NCBI GenBank assembly: GCA_902620405.1
Contig: CACNIC010000002.1
Location: 1 to 64,000, forward strand
Length of the DNA stretch: 64,000 nucleotides
Direction of reading: 5' to 3'
Origin: an uncultured SAR202 cluster bacterium
Lineage (GTDB): Bacteria; Chloroflexota; Dehalococcoidia; Lucifugimonadales; Lucifugimonadaceae
In this document: piece by piece, positions 1 through 64,000 of the stretch
How the letters are laid out: the number at the start of each line of letters is the position of its first letter
Position numbering within the stretch: the stretch's first letter is position 1
Translations under genes and position numbers: made by a program
The notes under the pieces: model-generated
What the model saw: the letters and a program-made list of their open reading frames with translations, nothing else
What the model was told of the DNA's origin: nothing
Databases searched by the model: none

Positions 1-434
1 CAAAAATTGGAGATTACATTTCTGAAGTGGTTGTTACTTCTGAAGGTCGCTACACTATAAATCTTAATCCAAAGACAGTTAATTATGTGGGCCAAAGTAT
101 TTACCTAATTATTCAGGGCAATCAAAGCATTACTTCTTTACCATTTAATCCAGATGAATTTATAAGTGATGCAAATTACCTTTTTGAAGACTTTGAGTTA
201 AAAATCGAAGAAGATCCTGTACCAACTCCTGAACCTGAAAAAATAATAGTTATAGCAACACCTACTCCAGATGTTCAAAAAACTGAGATGAATGATAATG
301 AAAGTTTAGTTGTAAATGAAGGTGGAGGCTGTGGTGGAGGCAGTTCAAGCATATCCATATTTAGTGTTCTTGTTTCAATTTTAGGTGTTTTGCTATTTAA
401 AAGGTCAAGGAAACATCAAAATAGCGTCATATAA
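1..434 (+). CDS. C-terminal part of a surface protein with Cys-Gly sorting-like tail (5' truncated by window edge)
   Basis: The reading frame is open from base 3, so the gene starts upstream of the window; the GTG at 27 is only the first internal start-like codon. The visible part is a beta-rich segment of about 70 residues, then an acidic, Pro/Thr-rich linker (PVPTPEPE, ATPTPD). The end is a tripartite tail: a glycine-rich motif around a single cysteine (GGGCGGG, Cys codon at 330), a hydrophobic helix of about 16 residues, and a basic KRSRK end. This layout resembles Cys-containing C-terminal sorting signals (MYXO-CTERM or Synerg-CTERM style). I infer an exported, C-terminally anchored protein. 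The function of the ectodomain is unknown. The protease encoded at 21957..23225 ends in a similar tail. Confidence 0.7.
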   Translation, partial: KIGDYISEVVVTSEGRYTINLNPKTVNYVGQSIYLIIQGNQSITSLPFNPDEFISDANYLFEDFELKIEEDPVPTPEPEKIIVIATPTPDVQKTEMNDNESLVVNEGGGCGGGSSSISIFSVLVSILGVLLFKRSRKHQNSVI

Positions 435-442
435 GTATCCTT

Positions 443-1069
443 TTAGGATTTTCTAAGGTTTAATACCTTCAAAGTATCAGATATGCCAGATTTTGTTATA
501 TTTGCGTTAATTACAGAATCTTCTGGTGAATGCCCAAGTCCTTTTATTAATTTATCGTAAATTTCAGAAGTATTGTTGTTAGAATTTTTTTCAGCAATTA
601 TTAATATTTTTGGGTCCAAGCTACTAAGTAGTGAATTTATAGATTCTACTGACTTATCATTGGAGTCATCACTTAAGCATACTAAGATATCAATTTTTCC
701 TATTGATTCAGTAATATTTGCAGGAATTGTAATTTTTGAGATTTCATTTAAGTAGCAAATTGTCATCCCTTCAGTAATTACAGAAAAAATATTTACAGAC
801 TCATCTAGGTTTTCAGTATTTAATCGTATTGCATGAGCTTGGATAGGTATATTGTTAACTTCGTACTCTCCTGGTTCAAAAATGGACACAGTGGAGTTTA
901 GTAATTTTTTTTCTGAATTTTTTTTCAGGTTTTCATTTAAGAAAATAGCTATAGTATTTTCATCTTTCTGAGAGGATCCATCAAGAGTATTTTCATCATG
1001 ATTAAATAGAATCAAGCCTTGTGATGTTTCTGCCCGGATTCCGGCATCATTTATCCATGAAATCTTCAT
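443..1069 (-). CDS. Degenerate metallo-beta-lactamase-fold (UlaG-like) protein
   Basis: This 208-residue protein starts like the COG2220/Lactamase_B_3 group: MKISWINDAGIRAE aligns in layout with the usual W-x-G-H-x-x-x-R-I start. Its FEPGEYEVNNIPIQAHA matches the GEYEI-x-G-I strand of that family. The metal-binding histidines are missing: Ala-Gly stands where the first His is expected, and no HxHxDH motif is present. If the family call is right it is probably a non-catalytic member. An AAAGGAG ribosome site precedes the ATG. It is divergent from dnaJ with about 100 AT-rich bases between. The family call rests on short motifs only. Confidence 0.5.
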   Translation of the reverse strand: MKISWINDAGIRAETSQGLILFNHDENTLDGSSQKDENTIAIFLNENLKKNSEKKLLNSTVSIFEPGEYEVNNIPIQAHAIRLNTENLDESVNIFSVITEGMTICYLNEISKITIPANITESIGKIDILVCLSDDSNDKSVESINSLLSSLDPKILIIAEKNSNNNTSEIYDKLIKGLGHSPEDSVINANITKSGISDTLKVLNLRKS

Positions 1070-1170
1070 TGAATCTCCTTTAATTATAATTAAATTATTT
1101 TTTTTATTTTTACTTTATAATAATACTTAATCTAAACTAGTTAATCTAATATATTAAAAACTAAAAAATA

Positions 1171-2268
1171 ATGAGTTCCAAAAGAGATTATTACGAAATA
1201 TTGGGTGTTGGGAAAAATGCTACAGATGAAGAAATTAAAAAGGCATTTAGGAAGTTAGCTTTAGAATTTCATCCGGATAGAAATAAAAGTAAGGGCGCTG
1301 AAGATAAATTTAAAGAAATCAATGAAGCATACCAAGTTTTAAGTGATCCTGAAAAAAGAAAATCCTATGATCAATTTGGTCATGATGGTGTCAAAGCTAA
1401 TTTTCAGGATTTTGATTTCCAAAATTTTGGAGGTTTTGGTGATATTTTTGATGCATTTTTTGGTGGATCCCAATCTTCATCAAGGTCAAGAAGAAAAGGT
1501 AGAGATTTACATAAATCAATAAATATTTCTTTTAAGGAGTCAGCTTTTGGTGTAGATAAAGATGTATACGTTGAAAGAATAGGAAGCTGTAAAGATTGTA
1601 ATGGCAGTGGGGCAGAAGATGAATCAAGTTTTATAAAATGTGTTAGTTGTAATGGTAGTGGGCAAATAAAAAGAGTTCAGAAAACGATATTTGGACAATT
1701 TGCTCAATCAGCAGTATGCCAAGAATGTTCTGGGACTGGAAAGAAAATTACTAAAAAATGTAATACTTGTAGAGATGGCTCGCGACTAGAAAAAAAGACA
1801 ATTTCTGTAAAAATACCTCAAGGTGTATCAAGTGGTGACACAATAAAGCTTTCAGGCGAAGGTGAATATGCTGGGAATAGTTCAGTTAACGGAGACGTTT
1901 ATCTTAAAATCAATGTTTCTGACCATGAATATTTTACAAGAAGAGGTAGGGATGTGGTTTTAAATATTGAGCTAGACATTTTTCAAGCTATTTTGGGAGA
2001 TAAATTAGAAGTGCCAACTCTTAGTGAAAATGCCAAAATTACAATTCCTCCTGGCACCCAAAATGGTGAAAAGTTTATTATCAAAGGAAAAGGATTTACT
2101 GATGTAGGTGGATCATCAAGAGGAAATCAAATTAATTTTATTCAAATAAAAATACCAAAAAATCTTTCTGAAGATGAAAAAAATAAATTGAATGAAATTA
2201 AAGAGATAATGTTAAGTAAAAAAGATAAACCACAAAGTATTTTTAGAAAATTTATGAATGGTATTTAG
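1171..2268 (+). CDS. dnaJ: Chaperone protein DnaJ
   Basis: DnaJ is the Hsp40 co-chaperone that hands unfolded clients to DnaK and stimulates its ATPase. The 365-residue protein has an N-terminal J domain with HPD at residues 34-36. A Gly/Phe-rich linker follows, then a zinc-finger region at about 140-204 with [16 protein letters not shown] and CQECSGTG. The fourth repeat is degenerate (CNTCRDGS) but keeps both cysteines. The C-terminal substrate-binding domains follow, including [17 protein letters not shown]. The length is typical for the family. dnaK and grpE are not in the window. The stop overlaps the start of prmA by 11 bases, so dnaJ, prmA and rsmE look co-transcribed. Confidence 0.96.
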
Positions 2269-3160
2269 TATTTTGGCTGATAAATCTTCTATTTGGATAA
2301 AGTATAGTGTAAAAGTCCCAGCTGAATTTGTTGAGCCTGTTGTAAGAATGTTTTCTAAATTTCTAACCAATAATGTATATGTAGAGCAATTAGGTGATCC
2401 TGACGATGGTTTAGAAAAATTAAATACAATGGTTTCAGGATTTTTACCCAAAAAAAGCAACACTGATAAGTTGGAATCAAATTTAAAATCAGGACTATCA
2501 TTATTTAGTGGAGTATTTGATTTATCTGAAATATTGATTGAAGAGATAAATTCAGAAGTTTGGGAGAAGCAAGAATTTGAATCAATAGAAATAAATGATA
2601 TTCAAATATTGCCGAGCAAAGATCATTCTTTAAAGGAAGGTTATATAGGTATTGTTATAGAACCTTCAATGGCTTTTGGGACTGGTCATCACCCAACAAC
2701 AAAAATGTGTATAGCTTTAATCAAAAAATATGTAAGCAATAGTTTTAATGTACTTGATTTAGGGTGCGGTTCTGGAATTTTAGGAATAGCATCAATTAAA
2801 TATGGTGCAAAATATTGCCTAAGTCTAGATATTGAAGATGAGTCGGTAAAAGCAACTAGACAGAATTCAATTGATTCAGAAGTTAAAGGCATAGAATCAA
2901 AAAAACAGGATTTAACACAATCTTTAGATATAAACTTTGTTCCTGAAATGATTATAGGAAATTTGAATTCATATTTATTTAAGGAAGGTATTAAAAATAT
3001 AGTTAATTTAATGAGTCAGAACACTATCTTTATTGCTTCAGGAATATTAATTGAAAATTATAAAGAAATAAATAAATTATTTAGTGATAATGGCTTATTA
3101 GAAATTGATAAACAAGAAAGTGGAGATTGGGCGGCTGTAGTATTGCAAAAAAATGCATAG
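2258..3160 (+). CDS. prmA: Ribosomal protein L11 methyltransferase PrmA
   Basis: PrmA trimethylates ribosomal protein L11 using S-adenosylmethionine. The 300-residue protein has the family hallmarks [10 protein letters not shown] and, after it, the SAM-binding loop [11 protein letters not shown] near residue 170. The usual NILA catalytic-loop motif is replaced by GNLNSYL, a mild divergence. The ATG at 2258 lies inside the end of dnaJ; a TTG at 2275 is an alternative start. The end overlaps rsmE by 8 bases. A prmA-rsmE pair after dnaJ is a common bacterial arrangement and supports the call. Confidence 0.9.
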
Positions 3161-3893
3161 ATTTTTTATAAATAGAGACTTAATAAAAGGAAAAGAAATA
3201 TCCTTAAAAAATCCTATTTCTCATCAAATAAAAAAAGTTTTAAGGATGAATGATGGAGATTATTTTGAATTGTTTAACAACACCGGCAATTCTTATAAAG
3301 CTAAAATCATTAAAAGTGAAAGCAATTTAATTAAATGCTTAATAGAAGATCAATTAAAAACTTCACAAGACGGAATAGAAATTAATGTATACCAATCAAT
3401 TATTAAAACTTCAAAATTAGAGTTAATTATTGATAAATTAACCGAAATTGGTATTTCTTCATTTACACCAATTATTACTGAAAGGACTCAAAAGAAAGAT
3501 ATAAATTCACTTTCTGAAAATAAATTAAAAAGATTAAAAAAAATTTCAATTGAATCTTCAGAACAGTCTGGAAAAGTCTATATTCCCAAAATTAGCAGTA
3601 TAAAAAGATTAAGAAATTTAGATTTTGGTAGCCCTGATAATTTAGATATAGTTTTTTATGAAAATAATGTTAATACTAAAAAATTAAATTATTTGAAAAA
3701 TAAATTTTCTGATAAAAAATCAATTTCAGTATTTATAGGTCCGGTTGGGGGGTTTTCAATAGAAGAAATTGAGTATTTTAAAGGTAAAGAAAGTTTTATA
3801 ATCAATTTAGGAAATACTACCTTCAAATCAGATACAGCATCAATAATTAGCGTTGCATTATTAAGAAATTTAATTTCTGGTAATTTGGATTAA
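3153..3893 (+). CDS. rsmE: 16S rRNA (uracil1498-N3)-methyltransferase RsmE
   Basis: RsmE is a SPOUT-fold enzyme that methylates N3 of U1498 in 16S rRNA. The 246-residue protein opens with the family's MHRFF start and a PUA-like domain (HQIKKVLRMNDGD). The C-terminal SPOUT knot is recognisable from IGPVGGFSIEE, where IGPEGG is usual, and from LGNTTFKSDTAS, a divergent form of LG-x-x-ILR-x-ETA. It overlaps prmA upstream and overlaps the convergent gpsA by four bases at its 3' end, with no room for a terminator. Confidence 0.9.
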   Translation: MHRFFINRDLIKGKEISLKNPISHQIKKVLRMNDGDYFELFNNTGNSYKAKIIKSESNLIKCLIEDQLKTSQDGIEINVYQSIIKTSKLELIIDKLTEIGISSFTPIITERTQKKDINSLSENKLKRLKKISIESSEQSGKVYIPKISSIKRLRNLDFGSPDNLDIVFYENNVNTKKLNYLKNKFSDKKSISVFIGPVGGFSIEEIEYFKGKESFIINLGNTTFKSDTASIISVALLRNLISGNLD

Positions 3894-4885
3894 TTTCTTT
3901 CTTTAGATGGATTTCTTGACATGAATTCTTTTATGGCATCAACAGGATTGTAGTTTTCATGTACAACTTTATATGTCATCTTTATTATAGGCATTTCTAA
4001 CCCCTTTTCTAAAGCAACTTCATTAACAATTTTAGATGCATTTGCACCTTCAATTGTGACTTTATTTTCTCTCATATAAGTTTCTAGAGTTTTGCCAGAT
4101 GCCAAGGCATAACCAAATTGCCAGTTTCTACTCAAATTACTAACACACGTTGCTACTAAGTCACCAATTCCTGAAAGACCATAAAATGTATATTCTTTTG
4201 CATTAAAAGATGTGCCAAATCTAACAATTTCTCTTAAACCTCTTGATATAAATGCAGATTTGGCATTATCACCCAATTTCATTTTATCTATTATTCCACA
4301 ACCAATAGCAATAATATTCTTTAAAGAGCCACCCATCTCTGAACCAATAACATCATTTCCACTGTATACTCTGAATATTTCATTTGAAATAATATCTCTA
4401 AGATTATCCGCTTTATTTATATCATTAAATGACAACAATGATGTAGCTGGTTTTCCCATAAGAATTTCACTTGAAAGATTAGGACCTGAAAGGACTCCAA
4501 TATTATCTTCAGAAATATTAAGTTTATTTTTTATGAGAACAGATAAAGTATTTCCATTTTTATCAAACCCTTTAGAGGCAGATATTATTTGCGTATTATT
4601 ACTAACTTTGTTTTTGATTAATGCTAAGTTATTTTCTAGAGTTGAACTGGGAACAGAAATGATTAATAAACCTTTTTCTTTAAAATTACATTCTTCTATA
4701 TGCAGATGATTAATTTTGGGTGATTTTGGAATCTTAAAATCTTTAACTTTTATAAAAGTTTCAGATTTAATATTAGATAATTTTTCCTTATCTTTATAAA
4801 TTAAATTAACTTGGTTATTGCCATTTGATAAAACCTTAGCAAGCGTTGTTCCCCAAGTGGTATTTCCTAAAATATTTATAATCAT
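3890..4885 (-). CDS. gpsA: NAD(P)-dependent glycerol-3-phosphate dehydrogenase
   Basis: GpsA reduces dihydroxyacetone phosphate to sn-glycerol-3-phosphate, the backbone of phospholipids. The 331-residue protein has a slightly divergent N-terminal nucleotide-binding loop (GNTTWGTTLA). It also has the family motifs LSGPNLSSEI, GGSLKNIIAIGCGI with the catalytic lysine, and YGLSGIGDLVATC. It lies directly downstream of plsY with a four-base overlap. The two genes supply consecutive steps, making G3P and then acylating it, so this is a phospholipid-synthesis pair. Confidence 0.95.
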   Translation of the reverse strand: MIINILGNTTWGTTLAKVLSNGNNQVNLIYKDKEKLSNIKSETFIKVKDFKIPKSPKINHLHIEECNFKEKGLLIISVPSSTLENNLALIKNKVSNNTQIISASKGFDKNGNTLSVLIKNKLNISEDNIGVLSGPNLSSEILMGKPATSLLSFNDINKADNLRDIISNEIFRVYSGNDVIGSEMGGSLKNIIAIGCGIIDKMKLGDNAKSAFISRGLREIVRFGTSFNAKEYTFYGLSGIGDLVATCVSNLSRNWQFGYALASGKTLETYMRENKVTIEGANASKIVNEVALEKGLEMPIIKMTYKVVHENYNPVDAIKEFMSRNPSKERN

Positions 4886-5511
4886 ATTTTTTTAAATGAT
4901 AGTTTATTTTCATTATTATCTATTAATCTTGAAATATTTTCTTTATGTTTATAAATAATAATAGATACTGCAGGAATAATATAAATAAGGTCATAATATG
5001 AAGCATCAAATAAATTAAATAAATTAAATACAACCATAGAAATAAAGGCAAAAACACAACCAAGTATAGACCCTAGTGATACATACCTAGTAAATAGTAT
5101 TGCCAGGATAAATACTATTAATGCAACTATTGAAGAAGGAAAAAATAATATAACTAGTGGCCCTATTCCAGTTGCTACACCTTTGCCTCCTTTAAATTTG
5201 TTGTAAATTGGATAACAATGACCAACAACAAACAATAATGCAAAAAATTGAATAGTGCCTTGTGTTTCAAATAAATTTACTAAGTTTAAAATTATTACTG
5301 GCATTATAGACTTCAACATATCAAGTATTAATACTGTAAATCCTAATTTAGGCCCCGAGTTTCTTAAAACATTTGTTGCCCCTGTGTTGCCGCTTCCAAC
5401 CTTTGTTATATCAACTCCCGTAATGAATTTACTTAATATTCTTCCAAAAGATATTGAACCTATTAAATAGCAAAATAATGAAATAAAAATAAATAAAATT
5501 ATGTTAATCAT
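4882..5511 (-). CDS. plsY: Acyl-phosphate:glycerol-3-phosphate acyltransferase PlsY
   Basis: PlsY is an integral membrane enzyme that transfers an acyl group from acyl-phosphate to G3P to make lysophosphatidate. The 209-residue protein has several hydrophobic segments. It carries the conserved motifs GSISFG, GSGNTGATN and FKGGKGVATG, which form the G3P- and acyl-phosphate-binding sites in this family. It overlaps der upstream by 8 bases and gpsA downstream by 4, so it is part of the reverse operon argS-argF-der-plsY-gpsA. Confidence 0.95.
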   Translation of the reverse strand: MINIILFIFISLFCYLIGSISFGRILSKFITGVDITKVGSGNTGATNVLRNSGPKLGFTVLILDMLKSIMPVIILNLVNLFETQGTIQFFALLFVVGHCYPIYNKFKGGKGVATGIGPLVILFFPSSIVALIVFILAILFTRYVSLGSILGCVFAFISMVVFNLFNLFDASYYDLIYIIPAVSIIIYKHKENISRLIDNNENKLSFKKI

Positions 5512-6790
5512 TTTCCCTAAACTCTAATTGAAGAGGTACTCCTTTAAGATCAAATATTTTTCTTAATTCATTTTCAATGTACCTCTTATATGAAAAGTGA
5601 ACAAATTCGACATTTTTAAATTTTATTAATATTTTAGGAGGCCTATTTCCAATTTGTTTTGCAGAAGTAAGATAAGGTGTCCTTTTCCCTTTAGAGGGTG
5701 GAAGATTTGAGCTAACAATATTTACTAAATTGCTCCAAATATCATCATCACTAATTTCTAATTGATATCTTGAATTTACAATTTTTATATTATCTAGAAT
5801 TCTATCAATTCCTTTACGCTCAATTCCTGAAGTGTAAATTATTGGCACACCGGGAAAGAATTTTAATTTATCTATAATACTTTGTTCATTAATTTTTTTA
5901 TCAATTAAATCAATTTTATTTACTGCTAAAACACATCCATTTCCACTTTGAATAATCAAGCCAGCAATATGTTGATCTTGTAGAGTTATTTGTTCAGTTG
6001 AATCAATAACTAGCAATGAAATGTTACTTTCAGAAATTGAACTTATTGTTCTTATTACACTAAAGTATTCAATTTCTTTGCCCAGTTTACCTCTTTTCCT
6101 GATGCCAGCGGTATCAACAATTGTGTATAAATCTTCATTAAAATTTAATTTTGAATCTATGGAGTCCCTTGTTGTGCCTGGAGTTGAATCAACTATGGAT
6201 TTTGAGTCACCTATTATTGCATTAAATATTGTTGATTTACCAACATTAGGTCTGCCAACAATTGAGAACTTTATTGATTCATAATCATCTTTTTTTTCAG
6301 AAAACAAATGATGAATTGATTCCATTAAATCATAAATCCCCATGTCATGATAAGCACTAATTTTTACACCTTCACCTAGGCCAAGTGAATAAAAATCATT
6401 TGAGTTAAATAGATTATCATTATCAACTTTATTAATTACTAATAATATATCCTTATCAAATTTTCTAATTTCTCTTAAAATTTCTTTATCACTATTTGTA
6501 ATTCCATCATGGGCATCTACTAAAAATAATATTTGATCTGATTCTTTTATAGAATCATAACTTTTTAATTGAACTTTTTGAGTTAATTTATTTTCTGACT
6601 CTAATTCAATCCCTCCAGAATCAACAAGAATAAATGACTTATTTTTCCAATTGCAATTACTTTGAAGAGCATCTCTAGTTGTGCCAGGAATTTCACTTAC
6701 AATGGATTTTCTTTTACCTAAAATTCTATTAAATAAAGTTGACTTACCTACATTTGGTCTTCCGCAAATTGTAATGATAGGGGTAATCAA
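5504..6790 (-). CDS. der: Ribosome biogenesis GTPase Der (EngA)
   Basis: Der is a tandem-GTPase factor needed to mature the 50S subunit. The 428-residue protein carries two complete G domains. GRPNVGKST occurs twice, near residues 12 and 179; each domain has a DTAG- or DSGG-type G3 motif and NKVD or NKID G4 motifs. A C-terminal KH-like domain follows (PPKILIKFKNVEFVHFSY). The start is a TTG at 6790, supported by GAGGAA about five bases upstream and by the usual N-terminus two residues before the first strand. It sits between argF and plsY. Confidence 0.95.
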   Translation of the reverse strand: MITPIITICGRPNVGKSTLFNRILGKRKSIVSEIPGTTRDALQSNCNWKNKSFILVDSGGIELESENKLTQKVQLKSYDSIKESDQILFLVDAHDGITNSDKEILREIRKFDKDILLVINKVDNDNLFNSNDFYSLGLGEGVKISAYHDMGIYDLMESIHHLFSEKKDDYESIKFSIVGRPNVGKSTIFNAIIGDSKSIVDSTPGTTRDSIDSKLNFNEDLYTIVDTAGIRKRGKLGKEIEYFSVIRTISSISESNISLLVIDSTEQITLQDQHIAGLIIQSGNGCVLAVNKIDLIDKKINEQSIIDKLKFFPGVPIIYTSGIERKGIDRILDNIKIVNSRYQLEISDDDIWSNLVNIVSSNLPPSKGKRTPYLTSAKQIGNRPPKILIKFKNVEFVHFSYKRYIENELRKIFDLKGVPLQLEFREND

Positions 6791-6804
6791 AATTCCTCAA
6801 TTTT

Positions 6805-7716
6805 TTAAACTATTTTTTTAATAATACCTAGTTGACCCCAGATTCTATTTTCTGCCTGATCAAAAACAACTGAATTTTTATGATCAACTAAATTTTCTGA
6901 AATTTCTTCTCCATGATGAGCAGGCAAATCGTGCATAAATATTGCATTATTTGTTTCTATAATTTTTTCATTTACTTGGTAATTTTTAAAATCTTCAATT
7001 CTTTTTCTTTGCTCTGATTCTTGCCCCATGCTTGTCCAGACATCTGTATAAACAATGTCAGAATTTTTTACTGAAACGTTTAAGTTATTTTCTATCAAGA
7101 AGTTCCCATTATATTTTCTTTGTAGATCTTCGATTACTTTTAAATCTTCTTTTGGTATCTCGTAGCCTTTGGGGCATGAATGAATAAAAGTGCCACCAAA
7201 AGTCAAAATAGCCTTGGCAAGACTTGTAGCAACATTATTACCGTCACCCACAAATGTAATAGAAATATTGTTTAAATTATTTTCAGTTTTTTCTTTAATA
7301 GTAAGTAGGTCACACAATGCTTGGCAAGGATGCTCTCTGTCGCTTAATGCATTGATGACTGGAACAGATGAATTCCTAGAAAATTCTTCGATTGTTGAAT
7401 GTTTAAAAGTTCTAAGAATTGCAACTTCACTCATTTTAGAAATTACTTTTGCAATGTCAGAGACTTTCTCTCTCCTTCCTAAACCAACTTCTTCAGGTGA
7501 AAAATAAATATCATTGATACCATTAAAATTTAAAGCTTTTATAAAGCTTAGCTTTGTTCTTAAAGATGGTTTTTCAAATAGTAAAACTCCAAATTTTTTA
7601 TTAAGTTTTATTTCAAAATCTTCGGAATAAAACTTATTTTTTTCATTTATACCAATTTCAATTGCTTCTTCAACAGATTCTCTGTCAAAATCATCAAAAT
7701 TAATAAAGTTGTTCAT
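6805..7716 (-). CDS. argF: Ornithine carbamoyltransferase
   Basis: This enzyme condenses ornithine with carbamoyl phosphate to give citrulline in arginine synthesis. The 303-residue protein has the carbamoyl-phosphate loop FEKPSLRT (SLRT at 51-54), HPCQ at 129-132, the nucleotide-fold-like FVGDGNNVA, and the ornithine-side DVWTSMGQE at 225-233, which favours OTC over aspartate transcarbamoylase. The usual HCLPAH signature reads HDLPAHH here, with Asp263 in place of the ornithine-contacting cysteine. The start codon shares a base with the argS stop (TAATG) and has a strong AGAGGAG site. Co-location with argS fits an arginine theme. Confidence 0.88.
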   Translation of the reverse strand: MNNFINFDDFDRESVEEAIEIGINEKNKFYSEDFEIKLNKKFGVLLFEKPSLRTKLSFIKALNFNGINDIYFSPEEVGLGRREKVSDIAKVISKMSEVAILRTFKHSTIEEFSRNSSVPVINALSDREHPCQALCDLLTIKEKTENNLNNISITFVGDGNNVATSLAKAILTFGGTFIHSCPKGYEIPKEDLKVIEDLQRKYNGNFLIENNLNVSVKNSDIVYTDVWTSMGQESEQRKRIEDFKNYQVNEKIIETNNAIFMHDLPAHHGEEISENLVDHKNSVVFDQAENRIWGQLGIIKKIV

Positions 7717-9392
7717 TACATCTCCTCTGGTGAACTCATACCCATTAACGAAAGTAAATTTGCTAATGTTATTTTAGATGCTTTTGTAATTATTAATCTA
7801 CTTTTTGTAATTTCTTTATTGTTTGAATCATTATCGAAAACCCTATTATTTTCATAAAATTTTTGAATGAGTTGGGATAATTCTAATGCAAAAAAAGTAA
7901 GTTCATGTACTCCATAATTTTTTGAAACCCGGTGAAGTAATTCTGGATATTCAGCTATTTTCTTAGCCAAATTTATTTCTTCATTGGTCTTTAAGGATAA
8001 TATTTTTTTTGATTCAAAATCAAAATGTTTTTCATTTGCTTTTTTTAGAATAGAACATAATCTTGCGTGAGCATATTGAATATAAAAAACTGGATTTTCA
8101 CTAGATTTACTTTTGAAAAGATCTAAATCAATTTCCATTTGGCTTTCCGAAGATCTGCTGAGAAAACTAAATCTGCACGCATCAGCTCCAATTTCTTCTA
8201 CTATTTCACTTAAGAAAATTGAATTACCTGACCTTTTACTAAACTTAACTGTTTTATTATTACTTTTTAAAGATACGATTTGATTTAAAATCACATCTAA
8301 ATTATCTGGATTTATTTCTAATTTTTCTAAAATTAATTTCATCCTTTTTATGTGTCCATGATGATCAGAGCCCCATACATTAATTACATTGTCAAAAAAT
8401 CTTTCTTTAAATTTATCTCTATGATAGGCAATGTCTGTTGCAAAATATGTGGGCTTTTTATTAGTGCTTTTAAATAAAACATTATCTCTGTCATCACCTA
8501 ATTCTTCGGTTTTAATCCAAGTAGCGCCATCTTTGATGTAAACAAGATTTAGTTTACTAAGAATATCTATTGTTTCATCAAGATATTTGCTATCAATTAA
8601 ACTTGACTCATAAAACCAATTGTCATGAGAAATGTTAAGAGATTTCAAATCAGTCATTATTTCATTTATACAAATTTCAATAGATATTTTTTTTAAATTC
8701 TCAATCTCATCTTCAGTAATCTCAGAAAAATTATAATTTTGGTAATCAGGGTATTTGGAAATAATTTTTTTCGAAATGTCTATTATGTCAATGCCACCAT
8801 ACATTTCTTCGGTAATAATAAATTTTTTTCCTTGTAATTCTTTTATTCTTTCAATAATTGATTCGCAAAAAAAATCAATTTGATTCCCGGCATCATTAAC
8901 GTAATATTCCCTTGTAACTGAGACATTTTGACTTTCGAGTACATTTGAAATTGTACTGCCAATAACTGCACCTCTAATATGTCCCAAATGTAACTTGCCA
9001 GTAGGATTGACACTTACAAATTCAACCTGAACTTTTTTATTTTTTTCATTTTGATTTCCAAAGTCATCTTTTTGTCCAATGCATTTTAAAATCTCTTTTT
9101 CAAGCCAACTTTTAGATAATTTAAAATTTATAAAGCCTGGGTTTGCAACTGAGACTTCTTCAATATCATTTTCATCAATATTATCTTTAATTTTATTAGC
9201 AATGTTAATTGGATTTTCATTAAATGTTTTAGCTAATTGCATAGGAAGGTTAGTTGCATAATCACCATGATTTTTATTTTTTGGTTTTTCAACAACATAT
9301 TCAGGAGGATTGAAATTAGTAATATTTTGCTCATCTATCAATTTTTGAAGAGCTTCATTTAAACAATTATGTAAAAATTTTGTGATTAGCAT
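7716..9392 (-). CDS. argS: Arginyl-tRNA synthetase
   Basis: ArgRS charges tRNA-Arg. The 558-residue class I synthetase has an N-terminal Add-1-like domain with PEYVVEKPKNKNHGDYATN, a HIGH motif as HLGH at 135-138 inside VNPTGKLHLGHIRG, a KMSKS-equivalent loop (VKFSKRSGN), and a C-terminal anticodon-binding DALR domain (YAHARLCSI onward). It is the first gene of the reverse run argS-argF-der-plsY-gpsA. The leader at 9393..9456 is too short for a T-box, and none was seen. Confidence 0.96.
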   Translation of the reverse strand: MLITKFLHNCLNEALQKLIDEQNITNFNPPEYVVEKPKNKNHGDYATNLPMQLAKTFNENPINIANKIKDNIDENDIEEVSVANPGFINFKLSKSWLEKEILKCIGQKDDFGNQNEKNKKVQVEFVSVNPTGKLHLGHIRGAVIGSTISNVLESQNVSVTREYYVNDAGNQIDFFCESIIERIKELQGKKFIITEEMYGGIDIIDISKKIISKYPDYQNYNFSEITEDEIENLKKISIEICINEIMTDLKSLNISHDNWFYESSLIDSKYLDETIDILSKLNLVYIKDGATWIKTEELGDDRDNVLFKSTNKKPTYFATDIAYHRDKFKERFFDNVINVWGSDHHGHIKRMKLILEKLEINPDNLDVILNQIVSLKSNNKTVKFSKRSGNSIFLSEIVEEIGADACRFSFLSRSSESQMEIDLDLFKSKSSENPVFYIQYAHARLCSILKKANEKHFDFESKKILSLKTNEEINLAKKIAEYPELLHRVSKNYGVHELTFFALELSQLIQKFYENNRVFDNDSNNKEITKSRLIITKASKITLANLLSLMGMSSPEEM

Positions 9393-9456
9393 TAATATAG
9401 AGTATAGGTTTATTTAACTCTGATATACAACAAATCTAAACTTAAATTTATAAAAA

Positions 9457-9639
9457 ATGGATAATGAAATAAAAAACAAGTTAAACAATAAATATAATTT
9501 ATCTTCTGAAGATTATGAAATGATATCTGCAAGAATCGATGAATTAAGAAAAGCTATAGAAGACGTAATTGAATTTGAAGAGAAGAATAAATTATCAAAT
9601 AATCCTTTAATTATGAAAAATGATAGAAATTTTAAATAA
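9457..9639 (+). CDS. Small GatC/AtzG-like peptide upstream of amidase
   Basis: This 60-residue, charged, apparently all-helical protein starts just after the argS divergent region and overlaps the following amidase by 20 bases. Its layout is LSSEDYEMISARIDELRKAIEDV, shown here in short pieces: an N-terminal LSSED, a helix with IDELRKA, then a short basic tail. That resembles GatC and AtzG (DUF4089), small partners that stabilise amidases of the GatA type. The assignment is an inference from size, helix pattern and position; I cannot name a diagnostic motif. The tight overlap argues that it is a real, translationally coupled gene. Confidence 0.6.
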   Translation: MDNEIKNKLNNKYNLSSEDYEMISARIDELRKAIEDVIEFEEKNKLSNNPLIMKNDRNFK

Positions 9640-11038
9640 AGATATTTTTGAAATATCTAAATTAATTAAAAAAAATACTATAACCCCAGTTGATCTCTAC
9701 AATCAATATTCAAAGCAAATAAATAAATTTGAACATAAAATATCAAGCTTTATAGAAATATATGAAGATTGGGAGGAAAAGGCTCATATAGCTGAAAAAC
9801 AAATTTTGAAAGGTGAATCTAAAGGCCCACTTCATGGGATCCCAATAGCGGTAAAAGACTTAGTTGACATTAAAGGCAAAGTGACAACTGCTGGCTCAAA
9901 AATATTGAAAAATAATTTTTCTAATGAAGATGCTGATGTGATTAAAGCATTAGAAAGTTCTGGTGCAATAATTGTAGGTAAGACTCAAATGGTAGAATTT
10001 GCATTTGGTCCTCATGGTATAAATTCAAATTCAGAACAAACAAAGAATCCATGGAATTTAAAATTTATTCCTGGAGGCTCAAGTAGTGGTTCAGCCGCCG
10101 CAGTTGGATCAAACTTTTCACCAATAGCTATAGGAAGTGACACTGGAGGGTCTATAAGAATGCCAGCATCATTTTGTGGTGTAACTGGTTTTAAACCGTC
10201 TTACAATAAATTATCAACCAATGGGGTTTTCCCCCTTTCATGGACACTAGATACAATTGGACCAATTGCTAAATCGACAAGAGACTGTGCGATATTCATT
10301 CAAGAAGTATGTAAATATCAAAAAAATCGCGATTTAGATCCATTTAAGGGATTCAATGTTGATATGCTTGATAATTTTGACGCAATACTTCCAGTCAGAT
10401 TAAAAGTTGGCATTCCCACTGGAAAATATTTTGAAAATATTGACCCTGAAATTAATGAAGTTTATCAAAATTCAATAAATCTAATGAGGGACAATGGTGC
10501 TGAAATAGTGGAGATTGATCTTGAATGGTTATCACTTTGTAGGCCAGTAAATGTGATAATTACAATGGCAGAAGCAATAAAAATCCATTCAAAATTTCTT
10601 GAAAATAATTATTCAGAATATACATATGAAGTTGTAAGTAGATTGATTGCAGGAGAGGCACTATCAGTTCAAGATTATCTTGGTTCATTAAGAGTGATGA
10701 ATTATTTCCAAGAAAAAATTGATGAAATATATAATGAAATTAATATTATTGCTTGCCCTACAAATCCTGTATTGCCTGATGAAATAGAAAACTACAGCAA
10801 GGAAAATATGTCTAATTCATTAAAAGTGATTGGTGCAAGGATACCTGCATTCACAAGCATATTTAATGTAACTAGGCAGCCATCATTGAGTACTCGTGCA
10901 GGTATCTCAAAAACTGGCCTACCAATTGGAATTATGTTTACAGGAAAATTTGACCAAGATTTTGGCGTCCTTCAAGTTGGAAATTGGTTTGAAAAATTAA
11001 ATAAAGATATAAATAATATTAATCCTTCAATGATTTAA
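9620..11038 (+). CDS. Amidase-signature family amidohydrolase
   Basis: This 472-residue amidase-signature enzyme hydrolyses an amide bond, substrate unknown. The Ser-cisSer-Lys triad is present: Lys79 in AVKDLVDIKG, Ser154 in the GGSSSGS loop, and Ser178 in GSDTGGSIR. GatA is the closest general relative, but no gatB or true gatC is adjacent, so I do not call it an aminoacyl-tRNA amidotransferase subunit. The ATG lies within the upstream 60-residue gene, suggesting a two-component amidase comparable to AtzE-AtzG. It converges on a lipoprotein gene five bases away. Confidence 0.88.
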   Translation: MIEILNKDIFEISKLIKKNTITPVDLYNQYSKQINKFEHKISSFIEIYEDWEEKAHIAEKQILKGESKGPLHGIPIAVKDLVDIKGKVTTAGSKILKNNFSNEDADVIKALESSGAIIVGKTQMVEFAFGPHGINSNSEQTKNPWNLKFIPGGSSSGSAAAVGSNFSPIAIGSDTGGSIRMPASFCGVTGFKPSYNKLSTNGVFPLSWTLDTIGPIAKSTRDCAIFIQEVCKYQKNRDLDPFKGFNVDMLDNFDAILPVRLKVGIPTGKYFENIDPEINEVYQNSINLMRDNGAEIVEIDLEWLSLCRPVNVIITMAEAIKIHSKFLENNYSEYTYEVVSRLIAGEALSVQDYLGSLRVMNYFQEKIDEIYNEINIIACPTNPVLPDEIENYSKENMSNSLKVIGARIPAFTSIFNVTRQPSLSTRAGISKTGLPIGIMFTGKFDQDFGVLQVGNWFEKLNKDINNINPSMI

Positions 11039-11043
11039 AAATT

Positions 11044-11568
11044 TCATTTAATTATCTTGTTGCATAATTTTATTGATTCCTCTTTATTTAAACCTTCGCA
11101 CATAATTACAGCATTTTCGTAGATTAAGTAATAAAGATATTTTGCTTTGGCAGAACCTGGGCCAGATCCTGCACCTCTCCTATTAACTCTCCTGTCAGAA
11201 TTACCTTCTTTCCAAGTTACATCTCTTGAGGCAAGTATTGCATTTTCTCCAATTACTTCTTCTACTATTAATTTTGAATTTAATGCTGTTTGATGATCTA
11301 TGTAAAATCTTAATTCATAGTCTCTTGGCTTATTATAATCATCTTTGAACCATCCATAATGAGCTGACAATGCTCCATTTAATTCTGATACATCATATTC
11401 TTTTACTTCTTTAAATCCCTTAGATATAAAATAATCTAATTTTAAAACCTTTCCTGTATTAGAAAATTGATCAATAGTTATTATTTTTTCATTATCATCA
11501 TTACTACAAGAAATATTCAGTACTATTAATATTGTTAATATAAAAATTTGACTATAATTTTTTTTCAT
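11044..11568 (-). CDS. Lipoprotein of a lineage-specific family (paralogue of the one at 50007)
   Basis: The product starts with a short hydrophobic signal and a lipobox ending in Cys (LNISC), so it should be a lipid-anchored extracytoplasmic protein of about 174 residues. I chose the ATG at 11568 over the in-frame TTG at 11577. Function is unknown. It shares an ordered set of motifs with 50007..50555: a GF-x-x-x-x-x-Y-x-V-S start, a YGW strand, an E-x-RFY strand, a GE-[ND]-AI turn, WKEG-x-x-DRR, and a C-terminal Y-x-IYEN followed by CEG and a last Cys. The two conserved C-terminal cysteines might form a disulfide. It overlaps the end of the DUF368 gene. Confidence 0.75.
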   Translation of the reverse strand: MKKNYSQIFILTILIVLNISCSNDDNEKIITIDQFSNTGKVLKLDYFISKGFKEVKEYDVSELNGALSAHYGWFKDDYNKPRDYELRFYIDHQTALNSKLIVEEVIGENAILASRDVTWKEGNSDRRVNRRGAGSGPGSAKAKYLYYLIYENAVIMCEGLNKEESIKLCNKIIK

Positions 11569-12388
11569 ATCTTTCAATTATTTTGATTATTGTTATGCAA
11601 ATTAAAATTGCTAAGAATAAATAAATTAAATTTTCTATTGAGTAGTAATTATTTATTGTAACTTGTGTAAAGAATTTAGGAATTGATCCTAGAATTAGTC
11701 CATAAAAGAAAATTGTTAAGTTGCTTTTGAAATAATTAATTATCTTTGATATCAGTGTCACAGAGGTCACTAATCCTATGATTCCTCCCAATAAAAATAT
11801 AATTAAAAAGGAAAGGTCAAAATTACTAATTGCACTTATTACTTTTTCATATGAACCAATTACGACGAGCATTAAAGAGCCGCTAACCCCAGGGATTATC
11901 ATAAATGACATTGCAAAAATTCCAGAAACTAATGTTACTAACAAACCAGTATTTTCTGTAACATTATCCGGAACTAAATAAATCACTGAACTTAATAGAA
12001 TGCCAGAAAAAAAGAAAATTAAATAGTTACTTTGTTTTTCAATTTTTTTTAAATTCCAGGCTATAAATATTATTAAGAATGAAGAAATAAAAGTAATAGT
12101 TTGTGCCTTATAATTATCAAATAGATATTCTGCTATTCTAGAAAAAGTAAAAACCGAAAGCATTATTCCAGATATTAAAGGTAGTGTAAATATAAGATTT
12201 AAATTTTTATATTCAATTTTTTTTAATTTATAAATCGAATTTATTAAATAATTAATTGGTTTTAATAATTCAAAATATTTTCCAAAAATCATTAAAATTG
12301 TACTCCCGCTAATTGCGGGAAAAAGGTCAGAAAAACCAACTAAAATTCCTAAAAAAAAGTTTTTTAAAAATAATTTTATCTTAGTCAA
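11552..12388 (-). CDS. DUF368 family membrane protein (polyprenyl-phosphate transporter type)
   Basis: This is a polytopic membrane protein with two internally repeated motifs typical of DUF368: FSDLFPAISGSTILMIFG near the N-terminus and IIPGVSGSLMLVVIGSYE in the second half, matching the ADxxPGVSGGT repeats. DUF368 members (PopT) have been reported as polyprenyl-phosphate transporters for envelope building. The frame is open up to an ATG at 12433, with others at 12409 and 12403. I prefer the TTG at 12388, which has GAGGG eight bases upstream and gives the usual short N-terminus. It overlaps the upstream gene by 8 bases. Confidence 0.82.
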   Translation of the reverse strand: MTKIKLFLKNFFLGILVGFSDLFPAISGSTILMIFGKYFELLKPINYLINSIYKLKKIEYKNLNLIFTLPLISGIMLSVFTFSRIAEYLFDNYKAQTITFISSFLIIFIAWNLKKIEKQSNYLIFFFSGILLSSVIYLVPDNVTENTGLLVTLVSGIFAMSFMIIPGVSGSLMLVVIGSYEKVISAISNFDLSFLIIFLLGGIIGLVTSVTLISKIINYFKSNLTIFFYGLILGSIPKFFTQVTINNYYSIENLIYLFLAILICITIIKIIERYEKKL

Positions 12389-12920
12389 TTCCAGTTCCCT
12401 CATATTCATTGTAGGGCAAAACAAAGCCTGCATTAGAAAATGCTTTTTCTAAATTACTCATCACTTTTGAAAGTTCTAAAATAGCTTCCTTAGGAATTTT
12501 ACAGTTTTCATTTACTCCCAAACAGTATTCGTCAAACTTTTTCTGAATATCATTTAACTTTTCACAGGAATCTTGGATTGTATTTTGGTAAATTTCATTC
12601 CACTTAGTTATTCTTCTAGAAAAGCACCCTTTTTCCCAATTAATTGCCCTCCATTGTGCTGGTCCTTGTGCATTTTTCATATTTATTATTCCTGTTCTTA
12701 TCCAACTATATTGCCATGCTTCAACATCAATATCTCCACTAAATTCTCTTTCATTACGATTTTTTAAAGTTGTTTCTAAATTATCTTTTGCAGTATTAAA
12801 TATTTGATTACCAAATAATATATAAATTATTAACAGAACAATTACTGTTAACAGTAAAACCTGAACATTTGACGGGTTTCTTATTAATTTATAAAAATTT
12901 TTTATTAGTAAATTTTTCAT
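12381..12920 (-). CDS. Unrecognised protein with N-terminal membrane anchor
   Basis: I do not recognise this 179-residue protein. It begins with a basic stretch and one hydrophobic helix at about residues 21-40, with no lipobox, so it is probably an anchored protein with a roughly 135-residue extracytoplasmic part. That part contains WQYSWIRTGIINM, GPAQWRAINWEKGC, and a Cys-rich helical region (DSCEKL, DEYCLG, ENCKIP) whose three closely spaced cysteines could form disulfides. It precedes and slightly overlaps the DUF368 gene, so the two may be co-expressed. Confidence 0.7.
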   Translation of the reverse strand: MKNLLIKNFYKLIRNPSNVQVLLLTVIVLLIIYILFGNQIFNTAKDNLETTLKNRNEREFSGDIDVEAWQYSWIRTGIINMKNAQGPAQWRAINWEKGCFSRRITKWNEIYQNTIQDSCEKLNDIQKKFDEYCLGVNENCKIPKEAILELSKVMSNLEKAFSNAGFVLPYNEYEGTGID

Positions 12921-13029
12921 CTTGTTAATTTATCTTTTGAACATATTAGTTCATTATTTAATTTATTAATAAATATTTTTAGTAAATTGATATACTTGTT
13001 TACTGAATCATTTGATAAAGGAAAAATTT

Positions 13030-13932
13030 ATGCTTGAAAAACTTAACTATCCAATACTTGTTGCACCAATGCCAACTCCTTTTACAAAGGGTGACAAGGT
13101 TAACTTAGAAGCCATTGAAAACAATTCTAAAAAGTGGATCAATTCAGATTTATCTGGATTTGTAATGGGCACTGAAAATGGAGAAGAGACGCTTTTAAGC
13201 TCCGAAGAAAAATTGGATATTTTTAAAGTGGTTGCAAACACTTTAAAAAATAAGAAGATTTTAATAGCTGGTGTTGATAATCCTTCAATTTCTGGAACTA
13301 TAAATGAAAGTAATAAATATGCTGAATTAGGTGCTGATTTAATTAGAATTAGGATTCCAAGGAGAAGGAATACTATAGACAAGTATTTCAAAGAAGTTCT
13401 AAATAATATTTCTAAGCCTGTTTTAATTATTCATCAAATGTCTCCAGGAGGTTTTGATTCTTCAATGACAACCGAAGGTGCTAACCCAGATCAAATTGGG
13501 AGATTTTGTGATAATGAGAATGTATTTGGTTATATTGCGAGCCATTTAGTGAGATTCGAAATGATGACTAGGAAGCATGTTGATAAATCAAAACAATTTT
13601 GGATCCCAAATGCAATGCTTATGCCCACAATGTCTCTTGAAGGTGCAAATGGCGGGTGCTTTATGCTTGGAAACATAGCACCAAAAATATGTAGAAAAAT
13701 AATAAAACTTTGCATAGAAAAAAATTTTGTTGAAGCAAAAAAATTGAACGACAAATTAGTCGATTTAGATTGGAACATTCTATCAAGAGGAGCTGCAGGT
13801 ATTAAGTATGCTTTGGATTTACTTGGCTTCGAAGGTGGTGACCCCAGAACACCTCAAAATAGTTTAAGTGAAAATGATAAGAAATCTATTTCTGAAGCTC
13901 TAAAAAAATCTGGTATTAAAAAAGTTGAGTAA
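13030..13932 (+). CDS. DapA-fold (dihydrodipicolinate synthase family) protein lacking the Schiff-base lysine
   Basis: This 300-residue TIM-barrel protein follows the DapA/NAL layout: an N-terminal APMPTPF, a GTENGEE loop equivalent to the GTTGE motif, IAGVDNPS, and a C-terminal GIKYALDLLG. Where DapA has Tyr in the YN-P loop it reads IIHQMSPGG. Where the catalytic lysine sits in G-I-K-[DE]-[AS] it reads GYIAS, so the lysine appears replaced by Ile. Class I aldolase chemistry is therefore doubtful. The ATG at 13030 follows AAAGGA and is chosen over the TTG at 13012. It ends one base before the prfB ATG chosen here. Confidence 0.75.
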   Translation: MLEKLNYPILVAPMPTPFTKGDKVNLEAIENNSKKWINSDLSGFVMGTENGEETLLSSEEKLDIFKVVANTLKNKKILIAGVDNPSISGTINESNKYAELGADLIRIRIPRRRNTIDKYFKEVLNNISKPVLIIHQMSPGGFDSSMTTEGANPDQIGRFCDNENVFGYIASHLVRFEMMTRKHVDKSKQFWIPNAMLMPTMSLEGANGGCFMLGNIAPKICRKIIKLCIEKNFVEAKKLNDKLVDLDWNILSRGAAGIKYALDLLGFEGGDPRTPQNSLSENDKKSISEALKKSGIKKVE

Positions 13933-13933
13933 C

Positions 13934-15043
13934 ATGTCAGAATTTAAAAAAATAATTTCAAATTTGAAAAAAGATATTTCTGAATTAAATTCTTTAATTG
14001 ATTTTAAAAAATTAAAAATTGAAATTGAAGAGCTTGAGGAAAAATCTCAATCTCCAGATATATGGAATGATAGAAAATTTGGCACTGAATTAATGACTTC
14101 TTTGGCTTCGAAGAAATCCTTTTTGGATAAAATTAACTATATTAATTCTTCTGTTGAAAGCTACTATCAATTAGTGCAAGATTCTACTGAAGATGAAATC
14201 AAGGTTCTAGAAAAAGATTCAATTGAAGAATTAAAAAATATTAAAGATGAAATTAAAATAATTGAGGCTGATCTTCAATTTTCAGGAGAACATGATCAAT
14301 ATGATGTTTTGATGACAATTAGTGGTGGGGCAGGAGGTGTTGATGCACAAGATTGGGCATCAATGTTGTTGAGAATGTATTTACGGTGGGCTGATAAGAA
14401 AAATTTTAAAGCAGAAATTTTAACTTCTTCTCCCGGTGAAGAAGCAGGAATAAAAAGTGCACTTTTAAGAATAACAGGTGAAAAAGTATTTGGCCTACTA
14501 AAAGGTGAAAAGGGAGTCCACAGGCTAGTAAGATTGTCACCATTCAATTCAGCAAACTTAAGACATACAAGTTTTGCTCTAGTTGAGGTTATTCCTGATT
14601 TCCAAAAAACAGTAAATGTCGAAGTTAATAATGATGATTTAAAAATTGAAGCTTTTAAGGCTAGTGGAGCCGGTGGCCAAAGTGTACAAAAAAACTCGTC
14701 TGCTATTAGATTGACCCATAAACCTTCGGGAATTGTTGTATCAGTGCAAAATGAACGTTCTCAATCTCAAAATAAAAATATTGCTCTTCAAATACTTAAA
14801 TCTAGGTTAGTTGATTTAGAAAATGTAAAAAATAAAGAAAAAGAAAACGAATTAAAAGGAGAATTTGTTTCTGCTGAATGGGGCAATCAAGTGAGAAGTT
14901 ATGTTTTACATCCTTACACATTGGTAAAAGATATAAGATCTGGTTTCGAAATGCCGGATGCACAGAGAGTTTTAGATGGAGACTTAGATCAATTACTTTA
15001 TGAATTTTTGAAATTTATAAATAAATCCCAAAATATTAATTAA
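13934..15043 (+). CDS. prfB: Peptide chain release factor 2
   Basis: RF2 releases finished peptides at UGA and UAA codons. The protein has the RF2-type SPF tripeptide in LVRLSPFNSANLRHTSF and the catalytic GGQ in ASGAGGQSVQK, which reads HVNK after GGQ in most members. The N-terminal region ISELNSLIDF aligns with the place where many bacteria carry an in-frame UGA and a programmed +1 frameshift, but the frame here is continuous (TTA ATT GAT). That autoregulation is therefore absent. The ATG at 13934 is chosen over the TTG at 13925; the Shine-Dalgarno is weak for either. Confidence 0.93.
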   Translation: MSEFKKIISNLKKDISELNSLIDFKKLKIEIEELEEKSQSPDIWNDRKFGTELMTSLASKKSFLDKINYINSSVESYYQLVQDSTEDEIKVLEKDSIEELKNIKDEIKIIEADLQFSGEHDQYDVLMTISGGAGGVDAQDWASMLLRMYLRWADKKNFKAEILTSSPGEEAGIKSALLRITGEKVFGLLKGEKGVHRLVRLSPFNSANLRHTSFALVEVIPDFQKTVNVEVNNDDLKIEAFKASGAGGQSVQKNSSAIRLTHKPSGIVVSVQNERSQSQNKNIALQILKSRLVDLENVKNKEKENELKGEFVSAEWGNQVRSYVLHPYTLVKDIRSGFEMPDAQRVLDGDLDQLLYEFLKFINKSQNIN

Positions 15044-15083
15044 CATATATAATTAAATTATAAAATAAACAATCCTTTATCAT

Positions 15084-16757
15084 ATGTTAAAAAATATTTA
15101 TCTTAAATCAATTTTATTAATCTTGTTATTAGTATCATTAGTTACTGCTTGTTCAGATTCAAGCTCCGATGAACTTATGACTTCAAATCAGGAAGTTGCT
15201 GATGACAAGGGTATTGCTCCATCTTTACAGAATGACCAAGCTGGTTCAGGACAATCTGAAGGTGGCACTTTAAAAAGACTATGGGGTGATCCCCCAACGT
15301 TAGACCCTCACCTTGTTACCGACACAACTTCTGCTGGTTTAGTAGTAGAAATGTTTTCTGGTTTAGTAAGCCTAAATTCAGAACTTGAAATAGTCCCCGA
15401 TCTTGCTGAAAGTTGGGATGTTGGTGAAGGTGGCACACAATATACTTTCAACTTAAGAGATGATATTAAATTTTCAGATGGTTCGAATGTAACTGCAAGA
15501 GACTTTATTTACTCATTCAATAGAGCTGCAAATCCAGACACAGAATCACCAGTTGCTGAGTTATATCTTGGAGATATTGTTGGTGCCCAAGATGTAATTG
15601 ACGGAAATGCAACTGAAATTAGTGGGATTAAACTTATAGATGATAAGACAATACAAATTAATATTGATTCGCCAAAGGCATATTTTTTAGCTAAATTAAC
15701 ATATCCAACCGCTTACGTTTTGAAGGAATCAAATGTTAATTCTGGTGAAAATTGGACAGATAATCCTGTTGGCACAGGACCTTTTGCATTGGAAAGGTAC
15801 GATCTTGGGCAAATACTTATTTTAAAGAGAAATGATAATTATTGGGGGGATTTAGCTAAACTTGATCGAGTCGAATTTAACTTGGCCGGTGGGGTTCCAA
15901 TGGCAATGTATGAAAATGGAGAAATCGATATAACAGGAGTTGGATTAGCTGATTTAGAGAGAGTTCAAAATCCTAGTGACCCCCTTAACAATGATTTAGT
16001 AATGGTACCACCTTCATTTACTATAAATTATATAGGTTTCAATGTAACCATGCCCCCATTTGATGACCCAAAATTTAGAATGGCACTAAACTATGCTGTT
16101 GATAAGCAATTAATTGCTTCATCAGTTTACTCGGATTTAGTTAAGCCTGCATATGGTATTTTGCCACCTAATTTTCCAGGTTTTTCAAGTGATGTAAGGG
16201 GGCTTGAATATGATGCAGACAAAGCAGTTAAATTACTTGAGGAATCAAAATATGCTGATCCTAACACTAGACCTCCAATTGTAGTAACGATTCCAGGAAC
16301 AGGTGGCTCTCCAAGCCTTGATATGGAGGTTGTAGCTGATATGTGGGACAGAATACTAGGAGTACAAATTGAAATACAACAGGTTGAATGGGCGACTTAT
16401 TTGCAAGACCTGCACAGAGAAAGACTTCAAGTATGGGGAGGGTCTGGATGGCAAGCAGATTATCCTGATCCACAAGACTTTATTGATATACTTTTTCATT
16501 CAGAAAGCAAAGGTAATCACGGGCTGTACAAAAACAATGAAGTTGATTTATTGCTTGAGCAGGCCAGAACTGATCAAGACCCTCTTTCAAGATTTAGTAA
16601 GTACAACAAAGCTGAGCAACTCATAATTGACGATGCTCCATGGCTACCAATGTGGTTTGATCAAGAAGGCATGGCATTAATTAATTCCAGAGTAAAAGGC
16701 TTTGAGTTTACTCCGTTAATTGTGCCAAAACTCAAAAACGTTTATATTCAAAATTAA
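15084..16757 (+). CDS. ABC transporter substrate-binding lipoprotein (SBP family 5, peptide type)
   Basis: This is the extracytoplasmic binding component of an oligopeptide/dipeptide-type importer. The 557-residue protein has a signal peptide with lipobox LVTAC, then an acidic low-complexity spacer and the SBP_bac_5 domain. Family landmarks are GGTLKRLWGDPPTLDPH, the LAESWDVGEGGTQYTFNLR strand and FRMALNYAVDKQ. The two permease genes follow directly, but no ATPase genes (DppD/DppF) are present in this locus, so they must be encoded elsewhere. The substrate cannot be read from sequence; peptides or other small ligands are possible. Confidence 0.92.
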   Translation: MLKNIYLKSILLILLLVSLVTACSDSSSDELMTSNQEVADDKGIAPSLQNDQAGSGQSEGGTLKRLWGDPPTLDPHLVTDTTSAGLVVEMFSGLVSLNSELEIVPDLAESWDVGEGGTQYTFNLRDDIKFSDGSNVTARDFIYSFNRAANPDTESPVAELYLGDIVGAQDVIDGNATEISGIKLIDDKTIQINIDSPKAYFLAKLTYPTAYVLKESNVNSGENWTDNPVGTGPFALERYDLGQILILKRNDNYWGDLAKLDRVEFNLAGGVPMAMYENGEIDITGVGLADLERVQNPSDPLNNDLVMVPPSFTINYIGFNVTMPPFDDPKFRMALNYAVDKQLIASSVYSDLVKPAYGILPPNFPGFSSDVRGLEYDADKAVKLLEESKYADPNTRPPIVVTIPGTGGSPSLDMEVVADMWDRILGVQIEIQQVEWATYLQDLHRERLQVWGGSGWQADYPDPQDFIDILFHSESKGNHGLYKNNEVDLLLEQARTDQDPLSRFSKYNKAEQLIIDDAPWLPMWFDQEGMALINSRVKGFEFTPLIVPKLKNVYIQN

Positions 16758-16769
16758 AAATATGTAATT

Positions 16770-17708
16770 TTGATTTTATATACTTTAAAGAGAATATTAT
16801 GGGTCCCATTTGTGATGCTAATAATAACTTTAATAGTTTTTATATTAGGTCATTATGGTCCTGGAGATCCTGTAGAGGTGATGCTTGGTAATAATTTTAC
16901 TGAAGAATTAGCAGAATCTATACGAGAAAAAAGGGGTCTAAATGATCCATTAACTGTCCAGTATGTAAGGTATGTTTCAGGGTCTATAACCGGTGATTTT
17001 GGAGAAAGCTATAAATATCCAGGAAAAACTGTTATTGAGCTCTTGTCTCCTAAATTAATTGTATCTGCAAAACTATTTTTGTTATCAGTTTTAATTTCAA
17101 CCATATTTGGAATACCTCTAGGTTTTTATGCTGCTATTAAACAAGGCACACCTACTGACCCTATCATTGTATCTTTAACATTAATCCTTTATGCAATGCC
17201 AGTTTTTCTGACTGCTCCATTATTAATTATAATTTTTGCTTTAGAACTAAGTTGGGTTCCTGTTTCCGGATGGGGAGGGATTTTTGATAAAAGAGCAATA
17301 TTGCCTGCTATAACTGTTGGTTTGCCTGGAATTGCTGTTATCGCAAGACTAATGAGAGCGAGCACTCTTGATGTCATAGGTCAAGAATTTATCACATTTG
17401 CAAAAGCTAAAGGTGTTGATAGATTTTCCATAAACTTTAAACATGTTGGAAGAAATGCCATATTGCCAGTTGTGACAGTCTTGGGCCTTTCCTTTTCTGG
17501 CATGTTGGGAGGTGCGCTTATAGTGGAGTTAATATTTGGAATTCCTGGGGTTGCTAGATTTGCATTGGATGCTATTTTTTCAAGAGATTACCCAATAATT
17601 ATGGCATTAACTTTAATTGGGACAGCATCATTAGTGGTAGCGAATTTAATAGTTGATATTTTATACGTATTTTTAGATCCAAGAATTAAATATTCAAATG
17701 AAAATTAA
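16770..17708 (+). CDS. Peptide-type ABC transporter permease, DppB-like
   Basis: This 312-residue inner-membrane permease has the DppB/OppB layout. An N-terminal helix (LYTLKRILWVPFVML) is followed by the LNDPLTVQYVRY segment, and the EAA-type loop is near IGQEFITFAKAKGVDRF. The start is a TTG at 16770, which gives the family's usual N-terminus; no Shine-Dalgarno is visible. It overlaps the DppC-like gene by 11 bases and follows the binding protein by 12 bases, so the three form one operon. Confidence 0.92.
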   Translation: MILYTLKRILWVPFVMLIITLIVFILGHYGPGDPVEVMLGNNFTEELAESIREKRGLNDPLTVQYVRYVSGSITGDFGESYKYPGKTVIELLSPKLIVSAKLFLLSVLISTIFGIPLGFYAAIKQGTPTDPIIVSLTLILYAMPVFLTAPLLIIIFALELSWVPVSGWGGIFDKRAILPAITVGLPGIAVIARLMRASTLDVIGQEFITFAKAKGVDRFSINFKHVGRNAILPVVTVLGLSFSGMLGGALIVELIFGIPGVARFALDAIFSRDYPIIMALTLIGTASLVVANLIVDILYVFLDPRIKYSNEN

Positions 17709-18663
17709 CGATGATTCAAATAACCTTTCTTCATCACCTTTTAAGGAAGGAATGAAATCATTATTGCATAAAAAGGTGGCATTATCTGTAATTATTATTT
17801 TGAGTGCTGTTTATTTAATAGGTATTTTCTCACCTCTTATAGCACCCTATTCATATTCAGAGACTAATTTACTTAACACACAAAGTAGCCCATCTTGGGA
17901 TCATATTTTTGGAACAGATAGGCTTGGAAGGGATATTTTTACTAGAATAATATGGGGTATTCAGACAACAGTGATAATAACATTGGTGGGACTTATAACT
18001 GGAAGTTTGATACTGGGGGTTAGCCTGGGTCTTATTGCTGGTTATTTTAGAGGAAAGGTAGATTCTTTTATAACTAGGGTAGGTGAAATCCTTGCTGCAT
18101 TTCCAGATATTCTGCTAATCATTATTCTAGCTGCGACCTTAAGACCTAGAATTGTTGATTTTGCTAGGAAAGTTGAAGATTCAACAGGAATAAATGGTAT
18201 AGTTTCAAGTGGAATTGTTGATTTCGCTGTAATCGGAATTGCATTACTTCCCCTGAGTTGGTTTGGGATGATGAGATTAGTAAGGGGCCAAGTTCTATCT
18301 GTAAGTCAAAGAGAATATGTTCAAGCAGCAAAAATTGCAGGTGCTTCAAATGCAAGAATATTATTTAGGCATATTCTTCCAAATGTAATTGGGCCAATAA
18401 TAGTTTCTGCAAGTTTTGGATTAGGTGCTGTTGCAGGAACTGAAGTTTTCTTGAGTTTTCTTGGCCTTGGAGTTCAACCTCCTCATCCAAGCTTAGGTAT
18501 TATGATTGCAGATGTTTCCGGTAGAGGCTCATCAAGTGTTTCGGTTTTGGTTAATCATCCTGAACAAATTCTTGCCCCGGTTGCTGTAGTGTGGATTTTA
18601 ATTTTTTGTTGGAATTTACTTGGGGATGCATTAACTGATATATTCAATCCAAGATCAAAGTAA
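17698..18663 (+). CDS. Peptide-type ABC transporter permease, DppC-like
   Basis: This 321-residue permease is the partner of the DppB-like subunit. It shows the N-terminal OppC-type segment (IIILSAVYLIGIFSPLIAPY), the FGTDRLGRDIFTRIIWG motif characteristic of DppC/OppC, and an EAA loop at REYVQAAKIAGASNARI. The ATG lies within the end of the upstream permease gene. The following gene encodes gamma-glutamyltransferase, starting three bases after the stop. That suggests the importer and this peptidase act on related substrates such as glutathione or gamma-glutamyl peptides; this link is inferred from position. Confidence 0.92.
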   Translation: MKINDDSNNLSSSPFKEGMKSLLHKKVALSVIIILSAVYLIGIFSPLIAPYSYSETNLLNTQSSPSWDHIFGTDRLGRDIFTRIIWGIQTTVIITLVGLITGSLILGVSLGLIAGYFRGKVDSFITRVGEILAAFPDILLIIILAATLRPRIVDFARKVEDSTGINGIVSSGIVDFAVIGIALLPLSWFGMMRLVRGQVLSVSQREYVQAAKIAGASNARILFRHILPNVIGPIIVSASFGLGAVAGTEVFLSFLGLGVQPPHPSLGIMIADVSGRGSSSVSVLVNHPEQILAPVAVVWILIFCWNLLGDALTDIFNPRSK

Positions 18664-18666
18664 GAA

Positions 18667-20274
18667 ATGAGTACTTTTAAATTCAGTAAATATAACTCTA
18701 GGCGTTCTGATGTATTAGGATCAAACGGATCTATCGCAACAAGCCACCCTTTAGCAGCTAATGCAGGTTTAGATATTTTAAAAAAAGGTGGCAATGCTGT
18801 TGACGCAGCAATTGCAGCAGCAGCAGTTTTAAATATTGTTGAGCCTATGTCTACTGGAATTGGTGGAGATGTTTTTTCATTGTTATATTTAAATAATGAA
18901 TCTAAAGTAATAGCTTTGAATGGGAGTGGAAAAACTGGATCTAAAGTTAATTACAAATATTTTATTGAAAATGATTATAAAGAAATTCCATTTGAAGGCC
19001 CAAATTCTGGATTATCTGTAAGTGTTCCTGGGGCAGTAGATGCTTGGGAAGAGTTGTCAAAAAAATATGGAAATTTCTCCTTAGACACATTGTTAGTGCC
19101 TGCTATAGATTTAGCAAATAATGGCTTCCCAGTTTCTGAAGTTATAGCAGATTATTGGAGTAAATCAGAAAAAAAATTATCAATTAATGATAATTGTGAT
19201 TTTTTAATTAACAATAAATCACCTAAATTTGGAGAAACATTTTTTAACAAAAATTTGGCAAAGGTCTTAAAAGGAATTGCAGATAATGGAAAAAATTTTT
19301 TTTATCAAGGAAGTGTTCCAAAAAATATTATTTCATATTTAGACAAATTTAACGGAGTGCTTACAGAAGAGGATTTTTATAACCATGAGTCAGAATGGGT
19401 TAAACCAATTTCTATAAATTATAGAGGTTATGATGTATGGGAATGCCCGCCCAATGGTCAAGGCATTGCTGCACTTATTGCTTTAAATATTTTTGAAAAT
19501 TTTAATGATTTGGATAATGAATATTTAAAATTACATTATCAAATAGAATCTATGAAAATAGCCTTTGAAGATGCACTTTGGCATGTTTCAGATCCTAAAT
19601 TTTATAAAACACCAATTGATCAATTATTATCTAAAAAATATGCATCTGAAAGATTTAATGATATTGACTCTAATATTGCAAAAGATGACCATGAGGCAGG
19701 AAAAATGAAATCACATGGTGATACTGTATATATATCTGTTGTTGATAAAGAAGGAAATGCTTGCTCATTTATAAACAGTCTTTTTCAAAGTTTTGGCTGT
19801 GGATTAGTTATACCAAATCATGGATTAGCTATGAATAATAGAGGGTCATTGTTTTCTTTGGAAGAAAATCACCCTAATAAACTTGAGCCATTAAAGAGGC
19901 CCTACAATACTATAATTCCTTCTTTAATTACAATGAATAATGAGTTATTTAGTTGTTTAGGGGTAATGGGCGGATTTCAACAACCTCAAGGTCATTTACA
20001 GGTTATATCAAATATGATTGATCTTAAAATGACACCTCAAACAGCATTAGATGCGCCAAGATTTAACTATGATCCTTTTTCAGGGATTATTAATTTAGAA
20101 GAAACATTTAATGAAGATACTTACGAAAAATTAATAAAATTAAGTCATGATATTAAAGTTTTAAAAGGTTATGAAAAAGGAACATTTGGAGGAGGTCAAG
20201 CCATAAATAAATATCATAATACTTTTATTGCTGGATCGGATCCAAGAAAAGATGGATTAGCATTAAGTTATTAA
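18667..20274 (+). CDS. Gamma-glutamyltransferase (GGT) family protein
   Basis: GGT enzymes are Ntn hydrolases that cleave or transfer gamma-glutamyl groups and self-process at a threonine. The 535-residue protein has the large-subunit signature GGNAVDAAIAAAAVLN, STGIGGD, and the small-subunit start with Thr353 in GDTVYISVVDKEGN, where TTH is usual. Later motifs include FQSFGCGLV and MGGFQQPQGH. No signal peptide is visible, so it may be cytoplasmic, like several GGT-related acylases. Glutathione hydrolysis is the family default, but another gamma-glutamyl or acyl substrate is possible. Confidence 0.9.
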   Translation: MSTFKFSKYNSRRSDVLGSNGSIATSHPLAANAGLDILKKGGNAVDAAIAAAAVLNIVEPMSTGIGGDVFSLLYLNNESKVIALNGSGKTGSKVNYKYFIENDYKEIPFEGPNSGLSVSVPGAVDAWEELSKKYGNFSLDTLLVPAIDLANNGFPVSEVIADYWSKSEKKLSINDNCDFLINNKSPKFGETFFNKNLAKVLKGIADNGKNFFYQGSVPKNIISYLDKFNGVLTEEDFYNHESEWVKPISINYRGYDVWECPPNGQGIAALIALNIFENFNDLDNEYLKLHYQIESMKIAFEDALWHVSDPKFYKTPIDQLLSKKYASERFNDIDSNIAKDDHEAGKMKSHGDTVYISVVDKEGNACSFINSLFQSFGCGLVIPNHGLAMNNRGSLFSLEENHPNKLEPLKRPYNTIIPSLITMNNELFSCLGVMGGFQQPQGHLQVISNMIDLKMTPQTALDAPRFNYDPFSGIINLEETFNEDTYEKLIKLSHDIKVLKGYEKGTFGGGQAINKYHNTFIAGSDPRKDGLALSY

Positions 20275-20275
20275 C

Positions 20276-21361
20276 ATGAAAGTATGTTTAGTTTCTCCTT
20301 ATGACATTTCTCAAACTGGTGGAGTAACAAATCATATAGTAAATTATGCCAATGAATTACAATTAACTGGAAATGAAGTTACTATTCTTTCAACCTCATC
20401 AAATATTAATTTTAAATTAGATCCCATTAAAATTATTAATCTAGGTAAACCCGTCCCTATAAAATTTGGAAGTACTGTTGCCAATATTTTATTATCATGG
20501 AAATCTTTATTTAAAATATATTTTTTCTTTAAAAAAAATAGATTTGATATTGTGCACATTCATGAGCCTTTAGTTCCATTTATTTCTACTTTTTCATTAA
20601 TTTTTTCCAAGAACAAAACTGTTTTGACATTTCATTCAACAATTAAAAAAAGCTGGATGTTTAAGGTTTGGGGATTTATATTTAAGCCTTGGTTAAATAA
20701 AAAAGATTTCTTTATAGCAGTGTCAAAATCAGCTAAAGATTCTTTACTAAATTACAACTATAATCTAAATGTTGAAATTCACCCAAACGGTGTTACAAAT
20801 ACCTTATTTAAAAATCAACAGAATCAAAAAAAAGACAAAATAAAAATATTGTTTGTGGGAAGAAATGAAGAAAGAAAAGGGGCGGAAGTACTTTTAAAAG
20901 CATTTCAAATAATGAAGAAAAATAATATAAAAAAATCATTTGAATTAGTACTGATAGGTCAAGATATTGATAAATTGATAAATAAGTACCCTTCAATTGA
21001 ACAATGTAAATTCATAGGCCATACAGAAGGTGAAAAACTTTACAAACATTATTTTGATTCAGATATTTTATGTGCACCAGCAATCGAAAATGAAAGTTTT
21101 GGAATAATTTTAATTGAGGCAATGGCTTCAAAAAATGTTGTAGTAGCATCTGATATAAGTGGTTATAAGGAATTAATAGATAATAAAAATGGAATATTAT
21201 TTAAAAATAAAGATATAAATGATTTAGCAAATAAATTAACTTTATTGATTGAAAATGATAATTTAAGATTAAATTTAAAAAATTATGGCTATGAATTTTC
21301 AAAAAATTATAAATGGGAATACGTTGCTAAAAAAATATTTAAAACATACAAAACATTATGA
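20276..21361 (+). CDS. GT4 glycosyltransferase, PimA-like
   Basis: This 361-residue GT-B glycosyltransferase has the donor-side E-x7-E motif (APAIENESFGIILIEAMA) of GT4. Its N-terminus (MKVCLVSPYDISQTGGVTNH) matches PimA, the phosphatidylinositol alpha-mannosyltransferase, in the placement of the PY and GGV motifs. The mid-domain NGV and LFVGRNEERKGAEVLLKA fit the same family. The next gene, a CDP-alcohol phosphatidyltransferase of the PI-phosphate-synthase type, overlaps by four bases (ATGA). That strengthens a role in phosphoinositide glycolipid synthesis at the cytoplasmic membrane. Donor and acceptor are inferred. Confidence 0.8.
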   Translation: MKVCLVSPYDISQTGGVTNHIVNYANELQLTGNEVTILSTSSNINFKLDPIKIINLGKPVPIKFGSTVANILLSWKSLFKIYFFFKKNRFDIVHIHEPLVPFISTFSLIFSKNKTVLTFHSTIKKSWMFKVWGFIFKPWLNKKDFFIAVSKSAKDSLLNYNYNLNVEIHPNGVTNTLFKNQQNQKKDKIKILFVGRNEERKGAEVLLKAFQIMKKNNIKKSFELVLIGQDIDKLINKYPSIEQCKFIGHTEGEKLYKHYFDSDILCAPAIENESFGIILIEAMASKNVVVASDISGYKELIDNKNGILFKNKDINDLANKLTLLIENDNLRLNLKNYGYEFSKNYKWEYVAKKIFKTYKTL

Positions 21362-21954
21362 ATGATGTATTTGAAAAATATAGGATCTCATTAAGATCTG
21401 TACTTGATAGTTTTTTAGTTAATCCAATTTTATTTTTATTATTAAAACTTAAATTAACACCTAATGCAGTTACATTTTTAGGCTTTTTAATATGTTGTAT
21501 TTCAGCATATTTCATTTCTTCTGGAAGTTTTTTGGTAGGAGGACTTTTAGTACTGTTTTCTGGATTTATGGATATATTCGATGGAGCATTGGCTAGAAAA
21601 ATGGAACTAATTACAGATAGAGGTGCTTTCTTAGATTCAACATTTGATAGGCTTAGTGAAGCTATTGTTCTAATTGGCTTAATATATTTTTTTTCAACTT
21701 CAAATGAAACTAATCTTGTTTTGTTGACATCATTATCTTTAGTATTTTCGATATTAATCAGTTATTTAAGAGCCAGGATCGAAGGATTGGGTTATAATTC
21801 TAAAGGTGGTTTTTTTACAAGACCAGAAAGAGTGTTAGTTGTCAGTTTAGGTTTAATTTTTTTTAGCCCTGAATTAACTGTTACTCTGTTAGCGATTGCA
21901 ACAACAGCAGGACTTTTTCATCGATTTTTAATTTTTTGGAGAATACTTAAATAA
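21358..21954 (+). CDS. CDP-alcohol phosphatidyltransferase, PI-phosphate-synthase type
   Basis: This 198-residue membrane enzyme has the full CDP-alcohol motif D-x2-DG-x2-AR-x8-G-x3-D-x3-D (DIFDGALARKMELITDRGA, then FLDSTFD). Its C-terminal half has SYLRARIEGLG and GGFFTRPERV, which match the inositol-phosphate-binding region I remember from mycobacterial PgsA1 better than the glycerophosphate type. I infer synthesis of phosphatidylinositol phosphate from CDP-diacylglycerol and inositol phosphate. PgsA (PG-phosphate synthase) is the alternative. It is translationally coupled to the PimA-like gene before it. No phosphatase or acyltransferase of a full PIM pathway is adjacent. Confidence 0.82.
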   Translation: MNDVFEKYRISLRSVLDSFLVNPILFLLLKLKLTPNAVTFLGFLICCISAYFISSGSFLVGGLLVLFSGFMDIFDGALARKMELITDRGAFLDSTFDRLSEAIVLIGLIYFFSTSNETNLVLLTSLSLVFSILISYLRARIEGLGYNSKGGFFTRPERVLVVSLGLIFFSPELTVTLLAIATTAGLFHRFLIFWRILK

Positions 21955-21956
21955 TA

Positions 21957-23225
21957 ATGAAAAATTTAATTAAGACTTTTTTTCTAATATTTATTTTCTT
22001 TTTTTCTATATCTGGAAATAAATATATTTATGCTGATCAGGAAAATGTTATTGACTTTGGAGTTCAGTCGGAAATTCCACAGGGAATAAGATTTAATATT
22101 GAGCTTACTGATTATGAAAATATTCAAGATATTCAAGTAAAATTCAAAATAGATGGCAGGAAATCCTTTCAGTATGAATATCTTAAATTACCAAAAGGAA
22201 ATGAATCTATAGATCATTTCTTTTCAACTCTTCAATCAAGTAGGTATATGCCCCCTGGAAGCAAGATAGAATATTATTTTGAGATTTTCAATAAAGATGG
22301 TTCTTCTTTTAGAACTGAAAAAAAGTATGATGTACTTTTAGATAGTAGGTTCAACTGGGATATTGTCCAAGGTGAAATTGTAGATGTTTATTATCATGGA
22401 CCAGTTTCAAGGCGGGCAAAAAATGTACTAGAGGCTTGTGATAAATCTGTTAAAGATATATCTGAATTATTGGGCGTTGAGTCAAACGATAGAATTTCCT
22501 TAGTAATGTACAACAATTATTCAGAAATGTTTGATGTTGTTGTGAAAAAAAGTCAAACTCAGGCAGGGTCTCTTATTACAGAAGGCCAAGCATTTGCTAC
22601 TGAAAATATTGTTATTGTAGACGGCGGTTCAAGATCAGCATTAGGCGTTTCAACGCATGAAATTACTCATATAATTGTTGCTAGAGCTACAAAGGATTCT
22701 TATACTGGCGTGCCATTGTGGCTAAATGAAGGTCTCGCAGAATATGGAAATATTGAACCAGATTCCGGATATGATAGATATTTAGAATGGGCAGTTGACA
22801 CAAACAGATTATTCCCTTTTTCTTCTCTAAATAGATTTCCAGGAAACCCAAATCTAACTCTTGTTGCTTACGGACAATCAAGATCGTTTATTGAATATTT
22901 AGTTAAACAATACCCAAAGCAAAATATGAAAAATCTCATGAAAGGCATATCTGATAGAAAATCTTTTGACGATAGTTTTCTTGCTGCTTATGGAAAAAAT
23001 TTAAATGATATTGAAAGAGATTGGAGATCTACTTTAACATCAAATCAAAGTAGTGCACCTATAATAAAGACAGAAAATATCGAAGTTGAATCTAAAGAAA
23101 ATGGAACTTGTGGAGAGGGAAGGATGGGTTTCGAAACTATGTTAATAATTATACTAATATTTACTATATTCGTAAAAAAATATAATTTAAATTATTTTAA
23201 ACGTAAAAAAATTGGTATTACTTAA
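21957..23225 (+). CDS. Exported gluzincin-type metallopeptidase with Cys-Gly C-terminal anchor
   Basis: The 422-residue protein starts with a hydrophobic signal segment ending around YIYADQ. An immunoglobulin-like or beta-rich region of about 120 residues follows. A peptidase_MA-like zinc protease domain comes next, with HEITH (HExxH) in STHEITHIIVARAT and a downstream glutamate in WLNEGLAEY. The end is tripartite: GTCGEGR with Cys385, a hydrophobic helix, and a basic KRKK tail, resembling the tail of the protein at 1..434. I infer a surface protease anchored after processing at the Cys region. It starts two bases after the phosphatidyltransferase stop. Substrate unknown. Confidence 0.82.
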   Translation: MKNLIKTFFLIFIFFFSISGNKYIYADQENVIDFGVQSEIPQGIRFNIELTDYENIQDIQVKFKIDGRKSFQYEYLKLPKGNESIDHFFSTLQSSRYMPPGSKIEYYFEIFNKDGSSFRTEKKYDVLLDSRFNWDIVQGEIVDVYYHGPVSRRAKNVLEACDKSVKDISELLGVESNDRISLVMYNNYSEMFDVVVKKSQTQAGSLITEGQAFATENIVIVDGGSRSALGVSTHEITHIIVARATKDSYTGVPLWLNEGLAEYGNIEPDSGYDRYLEWAVDTNRLFPFSSLNRFPGNPNLTLVAYGQSRSFIEYLVKQYPKQNMKNLMKGISDRKSFDDSFLAAYGKNLNDIERDWRSTLTSNQSSAPIIKTENIEVESKENGTCGEGRMGFETMLIIILIFTIFVKKYNLNYFKRKKIGIT

Positions 23226-23248
23226 CATTTATGTAACATTTATTTACC
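23222..23248 (+). promoter_or_regulatory. Phased TTAAC/GTAAC/TTACC repeats upstream of amt (candidate nitrogen-regulator site)
   Basis: Three related pentamers begin at 23222 (TTAAC), 23233 (GTAAC) and 23244 (TTACC). They are exactly 11 bases apart and separated by the same ATTTAT hexamer. They lie about 70-95 bases before the amt start and overlap the stop codon of the preceding gene. The spacing (GTnAC, n6, repeat) is like actinobacterial GlnR boxes. No regulator gene is in the window, and chance in an AT-rich genome is possible. Confidence 0.35.
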
Positions 23249-23316
23249 TTGTTGTAATAAATCAAGAATGTATTCCTTTAAATTCTAATAATTAAACAAT
23301 TAGTAAAGGATTTTTT

Positions 23317-24555
23317 ATGCCTGATTTTGATTCTGGGAGCTTAGCGTGGATGATTGTCGCTTCAGCTCTAGTATTATTTATGACTCCAGGTTTAGCCTTT
23401 TTTTACGGTGGTCTTGTTAGAGCTAAAAACGTAGTAAGTACTATGATGTACTGTTTTGCAGCAATGGCTTTAATGCCAGTAATTTGGGTTTTATGGGGTT
23501 ATTCTTTAGCATTCGGTGAAGGAAATGCATTCATCGGAGATTTTAGTTTTTTCCTACTTAATGGAATTAATATGACATCTCCTGAAGCTGGATCTGAAAT
23601 AATGTTTGTAATATTCCAAGGAATGTTTGCAATAATAACACCTGCATTAATTACAGGTGCTTTTGTTGAAAGATTTAAATTTTCAACATATTTAATTTTT
23701 ATAACTATTTGGGTTACTTTAGTATATGCTCCAGTTTGCCATTGGGTTTGGGGTGGAGGATGGATAAGTCAGGGTGTATTTGGTGATCAAGGTGCACTTG
23801 ATTTTGCTGGTGGAACTGTTGTTCACTTAAATGCAGGTGCTGCAGCCCTTGTTGCAGCTTGGATGGTTGGTAAAAGAAGAGGTGGTGCGGCTGGTACAAT
23901 TGTTGCCCATAATGTTCCATATGTCATCCTAGGTGCATCAATCCTATGGTTTGGTTGGTTTGGATTTAATGCAGGAAGTGAATTAGCTGCTGATGGAATT
24001 GCAGCTAATGCGTTCCTTACTACTAATACAGCTGCGGCGATGGCTGCTTTGACATGGCTTGTTATTTCAGGTTTGCACACAGGAAAAATGAGTGCAGTTG
24101 GAGCTGCCACCGGAGCTGTTGCAGGGCTTGTTGCAATAACACCTGCATGCGGATGGGTTGATGTTGGAGGAGCCTTAATGATTGGGTTATCTGCAAGTGT
24201 TGTATGTTATCTTTGCGCTTTAGGTATGGAAAAATCTGGAGTTGATGATGCACTTGTAGTTTTTGGTGTCCATGGTATCGGAGGAGCTTGGGGCGCATTA
24301 ATGACTGGAGTTTTTGCTTCAGAAGCAATTGGAGGAGTCAAAGGATTGTTGGAAGGAAATGGAATAATTGTGTTAGAGCAATTGGTTGGAATTGTTGCAA
24401 CATTCTTATATTCTGGAATTGCTACTTTTATAATATTAAAAGTATTAGACGTAATTCCAGGATTAGGGATCCAAGAACCTGAAAATATTGAAATGTCTGG
24501 TCTTGATGTAAATGTTCATGGTGAGCGTGGATATGTTTCAGACGGTGCTGATTAA
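23317..24555 (+). CDS. amt: Ammonium transporter (Amt/MEP family)
   Basis: Amt forms a trimeric membrane channel for ammonium/ammonia uptake. The 412-residue protein has eleven or so hydrophobic helices and the family signature near DFAGGTVVHLNAGAAALVAA, where the conserved D-x-A-G-x-x-V-H and the first pore histidine lie. The second pore histidine is in VFGVHGIGGAWGALMTG. There is no signal peptide; it begins LAWMIVASALVLFMTPGLAFFYGG. An AAAGGA site precedes the ATG. A PII gene follows eight bases downstream, the usual amtB-glnK arrangement in which PII blocks the transporter when nitrogen is sufficient. Confidence 0.96.
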   Translation: MPDFDSGSLAWMIVASALVLFMTPGLAFFYGGLVRAKNVVSTMMYCFAAMALMPVIWVLWGYSLAFGEGNAFIGDFSFFLLNGINMTSPEAGSEIMFVIFQGMFAIITPALITGAFVERFKFSTYLIFITIWVTLVYAPVCHWVWGGGWISQGVFGDQGALDFAGGTVVHLNAGAAALVAAWMVGKRRGGAAGTIVAHNVPYVILGASILWFGWFGFNAGSELAADGIAANAFLTTNTAAAMAALTWLVISGLHTGKMSAVGAATGAVAGLVAITPACGWVDVGGALMIGLSASVVCYLCALGMEKSGVDDALVVFGVHGIGGAWGALMTGVFASEAIGGVKGLLEGNGIIVLEQLVGIVATFLYSGIATFIILKVLDVIPGLGIQEPENIEMSGLDVNVHGERGYVSDGAD

Positions 24556-24563
24556 GGAGAGAA

Positions 24564-24914
24564 ATGATTAAAATAGAAGCAATTATTAAACCTGAAAAAG
24601 CTAATTCCATTGGACTTGCTTTAGAAGAGGCAGGTGTTGGCGGATACTTCCTTTCAAATATTACTGGAAAAGGTAATCAAAAGGGTGTTGAAGTTACAAC
24701 TGGAAGAGGGACAACTAAAATAACAAGATCTTCTGTTCCAAAAACAGTTATAACAACTGTTGTTGATGATTCTCAAAAACAGAAAGTTTTAGATATTGTT
24801 TTGGAATATGCTAAAACTGGTGACGGAGAAATTGGTGATGGTAAAATTTTCATTACAAAGGTAGATGAAGTTATTAGAGTTAGAACTAACGAAACAGGAA
24901 AAGAAGCATTATAG
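24564..24914 (+). CDS. glnK: Nitrogen regulatory protein PII (GlnK type), T-loop without the usual tyrosine
   Basis: PII proteins are trimeric sensors of ATP/ADP and 2-oxoglutarate that gate Amt. The 116-residue protein has the N-terminal MIKIEAIIKPEK, the GKGNQKG loop, and the C-terminal GDGKIFITKVDEVIRVRTNE signature. The T-loop reads VEVTTGRGTTKITRSSVPK, with threonines and no tyrosine at or near position 51, so uridylylation of Tyr51 is not possible. Phosphorylation or simple ligand control remains possible. It follows amt by eight bases with an AGGAGAG site, and a strong terminator lies 22 bases after the stop. Confidence 0.93.
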   Translation: MIKIEAIIKPEKANSIGLALEEAGVGGYFLSNITGKGNQKGVEVTTGRGTTKITRSSVPKTVITTVVDDSQKQKVLDIVLEYAKTGDGEIGDGKIFITKVDEVIRVRTNETGKEAL

Positions 24915-24936
24915 GTTCTTAATGCTGTATAAATTA

Positions 24937-24969
24937 AAGAAGAGGTGATTTTCACCTCTTCTTTTTTTT
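24937..24969 (+). terminator. Rho-independent terminator after amt-glnK
   Basis: A perfect 12-bp stem (24937-24948 with 24952-24963, AAGAAGAGGTGA and its complement) closes a three-base TTT loop and runs into a tract of Ts up to 24969. It is the clearest intrinsic terminator in the window and ends the amt-glnK transcript before the tRNA cluster. Confidence 0.9.
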
Positions 24970-25027
24970 GTTGATTATTTTTTTAGCAAATTGATAGAAT
25001 GACTTAATCAAAGATAAATGATCTAAT

Positions 25028-25103
25028 AGGAGCGTAGCTCAGTTGGTAGAGCGAAGGTCTCCAAAACCTTAGGCCGGGGGTTCGAATCCTCCCGCTCCTG
25101 CCA
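25028..25103 (+). tRNA. tRNA-Trp (CCA)
   Basis: A complete cloverleaf: acceptor AGGAGCG/CGCTCCT, D stem GCTC/GAGC, anticodon arm AAGGT-CTCCAAA-ACCTT with anticodon CCA, T arm with TTCGAAT loop, discriminator G, encoded CCA. It is the first of four closely spaced tRNA genes. Confidence 0.96.
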
Positions 25104-25110
25104 TGCCATA

Positions 25111-25197
25111 GCCGAGGTGTTGGAATTGGTAGACAAGCAGCGTTGAGGGCGCTGTGCCTGTATTGGCGTGCGAGTTCGAGTCTCGCCCTCGGCACCA
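25111..25197 (+). tRNA. tRNA-Leu (GAG)
   Basis: A class II tRNA with acceptor GCCGAGG/CCTCGGC, anticodon arm CAGCG-TTGAGGG-CGCTG (anticodon GAG), a long variable arm (GCCTGTATTGGCGT), T arm GCGAG-TTCGAGT-CTCGC, discriminator A and encoded CCA. It begins seven bases after tRNA-Trp. Confidence 0.95.
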
Positions 25198-25297
25198 TTG
25201 ACCTTAGGTGCTTGTAAATTTAAATTAATATTATATTTAAAAATTCAATAAAATTAGTTTATTTTTCAATATATATATTTTAGAATGAATTCTTCAT

Positions 25298-25374
25298 GGC
25301 GACGTAGCCAAGTGGTCTAAGGCCGAGGTCTGCAAAACCTCTATTCGGCGGTTCGAATCCGCCCGTCGCCTCCA
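25298..25374 (+). tRNA. tRNA-Cys (GCA)
   Basis: Acceptor GGCGACG/CGTCGCC, D arm GCC/GGC, anticodon arm GAGGT-CTGCAAA-ACCTC (anticodon GCA), T arm GGCGG-TTCGAAT-CCGCC, discriminator T (U in RNA, as expected for Cys), encoded CCA. The 100 bases between this gene and the previous tRNA hold nothing I can identify. Confidence 0.95.
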
Positions 25375-25381
25375 TTGTATG

Positions 25382-25465
25382 GCCGAGGTGGTGGAATGGT
25401 AGACACGAAGGACTTAAAATCCTTTGCCTTAGGGCGTGCGAGTTCGACTCTCGCCCTCGGCACCA
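25382..25465 (+). tRNA. tRNA-Leu (TAA)
   Basis: A class II tRNA with the same acceptor stem (GCCGAGG/CCTCGGC) as the Leu-GAG gene. The anticodon loop CTTAAAA gives anticodon TAA; there is a long variable arm, a T arm GCGAG-TTCGACT-CTCGC, and encoded CCA. It ends the four-gene tRNA cluster. Confidence 0.95.
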
Positions 25466-25478
25466 TAACAAATGTTCT

Positions 25479-26438
25479 TCAGTTTTTGACAGGTTTTAAT
25501 CCGCCTTTAATTATGATTAACTCTTTTTTTAGATAGAATCTACCTTCATCTTTCATTGTAGAAAATACATTGTGAATTTCAGCAAAGTAAACAACTATAA
25601 TTGATGATACATAAGCAAATAAAAGCAAGATTATTACAGCAGATATACTCCCGTAAACCATGTCAAAATTTCCGTATGTGTGAATATAAAATACAAATAA
25701 TGACTTAGTGAATTCAAATATAACTGCCCCAATTATCGCAGGAGGCAATGTTCTTATAAAGATAATTTTCCTCTGAGGAATAATATTATAAATAAATATA
25801 AATACTCCAATACTTAATAATGGTGGCAATACATTTACTGTTATAAAATTCCAAGCATTTTCAATCCAATTTACTTGATCTGAACCTGCCCCAACTAAAC
25901 CAAAATATTGACCTATTTGCGAATAAATTGAGTTAATAAAAGTATTTGTGCTAAGGACAAGGCCAATTAGGATTGTAAAAATCATATCGGTTCCTTTCCT
26001 ATTGTAAAAACTCCTTTTGTCTTCAAGGTTCCATATTTTATTCATCATTCTTGTTAGAGACCCAAACACAGCACTTCCAGTCCAAAGCAAACCTATAACA
26101 GCCAATGCACCTACCAAACCTTTATTAAAATCAATTGATTGCAAGTTATCGTAAATTATTGGACTATCAGCAATCCCAGGCAATTGTCTTTCAAGTACAT
26201 CCTTAACTTGTTCTGTAGCTTTTTCACTTCCAAAAAAAATTCCTAAAAAAGCTAACAATCCAAGAAGGAAAGGAAATACAGAGAAAAAAATGTAATAAGA
26301 CATTCCTGCAGCTAAATACCCACCATCATCTCTAGCAAATTTCTTGGTAGATCTAATTAGCAAGTCAAAAATACTTCTTAAAATTGCAGGAGATTTAAAA
26401 TTATAGATTAGATTGTGTGTCGATTCTTTAAATTTCAT
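25479..26438 (-). CDS. YihY/BrkB-family membrane protein
   Basis: This 319-residue polytopic protein matches the YihY (UPF0761, formerly mis-called RNase BN) family. Landmarks are AAGMSYYIFFSVFPFLLGLLA, LWTGSAVFGSLTRMMNKIWN and a C-terminal block of helices with VYGSISAVIILLLFAYVSS. Members are integral membrane proteins with no settled biochemical function; export or envelope roles have been proposed. It ends in a basic cytoplasmic tail. It lies convergent with the tRNA cluster and divergent from the export operon that starts at 26573. Confidence 0.88.
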   Translation of the reverse strand: MKFKESTHNLIYNFKSPAILRSIFDLLIRSTKKFARDDGGYLAAGMSYYIFFSVFPFLLGLLAFLGIFFGSEKATEQVKDVLERQLPGIADSPIIYDNLQSIDFNKGLVGALAVIGLLWTGSAVFGSLTRMMNKIWNLEDKRSFYNRKGTDMIFTILIGLVLSTNTFINSIYSQIGQYFGLVGAGSDQVNWIENAWNFITVNVLPPLLSIGVFIFIYNIIPQRKIIFIRTLPPAIIGAVIFEFTKSLFVFYIHTYGNFDMVYGSISAVIILLLFAYVSSIIVVYFAEIHNVFSTMKDEGRFYLKKELIIIKGGLKPVKN

Positions 26439-26572
26439 TATTTAAGTAAATTAATTTTTTTCATTAAATATTTATAATTTTTTATATATATTTATTACAT
26501 TTTAAATTACATGAATGTTAAAATACCACATATATAGATAAAGTTTTTTATGCATACGGAAGGACCTATTTA

Positions 26573-28669
26573 ATGGCAAAAAAACAAGAAATTAATCAAA
26601 TTGAGCAGATTTTAAGTGCTAAAAAGAAAAAGTTTCCTATATTGCCAACATTTTCATTAGCATTTGTTTTATTGATAGGTGCAATTTTTTATTTTGATTT
26701 TTTTAATTTGTTTGGTGAAGAAATTAAAGAAATTGAATACAAAAACAATTACGTTGTTGTAGAGAGAGGGAATATGGCAACTACATTAACATCTTCAGGT
26801 ACAGCAAAAGAAGGATCACTTTCTAATTTGTATGCAAATTCATCTGCTGAAGTAACGAATGTTTATTTTGAGGTAGGTGATGATGTTGAAATGGGTGATA
26901 TTATAATTTCATTTAATGATGAAGCTGCGATTAGAAATCTTGAAATAGCAAAATCAAATCTTTCTCAATCAATATTAACCTTGGAAGAGCTTGAAAATAG
27001 TCCAACAGAATCTGAAAAGTTATCTTCTAATCAATCAGTTAAAAGTGCTGAACAACAAGTAGAAATATCCAATCAGCAACTTCAAAATGCAAAAATAAAT
27101 TTAGAAAATTTATTGAAGCCTTTAGATTCTTCACTCAATTCAGCTAACGCTAATTTAATTTCTTCTCAATCTGCCTTAGTTAACGCAAAAAATGCAATTG
27201 ATAATAGTTTTGTTGATTTGTTAGATGCTCAAAAAACATATTGTGAAACAAGATTAACTGATCCTCAATTTGAAGATCAAAAAGCGCCAGTTTGTACGTC
27301 AGATGCATTGCCAATCAGTGAAGCTAATGTTTCAAAGTTACTTGAAGATATTAAGTCTGAAAATGATCCTACTGTAACTAGGGTTTCTGTTACTAAAGCA
27401 CTACTTTTAGCTAATTCAAATTATTCAAATTCTTTAAAAACATTAGATAATGCAGAAAGTAACTTAAAAACATCTCAAGCAAATTATGATGCCATTATAT
27501 CGCCCTCTAAAAATGATATAAGCCAAGCTGAAACAGCTGTTCGTGTAGCTGAATCATCTTTGGAAACTTCTAAAATTTCATTAGAATCTGCTCTCCAAAA
27601 CCAAAAAGACGTTTTAGACGGAGCTTCTGAATATCAAATTTTGAGGCAAAGAGAGAGTGTGTATGCTGCAGAATTAGCGGTACAAGAAAACCAAAATATT
27701 GTTGACTTACTTCAAGTAAAAGCTCCAAGAGAAGGGGTAATTGGCCAAATTAATGTTTCTGTTGGAGATAAAGTTAGCGCTGGTACATTGTTGGGAATTG
27801 TAAGTGATATAACGTCAATTTCTGTTGATTTATCTATATCTGAATCAGATTTAGATGGAATAAAAGAAGGTTTGTTAGGTCTAGCTATTTTTGATTCAAT
27901 ACCTGACCAACCATATATTGTTAGAGTTACAAATTTAAGTATTATTCCTAACATTAATCAAGGTATAGTTTCTTATCCTGTAAAAGCAGATATTTTAACT
28001 ACAAGAGAAATTGCAGCAGCCTTACCAGAACTTGCTAGATATGCTTCCGGAATAGATTTAGGCTCCTCTCTTTCAGGCTTCTTACCTTCTAGTCCTGTAG
28101 CTCAAGCACCAAATTCAATGCCTAACTTTGACCCATCAAATTTAGATATTGATTGTTTAAGAAATAGCTTAGGCGAGGATTTTGAAATTTCTGATATATC
28201 ACCTGAGACAATAATGAAAATTAGGGAATCTGGTTGCATAGAAGCATCAGATGCGCCTTCAATAGATTTAAGTCCTGGTGGAATTTTTAATCTCATTCAG
28301 CAATTCTCACCTTCTAGTCTCCCAGTTGCTGGTATGGGCGGCAATGTAATTTTAATTAAAGACCTTAAAGAAGACTTGGTATTAGTTCCATCAAAGGCTA
28401 TCAAAAGAAAAGGACGTGATTCATATGTAATAAAGTCTTCAGGTGATATTGAAGAAGAAGTTATTGTTGAATTAGGAGAAACAGACGGATCTAGAACCTC
28501 AATTCTTAGTGGATTGAATGAAGGAGATGTTGTAATTATAAAATCTGAAATTATTGATAAAGACGAAGTAATAAAAAATTCTAAAGATAATGAAAACGCA
28601 AAAAATCAAAATCCTCCACCCCCAAATCAACCAAAAAGCTCTGGATTTAGAAATAATGCTGGAGAATAA
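26573..28669 (+). CDS. Membrane-fusion/adaptor protein of a MacAB/YknXYZ-type ABC exporter
   Basis: This 698-residue HlyD/MacA-type adaptor has an N-terminal cytoplasmic stretch and one membrane helix at about residues 24-44. A split barrel-sandwich (lipoyl-like) domain follows, with a very long coiled-coil hairpin inserted (repeats such as SLNSANANLISSQSALVNA). The return half is APREGVIGQINVSVGDKVSAG, and a beta-barrel domain follows. An inserted segment at about 485-590 is Pro/Ser-rich with single cysteines. GGAAGGA precedes the ATG. Its stop overlaps the ATPase start (TAATG). In monoderm bacteria such adaptors (YknX) serve export of peptides or drugs; the substrate is unknown. Confidence 0.88.
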   Translation: MAKKQEINQIEQILSAKKKKFPILPTFSLAFVLLIGAIFYFDFFNLFGEEIKEIEYKNNYVVVERGNMATTLTSSGTAKEGSLSNLYANSSAEVTNVYFEVGDDVEMGDIIISFNDEAAIRNLEIAKSNLSQSILTLEELENSPTESEKLSSNQSVKSAEQQVEISNQQLQNAKINLENLLKPLDSSLNSANANLISSQSALVNAKNAIDNSFVDLLDAQKTYCETRLTDPQFEDQKAPVCTSDALPISEANVSKLLEDIKSENDPTVTRVSVTKALLLANSNYSNSLKTLDNAESNLKTSQANYDAIISPSKNDISQAETAVRVAESSLETSKISLESALQNQKDVLDGASEYQILRQRESVYAAELAVQENQNIVDLLQVKAPREGVIGQINVSVGDKVSAGTLLGIVSDITSISVDLSISESDLDGIKEGLLGLAIFDSIPDQPYIVRVTNLSIIPNINQGIVSYPVKADILTTREIAAALPELARYASGIDLGSSLSGFLPSSPVAQAPNSMPNFDPSNLDIDCLRNSLGEDFEISDISPETIMKIRESGCIEASDAPSIDLSPGGIFNLIQQFSPSSLPVAGMGGNVILIKDLKEDLVLVPSKAIKRKGRDSYVIKSSGDIEEEVIVELGETDGSRTSILSGLNEGDVVIIKSEIIDKDEVIKNSKDNENAKNQNPPPPNQPKSSGFRNNAGE

Positions 28670-29343
28670 TGATAGAGCTTAAATCTGTAAATAAAATATA
28701 TGAAACTGAAGCAGAAAAAGTTCATGCACTTAAATCAGTTAACTTAAATATTGATAAAGGTGAATTTATATCAATAATGGGTCAGTCAGGCTCTGGAAAG
28801 ACAACTTTAATGAATATACTGGGGTGCCTAGATAACCCTACTTCAGGAGAATACAATATTTATAACAGCAATATCGCTTCTCTGGATGACGACCAAAGGT
28901 CTATACTGAGAGGGAAGTTATTTGGGTTTGTTTTTCAAAGTTACAATTTATTACCAAGACTTACTGCTGTAGAACAAGTTGAGTTGCCTCTCATATATCA
29001 AAATGTAGAAAATAGGAAAGAAAAAGCTTTGAAGGCACTTGATATGGTTGGTTTGATAGATAGAGTAGATTTTAAGCCTAGTCAATTGAGCGGAGGTCAG
29101 CAGCAAAGAGTATCAATAGCAAGGTCTTTAGTGGTTGAACCTAAAGTTGTTCTTGCTGACGAACCGACTGGTGCATTAGATAATGCAACTGGTTCTGAAG
29201 TTATGGGAACACTAAAAAATCTTGTAAAAAAAGAAGGAATAACAGTAATTATTGTTACACATGAATCAGAAATAGCTGACTACACTGAAAGAACAATATC
29301 CATAAATGATGGAAAAATAATAAAGGACAAAAAAAATAAATGA
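28669..29343 (+). CDS. ABC transporter ATPase, MacB/YknY/LolD type
   Basis: This 224-residue ATPase has Walker A GQSGSGKTTL, the Q-loop VFQSYNLLPRLTA typical of the MacB/LolD/FtsE group, signature LSGGQQQRVSIARSL, and Walker B VVLADEPTGALD. It is encoded between the adaptor and the FtsX-like permease, with one-base and four-base overlaps on its two sides. The three proteins should form one complex that uses mechanotransmission to export a substrate or signal across the membrane. Confidence 0.95.
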   Translation: MIELKSVNKIYETEAEKVHALKSVNLNIDKGEFISIMGQSGSGKTTLMNILGCLDNPTSGEYNIYNSNIASLDDDQRSILRGKLFGFVFQSYNLLPRLTAVEQVELPLIYQNVENRKEKALKALDMVGLIDRVDFKPSQLSGGQQQRVSIARSLVVEPKVVLADEPTGALDNATGSEVMGTLKNLVKKEGITVIIVTHESEIADYTERTISINDGKIIKDKKNK

Positions 29344-30599
29344 GTATTTTTGACCTAATTCTAATGTCTTTTAGAGCAATCCTTTCAAACACTTTAAGGA
29401 GTTTGCTTACTACTTTAGGTATAATAATTGGAGTAAGTTCAGTAATTGTATTAATGGCAATTGGCCAGGGGGCCGTAAAGGGTGTTATTGATGAATTAAG
29501 TGCATTGGGAACGAACCTTATATTTATCGAGCCTGGCTCATCAGAAGAAGATGGGCAAAAGGGAGCTGCTGGTTCTGCATTAACTTTAACTAGAGAAGAC
29601 GGTGAAGCAATTATTGATTCTAAAATATTAGGGGTAGATAGGCTAACATCTATGATTGATTTTACTGCCCAAGCAATTACACCTTCAAACAATATTGGAA
29701 CTCAAGTTGTAGGAACAGAATATACTTATTCTGAAATAAGAGGATTAGAATTGGCAGACGGCAGATTTATAGATATTGATGACGTAGAAAAAAAATCTCT
29801 TAATATCGTTTTAGGCTATCAAATTTCTAATCAACTTTTTCCAGATGAATCTCCTGTTGGTAAAAATGTTAGAATTTCAATTGCAGGAGGAAGAATTTTA
29901 TTTAATTTTAGGGTAGTAGGTGTTCTTTCTGAAAAAGGTGCAAGTGTTGGGGTAGATGAAGATAATGCTGTATTTATACCAGTTTCTACTCTTCAAGCAA
30001 GAATCAGTTTTATTAAAAATCCAACCGGCGAGACTAACGTAAACAATATTATAATCCAAACTTCGGATAATGCCGATGAATCATTAATAAAGGATGAAAT
30101 AACAAATATTTTACTTGCTAGGCATAATGTATCTAGTCCAGATTTTATTATTGAAAGTCAGAAAGACCTAATCGGGGCTGCATCTAGTATAGCTAATATA
30201 TTGTCATTGCTTCTTGGTGGTATAGCTGGAATCTCATTGGCAGTTGGAGGAATAGGTGTTATGAATATAATGCTAGTTTCAGTAACTGAAAGAACAAGAG
30301 AAATAGGCATAAGAAGAGCTGTAGGGGCAACAAAGGGAGACATAATAAAACAATTTGTCTGGGAGGCCTTAACATTGAGTTCATTAGGAGGAATAATAGG
30401 CATTGTATTAGGATCATTTATATCTTTAGCCTTAGACGGCCAAATCCAATTTGATGACTTTACTGTTAGGACAGTTATACAGCCATTGAGTATTGTAATT
30501 GCCTTTACAGTTTCATTTATAATTGGTCTTATTAGTGGAGTTTACCCAGCATACAGAGCATCAAAACTTGACCCAATATTGGCACTAAGAAACGAATAG
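29340..30599 (+). CDS. ABC transporter permease, MacB/FtsX family
   Basis: This 419-residue permease has the MacB layout. The first membrane helix is in RSLLTTLGIIIGVSSVIVLMA, followed by a MacB periplasmic-core domain of about 210 residues (SALGTNLIFIEPG onward). Three C-terminal helices form an FtsX domain with the conserved RTREIGIRRAVGATKGDI. It ends the adaptor-ATPase-permease operon; its stop directly abuts the stop of the convergent gene at 30600. Confidence 0.94.
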   Translation: MSIFDLILMSFRAILSNTLRSLLTTLGIIIGVSSVIVLMAIGQGAVKGVIDELSALGTNLIFIEPGSSEEDGQKGAAGSALTLTREDGEAIIDSKILGVDRLTSMIDFTAQAITPSNNIGTQVVGTEYTYSEIRGLELADGRFIDIDDVEKKSLNIVLGYQISNQLFPDESPVGKNVRISIAGGRILFNFRVVGVLSEKGASVGVDEDNAVFIPVSTLQARISFIKNPTGETNVNNIIIQTSDNADESLIKDEITNILLARHNVSSPDFIIESQKDLIGAASSIANILSLLLGGIAGISLAVGGIGVMNIMLVSVTERTREIGIRRAVGATKGDIIKQFVWEALTLSSLGGIIGIVLGSFISLALDGQIQFDDFTVRTVIQPLSIVIAFTVSFIIGLISGVYPAYRASKLDPILALRNE

Positions 30600-31397
30600 T
30601 TATTGTAAATTTCTTTTTTTAAATTGCATTAAAGATAATGTGAAGAACATTATGATTGTTAAAATAAATGGAACCCAATGCCAGTTATGAATACCATATT
30701 TTAGTGGATCTCCACTCTTGTAGTAATAAAATAATGAAAAGTACTTTGTTGTGTCTAATGAATCTACTAATGGGGCAATGTTGGCTATTAGATATGAAAC
30801 TAATGCCATTCCTCCAGCCAGTGCAATTGCATTGGTTGAATTACCATTTAAAGTGCCAACATAAATAGCTATCATCCCAAAAGAAATACCCATTAAAAAT
30901 AAATTTAAGCATATAGCAAATAATCCTTCTGCAGATATATTTTCTGAAAATAATTTGCATAATAAATAATATGAGATCCAGTGAACAGATGAAATAAATA
31001 ATGTTTTTATTATCATTGATGAAATTTTTTGAATTAAAAACTTCTCTCTTGTGATTGGGGTTGAGAGTATAATATCAAGGCTTTGGTTTGTTTCTTCAAG
31101 AGCAGTTGATTTGCCACCAGAATTAACTGCAACTGAAATTGCAAATATTGGTGCCATTATAGTAAAAACTTGTGCGTTCAAAAAACCTTCTATGCTACCA
31201 AAATCAATACCTGATTCTCCTGCTATAAATTGAGTAAGTGCTTTAGGAAAACTATCAATTATTGTTTGAAATGCATTTAATTCAATAGAGGAAAGGACAA
31301 AGATAATATAAAGAGCTAAGAGAAAAATTGATATAAACCAATATAATGCAGCTTTCCTAAAATCCCATAATGATTTTAGAAGTATATTGCTAAGCAT
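30600..31397 (-). CDS. ABC-2 type transporter permease
   Basis: This 265-residue protein has about six hydrophobic segments. The region SGGKSTALEETNQSLDIILSTPITREKFLIQK is typical of ABC-2 permeases of the YhfP/NosY-like group, in which L-x-x-PI-[ST]-R marks the cytoplasmic coupling region. The matching ATPase is the gene before it, overlapping by 8 bases. It is the last gene of a long reverse operon starting at 39565. Substrate unknown. Confidence 0.85.
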   Translation of the reverse strand: MLSNILLKSLWDFRKAALYWFISIFLLALYIIFVLSSIELNAFQTIIDSFPKALTQFIAGESGIDFGSIEGFLNAQVFTIMAPIFAISVAVNSGGKSTALEETNQSLDIILSTPITREKFLIQKISSMIIKTLFISSVHWISYYLLCKLFSENISAEGLFAICLNLFLMGISFGMIAIYVGTLNGNSTNAIALAGGMALVSYLIANIAPLVDSLDTTKYFSLFYYYKSGDPLKYGIHNWHWVPFILTIIMFFTLSLMQFKKRNLQ

Positions 31398-32292
31398 TTC
31401 TTTTCCTTTTTTTATAAAAAGATAAAAATATTTCTTCTAAATCAGGCTCAATACTTTTAAAAGTGGAAACTTTATTTTCAGTTATTTTTTTTATAAATTT
31501 ATTCACATCCCCTTCGACGTCAAAAATATATTTGTCACCTGACTTATTTATATTTTTGACACCAATTGATTTTCCGAAACTTTTTTCTTTAATTTCATTT
31601 TTGAAAATTACTTCGAACCTATTCATGGCCATTGATTTTAGTTTCGACATAGTATTTTCAGCAACTATTTTCCCGTCTTTAATTATTGCAACTCTGTCAC
31701 ATAACATTTCAACTTCAGGTAGCACATGTGAAGAAATAAAAATTGTTTTACCTTTTTCTTTATTTTCAAGAATAAGATCATCAAAAACCTGTTGTTTAAG
31801 TGGGTCAAGTCCACTTGTAGGCTCATCAAGTATCAGTATTTCTGGGTCATGACAAAATGCCTGAATTATACCAATTTTTTGTTTGTTACCTTTTGATAAG
31901 TTTTTTGCTTTTTTACTTAAATCCAAGTCAAATCTTTTAGCTAACTTTTTTACATGATTTTCTTTTTTAGGTATTTTTCTTAAATGTAGAATATGTTTCA
32001 AATATTCTTGTCCAGTCATATTTTCATAAGTAGTAAATTCACCTGGCAAATATCCAATTAATGAACGAATTTTCAAATAATCTTTTTTTGAATCTAGCCC
32101 ATTTATAGTAATGCTTCCATTTGATGGGAAAATAAAGTTAAGCATACTTCTCATAGTTGTACTTTTACCTGCTCCATTAGGACCAATTAAACCAAAAACT
32201 TCACCTTGATTCACATTGAAAGAGACATTTGAAAGAGCTTTAAATTTTCCGTAGTACTTTGTAAGTTTATTTACAACAATTTTTTCAGACAT
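31390..32292 (-). CDS. ABC transporter ATPase (ABC-2 exporter type)
   Basis: This 300-residue ATPase has Walker A GPNGAGKSTT, signature LSKGNKQKIGIIQAF (the SKG form common in ABC-2 drug/bacteriocin exporters), and Walker B ILILDEPTSGLDPL. A C-terminal accessory domain of about 75 residues contains the EVIF strand and ends LEEIFLSFY, as in Nod/CcmA-type exporters. It overlaps its permease gene and follows the MFS gene closely. Confidence 0.93.
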   Translation of the reverse strand: MSEKIVVNKLTKYYGKFKALSNVSFNVNQGEVFGLIGPNGAGKSTTMRSMLNFIFPSNGSITINGLDSKKDYLKIRSLIGYLPGEFTTYENMTGQEYLKHILHLRKIPKKENHVKKLAKRFDLDLSKKAKNLSKGNKQKIGIIQAFCHDPEILILDEPTSGLDPLKQQVFDDLILENKEKGKTIFISSHVLPEVEMLCDRVAIIKDGKIVAENTMSKLKSMAMNRFEVIFKNEIKEKSFGKSIGVKNINKSGDKYIFDVEGDVNKFIKKITENKVSTFKSIEPDLEEIFLSFYKKRKRNA

Positions 32293-32299
32293 TGGAACA

Positions 32300-33538
32300 T
32301 TATACTTCTAATTTGTAAGATCCAACACCTTTAAATAATTTCCAAATTAGAAATACAACAACACAAGATATAGCTCCACCTAAAATCAAAGTATTTCTTG
32401 TGCCTATCAATTCCGATGTGATCCCAATTTCAAAATGACCAATATTATTAGCGGTCATTGCAGCCACTGAATGCAAACTCACAGCCCTCCCCCTTAAATG
32501 GTCTGGAGAAGTAAGCTGAACTATTGCCTGTCTTACTGTCATACCTACTGCGTCTGTTGCACCCAATAGCGTGATAATTATAATTCCTAAAATTAATGAT
32601 GTAGATAAGCCAAAAATAATTAACAATAATCCATAAAAAAAGGTTGCTCCAAGAACTAACAGCCCTTTTGATTTAATTTTTGAAAATAATACAACCAAGA
32701 AAGAGCCAGCAATAGCTCCAATTGAGTTAAATGCTGTTAACAATGAAATAATCGCAGCTCCCCCTTTAAAAAGCCTATCTGCAATTAGAGGCATGATTTG
32801 CCTGTAAAAGCTTACAACCGTAACACCTATATCCAATAAATATAATCCAGGTAAAATTGGGTGTTCCTTAACATATATAAAGCCCTCTATAATATTTTTA
32901 ATTGGTTTCATCTTATTTGTGTTTTTTATGTAATTATCATTTTTTATAAAAATACATGAGATGGCTGAAATTATAGCTGCACTACTACCAATTAGAAGAG
33001 GATATGAAGCACCAAAAGAAACTGTAAATAATCCAAAAAGAATTGGTGCAGCAACACTTCCAATTTGCATAGTTGCAGTATTTGCTGCTACAGCATTAAT
33101 TAGTAATTTTTTTGGAACTAAATTAGCAGTTAATGCAGATCTGGCAGGCCCACCAATTGTCGAATTAATTGAAAGTAATGCTGTTGAAATATATATATGC
33201 CATTCATTAATTGATTCTGTAAAAGTTAAATAAAACAGAATAAATATAACTACTGTCCCGAATGATTGTGAAATTGTAATTATTGTTGTTCTTTTAAAAA
33301 AGTCAGCTAAAACACCACCATATAATATTGATGGGAGTTGAAAAAACAACTGAATTATTCCTAGCATCCCTAAGCTCAAACCCGACCCGGTAATGTCATA
33401 TAGTATAAATCCTGTAGCAATAATTCTAATTTGCATTGACAACATACTTGTAAAACTTGAAAACCAAAGAAGAGAATAATCTTTAATTAAAAAAATCTTT
33501 ATAAAATCGTTGTCTGAAAAATTAAAATTTCTTTTCAT
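32300..33538 (-). CDS. MFS transporter, EntS-like exporter family (MFS_3)
   Basis: This 412-residue protein has twelve predicted hydrophobic segments. Features typical of the MFS_3/EntS group are an N-terminal DYSLLWFSSFTSMLSMQ, the GGVLADFFKRTTII loop between helices 2 and 3, SINSTIGGPARSALTANLVPK, and a late TVRQAIVQLTSPDHLRGRAVS. Such proteins export siderophores, drugs or metabolites by proton antiport. It overlaps the phosphohexomutase gene upstream by four bases. What it exports cannot be read from the sequence. Confidence 0.88.
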   Translation of the reverse strand: MKRNFNFSDNDFIKIFLIKDYSLLWFSSFTSMLSMQIRIIATGFILYDITGSGLSLGMLGIIQLFFQLPSILYGGVLADFFKRTTIITISQSFGTVVIFILFYLTFTESINEWHIYISTALLSINSTIGGPARSALTANLVPKKLLINAVAANTATMQIGSVAAPILFGLFTVSFGASYPLLIGSSAAIISAISCIFIKNDNYIKNTNKMKPIKNIIEGFIYVKEHPILPGLYLLDIGVTVVSFYRQIMPLIADRLFKGGAAIISLLTAFNSIGAIAGSFLVVLFSKIKSKGLLVLGATFFYGLLLIIFGLSTSLILGIIIITLLGATDAVGMTVRQAIVQLTSPDHLRGRAVSLHSVAAMTANNIGHFEIGITSELIGTRNTLILGGAISCVVVFLIWKLFKGVGSYKLEV

Positions 33539-34953
33539 TGAATAAATAATTCATTAAATTTTGATATTAATAAGTCCAAAGAATGCTTATTATTTGATTC
33601 AGCATATATTCTTGCAACAGGCTCTGTTCCTGACAGCCTTACCAAAATCCATTCATTATTTTTGAAGGTAATTTTTATTCCATCTGTTCTGTCTATATTT
33701 TTAATTTCCTTATTAATTATTTTTGGTTCATCAAAATTAAATATAAAGTCTTTAATTTTTTCTAATATGTTCTTTTCTAGTTCAATATCAACTCGCTTAT
33801 AATAATGATCTCCATATTTTTTAATTAAATCTTTTATTAGATTTGAAGACTCAGAATTATATTGTGTTAATTTTTCAAGAAGAATTAGTGAGCTTGCAAT
33901 CCCATCTCTTTCTAATAAATGTTCTGCATAACAATATCCGCCACTTTCCTCTCCTCCTAAAATGGAATCATTTTTTTGCATGTTAGGTGCAACATATTTA
34001 AAGCCTATTTTGGTGCGATAACATTCCACATTATATTTTTTTGCTATTTTATCTGCCATTGCGGACATAGACACAGTTGTTGAAATATTCTTAATCTCTT
34101 TCCTATTTCCTAGAACATGGTCAATCATCAAGCAAAAAGCATAGGGAGCGTCAATGTAATTTGATTCATTGTCTATTACTCCCAATCTGTCAGAATCTGC
34201 ATCATACGCAAATCCAATAGCTGCTCTAGATTCTAAAACATTGATTTTTAAATTTGATAAATTTTCCTCTATTGGTTCTGGCTGTTTTATTCCCGGGAAA
34301 GATGAATTTTGCGAATTGTTAATTTCTTTAATTTTAAAATTACCATTTCCAATAATCCTATTTAAAATTTTACTAGATGTGCCAAACATACAATCTATGA
34401 TTATGTTTACGTTTGAATTTCTAATTTGATCAATATTAACAATTTTTCTTACTGAATTAATGTAATCAGTTAATAGATCAAATTCAATATTTTCTAGAGA
34501 ATTATTAATATTGAATTTATTAAAATCAGAATCATTTAGGCTATGATTAGAAATTATATTTGTAAGTTTATTAGCTTTTTCGGCACTTATTGATTGTCCG
34601 TGTTTATTTTTAATTTTGATTCCATTCCATATCTTTGAGTTATGACTTGCAGTAATAACAATTCCATAATCAGCACTCAGGTTCTTTACGGAAAAACTTA
34701 CCACAGGTGTTGGAATAGGGCATTCACTAAGAAATACTTTAATCCCTTTGGATAAATAGAAATTAGAAATTTTTATTGAAATTTCTTTTGATAGCTTTCT
34801 GGTGTCATATCCAATTACAACTTTTTTTATTTCTGGCGAAAGACTTAAGAGGGAAGCAGCAACAAGAAAGCAATTTTTTGTATCAAAGTCTTTTCCGATA
34901 ATGCCTCTCCACCCATCTGTACCAAACTTGGGCCTAGAACCATTGAGAATCAT
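33535..34953 (-). CDS. Phosphoglucomutase/phosphomannomutase (alpha-D-phosphohexomutase)
   Basis: This enzyme interconverts hexose 1- and 6-phosphates. The 472-residue protein has all four family motifs: the phosphoserine loop TASHNSKIWNG, the metal site YDADSDRLGV (D-x-D-x-DR), the sugar-specificity loop GGEESGGYCY, and the phosphate-binding RLSGTEPVARIYAE. The specificity loop GEESGG is seen in phosphoglucomutases and dual-specificity enzymes, so I leave the substrate open. It starts at the last base of the metK gene. Confidence 0.93.
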   Translation of the reverse strand: MILNGSRPKFGTDGWRGIIGKDFDTKNCFLVAASLLSLSPEIKKVVIGYDTRKLSKEISIKISNFYLSKGIKVFLSECPIPTPVVSFSVKNLSADYGIVITASHNSKIWNGIKIKNKHGQSISAEKANKLTNIISNHSLNDSDFNKFNINNSLENIEFDLLTDYINSVRKIVNIDQIRNSNVNIIIDCMFGTSSKILNRIIGNGNFKIKEINNSQNSSFPGIKQPEPIEENLSNLKINVLESRAAIGFAYDADSDRLGVIDNESNYIDAPYAFCLMIDHVLGNRKEIKNISTTVSMSAMADKIAKKYNVECYRTKIGFKYVAPNMQKNDSILGGEESGGYCYAEHLLERDGIASSLILLEKLTQYNSESSNLIKDLIKKYGDHYYKRVDIELEKNILEKIKDFIFNFDEPKIINKEIKNIDRTDGIKITFKNNEWILVRLSGTEPVARIYAESNNKHSLDLLISKFNELFIQ

Positions 34954-36116
34954 TATCGAATTTTTTCAACCATATTTAATTTTTCCCAAGGAAGCCTGAT
35001 ATCATTCCTACCGAAATGACCATAAGCGGCAGTTTGCTTGTAAATAGGCCTTCTAAGTTCAAGGTCATCAATTATTCCGCCGGGGCTTAAGTCAAAAGTT
35101 TGGTTTATTTTTTTTACAATTTCACTTTCTGGAATTTTATTTGTCCCATGAGCATCAACCATAATTGAAATTGGTTCGGAAACACCAATTGCATATGATA
35201 ATTGAACTTCCATTCTGTCAGCCAAGCCAGCTGCAACACAATTTTTTGCAACCCATCTTGCAGCGTACGCCCCTGTTCTATCAACTTTTGTACAGTCCTT
35301 TCCAGAAAAAGCTCCACCTCCGTGCCTGCAACTTCCGCCATATGTATCTACAATTATTTTTCTGCCGGTTAAACCTGCATCACCATGAGGACCACCAATA
35401 ATGAATTGACCAGAAGGATTGATAATATACTTTGTGTGAGAATCTAAATATTTTTCAGGTATTGATTCTTTACATACAGTTTCCATTAATTCATCTTGAA
35501 TTTCTTTTTGAGTAATATTTGGGCTGTGCTGAGTGCTAATAACAACAGTATTTATTTTTATTGGCTCACCCTTTGAATTGTACTCAAATGTAATTTGGCT
35601 TTTACCATCAGGCCTGATCCATTCCAAACTCCCATTTTTTCTTAGTTCTGCCATCTTTCTTGTAATTGAATGAGATATCGAAATAGGTAACGGCATGTAG
35701 TCATCACTTTCGTTTGAGGCATAACCTATCATCATCCCTTGGTCTCCTGCTCCAATCTTTTCACTGCCACCTTTTCTTGATTCTAATGAATTATCCACAC
35801 CTGCCTTAATGTCAGGGCTTTGGGTTCCAAGAGCAATTCTTACTTCACAATTATTTCCATCAAGGCCTAATTCATCTTTATCATAACCAATAGACAAAAT
35901 TGTTTCTCTAGCAATCTTTTCATAATCAACTTTTGCAGATGTTGTTATTTCGCCTAGAAGAACCACGAGATTAGTAGTTGTTGCAGTTTCACAAGCAACT
36001 CTCGCGAATGGATCTTGTTGCATTATTGAGTCAAGAACTGCATCTGAAACTTGATCACATAACTTATCTGGATGACCTTCAGTTACAGATTCTGAAGTTA
36101 ATAAGTAGTCGCTCAT
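34953..36116 (-). CDS. metK: S-adenosylmethionine synthetase
   Basis: MetK makes SAM from methionine and ATP. The 387-residue protein has the [12 protein letters not shown] signature, the N-terminal [20 protein letters not shown] motif with the ATP-binding histidine, and [14 protein letters not shown] plus [16 protein letters not shown]. The length is typical. It directly follows ahcY with an ATGA overlap, so SAM synthesis and SAH hydrolysis are transcribed together. The gene is internal to an operon and has no leader that could hold a SAM riboswitch. Confidence 0.97.
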
Positions 36117-37402
36117 TCTAGTCCCTCCTGTGATGATCCTGTACCAAGTTCCCAGCTATTCAAGTATTTTTCCTGCTTTGATTTTAATTTATCAAAATTC
36201 TTACCAAAAGATCTAATTTTTAAGGCCGCTATCTCTTGGTCAACAGACTTAGGTAATGTGTAAACTTCATTTTTAAATTCTTTATGGTTTTTAACTATAT
36301 ATTCACTAGCAAGAGCTTGATTTGCAAAGCTCATATCCATGACACTTGGAGGATGACCTTCTGCAGCCGCCAAATTAACAAGTCTGCCTTCCCCTAGCAC
36401 TATCACATGATTACCTGTTTCAAGTGTATATTCTTCAACATTTTCTCTTACCCTTCTTCTGTTTTCAGTCATACTTTCCAATGCCTCTAAATTTAATTCA
36501 ACATTGAAATGGCCCGAATTAGCTACAATTGCACCATCTTTCATTGATTCGAAATGTTCTTTATCAACAGCATGTAATCCACCTGTTACAGTTACAAATA
36601 TATCTCCTATTTTACTTGCTTCTTCCATTGGCATAACTTCATGATTATCCATAATTGCCTCAAGAGCTTTAACAGAATCAACTTCACACACTACTGTTCT
36701 AGCCCCCATTCCTTGCGCTCTTGATGCAAGGCCTCTCCCACACCATCCATAACCAATTATTACAATTGTTTTCCCAGCAAGAAGAATATTAGTTGCCCGG
36801 ATAATTCCATCGAGAGTACTTTGTCCTGTCCCATATCTATTATCGAACATATGCTTTGTGTCGGAGTCGTTTACAGCAATCACAGGAAACTTTAATTTGC
36901 CTTCCGATGAAAGAGCTTTTAGTCTAATTATTCCCGTTGTTGTTTCTTCCATGCTTCCGATTATATTTTCTAGGCCAGGATGATTATCACCATGCAATTT
37001 TGCTACTAAATCTGCTCCATCATCAATTGTTAAGTTAGGTTTCTCAGACAATACAGCTTCTAAATGAGAGTCGTAGGTGTTGTCATCTTCTCCGTTAATT
37101 GCATAAACTGATATGCCTTGGCTAACGAGATATGCAGCAATATCATCTTGGGTTGACAGTGGGTTAGATGCGCACATGTTTACCTCAGCGCCCCCTGCAG
37201 ATAAAGTTTCCACTAGATTAGCTGTTTCTGCTGTTATGTGAAGGCAACCAGATATTTTTATACCTTCCAAGGGCTTCTCTTTTATAAATCTCTCTTTAAT
37301 TGAATGCAAAACTGGCATTTCTTTTGCAGCCCATTCAGCTCGCAAAGAACCTTCTTTTGCTAAATTTATATCTTTTATGTCACATTTAATTTTATTGTCC
37401 AT
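36113..37402 (-). CDS. ahcY: S-adenosylhomocysteine hydrolase
   Basis: AhcY splits SAH into adenosine and homocysteine, relieving product inhibition of methyltransferases. The 429-residue protein has the family blocks [42 protein letters not shown] and the NAD-binding [18 protein letters not shown]. It also has LNLEALE and the C-terminal [13 protein letters not shown]. The length matches the shorter bacterial/archaeal class. It lies between a PfkB-family kinase, which may phosphorylate the released adenosine, and metK. Confidence 0.97.
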
Positions 37403-37411
37403 AAGTTATCC

Positions 37412-38344
37412 TCATATTTTTATTTGGTTTAACAATAGTTTTCTTCTACTTTCAATTTCATCTTCAGAAAGATTTACAGTTTTATTGATTCCAAAATCTT
37501 CAACGCATAGGGATGCCATTACGGTGCCGTATATGCATGCATTTTTAAACTCTATTTCTTCAGAAGTATTTACAGTAGATAAGTATCCCATAAATCCGCC
37601 AGCAAAACTATCACCAGCACCTGTTGGATCAACAACTTTATCTAAAAGTAAAGCAGGAAGAAAGAATGTCTCTTCATTATTGGAATAAATCATTCCATAA
37701 TTTCCCAATTTAATTATCATTCTTTTTACGCCCATAGCATTTAAATTAGATATACATAGCTTTAAATTATTCTCTTTTGATATTAACTTCGCTTCATTTT
37801 CATTTATTATCAAAATATCAATATGAGGGAATAGTTTTTTTACATCCTGTATATTATTATTTATCCAAAAATCCATTGTGTCTAAACCAATGAATTTTGA
37901 CTTCATTTTTGTTTGATTAATTAACTCAAGTTGATGTTTCGGATCCCCATTTGCAAGAAAAAGAAAATAACTTTCGTCTTTATTTTCTTTTTCACTAAAT
38001 AATTTAGGTTTGTAAGTATTTAATACATTATCTTCACCTTTGATTATGCTATTTGATATTGTTATTGCATCGTTGGGAGAATCATATTCATACTTTCCCT
38101 CCCACCTAAATGTATTTTCATTTAGTTTTTCAATACCATCAATATTTATTCCTTTAGATGAAAGAGTTTTTAAGTCATCTGTTTTAAAATCATTGCCAAT
38201 TCCACCAGTTATATGGACAGAATCATTTAAGTAAGAGGCAGCAATTGCAAAATGTGTTGCGGATCCTCCAAATAAATTATCCTTTTTTCCATATTCGGAA
38301 GTTATTGAGTCATAGGCTAGAACACCTACTACCTTCAATTTCAT
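37412..38344 (-). CDS. PfkB-family carbohydrate/nucleoside kinase
   Basis: This 310-residue ribokinase-fold protein has the C-terminal PfkB signature with the catalytic aspartate, VDPTGAGDSFAGGFMGYL, and an N-terminal GGSATHFAIAASYL substrate loop. Its position just upstream of ahcY (9-base gap) suggests adenosine kinase activity that would pull SAH hydrolysis forward. That is inferred from neighbours; the sequence alone only supports a PfkB-family kinase, and sugar kinases of this family look alike. It is preceded by the rhodanese gene with a two-base gap. Confidence 0.85.
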   Translation of the reverse strand: MKLKVVGVLAYDSITSEYGKKDNLFGGSATHFAIAASYLNDSVHITGGIGNDFKTDDLKTLSSKGINIDGIEKLNENTFRWEGKYEYDSPNDAITISNSIIKGEDNVLNTYKPKLFSEKENKDESYFLFLANGDPKHQLELINQTKMKSKFIGLDTMDFWINNNIQDVKKLFPHIDILIINENEAKLISKENNLKLCISNLNAMGVKRMIIKLGNYGMIYSNNEETFFLPALLLDKVVDPTGAGDSFAGGFMGYLSTVNTSEEIEFKNACIYGTVMASLCVEDFGINKTVNLSEDEIESRRKLLLNQIKI

Positions 38345-38346
38345 CT

Positions 38347-38694
38347 TTAAATGCCTTTTTCTACAGGCAAACCTTTACTTATCCAAGTTGGCATTCCTTC
38401 AAATATGTTAAAAAGTCTATCTTCTTCAATTGAAAATGATGCAGAAAATTCACATGCAAGACCACTTCTCGCACCAGCTGCACAAATAAAATATAAATTC
38501 CCTTCCTGAGGTATTTGGTCAATCGATTGGAGAAATTTATCTACTGGAATATGAATGCTTCCAGGAATATGTCCACTTTCATATTCATCATCATTCCTAA
38601 CATCAATAAAATGACTATTTTTATCTCCATAAAATTTGTGCGCTTCTTCGCATGTAATCCGATTGTATGGTTCGCCTTGTAATTTTTCAGTCAA
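38347..38694 (-). CDS. Rhodanese-like sulfurtransferase domain protein
   Basis: This 115-residue single-domain rhodanese has the active-site loop CAAGARS with the catalytic cysteine, plus the CH2-like and HIPGS elements (FIDVRNDDEYESGHIPGSIH). It may carry persulfide sulfur in homocysteine/sulfur metabolism, given the adjoining ahcY operon, but that is conjecture. The start is a TTG at 38694 preceded by GAGGGA; no ATG gives a complete domain. It overlaps the amidohydrolase gene by 8 bases. Confidence 0.9.
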   Translation of the reverse strand: MTEKLQGEPYNRITCEEAHKFYGDKNSHFIDVRNDDEYESGHIPGSIHIPVDKFLQSIDQIPQEGNLYFICAAGARSGLACEFSASFSIEEDRLFNIFEGMPTWISKGLPVEKGI

Positions 38695-39565
38695 TTTTCC
38701 CTCTTTCTTTTAATAATTTTTCTAGATTTTTACCGAGTATTAATTTTTTATCATCATCAGAAATAAAATCACAATATTTATTAATTACTTCTAAAGCTTG
38801 TTTATATGTAGAGGAAAATTTAACAACTGGAAAATCGGAGCCCCAGACCATATTGCTACCAAATTTTTGATATGCTTCCTTGTAAATCCATAATGCATCA
38901 GAGTAAGGGAAATCCCACCTTCTATCTGCTCCAATTACATAGTTATATCCAGAAAATTTTAGAAATATATTATCGTATTTTGATGACTCAAGAACATCAT
39001 TGATGTTATTTAAATTAGTGTTTGAATTATTCATTCCTGACATATGATGACAAAGTATAGGCAAATTAGGAAATATTTCCGCAATTTTTCTTATACTTTT
39101 TTGATGTTTAGGCGCACCAGCAATACTTGCAATTAAACCATGCTTATCTGCGATTTTAAATAATTTAATACCTTCTTCAGAATATAGCCAGGAACCATCA
39201 TCATCTCCCAAATAATGAGTAAACCCAATTATATCCAGTTTTTCAATAATCTTCTCTAGTCTATCTGAAGAACCTTCACTGTGATAAGTTTCAGACCAAT
39301 TGCTATCAAAATCGGCAAACTGATATATTCTATCTTTATATTTTTTCACAGATTTTGATATGTATTCGTTGTTATCCTGATTGTGCCAAATTTGAGCACT
39401 AACAATTGTGGCTTTATCTACATTATTATTATTCATTTCATATATTAATTGTTCAACATTTCCCCAAGTTTCTGGATTTGGAACAGGCAATTGATTAGGC
39501 TCATGAGAATTAGTATTTTGATATGGCCAATAACTCCATGCATGGCAGTGACTGTCTATTATCAT
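38687..39565 (-). CDS. Amidohydrolase-2 family metal-dependent hydrolase
   Basis: This 292-residue TIM-barrel hydrolase (PF04909 type) has the N-terminal metal motif IIDSHCHAW (HxH). A histidine lies in LPILCHHMSG, and the C-terminal metal aspartate is in VWGSDFPVVKF. Family members hydrolyse lactones or decarboxylate aromatic acids; no substrate can be assigned here. It is the first gene of the nine-gene reverse operon running to 30600, and starts about 190 bases from the 16S gene in the divergent direction. Confidence 0.88.
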   Translation of the reverse strand: MIIDSHCHAWSYWPYQNTNSHEPNQLPVPNPETWGNVEQLIYEMNNNNVDKATIVSAQIWHNQDNNEYISKSVKKYKDRIYQFADFDSNWSETYHSEGSSDRLEKIIEKLDIIGFTHYLGDDDGSWLYSEEGIKLFKIADKHGLIASIAGAPKHQKSIRKIAEIFPNLPILCHHMSGMNNSNTNLNNINDVLESSKYDNIFLKFSGYNYVIGADRRWDFPYSDALWIYKEAYQKFGSNMVWGSDFPVVKFSSTYKQALEVINKYCDFISDDDKKLILGKNLEKLLKERGKID

Positions 39566-39630
39566 TTGGCCTCCTTTTAACTACATTACTAAATTAACAT
39601 AAATTTTAAGTTTTTTTAATAATTTACAAG

Positions 39631-39659
39631 TTGACACTAGCCTGCAGTAGAGTTATAGT
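39631..39659 (+). promoter_or_regulatory. Consensus sigma-70 promoter of the 16S rRNA gene
   Basis: A perfect -35 box TTGACA (39631-39636) is followed by a 17-base spacer and TATAGT as -10 (39654-39659). The predicted start lies near 39666, about 90 bases before the mature 16S 5' end. It is the best-matching promoter seen in the window and fits a strong rRNA transcript. Confidence 0.85.
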
Positions 39660-39707
39660 GATTTAGTCCTATTTTTATCGGTTATAAGTTCGGTATGAAT
39701 GTGGCTA

Positions 39708-39753
39708 TTTAACAATTGAATATCGTGATCCATAATTAGTGGAAGGAACACAC
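39708..39753 (+). other. 5' arm of the pre-16S processing stem
   Basis: This segment pairs with 41397..41440. TTTAACAATT at 39708 and TATCGTGAT at 39721, continuing through CATAATTAG and GAAGGAAC, are matched by complementary blocks in the same order downstream, with a three-base bulge (GAA at 39718) and a few mismatches. Such stems flank bacterial 16S genes and are cut by RNase III. Confidence 0.85.
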
Positions 39754-39755
39754 GT

Positions 39756-41264
<1,509 letters not shown>

Positions 41265-41396
41265 AGATAGCAATGCTATACTCAGGTCGAAGCAGAATGA
41301 CTTAAAAAATTATTTGGTCGAGCAAGACTTTAATTAGGGAGCTCCCAGACATTTTTTTAAGATTAAAATTTCTGCTCAAACAAAAAAAGTAAATTA

Positions 41397-41440
41397 GTGT
41401 TGTTCCTTCTGCTAATTATGCATCACGATAAATTGTTAAA
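41397..41440 (+). other. 3' arm of the pre-16S processing stem
   Basis: This segment is complementary, with few mismatches, to 39708..39753 (TTCCTTC, CTAATTATG, ATCACGATA, AATTGTTAAA against their partners). It lies about 145 bases past the mature 3' end. The bases between hold A/T-rich sequence with one more partial hairpin, and no gene. Confidence 0.85.
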
Positions 41441-41491
41441 ATCACCTCTTTCTTAATAGACTCAATAAAGAAATTTGTCTATGGTAACTTT

Positions 41492-41926
41492 ATGAATAAA
41501 TTTTTAATTCTAACTTTTTTATCTATTATTTTTATTATTTCATGCTCTGGAGATAAATCTGAGGCAAGGATCAGTTTGGAAAATTATTTAACGCATTTGA
41601 AAAATGAAGAATTTCAAAAAGCTTACAGTTATATGTCCAATAATTTAAAAGAAAAATGTGAATTTAATGAATTTGAAAATAAAGCATTAAGTAATTATGA
41701 AGCTATAAGGCATTCAAGAATAATTTATTCTGGAGAAAGAGTAAGTAATGAAAAAGTTAAAATCGAATTTATTATTAAAATTGATGAAATGGAAGTTAAC
41801 TTATTTGATTTACAAATAATGGACCCGTATGCTTCTGAAGAAACAGCTACATTCATTTCTGAATCAAATAATTGGAAGCTTGATAATCTAATTTGGCCAG
41901 TTGATTGGTGTGAGGATATTAAATGA
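41492..41926 (+). CDS. Lipoprotein with NTF2-like (DUF4878-like) domain
   Basis: This 144-residue protein has a signal segment and lipobox ending FIISC, so it should be anchored in the membrane. The mature part begins with a helix (ARISLENYLTHLKNEEFQKAYSYMSNNLKEKC) typical of small NTF2-like/DUF4878 domains, then beta strands ending in a C-terminal DWCEDIK. Function unknown. It overlaps the next gene by four bases (ATGA), so both are made together. The family call is tentative. Confidence 0.68.
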   Translation: MNKFLILTFLSIIFIISCSGDKSEARISLENYLTHLKNEEFQKAYSYMSNNLKEKCEFNEFENKALSNYEAIRHSRIIYSGERVSNEKVKIEFIIKIDEMEVNLFDLQIMDPYASEETATFISESNNWKLDNLIWPVDWCEDIK

Positions 41927-43581
41927 ATACCCCTAAAAGGCTTTTAATTTATGTTGTATCTTTTATTACCTTAAATGTTTTTGCATTTGGGCTGTCTAGT
42001 TTAGTTGGCTGGATGTTTGATTTGATTGGGATTATTGGGGATTCTCAGCCTCAAAATATTGCACCTTTCATAGCTGCAATTATAGTTTGTTTGCCTATAT
42101 GGCTTTATTTTTGGAAACTATCTAAGAGAAACGTACAGGATTTTCCAGAAGAAGAATTTTCTTCTATAAGAAACTTGTATTTAAATCTTGTTAACGGATT
42201 ATCAATAATAGTTATTTCGATATCAATTTTTGGCTTTTTTAATTCAATCCTTAATTTTGAAGTCCCATTTAACTACCTACCTAATTTGATTGTATGGATT
42301 CCAATTTTATTACTTCATTTAAATCCATCTCAAAAAAATTGGGAAAAAGGAAATAAAAGAATACATGAATTCTTCCTAAATGTAGTTTTTATAACATCAA
42401 TTATTGTAATTTTTATTTCTTCAAGAGGTCTTATTTTTGATATTTTAGATAATCTATTAATTTTAATTTCAAGCAATGACTTAATTGTTGGAGATGCACA
42501 AGAATTTGAAATAGGAATAAGTGTATTATCTGCATTGGCAACTGGATTCATATTATTGATTTACTCCTGGAGCCTCAGAATAAAAAAAATAGATAAAAAT
42601 TTCAGGACTATTGATCTGTCTGTTATAGCAATATCACAGGCATTTATTTTTTTATTATCCATATTTGCACTATTAACACAATCTATACTTTTAATTTTTG
42701 AAAATGACTCGAATTCGAGCGAAAGTATTTATATAAAACTAGGATATATACCGGAATCATTAAGTTTTACAATAGTATCTCTTATTATTTGGCTATACTT
42801 CTCATCAGGATTTCTCCCAACCAAAATAAAAAGTTTTTATGAAATAAGTTCAAAATTAATTAAATGGATATACAGATATGCATTAAGAGCAATTTCATTA
42901 GTATTTTTATTTTCAAGTTCAGTATCCTTATTAATTTTTATACTAGGAATCCCTATAGTTATTTCAGAAGATGTATTAATTTCACCTGAGAGGAGTTGGG
43001 GTCTCCAATTTCTTTCTTCTTCAATATCTGCACTAATTATTGGTTTATTAACATTGAAATATATAAATATAAAAATTAAAAAAGACCTTGATGAAAATAA
43101 ATATATTGTGCAAAAATCTTATATTTATTTGATTGCAATAATTTTTGCTTTTTTACTTATAGGTTCGCTAATAGCTATTTTGACAATAATTATAAGAGAT
43201 TTGATAAGCTGGAACTTTAACCTAACTACATTAGAATTGATTAGGTTCCCTCTTTCATTTGCCATTAATTCATTAATCATTTTATTTATTAATAAAGATG
43301 ATATTACTTCTAGACTTAACTCAAAATCTGAAGAAAATAATGAAAAGAAATCAATTCAAGTAATTTCTCTGAAATCATTTGAAAAGATTAAAGAAAACAT
43401 TTCCGATACATATGAAGTAACTTCGTGGAGGTCATTTGAAGATATAAAGAAATTTAAGGCCTCTAAAAAGGGCTTAGATGAATTATCTAATACTGTAAAC
43501 TCCCTAGAAAATAAAAATAATGATTATTTTTTGGTTGAAGATGATAATGGTGATATTTTGCTTTACTACTACAAGAAATAA
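41923..43581 (+). CDS. Polytopic membrane protein, DUF5671-like
   Basis: This 552-residue protein has about twelve hydrophobic segments. The N-terminal TPKRLLIYVVSFITLNVFAFGLSSLVGWM and repeated W-[IL]-x-x-x-L patterns resemble the duplicated DUF5671 domain, a family of unknown function common in Chloroflexota. The last 100 residues are soluble and charged, with two similar short segments (SLKSFEKIKENISDTYEV and SWRSFEDIKKFKASKK) that look like an internal repeat. It is coupled to the preceding lipoprotein gene and ends just before tRNA-Ile. Confidence 0.72.
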   Translation: MNTPKRLLIYVVSFITLNVFAFGLSSLVGWMFDLIGIIGDSQPQNIAPFIAAIIVCLPIWLYFWKLSKRNVQDFPEEEFSSIRNLYLNLVNGLSIIVISISIFGFFNSILNFEVPFNYLPNLIVWIPILLLHLNPSQKNWEKGNKRIHEFFLNVVFITSIIVIFISSRGLIFDILDNLLILISSNDLIVGDAQEFEIGISVLSALATGFILLIYSWSLRIKKIDKNFRTIDLSVIAISQAFIFLLSIFALLTQSILLIFENDSNSSESIYIKLGYIPESLSFTIVSLIIWLYFSSGFLPTKIKSFYEISSKLIKWIYRYALRAISLVFLFSSSVSLLIFILGIPIVISEDVLISPERSWGLQFLSSSISALIIGLLTLKYINIKIKKDLDENKYIVQKSYIYLIAIIFAFLLIGSLIAILTIIIRDLISWNFNLTTLELIRFPLSFAINSLIILFINKDDITSRLNSKSEENNEKKSIQVISLKSFEKIKENISDTYEVTSWRSFEDIKKFKASKKGLDELSNTVNSLENKNNDYFLVEDDNGDILLYYYKK

Positions 43582-43618
43582 GATATTTTTGATACAGTAA
43601 ATCGGTCAAATTTATTTT

Positions 43619-43695
43619 GGGCTGGTAGCTCAGCTGGTTAGAGCGCTACTCTGATAAAGTAGAGGTCGGATGTTCGAGTCATCCTCAGCCCACCA
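43619..43695 (+). tRNA. tRNA-Ile (GAT), flanking an integrated element
   Basis: A complete cloverleaf: acceptor GGGCTGG/TCAGCCC, D stem GCTC/GAGC, anticodon arm CTACT-CTGATAA-AGTAG (anticodon GAT), T arm GGATG-TTCGAGT-CATCC, discriminator A and encoded CCA. It stands away from the 16S gene by 2.4 kb rather than in an rRNA spacer. Its 3' part from the anticodon stem onward recurs exactly at 45757..45807. Confidence 0.96.
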
Positions 43696-43696
43696 T
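43646..43696 (+). repeat. 51-bp direct repeat, copy 1 (attL-like, inside tRNA-Ile)
   Basis: The sequence from the anticodon stem through the CCA end of tRNA-Ile plus one T is identical to 45757..45807. The match stops on both sides (G versus C before it, C versus T after it). This is the usual attachment-site geometry for tyrosine integrases that target tRNA 3' ends. Confidence 0.92.
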
Positions 43697-43707
43697 CAAA
43701 TTTAAAC

Positions 43708-45219
43708 CTAGATATCCCTATATTCTTGCTCAACTTCTTGGAACCATTCAGTTAATTTAGTCTCCATTTTTTTAGCTATTTTAGGATTTTCTTCTGCAAC
43801 ATTATTATTTTCACCAGGATCATTATCTAAGTTAAATAATTCTGGCTTAGGAATTGGTTCGTTTATAACACTTTCAGCCCAAGGCTCAGCCATTAATTCA
43901 GTTACTGTTTCAGGTTTATATTTGTAATCTATATCCCTTTGAATATATTTTTTATTATTCTGTATATGTTCAGGATCTACAACTCTGTCTATTTTTGGCC
44001 TTACTAATTTCCAAGGACCTATTCTCATTCCAGTATTTGATTCAACTCTTGGAGGGTATTCACTAAAATGCCAAAATTGAGGATAGTCATTTTTATTTAT
44101 TTCTCCTCTTAGTATTGGAAGAATATTTCTGCCATCTAAAGGTAAGAGGGGCTTTATTTTTGAACCTGTTGCGGCAATTAGCGTGGGAAGCCAGTCCACG
44201 AAATGTATTAGTTGGTTAGTGTTTTTTACTTCAGGTAAACCATCTGGCCACCTTAATATCATTGGGACTTTAATTCCCCCTTCATATACAGATCCTTTTG
44301 ATCCATTATATCCACAATTAAACCTATGCTCTGCAATTATTTCCCCCTTTTCATTTCTTTTAACTGGATAATCAGTTTTACAATCTTGAGATTCTCCAAA
44401 AAGTCTGGTCATATGATTATTAAGCGACTCGTAGTATTGATTTGGAACTTGGTCAGGACGATGATGAAATGCAGGCCCATTATCACTTGAAAACATTACA
44501 ATAGTGTTCTTTTCAAGATTTAATTTTTTTAGAGTCTCTAAAATTCTTCCCACTTGCTGATCCATTACTTCTATCATTGCATAAATTATTGCAGTTCCAA
44601 GAGTAAGTCCCATTTTTAAGTATGTATCAATAATCTTCTGCGGAGCTTGCAAAGGTGAATGAGGAGCATTGAACATTAACGAAAGGAAGAAAGGTTCTTT
44701 TTTATTTCTATTAATAAAATCAATTGCATTATCACCAAGTACGTTAGTAAGGTATGAGCCATCAGATTTAATAAAGTGACCATTTTTTTCAATTATCCAT
44801 TCATAAAAATCTGCCCAACCACCTCTGAAACCTATGAATTCATCAAAGCCTCTATTATTTGGGTGAAATCTACTATCTAGTGCTCCATTATGCCATTTTC
44901 CGATTAATCCAGTTTTATAACCTATAACCTTAAAGTAATCTCCAATTGTAGTTTCTCTGGTTGAAAGTCTATCCTGGCCCCAAGTTTCTGCTGGTGAAAT
45001 TACTCCAGTTCGCAATGGATACCTTCCAGTAAGTAATGCAGCTCTTGCAGGTGAGCATACAGGTGCTCCTGAATAATGTTGTGATAAGCATGTGCCTTCA
45101 TCTATTAAACTATCAAGATTAGGAGTTTTGACATAACCATTGTTAAATTTTCCGAAGTCTCCATACCCCATGTCATCTGCAACCATCATAATGATATTAG
45201 GTTTTGTATTTTGAGCCAT
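43708..45219 (-). CDS. Type I (formylglycine) sulfatase
   Basis: This 503-residue arylsulfatase-family enzyme hydrolyses sulfate esters. The formylglycine precursor motif C-x-P-x-R is present as CSPAR at 55-59, followed by AALLTGRYPLRTG. The N-terminal metal-binding aspartates are in VADDMGYGD; GKWHNG and SDNGPAFHH supply further active-site residues. No signal peptide is seen, so it may be cytoplasmic or exported by another route. An AAAGGA site precedes the ATG. It is the main cargo of the tRNA-Ile-bracketed segment. The maturase (FGE or anSME) is not in the window. The substrate is unknown; sulfated algal glycans are plausible in a marine organism. Confidence 0.93.
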   Translation of the reverse strand: MAQNTKPNIIMMVADDMGYGDFGKFNNGYVKTPNLDSLIDEGTCLSQHYSGAPVCSPARAALLTGRYPLRTGVISPAETWGQDRLSTRETTIGDYFKVIGYKTGLIGKWHNGALDSRFHPNNRGFDEFIGFRGGWADFYEWIIEKNGHFIKSDGSYLTNVLGDNAIDFINRNKKEPFFLSLMFNAPHSPLQAPQKIIDTYLKMGLTLGTAIIYAMIEVMDQQVGRILETLKKLNLEKNTIVMFSSDNGPAFHHRPDQVPNQYYESLNNHMTRLFGESQDCKTDYPVKRNEKGEIIAEHRFNCGYNGSKGSVYEGGIKVPMILRWPDGLPEVKNTNQLIHFVDWLPTLIAATGSKIKPLLPLDGRNILPILRGEINKNDYPQFWHFSEYPPRVESNTGMRIGPWKLVRPKIDRVVDPEHIQNNKKYIQRDIDYKYKPETVTELMAEPWAESVINEPIPKPELFNLDNDPGENNNVAEENPKIAKKMETKLTEWFQEVEQEYRDI

Positions 45220-45395
45220 TATGTTTTTCCTTTGATTCTTATTTTATTCTTAACTTAATAATTTATAAAATATCAAAGACTCAATCATAGGTTCAAATAG
45301 CCCTATCTTTAGGGTTATTATTGTGGGGGACGTATAGTATAAGAATTTGGTGTAATTAGTTAATATTTATCAAAAAGAATTATATCTTAGAATTA

Positions 45396-45610
45396 ATGGA
45401 AAATAGTAACCAAAAAAATAAGAGTTATTGGGATAAAAATCCAATGACCTATAAACCTTTCGATGATGAATTTAGTGAAAGGATTTTAGATAATCAAGAA
45501 GATTTTAAGTATCTTAATGATTTTTATCTTAAAGAAAATTTTTATTTGATGAAATTGCAGTATCAGACTTTTATGAAAACAAGATAGATGAGAAGGTAAT
45601 TGATGATTAA
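45396..45610 (+). pseudogene. Truncated, probably frameshifted methyltransferase-like gene
   Basis: An ATG at 45396 opens a 63-residue frame whose start (SYWDKNPMTYKPFDDEFSE) resembles the N-terminus of some SAM-dependent methyltransferases. The frame then drifts into low-quality sequence and stops at 45587. From about 45545 the +2 frame reads on protein-like as FDEIAVSDFYENKIDEKVIDD to a stop at 45610, suggesting a frameshift near 45540. No SAM-binding motif is present, so most of any original gene is missing. It lies inside the tRNA-Ile-bracketed segment. Confidence 0.5.
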
Positions 45611-45649
45611 GGATGGAGTCCACCAACTACCCTCTCAATAAATATGGCT

Positions 45650-45673
45650 AGGGTCTTACAAAGGGTCTTACGA
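45650..45673 (+). repeat. Tandem 12-bp repeat (candidate integrase arm sites)
   Basis: AGGGTCTTACAA (45650-45661) is followed at once by AGGGTCTTACGA (45662-45673). Short direct repeats beside an attachment site can be arm-type binding sites for tyrosine recombinases. Here they lie 84 bases inside the right-hand repeat. Two copies only, so this is weak. Confidence 0.45.
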
Positions 45674-45756
45674 TTATAGGGCTATTAATAATCATTAAAT
45701 ACTATTAATCTGTTTTAAAGAATAAATAGGGATTATGGTGTTCAAACTAGGTTTAC

Positions 45757-45807
45757 CTACTCTGATAAAGTAGAGGTCGGATGTTCGAGTCATCCTCAGC
45801 CCACCAT
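45757..45807 (+). repeat. 51-bp direct repeat, copy 2 (attR-like tRNA-Ile 3' fragment)
   Basis: An exact copy of 43646..43696: anticodon stem-loop, variable loop, T arm, acceptor 3' strand and CCA of tRNA-Ile, without any 5' half. It cannot fold as a tRNA. It marks the right border of the putative island, 17 bases before the next lipoprotein gene's stop. Confidence 0.92.
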
Positions 45808-45824
45808 TTTTAGATATAGATAGT

Positions 45825-46442
45825 TTAATCCTTCTCAATAAGTTTTACTGCTAAATCTTCAAGAAATTTTATTGTTACATCGCTTGAGTCTCTTAATGGT
45901 TCAGCCATCAAGACTGTATTACCGATAATTATATATTCAGTGTAAAGAGGTTCTCTTCGTGGGCATGACCTTGAATTTAAAATTTGTAATTCATTGTCAT
46001 TAAATAGCTTTAATTTATTTAAAAGCAGGGTATTTTCAATTCCAAAATTAAGTTCTTCTTTGTGTCTTAATTTTATTCCGCCTCGCCCTGTCCACCCTCC
46101 TGTGTCACCGTGGCCTCTACATTTAGTTTTCTCGACATTAGGCCCGTGGGCAATATTTTTTTCAACTACTTCAATTATATTTGTTTGTTCTTGAGCAGAC
46201 ATTTTTCCTTTTAAATTAGCAATTTCGGCAGAGGGATACATTAAAACAGCTACCTCCCTGCCCTTATAGAATGCCCACTTTGATTCAATTGATTCAGGAA
46301 AAAATGTATCAAAATCTCCTCGTACTTTTATACCAACAGATTTAATATCTTCAATAGAATATACTGTATCTGTTTCTAAATTGACTGAACTAGAACAACT
46401 TAATAAAAAAATTATTGAGAATATTGCGACAATTTTTTTCAT
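45825..46442 (-). CDS. Lipoprotein of unknown function
   Basis: This 205-residue protein begins with a signal segment and lipobox IFLLSC. The mature part has AVLMYPSAEIANLKGKMSAQEQ, a Gly/His-rich stretch (RGHGDTGGWTGRGG) and a C-terminal EYIIIGNTVLMAEPL. The order of an A-x-x-x-A helix and a late Y-x-I-x-x-N-x-[IV]-[LI] strand recalls the lipoproteins at 11044 and 50007. The similarity is low and a shared origin is only a suggestion. Cysteines near residues 108 and 159 might pair. It lies just outside the tRNA-bounded segment. Confidence 0.72.
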   Translation of the reverse strand: MKKIVAIFSIIFLLSCSSSVNLETDTVYSIEDIKSVGIKVRGDFDTFFPESIESKWAFYKGREVAVLMYPSAEIANLKGKMSAQEQTNIIEVVEKNIAHGPNVEKTKCRGHGDTGGWTGRGGIKLRHKEELNFGIENTLLLNKLKLFNDNELQILNSRSCPRREPLYTEYIIIGNTVLMAEPLRDSSDVTIKFLEDLAVKLIEKD

Positions 46443-46463
46443 GTTTCAACAATATGTAAATTT

Positions 46464-47945
46464 TTAATATTGTTCAACTTCGGGAATAAAAATAGTGTCT
46501 TCCTCTAATGGGTATATTGGTCTTTGGCAATTTTTATGTCCAAGTGATAAAAGATTAGCACTTGTTGCTCCTATAGCGTCAACATTTAAATTTTTATTTG
46601 CCCAATCATCATAAAATTCTGGTTCGCAGTGTGGTGATTTTACTATCACTGAATGATAATTTTTTGGATCAAGTCCATTTTCAAAATAAATAGATCTATC
46701 AACTTGAAGCACTGGATTAGAAGTTACTACAATAGTTAAATTGTTAGATTTTAATACTGCAGATTTGCCTGGTTTTTGAAGCCAGGCCCACTTTTCAGGC
46801 ATAAAAGGTTTTTCGTTAATTGAAATAACTTTAAAGTTTAAAATTAAGGGTTTAAACCTATTATCTAACTTTCCACCAACAGAAGTTTTTATTGACGAAC
46901 CAATTCCTGTTTTAAATGCTAAATTTGCAGCATCCGAATCTAGGATAGTTGATAGAATTGTATGTGGGTATTTTTGACTAACCATTTCTGAAATAATTGC
47001 ATTACTATCTCCTAATGCACCAGAACTAGGTGCATCAGCAGCATCTGTAAAAATAACTGTTGCTGAACTTTCAGAACCTATCTTTATTGCATCATTTACA
47101 TTAATTAATTCTGCTTGCATTTTTTTTCTATTTGGCCAAAAATCTTTTGCCATCTTTAGAGCATTTTTCGATGCTAAATCTTTATTGTTATCAGTATATA
47201 CATAAGATTGACTGCACAACTCAGGAACATCAGTAAAAGGGTTGCCTATAAAAAAGCCGGCAGAAAGTACTTTCTCATCTTCAATTAACGATTTTGCATA
47301 TTTAGTTTGATTCCCAAATAGCCCAGTTTCTGTGATTAGTTCCTTGCCTCTAACTATGGCTGGAATTTTTACCCTAGCTGCAACTGGTTTTATATTTTCA
47401 AGCATTAATTTTTTGAGAAATTTAATTGCTCTTTTTCCAGTTTCGGAAAAATCAACATGCGGATATGTAAGTAGTGAAGATACTCCATCACAGTTATTTA
47501 GCATCTTTTCAGTTAAAACTCCATGCAGGTCCAAAGAAATAACTATAGGTATATTCTTTCCAAAAATTTTTCTTACTTCTTCTAAAATTAACCCCTCTGG
47601 GTCAAGTTCTTTTGAGCTTCCCATTGCACCATGTAATGTAAGATAAATGCCATCAATTTTATTCACGTATAATTTAATTTTTTCTAGAAATTCATTTTTT
47701 ATTTTAATAAAAGCTGAATGTTCAAGAGTACCAGCAGCAAAACCTTCAGCAACATAGGTAAAAACGGGCTCAATATTTTTAGATTTATTTATTTCTTCAA
47801 TTGCTCCTCCAATATAAGAATTTTTTCCTAAATGATAATCATAGATTTCATTGCCTTGAATAATATGAAAAATTTCATATTTACATTCAACAGGATTAAA
47901 AGATGAAATTTCTTGAGCGCACCCAGCAATTAATACTTTTTTCAT
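46464..47945 (-). CDS. M81 family metallopeptidase (MlrC-like)
   Basis: This 493-residue protein matches the MlrC/M81 family, named after the enzyme that finishes microcystin degradation but common where no microcystin is known. Landmarks are the N-terminal AQEISSFNPVECKYEIF, LTLHGAMGS, EVRKIFGKNIPIVISLDLHG and LTYPHVDFSETGKRA, then TDAADAPSSGALGDS in the second domain. The motifs with His and Asp are the proposed zinc ligands. The substrate is probably some small peptide or amide. A 69-residue membrane protein gene lies just upstream in the same direction. Confidence 0.9.
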   Translation of the reverse strand: MKKVLIAGCAQEISSFNPVECKYEIFHIIQGNEIYDYHLGKNSYIGGAIEEINKSKNIEPVFTYVAEGFAAGTLEHSAFIKIKNEFLEKIKLYVNKIDGIYLTLHGAMGSSKELDPEGLILEEVRKIFGKNIPIVISLDLHGVLTEKMLNNCDGVSSLLTYPHVDFSETGKRAIKFLKKLMLENIKPVAARVKIPAIVRGKELITETGLFGNQTKYAKSLIEDEKVLSAGFFIGNPFTDVPELCSQSYVYTDNNKDLASKNALKMAKDFWPNRKKMQAELINVNDAIKIGSESSATVIFTDAADAPSSGALGDSNAIISEMVSQKYPHTILSTILDSDAANLAFKTGIGSSIKTSVGGKLDNRFKPLILNFKVISINEKPFMPEKWAWLQKPGKSAVLKSNNLTIVVTSNPVLQVDRSIYFENGLDPKNYHSVIVKSPHCEPEFYDDWANKNLNVDAIGATSANLLSLGHKNCQRPIYPLEEDTIFIPEVEQY

Positions 47946-47947
47946 AA

Positions 47948-48157
47948 CTAAATGATACCTCCATAATAATACGCAAGAGACAGAATCACTGAAGTAATAA
48001 AAATAAAACCTCTTCCGTTATTTACCCACCAGTTGAAAGGGTATTTGTTCCCCTTCTTTCTGATTGAGTTAGTTACAAAAAAGCCTATAGAGCCAATAAT
48101 AATTGCATTTATAAATATTGATAGCGTTAGTAAAAGTAATGTAGTTACATATTCCAT
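47948..48157 (-). CDS. Small two-helix membrane protein
   Basis: This 69-residue protein has two hydrophobic segments (about 5-30 and 49-68) separated by a basic loop, TNSIRKKGNKYPFNWWVNNGRG, which is the only distinctive region. I do not recognise a family. It is transcribed between the unrecognised 408-residue gene and the MlrC-like gene, with gaps of two to five bases, so the three are probably one transcript. Confidence 0.6.
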   Translation of the reverse strand: MEYVTTLLLLTLSIFINAIIIGSIGFFVTNSIRKKGNKYPFNWWVNNGRGFIFITSVILSLAYYYGGII

Positions 48158-48161
48158 AAAA

Positions 48162-49388
48162 CTAAATTATATCTAAATCCATATTTATATCATCAATCAT
48201 GTCACCAAGTGCATTGACCTGTATAATTTTTTCTGATGATTTCCTATTTCCTTTTTTTTCATATTCAATTAATTTTTCATATTCTTTAATAGTATTTTTT
48301 TTACACCATAAATAATAATTTATGTAATCTTTATAATTAGTCGAATTTACTATGTTGTTTGATGGAATATAATTTTCAATAAATTCATCATCTTTCATAT
48401 TAATAATGTCTATAGATATAAGTCTGTAACAGTTGTAGGAGCTCAAGTTAAGCAACTCAACGCTAAAGAATCTAAGAGTATCTATTTCAATATATTTAGA
48501 ATTTACAAATTGTTTTTTACTTAATGAATCAGGCAAAGGGATTATATTTTTGATTATTTTTTTAAAATCTAAAATGGAATACTGATTTAATTCTCTAGTT
48601 ATATTGTCGAGATAAACTCTAATTTTATTTGAAAAAATCGTCCCCTTAAAAATATAACTTTCAATCCTTTTATTTCCGTATTCAAGTTCAGTATTTTTAA
48701 TTTTTTCTTTATTTAGATTTATGAATTTTAATAAATTATTATAAATACTAGATTTATTATTATCTTGATTATCAACTATGTACCAAGGTTTCGTTTTTAA
48801 AATATGATTTTTTAATTCCATAAACATACCGGATAATTTTTTATCAATAAATATTCTGGCACAGGCATCAAGTCCAGCAATCAAGTAAAGCCACGAATTC
48901 TGTTTATTATCTGTTGGGATCTGTTCACTTATTTCTTTTTTTGAATTATTAATTAACAATTCCATCCATTTATTATGAAAATAAGCTAAATGCCTTAGCC
49001 TTAATTTCATATAATTTCCTGACTCCAAAGCTTTTGATAATTTGCCTAAATAAATTAATATTTCTTTAGGTAAATTGAGTTCATTTGATTTTTCTAAGTA
49101 TATTAGCCTTCTTTCGTATTCAGGAAGTGACTTTTCAAAAAGTTCAATATTTTTTTCTTGGGATATCAAACGACTGGCCTTTGGGGACATTTTATTAAAT
49201 TCTAAAAGTTCAGATTCTCTAAAATAGACTTTTCCCCAATCTAGAATTTTATCAATATCTGACGAAGAATTTAAATTTAGTTTTTGAGTAATTTCATTAT
49301 CACTTAATCCACTATCTTTAAATTTAATTATTTTTTTATAAGTGGTAATTTTTTTTATTATGCTTATATCTTTTGAATAATTATTCAT
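48162..49388 (-). CDS. Unrecognised 408-residue protein with N-terminal HTH-like segment
   Basis: I cannot assign a family. The first 60 residues (YKKIIKFKDSGLSDNEITQKL) look like a helix-turn-helix of the type found in recombinases and small regulators. The remainder is predominantly helical, Lys/Asn-rich and soluble, with few cysteines and no membrane segment. LLNLSSYNCYRLISIDI near residue 310 is a notable hydrophobic stretch. It is divergent from the equally unrecognised gene at 49422, with only 33 bases between them. Its composition is like that of its neighbours, so nothing marks it as recently acquired. Confidence 0.7.
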   Translation of the reverse strand: MNNYSKDISIIKKITTYKKIIKFKDSGLSDNEITQKLNLNSSSDIDKILDWGKVYFRESELLEFNKMSPKASRLISQEKNIELFEKSLPEYERRLIYLEKSNELNLPKEILIYLGKLSKALESGNYMKLRLRHLAYFHNKWMELLINNSKKEISEQIPTDNKQNSWLYLIAGLDACARIFIDKKLSGMFMELKNHILKTKPWYIVDNQDNNKSSIYNNLLKFINLNKEKIKNTELEYGNKRIESYIFKGTIFSNKIRVYLDNITRELNQYSILDFKKIIKNIIPLPDSLSKKQFVNSKYIEIDTLRFFSVELLNLSSYNCYRLISIDIINMKDDEFIENYIPSNNIVNSTNYKDYINYYLWCKKNTIKEYEKLIEYEKKGNRKSSEKIIQVNALGDMIDDINMDLDII

Positions 49389-49421
49389 GTAATTAAAAGT
49401 TCATTTTGATAGAATTTTACT

Positions 49422-50006
49422 ATGAATTTTAATTTCAAAAATTTAAAAGAATTTTTTAGAGATAAATCTAGAGATAATTTATATCAGAATTTAAAGGATA
49501 TTGGTGTTGACTGCAATCTTGCTGAAAGAGGATTAAATGAAGAAAAGTTATTTAATCCTTGGCATAGAAGAAGCTTGGGATTAATAAATATTAACTCTGA
49601 TGAACCAATAAAATATATAAACATAATTAAGCAAGATGGTGGAAAGAATAATCCTCCAAGATGGTGGTATTTTTTTGCAATACCAGATAATAAAATTATT
49701 TCAAAAGATAAATCAATTGAGGTTAAGTCAATTAGAAGGAAATCTACTCCTTTAATTGGAAAAGTAGAATCAGTAAATTGGGAACCAAACAGTAATTCAA
49801 ATAATTTAGCTAAAATATTTACTGATGATGATGATATAAATTCTCTTTCTATTAACCTTGGAGATATTAAAGTCCAAAGTCTTCACGATAATTTTTCAGG
49901 ATTTTCAATAGAATTAGAATTTAAGGTTAAAGAAAAAAAATTAGATTCAGATTCATGGAAGTCTCTTAATAAAATTGCCAGACACTGTTTAGATATTAAT
50001 TTTTAA
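49422..50006 (+). CDS. Unrecognised 194-residue protein
   Basis: No known domain is recognised. The protein lacks a signal peptide. An N-terminal helical part (FFRDKSRDNLYQNL) contains a CNLAERG turn and LFNPWHRRSLGLI. A mixed alpha/beta part includes NNPPRWWYFFAIPD, which has an unusual Trp/Pro cluster. The C-terminal region is a charged beta-rich segment. It starts 33 bases from the divergent 408-residue gene; the two may share regulation. It converges on the lipoprotein at 50007, whose stop codon abuts its own. Confidence 0.65.
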   Translation: MNFNFKNLKEFFRDKSRDNLYQNLKDIGVDCNLAERGLNEEKLFNPWHRRSLGLININSDEPIKYINIIKQDGGKNNPPRWWYFFAIPDNKIISKDKSIEVKSIRRKSTPLIGKVESVNWEPNSNSNNLAKIFTDDDDINSLSINLGDIKVQSLHDNFSGFSIELEFKVKEKKLDSDSWKSLNKIARHCLDINF

Positions 50007-50555
50007 TTATTTTTTTAAACTATCAATTAGCAGGCTACATCTTCTAAGTGATTCTTCAGATTTATGCCCTTCACAAAGAATAATTAAATTTTCGTAAATA
50101 ATATAATCTCCATATTTTGGTGAACTATTACTGCCTATAGCCGCACCAATTGAACTTCCATCGGTTGGGGTGGATATTGTCCTTCTATCCTTTATCCCTT
50201 CTTTCCATGATGCATCCCTTTTTCTAATTATTGCATCTTCACCTGTTGCTTCTTCAGCAAAAGACCTGCCAAAATTTACTGCATCTTTATGAGATTCATA
50301 AAATCTAATTTCAAAATCTTTATTTTCTTCCTCTCCGACATTTTTCCACCCATAAACTGCACTCTTTGCTTTTGGTAAGTCACTTACATTGTATTTTTTA
50401 TTTATTTTGAATCCTGAAGCTAAAAATATATCTTCATTCAAGACAGAGCCCGTATTTGATACTTTTTCTAAAATTTGAATTTCTTTATGGCCACTTGAAC
50501 ATGAATAAAAAAAGACAGCACAAATAAGTAAAATAATTTTAATTTTTAATGACAT
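50007..50555 (-). CDS. Lipoprotein, paralogue of the one at 11044
   Basis: This 182-residue protein has a signal segment with lipobox VFFYSC. It aligns along its length with 11044..11568: SNTGSVLNEDIFLASGF against SNTGKVLKLDYFISKGF, then YNVSDL, YGW, E-x-RFYESHKDA, EEATGEDAI, WKEGIKDRR, and a final YIIYENLIILCEG with a later Cys (RRC). It is therefore a second member of the same family, with the same two C-terminal cysteines. Function unknown; probably surface-exposed. Its start overlaps the end of the upstream methyltransferase-like gene by 17 bases. Confidence 0.78.
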   Translation of the reverse strand: MSLKIKIILLICAVFFYSCSSGHKEIQILEKVSNTGSVLNEDIFLASGFKINKKYNVSDLPKAKSAVYGWKNVGEEENKDFEIRFYESHKDAVNFGRSFAEEATGEDAIIRKRDASWKEGIKDRRTISTPTDGSSIGAAIGSNSSPKYGDYIIYENLIILCEGHKSEESLRRCSLLIDSLKK

Positions 50556-51255
50556 TTTTGATAGACCTAATTAATTTAATGAATTGAATTAATATATACG
50601 ACCTGTCTTTTGACTGTATTCTATTTGGAATAGATCCCTTTGCACTTTTTTTAAATAATTTTGCTAATCCACTTTTTTTATAAATCTGAACTAAAGTTAC
50701 ATCGTTTTTATTTGATCTAGAAAAATCAATTGTAAATTTATTCATTTCATCCCAATTTATATTATTCATTAAACTATTTTTTGGTTGATTTTTGTGGTAA
50801 GGAAATGAATCAATGTCATCAATGAAAATTATTGAATTTTTATTCAAATAAGGATACCAAGCATATAAAACTTGTTTAAGATGTTTTGCTGTATGAAGGC
50901 TATCAATAAATAATATATCAATGCCTTTTTCTTCAAGTAATGTAAATTTATTTAGTATTTTTTTTACGTCTCTATCATCTGATTTGATAAAACTCCAGTG
51001 TTCTGAAATGACAACATCAGAACAATCTTCTATGTCTACTGAAAAGCAGTGTCCATTATTCTTTTCAGAATGATAAGTAAATATAGATGTTGAAAACCCC
51101 TTTCTTACTCCACACTCTAAAATTATTTGACTACCCCTGGCAGCCAAAGTTTTATGAATTTCTTCCAAAGGGGTTCCTTGGGGGTTAATAAATTCAGGAT
51201 CTAAATTATCAAAATCATTTATTATTTTATTTATGTCAAAATTTTTTGATTTCAT
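50539..51255 (-). CDS. Class I SAM-dependent methyltransferase-like protein (Methyltransf_24 type)
   Basis: This 238-residue Rossmann-fold protein has a motif-I-like strand and loop, IILECGVRKGFSTSI, followed by FSVDIEDC at the position of the ribose-binding acidic residue. FIDSLHTAKHLKQVLYAWYPYL and IIFIDDIDSF are the D-x-x-H pattern of the Methyltransf_24 / cephalosporin-hydroxylase-like group. Methylation of a sugar, lipid or natural-product hydroxyl is possible. It lies nine bases downstream of the uronate-dehydrogenase-like gene, suggesting a role in sugar modification. Confidence 0.75.
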   Translation of the reverse strand: MKSKNFDINKIINDFDNLDPEFINPQGTPLEEIHKTLAARGSQIILECGVRKGFSTSIFTYHSEKNNGHCFSVDIEDCSDVVISEHWSFIKSDDRDVKKILNKFTLLEEKGIDILFIDSLHTAKHLKQVLYAWYPYLNKNSIIFIDDIDSFPYHKNQPKNSLMNNINWDEMNKFTIDFSRSNKNDVTLVQIYKKSGLAKLFKKSAKGSIPNRIQSKDRSYILIQFIKLIRSIKNVIKN

Positions 51256-51263
51256 AGATTGCC

Positions 51264-52025
51264 CTATCTGTAAGTTTCTGAATTTGAAATAGGTTTAAAG
51301 GATAATATTTTTTCAGCATTTGATATATCCCAGATTTTCCAGTCATTGTCTGAAACTCCATAAAATATATCATATTCAACATTTTTTGATTTGATGCAAG
51401 CGTCTATTAAACCTGCGATATCTTCATGACTACACCATGTAGAATAAAATCTATTAGAATTTTTTACTTTAGGGTTGTCATTAGGTATTACTGACCCGAT
51501 CCTCAAACATGCGAATTTAATATTGTAATTTTCATAAAAAAATCTTCCTAAGTTTTCTCCATATGCTTTACTAACACCATATAAACTATCTGGTCTTACA
51601 TCACAATTTGGAGTAATTAAACTATATTTTTTTGGAACCTTATTATATTCACCCGCTATAATTTCTTTGTAAGGACTGTCATTTTCAAAAAGACCCACAG
51701 CATGATTTGAGCTTGCAAAAATAATTTTTTTTACCTCTGTTTCTTGGCATGCATTAAATACGTTGAGAGTTCCTGTGAAATTATTTTTAGAAAGGCTATC
51801 CCAATCTGCATTAACAGATGCGTTTCCTGCAAGATGTACAACCGTATCAATTTTATTTTTTGACATTATAGTTTTTAGTTTATTTGAATCAGAAATATTA
51901 GATATTTCAAAATTTTTATAGTCGCATTCTTTTATATCTAAACCAAATAGATTATGGTCGGTCAATTTGAAATTAAGTATTCCACCAATTAATCCAGATG
52001 CACCGGTCACAAGTACGTTATTCAT
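51264..52025 (-). CDS. NAD-dependent epimerase/dehydratase, uronate-dehydrogenase-like
   Basis: This 253-residue extended SDR has the NAD-binding GASGLIGG loop. ASSNHAVGLF has the SSNH pattern of uronate dehydrogenases, and the catalytic Tyr-Lys pair is in YGVSKAYGE, followed by LRIGS. Uronate dehydrogenases oxidise glucuronate or galacturonate to the aldarolactone. The divergent neighbour cluster includes a mandelate-racemase-type enolase, which could be the next step (aldarate dehydration); this pathway link is inferred. The C-terminal FYGVSDNDWKIWDISNA is also characteristic of this group. Confidence 0.82.
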   Translation of the reverse strand: MNNVLVTGASGLIGGILNFKLTDHNLFGLDIKECDYKNFEISNISDSNKLKTIMSKNKIDTVVHLAGNASVNADWDSLSKNNFTGTLNVFNACQETEVKKIIFASSNHAVGLFENDSPYKEIIAGEYNKVPKKYSLITPNCDVRPDSLYGVSKAYGENLGRFFYENYNIKFACLRIGSVIPNDNPKVKNSNRFYSTWCSHEDIAGLIDACIKSKNVEYDIFYGVSDNDWKIWDISNAEKILSFKPISNSETYR

Positions 52026-52100
52026 TTTGATTCTCCAAATATATGTTTGATAGTTATCATAAGATTATATATCAAATTAATTTATGATAGATTTATCTTT

Positions 52101-52544
52101 ATGATTAAGTGCGTTTTATTAATTACATCGCTATCATTAATTTTTATAAATTGTAATGAGAATAATGTAATGCTAGATTTAAGAAGCTTTGAATGGAAAA
52201 ATAGAGTTTTGATTATAAGTGGAACTGAATCTAAATATCAAAATCAGTTTGATTATTTAAAAGTCAATAAAAATGAATTTATTGATAGAGATATGGTAGT
52301 GATTTTAATAAATAAAGACGGATCTAAGATAAGTCAAGATGGTTTAAAAAATTTCAAGAGCGTAGATTATGAATCTGCTTCATCAATAAAGAAAAGATTT
52401 AACTTTGAAGATTTTAGTTTGATATTAATTGGTAAAGACGGTGGAGTTAAATTCAGAGCACATGAACCTGTAAAAATTAATAAAATATTTGAATTAATTG
52501 ATAAAATGCCAATGAGGATGCAAGAAATTAAAGAAAGTGATTAA
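52101..52544 (+). CDS. DUF4174-like lipoprotein (thioredoxin-fold-like)
   Basis: I start this gene at the ATG 52101, not the earlier one at 52047, because it gives a clean signal segment and lipobox (SLIFINC). The mature protein of about 125 residues matches DUF4174: LRSFEWKNRVLIISG, FIDRDMVVI, FSLILIGKDGGVKFR and DKMPMRMQEIKE, the last being the family's end motif. The fold is thought to be thioredoxin-like but lacks a CxxC. Function unknown. It precedes the enolase-superfamily gene by three bases. Confidence 0.82.
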   Translation: MIKCVLLITSLSLIFINCNENNVMLDLRSFEWKNRVLIISGTESKYQNQFDYLKVNKNEFIDRDMVVILINKDGSKISQDGLKNFKSVDYESASSIKKRFNFEDFSLILIGKDGGVKFRAHEPVKINKIFELIDKMPMRMQEIKESD

Positions 52545-52547
52545 TAG

Positions 52548-53669
52548 ATGAAAATAAAAGATGTAAGAAAATCAAAAATTAAACTCGTAGAATATTTAGG
52601 TGAAGTTGAACCAGCATGGACACCAGGATGGTATTCTCAGACTTCAACAATTGGAGGCCAAGATTTTACAGAAATAGAACTCGAAAATGGTGATATAGGA
52701 ATTGGTCCAGGGTGTGATGAAATTATAATAAAGGATTCAAAGGAATATTTAATTGGAAAGTCACCATTAGATGTTATAGATCATTTTAAATTTCTAATGT
52801 ATAGAACGAGAAATATTCCGTACAATGGATTAGCTGGAATTGATATAGCATTATGGGATTTAAGGGGAAAAGTGGAAGGAAAATCCATTTCAGAAATTCT
52901 TGGAAGAAAGAAGGATAATTTAATTCCTTATGCAAGTTTCGTAATTCTATCTGATCCTGATGAGAGAGCCCAAATGTCTAAAACTATGCTTGATGAGGGA
53001 TGGAAAGCTATAAAAGTTAGACTTCATCACAACGATGAAAAATTAGATGTTCTTACTATAAAGAAAATTCAAGATGCTGTTGGAGGCAAGTTAGATATAT
53101 TGGTCGATGCTAATCAAGCTCAATCTCCCTATCCTTGGCAAGCTGGAGTAATTTGGGATTTGGATAGAGCAAAAAGAATGAACCAAAAAATGCATGAATT
53201 TGGTTGTTATTGGCTTGAGGAACCAAGGCCCAGGTATAACTTCGACGAATTGAGTGAGTTAGTATCAATGAATATGACGAAAATATCAGGAGGAGAAAAT
53301 AATACTGTTGTTTCTGATTTTTATGAAATGGTTAATAAAAACAGTTATGATATTTTGCAGCCTGAATCAATGGTTATGGGAGGTATTACCCCATTGATTG
53401 AAATTGGAGAAATATCAAAAAAATACAATAAAGAAATTGTCCCTCATCACGGTGGAGGCGATCTAGGAGTCGTTGCTCATATGCATTTATTAGCTACCTG
53501 GAATAATGCTCCTTATTGTGAAATGCTTAATGACCCTCCATTAAGTAGTTATAAAAATAAATTTTTCATTTTTAACGAGGACTTAAATGTTAAAGATGGT
53601 ATTATTAATGTTCCCAATACACCTGGGCTTGGTGTAACTATCAAAGAGGATTTAATAATTAGAGAATAG
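52548..53669 (+). CDS. Mandelate racemase/muconate lactonizing enzyme (enolase superfamily) protein
   Basis: This 373-residue enzyme has the enolase-superfamily layout. An N-terminal capping domain is followed by GIDIALWDLRGKVEGKS and KAIKVRLHH (lysine-bearing strand). The metal-binding acids are in LVDANQAQ, EEPRPR and SGGENN, and a catalytic histidine candidate lies in VPHHGGGDLG. Members abstract an alpha-proton from carboxylates; sugar-acid dehydratases are the most likely type given the divergent uronate-dehydrogenase-like gene. SAR202 bacteria are reported to carry many paralogues of this family. The substrate cannot be assigned. Confidence 0.9.
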   Translation: MKIKDVRKSKIKLVEYLGEVEPAWTPGWYSQTSTIGGQDFTEIELENGDIGIGPGCDEIIIKDSKEYLIGKSPLDVIDHFKFLMYRTRNIPYNGLAGIDIALWDLRGKVEGKSISEILGRKKDNLIPYASFVILSDPDERAQMSKTMLDEGWKAIKVRLHHNDEKLDVLTIKKIQDAVGGKLDILVDANQAQSPYPWQAGVIWDLDRAKRMNQKMHEFGCYWLEEPRPRYNFDELSELVSMNMTKISGGENNTVVSDFYEMVNKNSYDILQPESMVMGGITPLIEIGEISKKYNKEIVPHHGGGDLGVVAHMHLLATWNNAPYCEMLNDPPLSSYKNKFFIFNEDLNVKDGIINVPNTPGLGVTIKEDLIIRE

Positions 53670-53677
53670 AGGTAAAT

Positions 53678-54085
53678 ATGCAAAATCAATATGAAATTGA
53701 GTTAGTTGGAGATTTAAGAACTGAAGTTGTTCACTCTGCAACTGACTCAAAAATTGTTACTGATGCGCCGTTGGACAATAAGGGGAAAGGAAGGACATTT
53801 TCTCCAACCGATCTTTTAGCTGTGTCTGTTGGTTCATGCATGGTAACAACAATGGGAATAGCTGCAGATCAATTTGGTATTGATTTGGGAAAAGTTACAT
53901 GTTCGGTAAAAAAGGAGATGAATCTTAAACCTAGAAGAGTTGCCAAATTGACTATGGTAATTAACTTTCACCATGAGATCCCTCAAGAATATAGGAGAAA
54001 TTTAGAATTATCAGCTCTTAATTGCCCAGCACATAAAAGTTTGTCTTCTAAAGTTAAACAAGAAACTGAATTTAATTATCTATAA
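53678..54085 (+). CDS. OsmC family protein
   Basis: This 135-residue protein has the OsmC/Ohr fold motifs: VGSCMVTTMGIAADQFGIDL carrying the first cysteine and LSALNCPAHKSLS the second. These two cysteines act as a peroxide-reducing pair in OsmC/Ohr proteins. The N-terminal VHSATDSKIVTDAP resembles the YhfA branch. It follows the enolase-superfamily gene by eight bases with a GAGGT site, and may act in oxidative-stress defence. Confidence 0.92.
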   Translation: MQNQYEIELVGDLRTEVVHSATDSKIVTDAPLDNKGKGRTFSPTDLLAVSVGSCMVTTMGIAADQFGIDLGKVTCSVKKEMNLKPRRVAKLTMVINFHHEIPQEYRRNLELSALNCPAHKSLSSKVKQETEFNYL

Positions 54086-54089
54086 TTTT

Positions 54090-54314
54090 TTAATATTTAA
54101 TAATTAAATAAATTATAAAGAAAGCAATAACGGATATAGATAACACCTTTAAAAAATTTCTGTTTCCGGTTGTCAAATTCATTTCATATTTTTTTTGATC
54201 TTCAATATTTTTAACAGATTCTGAATTCAAGCTAATTTTGAGTTTTTCGACTTCTTTTTCAAGTTTTATTAACCTTTTATAAACTTCTTCTTTATTTTCT
54301 TGTTTGGATTCCAT
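54090..54314 (-). CDS. Small coiled-coil protein with C-terminal membrane helix
   Basis: This 74-residue protein has a charged N-terminal coiled coil (RLIKLEKEVEKLKISL), a polar linker, and a C-terminal hydrophobic helix (LKVLSISVIAFFIIYLIIKY), suggesting a tail-anchored membrane protein. No family is recognised. It converges on the OsmC gene and is divergent from the GNAT gene by 35 bases. Confidence 0.6.
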   Translation of the reverse strand: MESKQENKEEVYKRLIKLEKEVEKLKISLNSESVKNIEDQKKYEMNLTTGNRNFLKVLSISVIAFFIIYLIIKY

Positions 54315-54349
54315 AACCTAATTATACAAAAAACATGCAATCAACATAA

Positions 54350-54793
54350 ATGGCTTTAGTAATTCGAATAATAAATAAACCTGATGATTTAATTAAAATA
54401 TTTAAATTGCGTATTGAGGTTTTTACTTTCGAGCAAAACTGTCCAATTGAAGAAGAATTTGATTACAAAGACAATCTTAATTCAGATTGTGTCCAATTTA
54501 TTGTTGAAAAAGATGATGAGTGCATTGGCACTGCAAGAATATCTTATTACCCAAAAAATAAAATTAAAATTGAAAGGGTATGTGTAAAAAAAGATAAAAG
54601 AAAATTAAAAGTCGGATCTGCATTAATGAATGCTATTCATGATAAATTAATTAATGATGAAATAAAAATTGTAGAAATATCGGCTCAAATATCAGCAATA
54701 AATTTTTATAAAAAATTAGGCTATATCGAAGAAGGTAATCATTATATCGAGGCAGGAATAGAGCATATAAAAATGAAAAAAAAGTTGAATTAA
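54350..54793 (+). CDS. GNAT family N-acetyltransferase (ElaA-like)
   Basis: This 147-residue protein has a GNAT fold. FKLRIEVFTFEQNCPIEEEFDYKDN is the ElaA/YjcF-type start (usually R-x-x-VFV-x-EQ). CIGTARISYYP is the middle strand, ERVCVKKDKRKLKVGSALM holds the acetyl-CoA loop in a modified R-x-x-x-x-G-x-[GS] form, and FYKKLGYIEEG comes near the end. The acceptor is unknown. Confidence 0.87.
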   Translation: MALVIRIINKPDDLIKIFKLRIEVFTFEQNCPIEEEFDYKDNLNSDCVQFIVEKDDECIGTARISYYPKNKIKIERVCVKKDKRKLKVGSALMNAIHDKLINDEIKIVEISAQISAINFYKKLGYIEEGNHYIEAGIEHIKMKKKLN

Positions 54794-54900
54794 CTTAATT
54801 TTCTTTTGAGAGAAACATATATTCCTGTTAAAACACCAACAGGAAATATTAGAAATATTAGAACAGGAAATATGAAGATTTTTCTAAGTAATAATCTCAT
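54790..54900 (-). CDS. Possible 36-residue single-helix membrane peptide
   Basis: In the gap between the GNAT and ung genes the minus strand holds a short open frame from the ATG at 54900 to a TAA at 54790. It encodes a basic start (MRLLLRK), one hydrophobic helix (FIFPVLIFLIFPVGVLTGIY) and a basic end (KRKL). It fits small membrane proteins but has no visible Shine-Dalgarno, and its stop overlaps the GNAT stop. Only conservation could decide whether it is real. Confidence 0.35.
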   Translation of the reverse strand: MRLLLRKIFIFPVLIFLIFPVGVLTGIYVSLKRKLS

Positions 54901-54916
54901 TACATTATTATATCAA

Positions 54917-55594
54917 TTATGACCAATTAATTGGATGTTTATTATTTTTAACAAGGTAATCATTTGTTCTTGAAAAAGGCTTGCTCCCGATAAATCCCCT
55001 GTACGCAGAAAGAGGTGAGGGGTGCGCAGATTCAATAATTAAATTTTTATTTTGATTTATCAAATATTTTTTTGACCTTGCGTGAGAGCCCCATAGAATA
55101 AAAACTAAATCTTTTTTATTTAGGTTTAAAACTTCTATAATTTTATCCGTTAGAGTTTCCCAACCTATTTCTTTATGAGAAAGTGGGCTTCCTTTTTCAA
55201 CAGTTAGTAAGGAGTTCAAAAGTAAAACTCCTTGTTTTGCCCATCTTGTTAAATTTCCATTTCCTTTTTCTACTTTAATTGATAAGTCAGATTCTATTTC
55301 TTTAAAAATATTCAAAAGTGATGGTGGGGGTTTTACTCCATCTTTTACTGAAAATGATAATCCATGAGCTTGCCCTGGTCCGTGATAGGGGTCTTGGCCT
55401 AAAATTATAACCTTTGTTTTTTTAAAATCAGTCAAATTTATAGCATTAAAAATTTCATTGTTTTTTGGATAAATTATTTTTCCAGATTCTTTAAAATTTA
55501 AAATACTTTTTTTAATATTTTTCATATATTCTTTATCGAATTCAGGTTCAATAAATTTAAGCCAACTTCCATGAATTTTTATATTCTTATTCAT
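54917..55594 (-). CDS. ung: Uracil-DNA glycosylase
   Basis: Ung removes uracil from DNA in base-excision repair. The 225-residue family-1 enzyme has the water-activating loop GQDPYHGPGQAHGLSFSV with catalytic Asp, PPSLLNIFKEIESD, WAKQGVLLLNSLLTVE, and the DNA-intercalation loop HPSPLSAYRGFIGSKPFS. It overlaps the upstream pseudouridine-synthase gene by 8 bases and is the last conserved gene of the reverse block from rph to ung. Confidence 0.97.
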   Translation of the reverse strand: MNKNIKIHGSWLKFIEPEFDKEYMKNIKKSILNFKESGKIIYPKNNEIFNAINLTDFKKTKVIILGQDPYHGPGQAHGLSFSVKDGVKPPPSLLNIFKEIESDLSIKVEKGNGNLTRWAKQGVLLLNSLLTVEKGSPLSHKEIGWETLTDKIIEVLNLNKKDLVFILWGSHARSKKYLINQNKNLIIESAHPSPLSAYRGFIGSKPFSRTNDYLVKNNKHPINWS

Positions 55595-56300
55595 TTATAC
55601 TCAATATATATTTTAAAATATTTTTACTTATTTTTTCTTCTCGTAATTGTGAATTTTTTAATGATAATAAATTGTATTCTCCGTGTGAGACCCTCTTTAA
55701 TTTAAGTACATTCCAATTAAAATATTTTGATATATTTCTAATCTCCCTGTTTTTACCTTCTGACAGCGTTATTTCTAGTGTAAATCTTTGACTTTTAATT
55801 TTAATTAATTTGGATTTTAATACTCTATATTTTATACCTCTAAATTTTATTCCAGAAACCATTTCATGTGAGTATGAATTTTTATAATTTCCACTTAAAT
55901 CAACCAAATAAGTCCTTTTAATATTATTTTTTGGAAGTTCGTAATATCTAGCAATCTCTCCATTATTTGTTAATAACAACAATCCTTCGCTCTTATAATC
56001 CAATCTACCGATTGTAATTAGATTTTTATAATCTTGGTCAAGCACATCATAGATTGTTTTTCTTCCTTCGGGGTCTCTTGAAGTGCATAAGCAATTTTTT
56101 GGTTTGTAAAAAGAAAATATTTTTGGGCTTGGAAGAGATATTTTTGTATTTTCTACAATGACTTCATCACCTTGCATTATTTTTCTTGAAAAATCTCTGC
56201 AAACTTCATTGTTCACAATAACGAATCCATTTTCAATTAGTGTGTCAGATTTTCTCCTGGAAGCATACCCAGAAGATGCGATGAACTTAGACAGTCTCAT
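55587..56300 (-). CDS. RsuA/RluB-family pseudouridine synthase
   Basis: This 237-residue protein has an N-terminal S4 RNA-binding domain (MRLSKFIASSGYASRRKSD) and the RsuA/RluB/E/F catalytic domain, with the nucleophilic aspartate in GRLDYKSEGLLLLTNNGE. ITLSEGKNREIRN is the conserved later motif. It modifies 23S or 16S rRNA; RluB is the most likely by context, but the target cannot be told apart by eye. It overlaps tmk upstream by 14 bases. Confidence 0.92.
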   Translation of the reverse strand: MRLSKFIASSGYASRRKSDTLIENGFVIVNNEVCRDFSRKIMQGDEVIVENTKISLPSPKIFSFYKPKNCLCTSRDPEGRKTIYDVLDQDYKNLITIGRLDYKSEGLLLLTNNGEIARYYELPKNNIKRTYLVDLSGNYKNSYSHEMVSGIKFRGIKYRVLKSKLIKIKSQRFTLEITLSEGKNREIRNISKYFNWNVLKLKRVSHGEYNLLSLKNSQLREEKISKNILKYILSINE

Positions 56301-56916
56301 TGATCTTTTCTAATGACAGTTTAAGTATTAAATAAGAAATTTCATTAATATCTTTCGATGCATCAATTTTTATAATACGATCATTATTATTTTTTAAAAT
56401 TTCTAAAAAACCATCCTTAACCTTTTTGTGAAAAATCGAATCCTTTTTTTCAAATTTATCTATCTGTTCATCGTTATTTCTTGAAAATGTTCTTTTCATA
56501 GAACTTTCTAAATTTAAGTCTAATAAAAAAGTTAGATCTGGTTTTAAACTTGATGTAGAAATATTATTTAAAGTCTCTATTAATTTAATATCCAGCCCTC
56601 CTCCATATCCCTGATAAGCAACAGAAGAATCTGAAAACCTATCTGTAATTACTACTTTACCCATTTCTAAATTTGGAATAATTACTTTTTTTACTAATTC
56701 AAACCTTGACGCTTGAAACAAAAGAAGCTCAGTTAAAGTTTCAATTTCAGTATTATCTTTTAAAATCTCTCTAATCTTTTCTGAAAAAGATGTGCTTCCA
56801 GGTTCTCTTACTAAAATTGAATCTATTTTTAAATCATCTAAATTTTTTTTAAGAATTGAAGCTTGAGTTGATTTACCTGTACCGTCAAAACCTTCAATTG
56901 AAATAAAAAAAGACAT
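56287..56916 (-). CDS. tmk: Thymidylate kinase
   Basis: Tmk phosphorylates dTMP to dTDP. The 209-residue P-loop kinase has FISIEGFDGTGKST at the N-terminus, the REPG motif in LVREPGSTSF, and DRFSDSSVAYQGYGGG, the DR-Y-type acceptor motif. The LID region RTFSRNNDEQ follows. It is one base after the AAA/R3H gene and overlaps the pseudouridine synthase gene. Confidence 0.95.
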   Translation of the reverse strand: MSFFISIEGFDGTGKSTQASILKKNLDDLKIDSILVREPGSTSFSEKIREILKDNTEIETLTELLLFQASRFELVKKVIIPNLEMGKVVITDRFSDSSVAYQGYGGGLDIKLIETLNNISTSSLKPDLTFLLDLNLESSMKRTFSRNNDEQIDKFEKKDSIFHKKVKDGFLEILKNNNDRIIKIDASKDINEISYLILKLSLEKINETV

Positions 56917-56917
56917 A

Positions 56918-58474
56918 TTACCAAACTTTTTCTACTACTACTCTTCTGTCTTGCCCTTCACCAATACTTACTGAGTTTATCCCTTCTTTTGCAGCAGCTT
57001 TATGTTGTAGCCTTCTTATAAAAGAATTTTGTGCATTTAATTCTATTCTATTTTCACCACTATAAAGTTTTTGTATAGCGAATTTTAATTCATCTAAAGC
57101 AAATGTTACTTCAGTGTTATTAGAAAAAGCCGAGTAATTTATATTAGGGCTTACGGCATAATCATCTTTCACTTTACCTGAAAATTTTTCAAGAAACCTT
57201 TTGACCTGCTCTTTAGAATTTCTTTTTAATACATGAACTGGTATTCCTAAATTCAAAGCATTAGATAATGATTTAGGTTTTCTTGAATAATGAGATTTGG
57301 TAGTTACAAATATATTTGCTTTTGATTCATCAGATGTCAATTTAACATCAGCATTAATCTCTTTTATAAGTGTTTCTAATGGAGATTTTGATATTCCAAA
57401 AGGATACAATATTGTTGTTGGTCTTGCGCTTTGATGTACATCTTTTATTATCTCAGGAAGTGTAATTTTAACTTCCCCGTTCTCTACCCATCTTTTTTCG
57501 CCTGAAACTTTTCTACCACGTAAAATATCATCAATTCTTCTAGCTACATTTTTATGCACCGATACAGTATTTCTATCAACAATCTCAACAACAATGGAGA
57601 ATGTGGGCTCATGTTTTCTTTCAAGTATTGTTTTCTGTGTTTTTCTTTTTTTGGCTTCAATGTCACCTAGAGTTACTGTTTGTGTTCCCCCTACTAAGTC
57701 AGACAATGTAGGGTTCGTTAATACATTTTCCAAATTATTTGCATGAGCCGTAGCTATAAGCTGAACCCCTCTTTCTGCAATTGTTCTTGCAGCTAATGAT
57801 TCATGCTCTGTACTCATTTCGTCGATTATAATTACTTCCGGCATATGATTCTCTACTGCTTCAATCATAATTTGGTGTTGCATTGAAGTTGTAGGCACTT
57901 GCATTCTCCTAGAATTACCTATTGCATTATGCGGAATATCTCCATCACCCGCAATCTCATTTGATGTATCAACTATTACCACCCTTTTGTTTGCACTTAC
58001 TGATAATACTCTAGCAACTTCTCTAAGCATTGTAGTTTTTCCAACACCAGGTTTGCCCAAAAGAAGAACACTTTCGCCGCTTAAAACTAAATCTTCAATA
58101 TTTTTAATGGTACCTTCGATTGCTCTTCCGGCCCTGCATGTTATTCCAACTGGTGTGCCTTTTCTGTTCCTAATAACTGAAATTCTATGCAACGTCCTTT
58201 CAATTCCAGCTCTGTTATCGTCACCAAATTCACTAATTTTTGAAATTAAATACTGTATATCAATGTGAGTTATTTCATTTCCGTGAATTAATTCCGTTGA
58301 TTCAGAAAAACGGACTTCTGGTAATCTTCCTAAATCAAGGATAACCTCAACTAAATCATATTTTTTTGATGATAAATTAAGATAGTTCTGTACTCTTTCT
58401 GGGAGCACATCAATTAAAATATCAAGTTCTTTATGGGGAAGATGATTTATTGTTTCATAAGATTCTCTATTCAT
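56918..58474 (-). CDS. AAA ATPase with C-terminal R3H domain (Ycf45/SpoIIIAA-like)
   Basis: This 518-residue protein combines a RecA/AAA-type ATPase core related to SpoIIIAA and plastid Ycf45 with a C-terminal R3H nucleic-acid-binding domain. Walker A is LLLGKPGVGKTTMLREVARV and Walker B VIIIDEMSTE; an R-R-M-Q-V-P and a GTQTVTLGD loop are also conserved. The end IRRLQHKAAAKEGINSVS fits R3H. Function in bacteria is poorly defined; ATP-dependent RNA or DNA binding is implied. Its position just before tmk in this reverse block is shared by several Chloroflexota and Cyanobacteria, to my recollection. Confidence 0.88.
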   Translation of the reverse strand: MNRESYETINHLPHKELDILIDVLPERVQNYLNLSSKKYDLVEVILDLGRLPEVRFSESTELIHGNEITHIDIQYLISKISEFGDDNRAGIERTLHRISVIRNRKGTPVGITCRAGRAIEGTIKNIEDLVLSGESVLLLGKPGVGKTTMLREVARVLSVSANKRVVIVDTSNEIAGDGDIPHNAIGNSRRMQVPTTSMQHQIMIEAVENHMPEVIIIDEMSTEHESLAARTIAERGVQLIATAHANNLENVLTNPTLSDLVGGTQTVTLGDIEAKKRKTQKTILERKHEPTFSIVVEIVDRNTVSVHKNVARRIDDILRGRKVSGEKRWVENGEVKITLPEIIKDVHQSARPTTILYPFGISKSPLETLIKEINADVKLTSDESKANIFVTTKSHYSRKPKSLSNALNLGIPVHVLKRNSKEQVKRFLEKFSGKVKDDYAVSPNINYSAFSNNTEVTFALDELKFAIQKLYSGENRIELNAQNSFIRRLQHKAAAKEGINSVSIGEGQDRRVVVEKVW

Positions 58475-58510
58475 TATTTTTAATTATATTAGTTTTTTTA
58501 TTTTTTAAAA

Positions 58511-59077
58511 TTATTTATTTGAAGTCATGTCAACAAACATTTTATGTATTCTTAAATCATCTGTTAATTCAGGATGAAAACTTGTACCAAAAATATTATT
58601 TGATTTAACAGCAACAGGAGTTCCGTCATTCGTTGATGAAAGTATTTCAATATCTTTTTTGGTGTCTACAATTTTAGGTGCTCTTATAAATATTGCTTCA
58701 TAATCATCATCTTCAAAATTAATTTTTTCAACAAAACTGTCAATTTGCCTTCCATAAAAATTTCTAGATGTTGTTATATTAATTAGTTTTAGTGGCTTAG
58801 GATCATTTTCAATTACTTTGTTTGAAATTAATATTAGGCCTGCACATGTTCCCCAAACTGGAAATCCCTCTAAGGCTTTCTTTGTTAAAACTTTGTCTAT
58901 TTTAGTGCTTACTAATAATTTTGATATAGTAGTGCTTTCTCCGCCAGGTATAACTAGAGAATCGCATTTATTTAGTTCTTCAATTGATTTAACCAATTGT
59001 GTGTCTACTTCAAGCTTATTAAAGCAGGTCTGGTGCTCATGAAAATCACCTTGTAAGGCTAGAATACCGATTTTCAA
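58511..59077 (-). CDS. pdxT: Pyridoxal 5'-phosphate synthase glutaminase subunit PdxT
   Basis: PdxT supplies ammonia from glutamine to PdxS. The 188-residue class I glutaminase has GGESTTISKLL, the nucleophilic cysteine in VWGTCAGLILIS, and the His-Glu pair in SFHPELTDD. The start is the TTG at 59077, seven bases after the pdxS stop, giving the family's MKIGILALQGDF N-terminus; no ATG lies near. It forms the second half of the pdxST vitamin B6 operon. Confidence 0.96.
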   Translation of the reverse strand: MKIGILALQGDFHEHQTCFNKLEVDTQLVKSIEELNKCDSLVIPGGESTTISKLLVSTKIDKVLTKKALEGFPVWGTCAGLILISNKVIENDPKPLKLINITTSRNFYGRQIDSFVEKINFEDDDYEAIFIRAPKIVDTKKDIEILSSTNDGTPVAVKSNNIFGTSFHPELTDDLRIHKMFVDMTSNK

Positions 59078-59083
59078 ATTTAA

Positions 59084-60037
59084 TTAAACTCCTCTATTTT
59101 CAAGCCTATCTTCTTTAGGTAATGAAGAAATATTTATTCCAACCATGGCTTCACCTAAATCTTCAGAAACTTTTGCCAAAATATCAGGATTTTCGTAATG
59201 AGTTGTTGCTTGTACAATTGCTTTTGCCCTTTTTTCTGCGTCGCCAGATTTAAAAATACCAGAACCAACAAATACTCCATCTACGCCAATTTGCATCATT
59301 AATGCAGCATCAGCAGGAGTTGCGATACCACCTGCAGCAAAATTTACAACTGGTAATCTACCTAATTTTTTTATTTCTAGTAACAATTCATATGGCGCAC
59401 CAAGATTTTTGGCTTCTGTCATAAGCTCTTCTTTATCTAACATTAAAACTTTTTTAAGTTGCGTATTTACTGTTCTTGCATGATATACAGCCTGAACAAC
59501 ATCGCCAGTTCCAGCTTCACCCTTTGTTCTTATCATAGCTGAACCTTCTCCAATCCTTCTCAGCGCTTCACCTAAATCAGTTGCTCCGCATACAAATGGC
59601 ATATTGAAATCCCATTTATTGATATGAAAATTGTTATCGGCTGGAGTCAATACTTCAGATTCATCAGCATAATCGACTCCTAAATGTTGTAAAATTTGTG
59701 CTTCAGCAAGATGCCCTATCCTGCACTTAGCCATAACAGGGATTGACACAGAAGATATAATATCTTTAATCATTTTTGGATCAGACATTCTTGCAACACC
59801 ACCATCTTTTCTTATATCTGCTGGTACTCTTTCTAATGCCATAACAGCTACTGCGCCTGATTGCTCAGCAATTTTAGCTTCATCTGCGTTAATGACATCC
59901 ATAATCACTCCACCTTTAAGCATTTGAGCAAGACCACCTTTGAGTCTCCAGCTACCAGTTTCAATGTTTATATCATCATTTTTGACTTTTGAGCCACCTA
60001 AATTTTTAAGTTCAATTTTTTCTTTAGAAGTTGCCAT
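59084..60037 (-). CDS. pdxS: Pyridoxal 5'-phosphate synthase subunit PdxS
   Basis: PdxS condenses ribose 5-phosphate, glyceraldehyde 3-phosphate and ammonia into PLP. The 317-residue TIM-barrel protein has the family blocks [48 protein letters not shown] with the Schiff-base lysines, [12 protein letters not shown], and [16 protein letters not shown]. The N-terminal extension of about 20 residues is a little longer than usual. It lies 57 bases downstream of gap, with the glutaminase gene directly after it. Confidence 0.97.
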
Positions 60038-60094
60038 AATTTATATTAATGTAGTTAGTAATATTTGAATTTAATTACTATTCTACAACAAAAT

Positions 60095-61102
60095 TTAAAG
60101 TTTAGATGAAATTAGCTTAACTAAATCAAATGTTCTATTTGCATAACCCCATTCATTATCATACCAACCAACTACTTTGAATAGTCCGTTTGCAGTTTGA
60201 ATTGTTGATAATGAATCAATTATCACGCTGTTTGAATTTCCTTTAAAATCTTGTGAAACAAGTGGATCAGTGCAATATTGCATAACGCTTCTTAAGTATG
60301 TATCAGATGCCTTTTTTAATTCATTATTTAATCCATTTACATCAGTATCTTTTTCTAACGATAATGTAAGATCTGTAACAGAAACCGATGCTGTAGGAAC
60401 CCTGTAAGCCATACCATCAATCTTACCTTTCATTTCAGGGATAACATTGACAACTGCCTTGGCCGCCCCTGTTGTTGTTGGTATGATATTTTCTGATGCA
60501 GTTCTTGCTCTCCTTAAATCAGAATGTGGTTGGTCAAGAACACTTTGATCATTAGTGAAAGAATGAATCGTTGACATTAATGCATTCTTAATACCAAATT
60601 GATCGTTGATAACTTTAACCATAGGCGCTACGCAATTTGTAGTACAAGATGCATTGGAAATTATGTTATGATTTTTTTCATCGTAGCTATTGTCGTTAAC
60701 ACCCAACACAATTGTTATATCTTCATCAGTTGCAGGGGCAGAAATTATTACTTTTTTCACTGTGCCATTTAAATGTTTAGATGCTTCGCTTTTCTTTGTA
60801 AAAATTCCTGTGCTTTCAACAACTATATCAATGTCATAGTCTGACCAATTGATTTTGGAAGGATCTTTTTCAGAAATTTTATTTATTTTTTCGCCATTAA
60901 TTATTATTTGATTTTCTTTGGATTCAACTTTTCCGCTAAATTGACCATAACTCGTGTCATATTTAAATAGATGCGAAGAAGTATTAGTATCAGAAAGGTC
61001 ATTTATTGCAGCTATTTTGATATTTTCGTTTCCTATTAATAATTTGGTAAGTTGTCTTCCTATTCGGCCAAAACCATTTATTCCAATTTTTGATATTTTC
61101 AT
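60095..61102 (-). CDS. gap: Type I glyceraldehyde-3-phosphate dehydrogenase
   Basis: GAPDH oxidises G3P to 1,3-bisphosphoglycerate with NAD. The 335-residue protein has the N-terminal INGFGRIGRQL dinucleotide motif, the catalytic cysteine in ASCTTNCVAPM, TVDGPSH-equivalent segments near IHSFTNDQSVLDQPH, and GWYDNEWGYANR near the C-terminus. It overlaps eno by four bases. Eno and gap together with PdxS, which uses G3P, make this a central-carbon/vitamin B6 operon. Confidence 0.97.
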   Translation of the reverse strand: MKISKIGINGFGRIGRQLTKLLIGNENIKIAAINDLSDTNTSSHLFKYDTSYGQFSGKVESKENQIIINGEKINKISEKDPSKINWSDYDIDIVVESTGIFTKKSEASKHLNGTVKKVIISAPATDEDITIVLGVNDNSYDEKNHNIISNASCTTNCVAPMVKVINDQFGIKNALMSTIHSFTNDQSVLDQPHSDLRRARTASENIIPTTTGAAKAVVNVIPEMKGKIDGMAYRVPTASVSVTDLTLSLEKDTDVNGLNNELKKASDTYLRSVMQYCTDPLVSQDFKGNSNSVIIDSLSTIQTANGLFKVVGWYDNEWGYANRTFDLVKLISSKL

Positions 61103-62409
61103 TTATAGGTCCCTACAGTATTGTTTTTGGGTGAATATTTATACTTGTTTTTGATAATGTCATGAATTATTAATAACCTGTTATATTTATTTACTCTTTC
61201 ACCTCTTGCAGGTGCTCCGGTTTTAATTTGAGTTGAACTAGTTCCAACAGCAAGATCGGCTATAAATGTATCTTCAGTTTCGCCAGATCTATGACTAATG
61301 ATTGTTTCAAAATTATTATTTTGGGCTAGTTTAATATTTTCAATTGTTTCACTTACTGTGCCAACTTGATTTAATTTTATAAGTATTGAATTGCCTGCAT
61401 TTTCATCAATTCCTCGTCTTAAAAATTTTTTTTGAGTAACGTAAAGGTCATCGCCAACTAATTGAATATTTTTTCCAATACTTTTAGTTAAATTTTGCCA
61501 ACCACTCCAATCATCTTCTGATAAACCATCCTCAATACTATATATAGGATATTTTTGTACTAAATTTTCATACAAGAATGCTAATTCACTTGAAGATATT
61601 TTTTTGCTTTCAGACTTCAGGTCATACATATCTACAGAATTGTCATAAAATTCACTTGCAGCTACATCTAAAGCGAATTTAATGTCGCTTCCTAATTTAA
61701 ATTCAGTTTGAGATACTGCTTTAGTTAGTAATTCTAAGGGCTCCTCATTTGTTAATCCTGGTGGAGCAAACCCGCCTTCATCACCAAGGGTTGTAGGGTA
61801 ATTTTTTCTTTCAAGTAGTTTTTTTAATTTATTGTAAATCTGAAAGCCTGCGGAAATAGATTCCTCAAAATTTTCTATTCCAACTGGAACAATCATATAT
61901 TCTTGAAAGTCAGTAGAATTAAAGGCGTGAGAACCACCATTGAGAACATTGAACATAGGATTTGGAAGTTTATAATTATTCAATTCTGAGTCATATAATT
62001 TTCTAATTAATTCGAATAGCTCAATATTATTAGATGCAGCTGAAGCTCTTGTGCAAGCCATTGAGATCGATAAAATTGAATTTGCTCCAAGCCTACTTTT
62101 GTATTCAGTGCCATCAATATCAAGCATCTTTGAATCAATTTCATCCAAGTTATTCACATTCATCCCTATTAAATTTGGTCCTATTTCATCAGTAACATTT
62201 TTTACAGCAGATAAAACGCTTTTACCATTGAAATATTTTGGGTCGTTATCCCTTAACTCTAAAGCCTCTTTTGAGCCTGTACTAGCTCCTGAGGGAACAT
62301 AACTAAATCCAGTGTTTCCACTAGAAGTTTTAACAAGCGTATAAATCGTTGGGTTTCCTCTTGAATCAAGCACTTGCCTAGAGTAAATATTTAAAATTTT
62401 ATCAATCAT
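61099..62409 (-). CDS. eno: Enolase
   Basis: Enolase converts 2-phosphoglycerate to phosphoenolpyruvate. The 436-residue protein has the N-terminal SRQVLDSRGNPT, the VPSGASTGSKEALELRD loop, TLGDEGGFAPPG, YSIEDGLSEDDW, LVGDDLYVT, IKLNQVGTVSET and the active-site ISHRSGETEDTFIADLAVG. All key residues look intact. It overlaps rph by 8 bases upstream and gap by 4 downstream. Confidence 0.98.
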   Translation of the reverse strand: MIDKILNIYSRQVLDSRGNPTIYTLVKTSSGNTGFSYVPSGASTGSKEALELRDNDPKYFNGKSVLSAVKNVTDEIGPNLIGMNVNNLDEIDSKMLDIDGTEYKSRLGANSILSISMACTRASAASNNIELFELIRKLYDSELNNYKLPNPMFNVLNGGSHAFNSTDFQEYMIVPVGIENFEESISAGFQIYNKLKKLLERKNYPTTLGDEGGFAPPGLTNEEPLELLTKAVSQTEFKLGSDIKFALDVAASEFYDNSVDMYDLKSESKKISSSELAFLYENLVQKYPIYSIEDGLSEDDWSGWQNLTKSIGKNIQLVGDDLYVTQKKFLRRGIDENAGNSILIKLNQVGTVSETIENIKLAQNNNFETIISHRSGETEDTFIADLAVGTSSTQIKTGAPARGERVNKYNRLLIIHDIIKNKYKYSPKNNTVGTYK

Positions 62410-63082
62410 AATTATTTAAAATTTTTTGTTGTTCATCAAAAATTTTCTCTATACATTTTTTTCCTAAATCAATCATTTGATTAAGTTCACTTGTTGAAAA
62501 TGTGCCTTTTTCTCCTGTGCCTTGAATTTCTATTATTTCATATGACGAATTCATTACCAAGTTAAGATCAACATCTGCATTTGAATCCATCTCATAATCA
62601 AGATCATCTACAATTTGTCCATTTACTTTTCCGACGCTAATAGCAGCAATAGGTGTAATTTTTTTATCAATTATTAAATCAGGTAATCTCTTTTTTAGAG
62701 CCATAGCTAAAGCAAGAAAGCCACCATTTATTGATGCTGTTCTTGTGCCACCATCTGCATTAATAACATCGCAGTCAACATAAATTGAATTTCCAGGAAT
62801 ATTTGATAAATCAATTGCCCCTCTCAAAGATCTTCCTATAAGTCTTTGAATTTCTTGAGACCTAGGACTTTTTTTACCTCTACTTATTTCTCTTTGAACT
62901 CTAGAAGATGTACTTGCGGGAAGCATAGAATATTCAGCTGTGATCCAACCGCCTTTGGTTAACCATTCAGGCACTTTACTCTCAAAAGTTGCTGTACAAA
63001 TTACTTCGGTTTTTCCACTTTGATAAAGAATAGAACCTTCTGCATTAGCTATTATATTTGGGGTAATTTTTATTGGTCTCAT
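62402..63082 (-). CDS. rph: Ribonuclease PH
   Basis: RNase PH is a phosphate-dependent 3'-5' exoribonuclease that trims tRNA ends and rRNA. The 226-residue protein has LYQSGKTEVICTATFE, GWITAEYSMLPAST, the phosphate-binding RSQEIQRLIGRSLR, and VDCDVINADGGTRTASINGG. It lies at the head of the reverse block with eno and gap. The 53 bases between it and the next divergent gene should hold promoters for both, though none is clear by eye. Confidence 0.97.
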   Translation of the reverse strand: MRPIKITPNIIANAEGSILYQSGKTEVICTATFESKVPEWLTKGGWITAEYSMLPASTSSRVQREISRGKKSPRSQEIQRLIGRSLRGAIDLSNIPGNSIYVDCDVINADGGTRTASINGGFLALAMALKKRLPDLIIDKKITPIAAISVGKVNGQIVDDLDYEMDSNADVDLNLVMNSSYEIIEIQGTGEKGTFSTSELNQMIDLGKKCIEKIFDEQQKILNNYD

Positions 63083-63135
63083 ACAAATGAATATTAATAA
63101 GTGTTACATTACATATGATAACTTTTTAATATCAA

Positions 63136-64000
63136 ATGTCTATGAATAATAAAAATAATAAATTTCTCGTATATGGTGGTGGTGGAATAGGGAGTTACTT
63201 TGCAGGGGCTTTATCAAAAAATTCACATGATGTGACCTTGCTCACTAGGGGAGTTCATTATGAAAAAATCAAATCTATTGGCCTTAAAATGGACACAAAT
63301 TGGGGTAAAAATACTGAAAATTTAAATTTAGTAAGAAAAATAGATAATGAATATGATGTAGTTATACTTGCAGTAAAAACATACTCAGTAAAAAGTATTC
63401 TAGATGATTTAAAAAATTTGAATAATGACTCAAAAATCCTTTGTATTCAAAATGGAACATTCACATATAATTTCCTTTCTGAAAAATTAGAAAATACTGG
63501 AATAGAAGTAATTGATGGATTGACATGGATAGACGCTGTTAGAAAAGAAAATGGAAGTGTAATTCAATTTGGAAATGAAGCAAAAATAATAATTGGTAAA
63601 AATGGAATATCAGAAAACTTGGAACATGATTTAATTAATTTATCAAATAAAGTAAATTCTAAAAATATTCAATTTGAGTACACAAATGACATAAGAAAGG
63701 CTGTATGGGAAAAATTAATTATGGTAGCTTCAATTGGTTCAATTATGTGTTATTCAAATATGAATGCTAAAGACACTGTTGCTGATAAGTCATATTCAAA
63801 AATACTAGAAGGAATGATTATTGAAATGACTAACGCATCAATTTCTATTGGTGTAAATATCGATGAAAACTATGCTAAAGATACTCTCAGGTATATTTTA
63901 GATAGATCTGAAAACCTTCATTCATCATTAAAGGAAGATTTTGATCATAATAGGCCTCTTGAATTAGATCAAATTTTAGGCGAAGCATATAGAACCGGCA
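63136..64000 (+). CDS. 2-dehydropantoate 2-reductase-like (ApbA/PanE family), cut by window end
   Basis: The frame opens at an ATG at 63136 and runs off the window without a stop, giving at least 288 residues. The N-terminus holds a GGGGIGSYFAGAL nucleotide-binding loop, with a TRG at the end of the second strand. VVILAVKTYSVKSIL and the catalytic lysine region KAVWEKLIMVASIGSI follow, and the C-terminal HHSSL/PLELDQILGEAYR motif is in view as SSLKEDFDHNRPLELDQILG. The ApbA/PanE family reduces 2-dehydropantoate in CoA synthesis, but many paralogues act on other 2-oxo acids, so the symbol is withheld. It is divergent from rph. Confidence 0.9.
   Translation, partial: MSMNNKNNKFLVYGGGGIGSYFAGALSKNSHDVTLLTRGVHYEKIKSIGLKMDTNWGKNTENLNLVRKIDNEYDVVILAVKTYSVKSILDDLKNLNNDSKILCIQNGTFTYNFLSEKLENTGIEVIDGLTWIDAVRKENGSVIQFGNEAKIIIGKNGISENLEHDLINLSNKVNSKNIQFEYTNDIRKAVWEKLIMVASIGSIMCYSNMNAKDTVADKSYSKILEGMIIEMTNASISIGVNIDENYAKDTLRYILDRSENLHSSLKEDFDHNRPLELDQILGEAYRTG

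Follow-up and report, generated by a model that had tools for sequence, protein, structure and literature searches.

Members of SAR202 are among the most abundant bacteria of the dark ocean. Their cells are described as monoderm, with an S-layer-like coat and without genes for peptidoglycan synthesis (PMC10444878). Since these bacteria have neither a cell wall nor an outer membrane, the way in which they retain proteins at the surface is an open question. It was raised here by two predicted secreted proteins that end in a cysteine, a hydrophobic helix and a basic cluster. Both are encoded in the window, the stretch of 64,000 bases analysed in this work, which represents bases 1-64000 of contig 2 of an assembly of 966,721 bases (70% complete). 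The window is from the marine SAR202 order of the Chloroflexota, near Candidatus Lucifugimonas marina, whose order Candidatus Lucifugimonadales corresponds to GTDB o__UBA1151 (PMC10444878). Its GC content is 31%, and the genomes of its genus are small and AT-rich, which fits the streamlined SAR202 described in PMC11994032.

The first protein is encoded by an open frame at 3-434 (+ strand). This frame is incomplete and its 5' end is missing, because the window begins at base 1 of the contig. What it contains is the 3' portion of the gene for a secreted stalk protein, and the full fragment gave no match in Pfam or NCBIfam. Its tail reads ...NEGGGC-GGGSSS-ISIFSVLVSILGVLLF-KRSRK-HQNSVI, with the GGGC motif at 321-332 (Cys codon 330-332), the hydrophobic helix ISIFSVLVSILGVLLF at 351-398 (Kyte-Doolittle 2.55 over 17 aa) and the basic cluster KRSRK at 399-413, all on the + strand. 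The second protein, at 21957-23225 (+ strand), is a secreted metallopeptidase of the Peptidase_MA_2 family (PF13485, E 1.1e-30) with an N-terminal signal peptide and an HExxH zinc motif (HEITH, 22656-22670, + strand), of which H234, E235 and H238 were invariant in 15 aligned relatives. Its sole match in NCBIfam was flagellinolysin, far below the cut-off of that model. The tail of this protein reads GTC-GEGRMGFETMLIIILIFTIFV-KK...KRKK, with the Cys codon (GTC-GEG) at 23109-23111, the helix TMLIIILIFTIFV at 23136-23174 (Kyte-Doolittle 2.42) and the basic end at 23175-23210, again on the + strand. Both tails, already pointed out in a preliminary description of this DNA, were thus read directly from the sequence. 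That description had called the two proteins unlinked, but the stalk and metallopeptidase genes lie about 19-24 kb apart on the same contig in seven relatives (G001, G005, G008, G013, G014, G025 and G034). Lipobox-like N-terminal signals (e.g., LLSCSSS) were also seen in the window at 11044-11577, 15084-16757, 41492-41926, 45825-46442 and 50007-50555, and these protein starts suggest that the genome probably also encodes the usual pathway for N-terminal lipoproteins.

The metallopeptidase gene is part of a conserved gene row at 20276-23225, consisting of a glycosyltransferase, a CDP-alcohol phosphatidyltransferase (21358-21954, + strand; PF01066, E 1e-17) and, immediately after it, the tail-bearing metallopeptidase. 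Among loci L022-L051, the phosphatidyltransferase was found in 30/30 and the glycosyltransferase in 26/30. The phosphatidyltransferase was considered as a link to a lipid donor and rejected as not specific, since it also adjoins the metallopeptidase in 9/21 outside loci (1.5 kb flanks).

The metallopeptidase was present in 50/60 genomes. Its C-termini were compared among the fetched orthologues, named relatives and other Dehalococcoidia, the last represented by 30 loci taken from 126 genomes with a match. Order-type metallopeptidases were defined by a profile A2 score of at least 295 bits (n = 101; the set extends beyond the order to two genomes, G079 with the Cys and G068 with no helix). A C-terminal helix was found in 97/101 of them, the rows without one being set aside (L208, L215, L228 and L272), and the Cys stood just before the helix in 92/97. 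Among the more distant Dehalococcoidia outside this set, 0/18 orthologues with a helix had the Cys (Fisher p 7e-17, without correction for shared descent). Exactly one Cys occurred within the last 60 aa in 90/92 Cys-bearing tails. The rest of the tail has diverged, with a mean column identity of 29% in an alignment restricted to rows with the Cys, which is therefore invariant there by design. The Cys was preceded by G, S or A in 78/92 tails and followed by S, N or G in 67/92, which resembles the -1 and +1 positions of a lipobox. Two metallopeptidases of groundwater Chloroflexota (L208 and L228) stop 7-9 residues past a Cys and have no helix. The metallopeptidase match in G005 (L026) contains two internal TAA codons, pointing to a possible frame error or a decaying end.

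The presence of the Cys was coupled to the strength of the helix. Median helix hydrophobicity was 1.88 in tails with the Cys, compared to 2.91 in the five Cys-less tails of the lineage (p 2e-4) and 2.68 in those outside (p 5e-9); these p-values are overstated, as the compared sequences share ancestry. All five Cys-less order-type exceptions (L029, L159, L167, L174 and L211) had strong helices (2.39-3.13). The metallopeptidases of the distant Dehalococcoidia likewise end in an ordinary, stronger helix without the Cys, as in a plain anchor. The helices of the two window proteins are fairly hydrophobic and closer to the Cys-less group than to the Cys-tail median.

The stalk family showed the same pattern. 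It was present in 20/60 genomes, including that of the window, and its orthologues are about 345-505 aa long and combine a signal peptide with two repeated domains and a TPTP stalk. The Cys was found in 30/32 readable tails, two further rows having been set aside, one that runs of N made unreadable and one that was a short, spurious match. The two Cys-less tails had helix values of 3.35 and 2.79, compared to a family median of 2.05. The residue before the Cys was often F, L, D or M (17/30), unlike a lipobox. Loss of the Cys among orthologues had been named in advance as the result that would speak against a sorting signal, and in both families the Cys was kept. Taken together, the counts and helix values show selection on the Cys and its coupling to a weak helix, which is what a tail that undergoes processing would be expected to show. 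Comparison of the sequences makes a solid case that the Cys tail is real, under selection and lineage-wide in the SAR202 order.

In 13/15 loci that extend far enough upstream to show it, the stalk gene is immediately preceded by one that encodes a large secreted protein. This protein is about 980-1290 aa long where complete, and Ig-like domains were found in both scanned members. These genes, such as those at 7420-11229 of L293 (- strand) and at 4318-7284 of L299 (+ strand), encode candidate SAR202 S-layer proteins. In the archaeal Sulfolobales, SlaA and SlaB are the S-layer coat and stalk pair. The proposed SAR202 pair has a similar layout, a large putative coat protein beside a stalk protein that ends in a membrane helix, and differs in that the SAR202 stalk adds a Cys tail. 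Because slaA and slaB genes have been reported in SAR202 (PMC11994032), we propose that the large secreted protein and the stalk protein may be a coat protein and its membrane stalk.

The preliminary description inferred a genome-wide sorting system and suggested a search of the proteome for further tails. In the genome of the window, a profile built from 37 tails gave three matches at E <= 10. Two were the known tails (7.6e-11 and 1.3e-7), while the third (E 0.31) spans only profile positions 11-36 and not the Cys part. In 60 genomes, a 38-position tail profile (E <= 0.1) matched 42, mostly with 1-3 matches each and chiefly in the stalk and metallopeptidase families, the weakest matches being without the Cys part. 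The extra tail proteins of relatives were stalk paralogues and unlike proteins (L306, L308, L309 and L310). The signal is therefore carried by other proteins in relatives, but the many substrates implied by a genome-wide system were not found: the repertoire is tiny, with two tails in the 70% complete genome of the window and mostly 1-3 in relatives, and two tails are few for a dedicated enzyme. A broader tail profile matched 17 of 196 genomes of the class at E <= 0.01. Readable Cys tails outside the order were seen in families f31 (G062, G107), f48 (G079) and f49 (G100, G210), at loci L441, L443, L444, L445 and L446; four weaker matches outside the order (G130, G073, G083 and G139) gave no clear complete tail.

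The tails were compared with known C-terminal signals, since their layout had been likened to MYXO-CTERM-type signals. MYXO-CTERM (TIGR03901), the signal of the myxosortases MrtX, MrtC and MrtP, shares with the SAR202 tails an invariant Cys in a Gly-rich motif, a short helix, a basic end and an N-terminal signal peptide, and its cleavage by MrtX depends on the Cys (PMC11980579). The model matched 22/55 tails weakly (best pooled E 0.00096). Among the 31/55 tails scored individually, none reached the cut-off of 20 bits, the best scoring 18.7, and the window proteins gave no match. The SAR202 tails also differ from MYXO-CTERM in having 1-3 substrates per genome rather than dozens, in belonging to a monoderm without an outer membrane and in that most genomes of the SAR202 genus have no CPBP protease. 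JDVT-CTERM (NF033191), the signal of MrtJ, likewise has an invariant Cys, and many tails of the order have, as it does, an acidic residue close to where the helix begins; it has also been assigned to a CPBP protease (PMC11980579). The JDVT-CTERM model matched 8/55 tails. One, from L235, scored 29.4 against a cut-off of 27, which was missed by 29 other individually scored tails and by the first window tail. Short tail models cross-react, as the L235 tail also passed a loose LPXTG model and another tail reached PEP-CTERM (16.1 against 16); neither window tail contains an LPXTG motif, and SAR202 is without the peptidoglycan synthesis (PMC10444878) that LPXTG attachment calls for. Unlike JDVT-CTERM, whose MrtJ is encoded beside the single target gene, the SAR202 tails showed no recurrent multi-pass membrane-protease neighbour in 20 loci (16 of the stalk family and 4 others), part of the neighbour families being named by Pfam.

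GlyGly-CTERM (TIGR03902), the signal of the rhombosortase RssP, resembles the SAR202 tails in its Gly-rich motif, helix and basic end and in that the genome encodes a rhomboid. In the GlyGly system a rhomboid cleaves the tail behind the di-glycine (PMC13393428), whereas the conserved residue in SAR202 is the Cys and not a Gly pair, and neither an outer membrane nor type II secretion is expected. Hardly any of the tails has a name in NCBIfam. Overall, the tails appear to work like the MYXO/JDVT/Synerg group, whose layout they share, but by the criteria applied they would not count as members, with some tails just below the MYXO-CTERM cut-off and one above that of JDVT-CTERM.

Our main reading, to which we give a probability of about 0.6, is that the SAR202 order uses the tails as a C-terminal sorting signal of the Cys type on very few surface proteins, which would be fixed by a lipid after export, lipidation and cleavage. 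The protein would be exported by Sec through its normal signal peptide and then halted in the membrane by the weak helix and basic residues at its C-terminus. The Cys would now lie immediately outside the bilayer, where an Lgt-like enzyme may lipidate it, after which an intramembrane protease would cut off the helix and the basic end. The protein would stay fixed by its lipid in a cell without peptidoglycan. The stalk protein would serve as the membrane anchor of the neighbouring large surface-layer protein, and the metallopeptidase would be a surface enzyme. Such a sorting mechanism is plausible; lipidation, cleavage and the S-layer role are steps that we infer.

The order-specific rhomboid clade may be the processing enzyme wherever it is present, a tentative assignment that we hold to be less likely than not. 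A rhombosortase-type protease had been suggested as a partner, and one rhomboid (PF01694) was above the cut-off in the genome of the window, as well as in 5/9 other members of the genus. Against TIGR03902, this rhomboid scored 54.0 bits and two others of the order 45.7 and 52.5, all below the cut-off of 84, so that a related rhomboid is present but not a recognized rhombosortase. The broad rhomboid family was uninformative, being present in 114/148 genomes of the class, and a subfamily tree was therefore built. The tree contained a clade confined to the order, with 42 rows of the order and 0/80 from outside (SH-aLRT 95 in a smaller tree); the 80 outside rows are a sample rather than every outside match, and four long-branch or duplicate rows were left out of the larger tree. 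The rhomboid of the window genome has GASG and a later AHLGG, and 38/41 clade members matched both motifs in a simple pattern. In order genomes at least 80% complete, with tail status assigned by hand, the clade was found in 33/41 tail-bearing and 0/7 tail-less genomes (p 9e-5), or in 9/17 and 0/7 when counted by family (p 0.02). Tail-less here means no metallopeptidase orthologue and no profile match or, in G052, an orthologue without the Cys. In genus g5, whose metallopeptidase has lost the Cys, the order-specific rhomboid has a long branch in the tree (L130, L128 and L117), and the copy of G023 has GSSS instead of GxSG. Against this assignment, the clade was absent from eight tail-bearing genomes (G039, G040, G042, G045, G046, G049, G050 and G057) and had no rows from tail-bearing genomes outside the order. 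Moreover, rhomboids are common housekeeping proteases, and shared ancestry accounts for much of the correlation. For the genus of the window, this rhomboid is the best candidate protease found, because CPBP and exosortase are missing and it is the sole candidate in the window genome. Exosortase/archaeosortase (PF09721) was rejected, with none in the window genome and matches above the cut-off in 2/60 relatives.

Somewhat less probable, at roughly one chance in four, is that the tails act as simple membrane anchors and are never removed, with the Cys acylated or forming a disulfide between neighbours and no protease involved. None of the protease families tested tracks the tails without gaps, and both CPBP and the order-specific rhomboid are absent from tail-bearing G039 and G040. 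Outside the order, orthologues of the metallopeptidase are anchored by a plain helix, and the two helices of the window are hydrophobic enough to anchor. However, helices are weak where the Cys is present and strong in relatives without it, a coupling for which a permanent anchor has no need, and the tail layout equals that of signals known to be cut. The Cys and the weak helix were gained or lost together in several separate lineages, which argues for processing over a permanent anchor.

We consider it unlikely that a CPBP protease of the myxosortase kind processes the tails groupwide, its copies being too diverged or missing from the assembly where no match was found. CPBP is the enzyme experimentally shown for a Cys-type signal, and the JDVT-CTERM signal, whose cut-off one SAR202 tail passes, is assigned to CPBP as well (PMC11980579). 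CPBP (PF02517) was present in 27/27 searched family members outside the genus of the window (G010-G036) and in all four tail-bearing genomes checked outside the order (G062, G079, G100 and G107). In order genomes at least 80% complete, it was found in 33/41 tail-bearing and 2/7 tail-less genomes (p 0.01 by genome, 0.18 by family). However, the co-occurring CPBP-family protease that had been expected was absent from the genome of the window and from 8/10 genomes of the genus in all (G000-G005, G008 and G009), including ones 89% and 83% complete, and from six other tail-bearing genomes (G038, G039, G040, G044, G053 and G059). CPBP is also common in the class (110/148 genomes), where most metallopeptidases are without the Cys, and the CPBPs of G006 and G029 scored 38.9 and 28.0 against a Mrt_core cut-off of 100. 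As a partner, CPBP was ruled out for the genome of the window, and at the level of the broad family its distribution does not follow that of the tails; a CPBP tree was set aside because of too many fragments and long branches. Finally, the linkers of the tails are rich in Gly and Ser, but chance or composition placing an accidental Cys before ordinary helices is refuted by the Cys counts (92/97 and 30/32, a single Cys in 90/92 and 0/18 outside).

A further possibility, speculative and in our view improbable, is that a SAR202-specific rhomboid took over a Cys-type signal elsewhere assigned to CPBP glutamic proteases, and that the tail fixes by lipid the S-layer stalk of a wall-less bacterium. 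Such a takeover would mean that lineages like the genus of the window could lose CPBP and yet keep the tails. Among the papers listed by full-text literature searches, none dealt with Cys sorting tails in SAR202 or Chloroflexota, and the Haft 2024 survey, the key one in the field, may mention them. The sorting-signal reading can be tested, as there are 1-3 substrates per genome and cultured strains of Candidatus L. marina, and the same metallopeptidase with and without the Cys in sister lineages provides a built-in control. The findings also extend Cys-type sorting tails to the Chloroflexota, where the expected CPBP enzyme is not always present.

Follow-up and report, generated by a model that had tools for sequence, protein, structure and literature searches.

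Within the 64,000-nucleotide stretch of DNA analysed here (the window), an intact tRNA-Ile gene and a copy of its 3' half bracket a sulfatase gene and no recombinase. This arrangement raises the question of whether the bracketed block is an integrative island and, if so, how it came to be without an integrase and whether it can still move. The source genome is a 967-kb draft in 32 contigs and is 70% complete. The features of the locus, in window coordinates, are as follows.

41923..43581, + strand: left flank, DUF5671 membrane protein gene, also upstream of tRNA-Ile in two genomes of the same genus, G001 and G006
43619..43695, + strand: intact tRNA-Ile(GAT), the regenerated target gene (ARAGORN, Rfam)
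43646-43696, + strand: attL core, the 3' part of tRNA-Ile (51/51 repeat)
43697..43725, + strand: left element terminus, overlapping the last sulfatase codons (23/30 versus the tRNA-Pro element of G006)
43708..45219, - strand: sulfatase cargo, 503 amino acids, with a truncated and altered COOH-terminus (Pfam Sulfatase)
45220..45756, no strand: right inner end, non-coding, 26% G+C, 537 bp, including a 63-codon stretch at 45396-45584
45650..45671, + strand: direct repeat with a 12-bp period, AGGGTCTTACAAAGGGTCTTAC, proposed integrase arm-type sites, 85 bp from the core
45757..45807, + strand: attR core, identical to the 3' part of tRNA-Ile over 51 bp (51/51)
45825..46442, - strand: right flank, lipoprotein-like gene of a multi-copy family, with its best G001 match in the same backbone

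ARAGORN and Rfam (68.7 bits) agreed on one intact tRNA-Ile(GAT) gene. The segment at 45757-45807 repeated tRNA positions 28-78, from the anticodon stem to CCA plus one T, with identity at 51 of 51 bases (E 1.6e-21), in direct orientation and at an offset of 2,111 bp. Given that the runner-up match to this segment in the genome was a whole tRNA-Val with 74% identity, the copy reflects neither chance nor generic tRNA likeness. Both boundaries thus carry a direct repeat of the tRNA 3' part and the tRNA is left whole, the arrangement that characterizes a tRNA-targeted integrative element. Such an element also encodes its own integrase, which was the case for relatives in G024, in G087 and at tRNA-Pro of G006 but not for the window block, where neither the list of open reading frames nor Pfam revealed a recombinase between the two repeats. 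The reading frame on the minus strand was identified as a sulfatase (Pfam Sulfatase, E 4.5e-60) with a CSPAR motif of the C-x-P-x-R type. A sequence-only reading of this DNA had described the complete tRNA and its copy, the sulfatase between them and the missing recombinase in the same terms. It had also placed a broken methyltransferase-like gene in the interval. That label was rejected: at 45396-45584 there is an open stretch of 63 codons for which Pfam gave nothing even with a cutoff of E 1, and it is left unassigned.

The surroundings of the block showed some further features. The window contains a 16S rRNA gene at 39756-41253 and no 23S rRNA gene, and the tRNA-Ile gene lies 2.4 kb downstream of the 16S gene with two protein genes in between, an arrangement that resembles a dismantled rRNA operon. 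For the tRNA-Trp/Leu/Cys/Leu cluster of the window, no 3' copies were found in the genome. The lipoprotein-like gene at 45825-46442 has no Pfam match and is one of a family that reaches nine matches per genome in the genus (seven in the window genome); its best match in G001 adjoins the orthologue of 49422-50006.

Searches of relatives detected 3' fragments of tRNA-Ile in five of 76 genomes of the family. In the genus, seven of ten genomes gave no tRNA-Ile or left-flank gene, and the tRNA was recovered in the remaining three (the window genome, G006 and G001), all of which carry a bracketed, integrase-less segment beside it. These segments differ in size and cargo: 2.1 kb between copies with the sulfatase in the window, 2.4 kb with a C5 cytosine methylase and an HNH protein in G006, and 7.2 kb with seven metabolic genes, including an NAD-formate dehydrogenase, in G001. 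The left-flank genes are common to all three genomes, and a set of right-flank genes is common to the window and G001. Each fragment corresponds to the tRNA allele of its own host, with copies in the two congeners matching at 46/46 and 42/45 bases, and alignment of four islands showed that identity begins at tRNA positions 28-39, in the anticodon stem-loop. The proposal that the repeat marks site-specific integration at a tRNA is thus borne out by islands that recur at one gene with different cargo and similarly placed breakpoints, and the tRNA-Ile-bracketed block in the window is a real island.

Versions of the island with an integrase, which the same reading had suggested looking for, were present in relatives. 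In G024, of a sister genus, a 7.6-kb version contains a divergent tyrosine integrase beside the tRNA (PHROG integrase, E 4.3e-31); Pfam did not detect this protein, and no close relative of it was found in the genus. In G087, of another genus, an integrase (PF00589, E 2.7e-24) and arm repeats are located at tRNA-Ile. None of the ten genomes of the genus showed the exact empty site anticipated for the window island, in which tRNA-Ile would adjoin the lipoprotein gene. Its siblings have approximate empty sites: in G097, the DNA immediately following the tRNA aligns with what follows the G024 fragment (80% over 149 bp), and in G001 the DNA immediately following the tRNA aligns with what follows the G006 fragment. 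An exact search of viral contigs with the 37-bp 3' end of tRNA-Ile yielded no match, and the left-flank protein, searched against named genomes, led to no site beyond that of G001.

Integrative elements of the tyrosine-integrase family PF00589 have their core in the anticodon loop, carry a core copy that restores the tRNA, and possess tandem arm-type sites beside the core. In the window island, AGGGTCTTACAAAGGGTCTTAC at 45650-45671 forms a 10-bp repeat with a 12-bp period, 85 bp before the attR core; only one other G+C-rich lag-12 repeat of at least nine bases occurs in the whole window, at position 321, and no lag-11 or lag-13 repeats were found near the island ends. Repeats at the corresponding place are TACCCCACTTTTTACCCCA, 98 bp from the core, in the tRNA-Ile island of G006 and GTTGACCCAAACGTTGACCCAAAC, 76 bp from the core, in that of G001. 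Tandem 12-bp repeats thus precede attR in all three islands of the genus, with a chance of about 4e-7 to 6e-6 at the observed density, a rough figure given that the zone and the G+C threshold were picked after the first cases had been seen. The window repeat (GACCCT on the minus strand) is oriented opposite to the repeats of the relatives. Repeats at the left end begin 60 bp from the tRNA end in the tRNA-Pro and tRNA-Val islands of G006 and the tRNA-Ile island of G001, and are absent from the window island and from the tRNA-Ile island of G006. The 60-bp spacing, the unit common to both ends and the presence of an integrase in one of the elements favor reading these sequences as arm-type sites, and we propose this putative assignment on the basis of spacing, motif and position.

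Two further arm-like repeats of the same family are intergenic in G001 (G001:C36:8307 and 15502; L023:3308 and 10503). No tRNA-Ile fragment was detected beside either, and they are possibly relics of older islands; the repeat at 15502 has a TTAGGTTT..GTTTACA flank, as at real island ends.

A degenerate form of the repeat pattern, run over the ten genomes of the genus, gave 65 matches compared with 34 for the reversed pattern, so that about half of the matches are background. Coding sequence and a tRNA-Met gene account for many of the other matches. In G005 (L228:2681-2723, G005:C7), the 12-mer TGACCCATGATC (minus strand) recurs several times in tandem inside a reading frame that adjoins ATP synthase genes; this is a coding look-alike of the arm repeat. 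Among the loci that were fetched, two new tRNA duplications lay beside pattern matches. The first, at tRNA-Val(TAC) of G006 (L224:11231-13885, G006:C12), is a 2.5-kb island with a 45-bp 3' copy, no integrase, and a cargo of a GFO/IDH/MocA oxidoreductase and a radical SAM/SPASM protein. The second, at tRNA-Ala(GGC) of the window genome (L225:1213-2326, G000:C1:1213-2326), is a 1.0-kb segment that contains a DUF805 gene and has a 12-bp tandem repeat but no integrase; it is bracketed by a copy of the 5' half (positions 1-38) and the whole tRNA and resembles a mirror-image island on the 5' side of the tRNA.

An element that retains its integrase (PF00589) was found at tRNA-Pro(TGG) of G006 (L226:14623-19799, G006:C17), first by a family search that preceded the repeat probe. 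It spans 5.1 kb and has a 45/45 3' copy and repeats at both ends, two copies of TGTCCCCCTATT on the left and two of TGCCCCCCTATT on the right. It also encodes small lipoproteins and a 360-residue protein for which Pfam gave no confident match. Arm repeats at both ends were also present in two integrase-less islands, those at tRNA-Val of G006 and tRNA-Ile of G001. The tRNA-Met integrases of G001 and G008 have no 12-bp repeats and were left aside.

The sulfatase appears to have come from outside the genus. Four genomes of another genus carry copies, away from tRNA-Ile, to which its protein is 75-76% identical, and no match at 1e-80 was found in the nine other genomes of the window's own genus. 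Core proteins of the window share only 41-70% identity with that other genus (tmk 41%, rhodanese 45%, pdxT 48%, ATPase 51%, rph 51%, gap 59% and pdxS 69-70%), a comparison of identities from which we consider the sulfatase probably laterally transferred. The suggestion that a metabolic gene rides on a tRNA-targeted element is in line with this comparison. A simple count gave a dN/dS of about 0.11-0.13 for the gene. A second case concerns the formate dehydrogenase of the tRNA-Ile island of G001, whose protein and DNA sequences are 95% and 89% identical, respectively, to those of a copy in the other genus that lies a few genes from the sulfatase. Close copies of this enzyme occur in only six of 76 family genomes and are 92-95% identical across three genera. 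The identities of the sulfatase and the formate dehydrogenase indicate that islands at tRNA-Ile receive genes that move between genera. The NAD-dependent formate dehydrogenase is encoded at L023:5427-6623 in G001 and also in the window genome (G000:C7:28908-30101), there just downstream of tRNA-Ala(TGC); three of the copies in other genomes are near a tRNA, and a full check of one revealed no tRNA copy bracketing it.

The left junction bears on the loss of the integrase. Over the 30 bp that begin at 43696, the window and the left terminus of the G006 tRNA-Pro element agree at 23 of 30 positions; the similarity is confined to these 30 bp, and its level is reached by 1.6e-5 of window 30-mers. 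The window sulfatase ends in ...EYRDI*, whereas its homologues in the other genus end in ...DYVTETKNSKQ*, and the altered COOH-terminal residues are encoded by the left element terminus. We give a probability of roughly 0.75 to the reading that the window block is the remnant of a tRNA-Ile integrative element from which the integrase and left arm were later deleted, leaving a sulfatase from another genus. An element with core, arms and integrase would have entered the anticodon loop of tRNA-Ile by means of its tyrosine recombinase, duplicating the tRNA 3' part so that the restored, whole tRNA forms the attL junction and the 51-bp copy attR. The cargo from the other genus may already have been aboard or may have joined later. 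A deletion with one end point inside the 3' end of the sulfatase gene and the other about 25 bp within the left end would then have removed the integrase and the left arm, fusing the sulfatase, minus about ten COOH-terminal codons, to about 25 bp of left terminus, and the leftover gene would have been kept by purifying selection.

Two origins had been left side by side in the sequence-only reading, a decayed stub of a larger island and a minimal element moved by an enzyme from elsewhere. The stub fits better, because the right arm-like repeats are kept, the left arm is missing and the sulfatase is truncated where left-end sequence begins; the minimal element is less likely for the window island. 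One-armed ends may nevertheless be normal in some islands, as in the tRNA-Ile island of G006, which runs counter to the deletion account. The window island is probably not self-mobile. Given that its left arm is gone, it is probably fixed in place, and movement today would need accretion with a neighbor at the same tRNA or homologous recombination between the tRNA copies.

The likeliest alternative is a small non-autonomous element that normally has no integrase and continues to depend, in trans, on a tyrosine integrase encoded elsewhere in the cell or in the population. It would accommodate the several small integrase-less islands of two genomes (2.1, 2.4, 2.5 and 1.0 kb), which hold one or two cargo genes apiece and keep the core and arm repeats, as well as the retention of arm repeats at both ends of two integrase-less islands and the presence of an integrase-bearing relative in G006 itself. 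The integrase of that relative is no obvious helper, however, because the arm unit of its element, TGCCCCCCTATT, differs from the TTGACCC type of the tRNA-Ile, tRNA-Val and tRNA-Ala islands. The window genome has only one PF00589 gene, which is not linked to a tRNA and whose best score is in the range of one strong match per genome; another integrase could be missed in a genome that is 70% complete. With its left arm missing and its cargo gene truncated at that junction, the window island is unlikely to be such an element. Its two-armed siblings, at tRNA-Val of G006 and tRNA-Ile of G001, may perhaps move in trans. A broader notion, that tRNA genes of the genus serve as ports for a pool of 1-2.5 kb cassettes of one or two genes moved in trans by sibling integrases, is tentative and rather improbable.

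A less probable alternative is that the 3' copy was left behind long ago by an unrelated insertion and that the sulfatase arrived later by homologous or illegitimate recombination, so that the two never formed one unit. The sulfatase does sit at a locus other than tRNA-Ile in the four genomes of the other genus, and the DNA beside tRNA-Ile varies between close relatives in another genus, as though the zone were generally changeable. The 51/51 identity and the intact arm repeat nearby argue instead for a fairly recent insertion, and the sulfatase directly abuts left-end element sequence, which together render this account quite improbable. A metagenome misjoin caused by the 51-bp repeat, conceivable in a 32-contig draft given that repeats are common misjoin points, is hardly credible, with the same architecture and left-flank gene in the independent G001 and G006 and a right flank syntenic with G001.

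The remnant reading depicts a streamlined, mostly uncultured lineage that gains single catabolic or defence genes by way of tRNA-anchored islands that lose their integrase. What is new here is the 12-bp signature as a finder of integrase-less islands, together with evidence for island ports at several tRNA genes of a single streamlined genus. This short tandem-repeat signature finds islands missed by integrase-based searches, and it makes the question of dead stubs versus helper-dependent cassettes directly testable from population reads.

Among known systems, tRNA-targeting islands and prophages of the tyrosine-integrase family (PF00589) share with the window block an anticodon-loop core, a restored tRNA and, putatively, tandem arm-type sites beside the core, whereas the block has no integrase and its arm-like repeats are one-sided. 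The putative cassette pool, with cargo, anticodon-loop core and 12-bp arm repeats but no integrase, would resemble integron cassettes that use a shared integrase. Tycheposons, described for Methylophilaceae, are tRNA-anchored elements of 4-200 kb with a tyrosine recombinase (PMC10872708); the window block is likewise a tRNA-anchored island with metabolic cargo in a streamlined aquatic bacterium, but at 2.1 kb and without a recombinase it falls outside that class. Cis-mobilizable elements (CIMEs) have lost their integration and transfer genes, retain attL and attR, can accrete with incoming elements, and are described as decay products of ICEs and IMEs (PMC5704250). They are the best-matching known class, given that the window block also lacks a recombinase and keeps both att cores; it differs in having lost the left arm as well and in that integrase-bearing relatives came to light, but neither transfer genes nor a conjugative ancestor. 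The window island is thus most likely a CIME-like deletion derivative of a larger tyrosine-integrase element in the class Dehalococcoidia. Islands at ssrA of Dehalococcoides are inserted at the T-loop with a DsiB serine-recombinase module and are bounded by repeats of the 3' end of the RNA gene; 15 of 31 are without an integration module, and their authors proposed these as possible CIMEs (PMC3146451). The window island differs in its tRNA-Ile target, its anticodon-loop site and its putative tyrosine-type arm repeats, and it has no recombinase gene, yet the ssrA islands, from the same bacterial class, are its nearest precedent.
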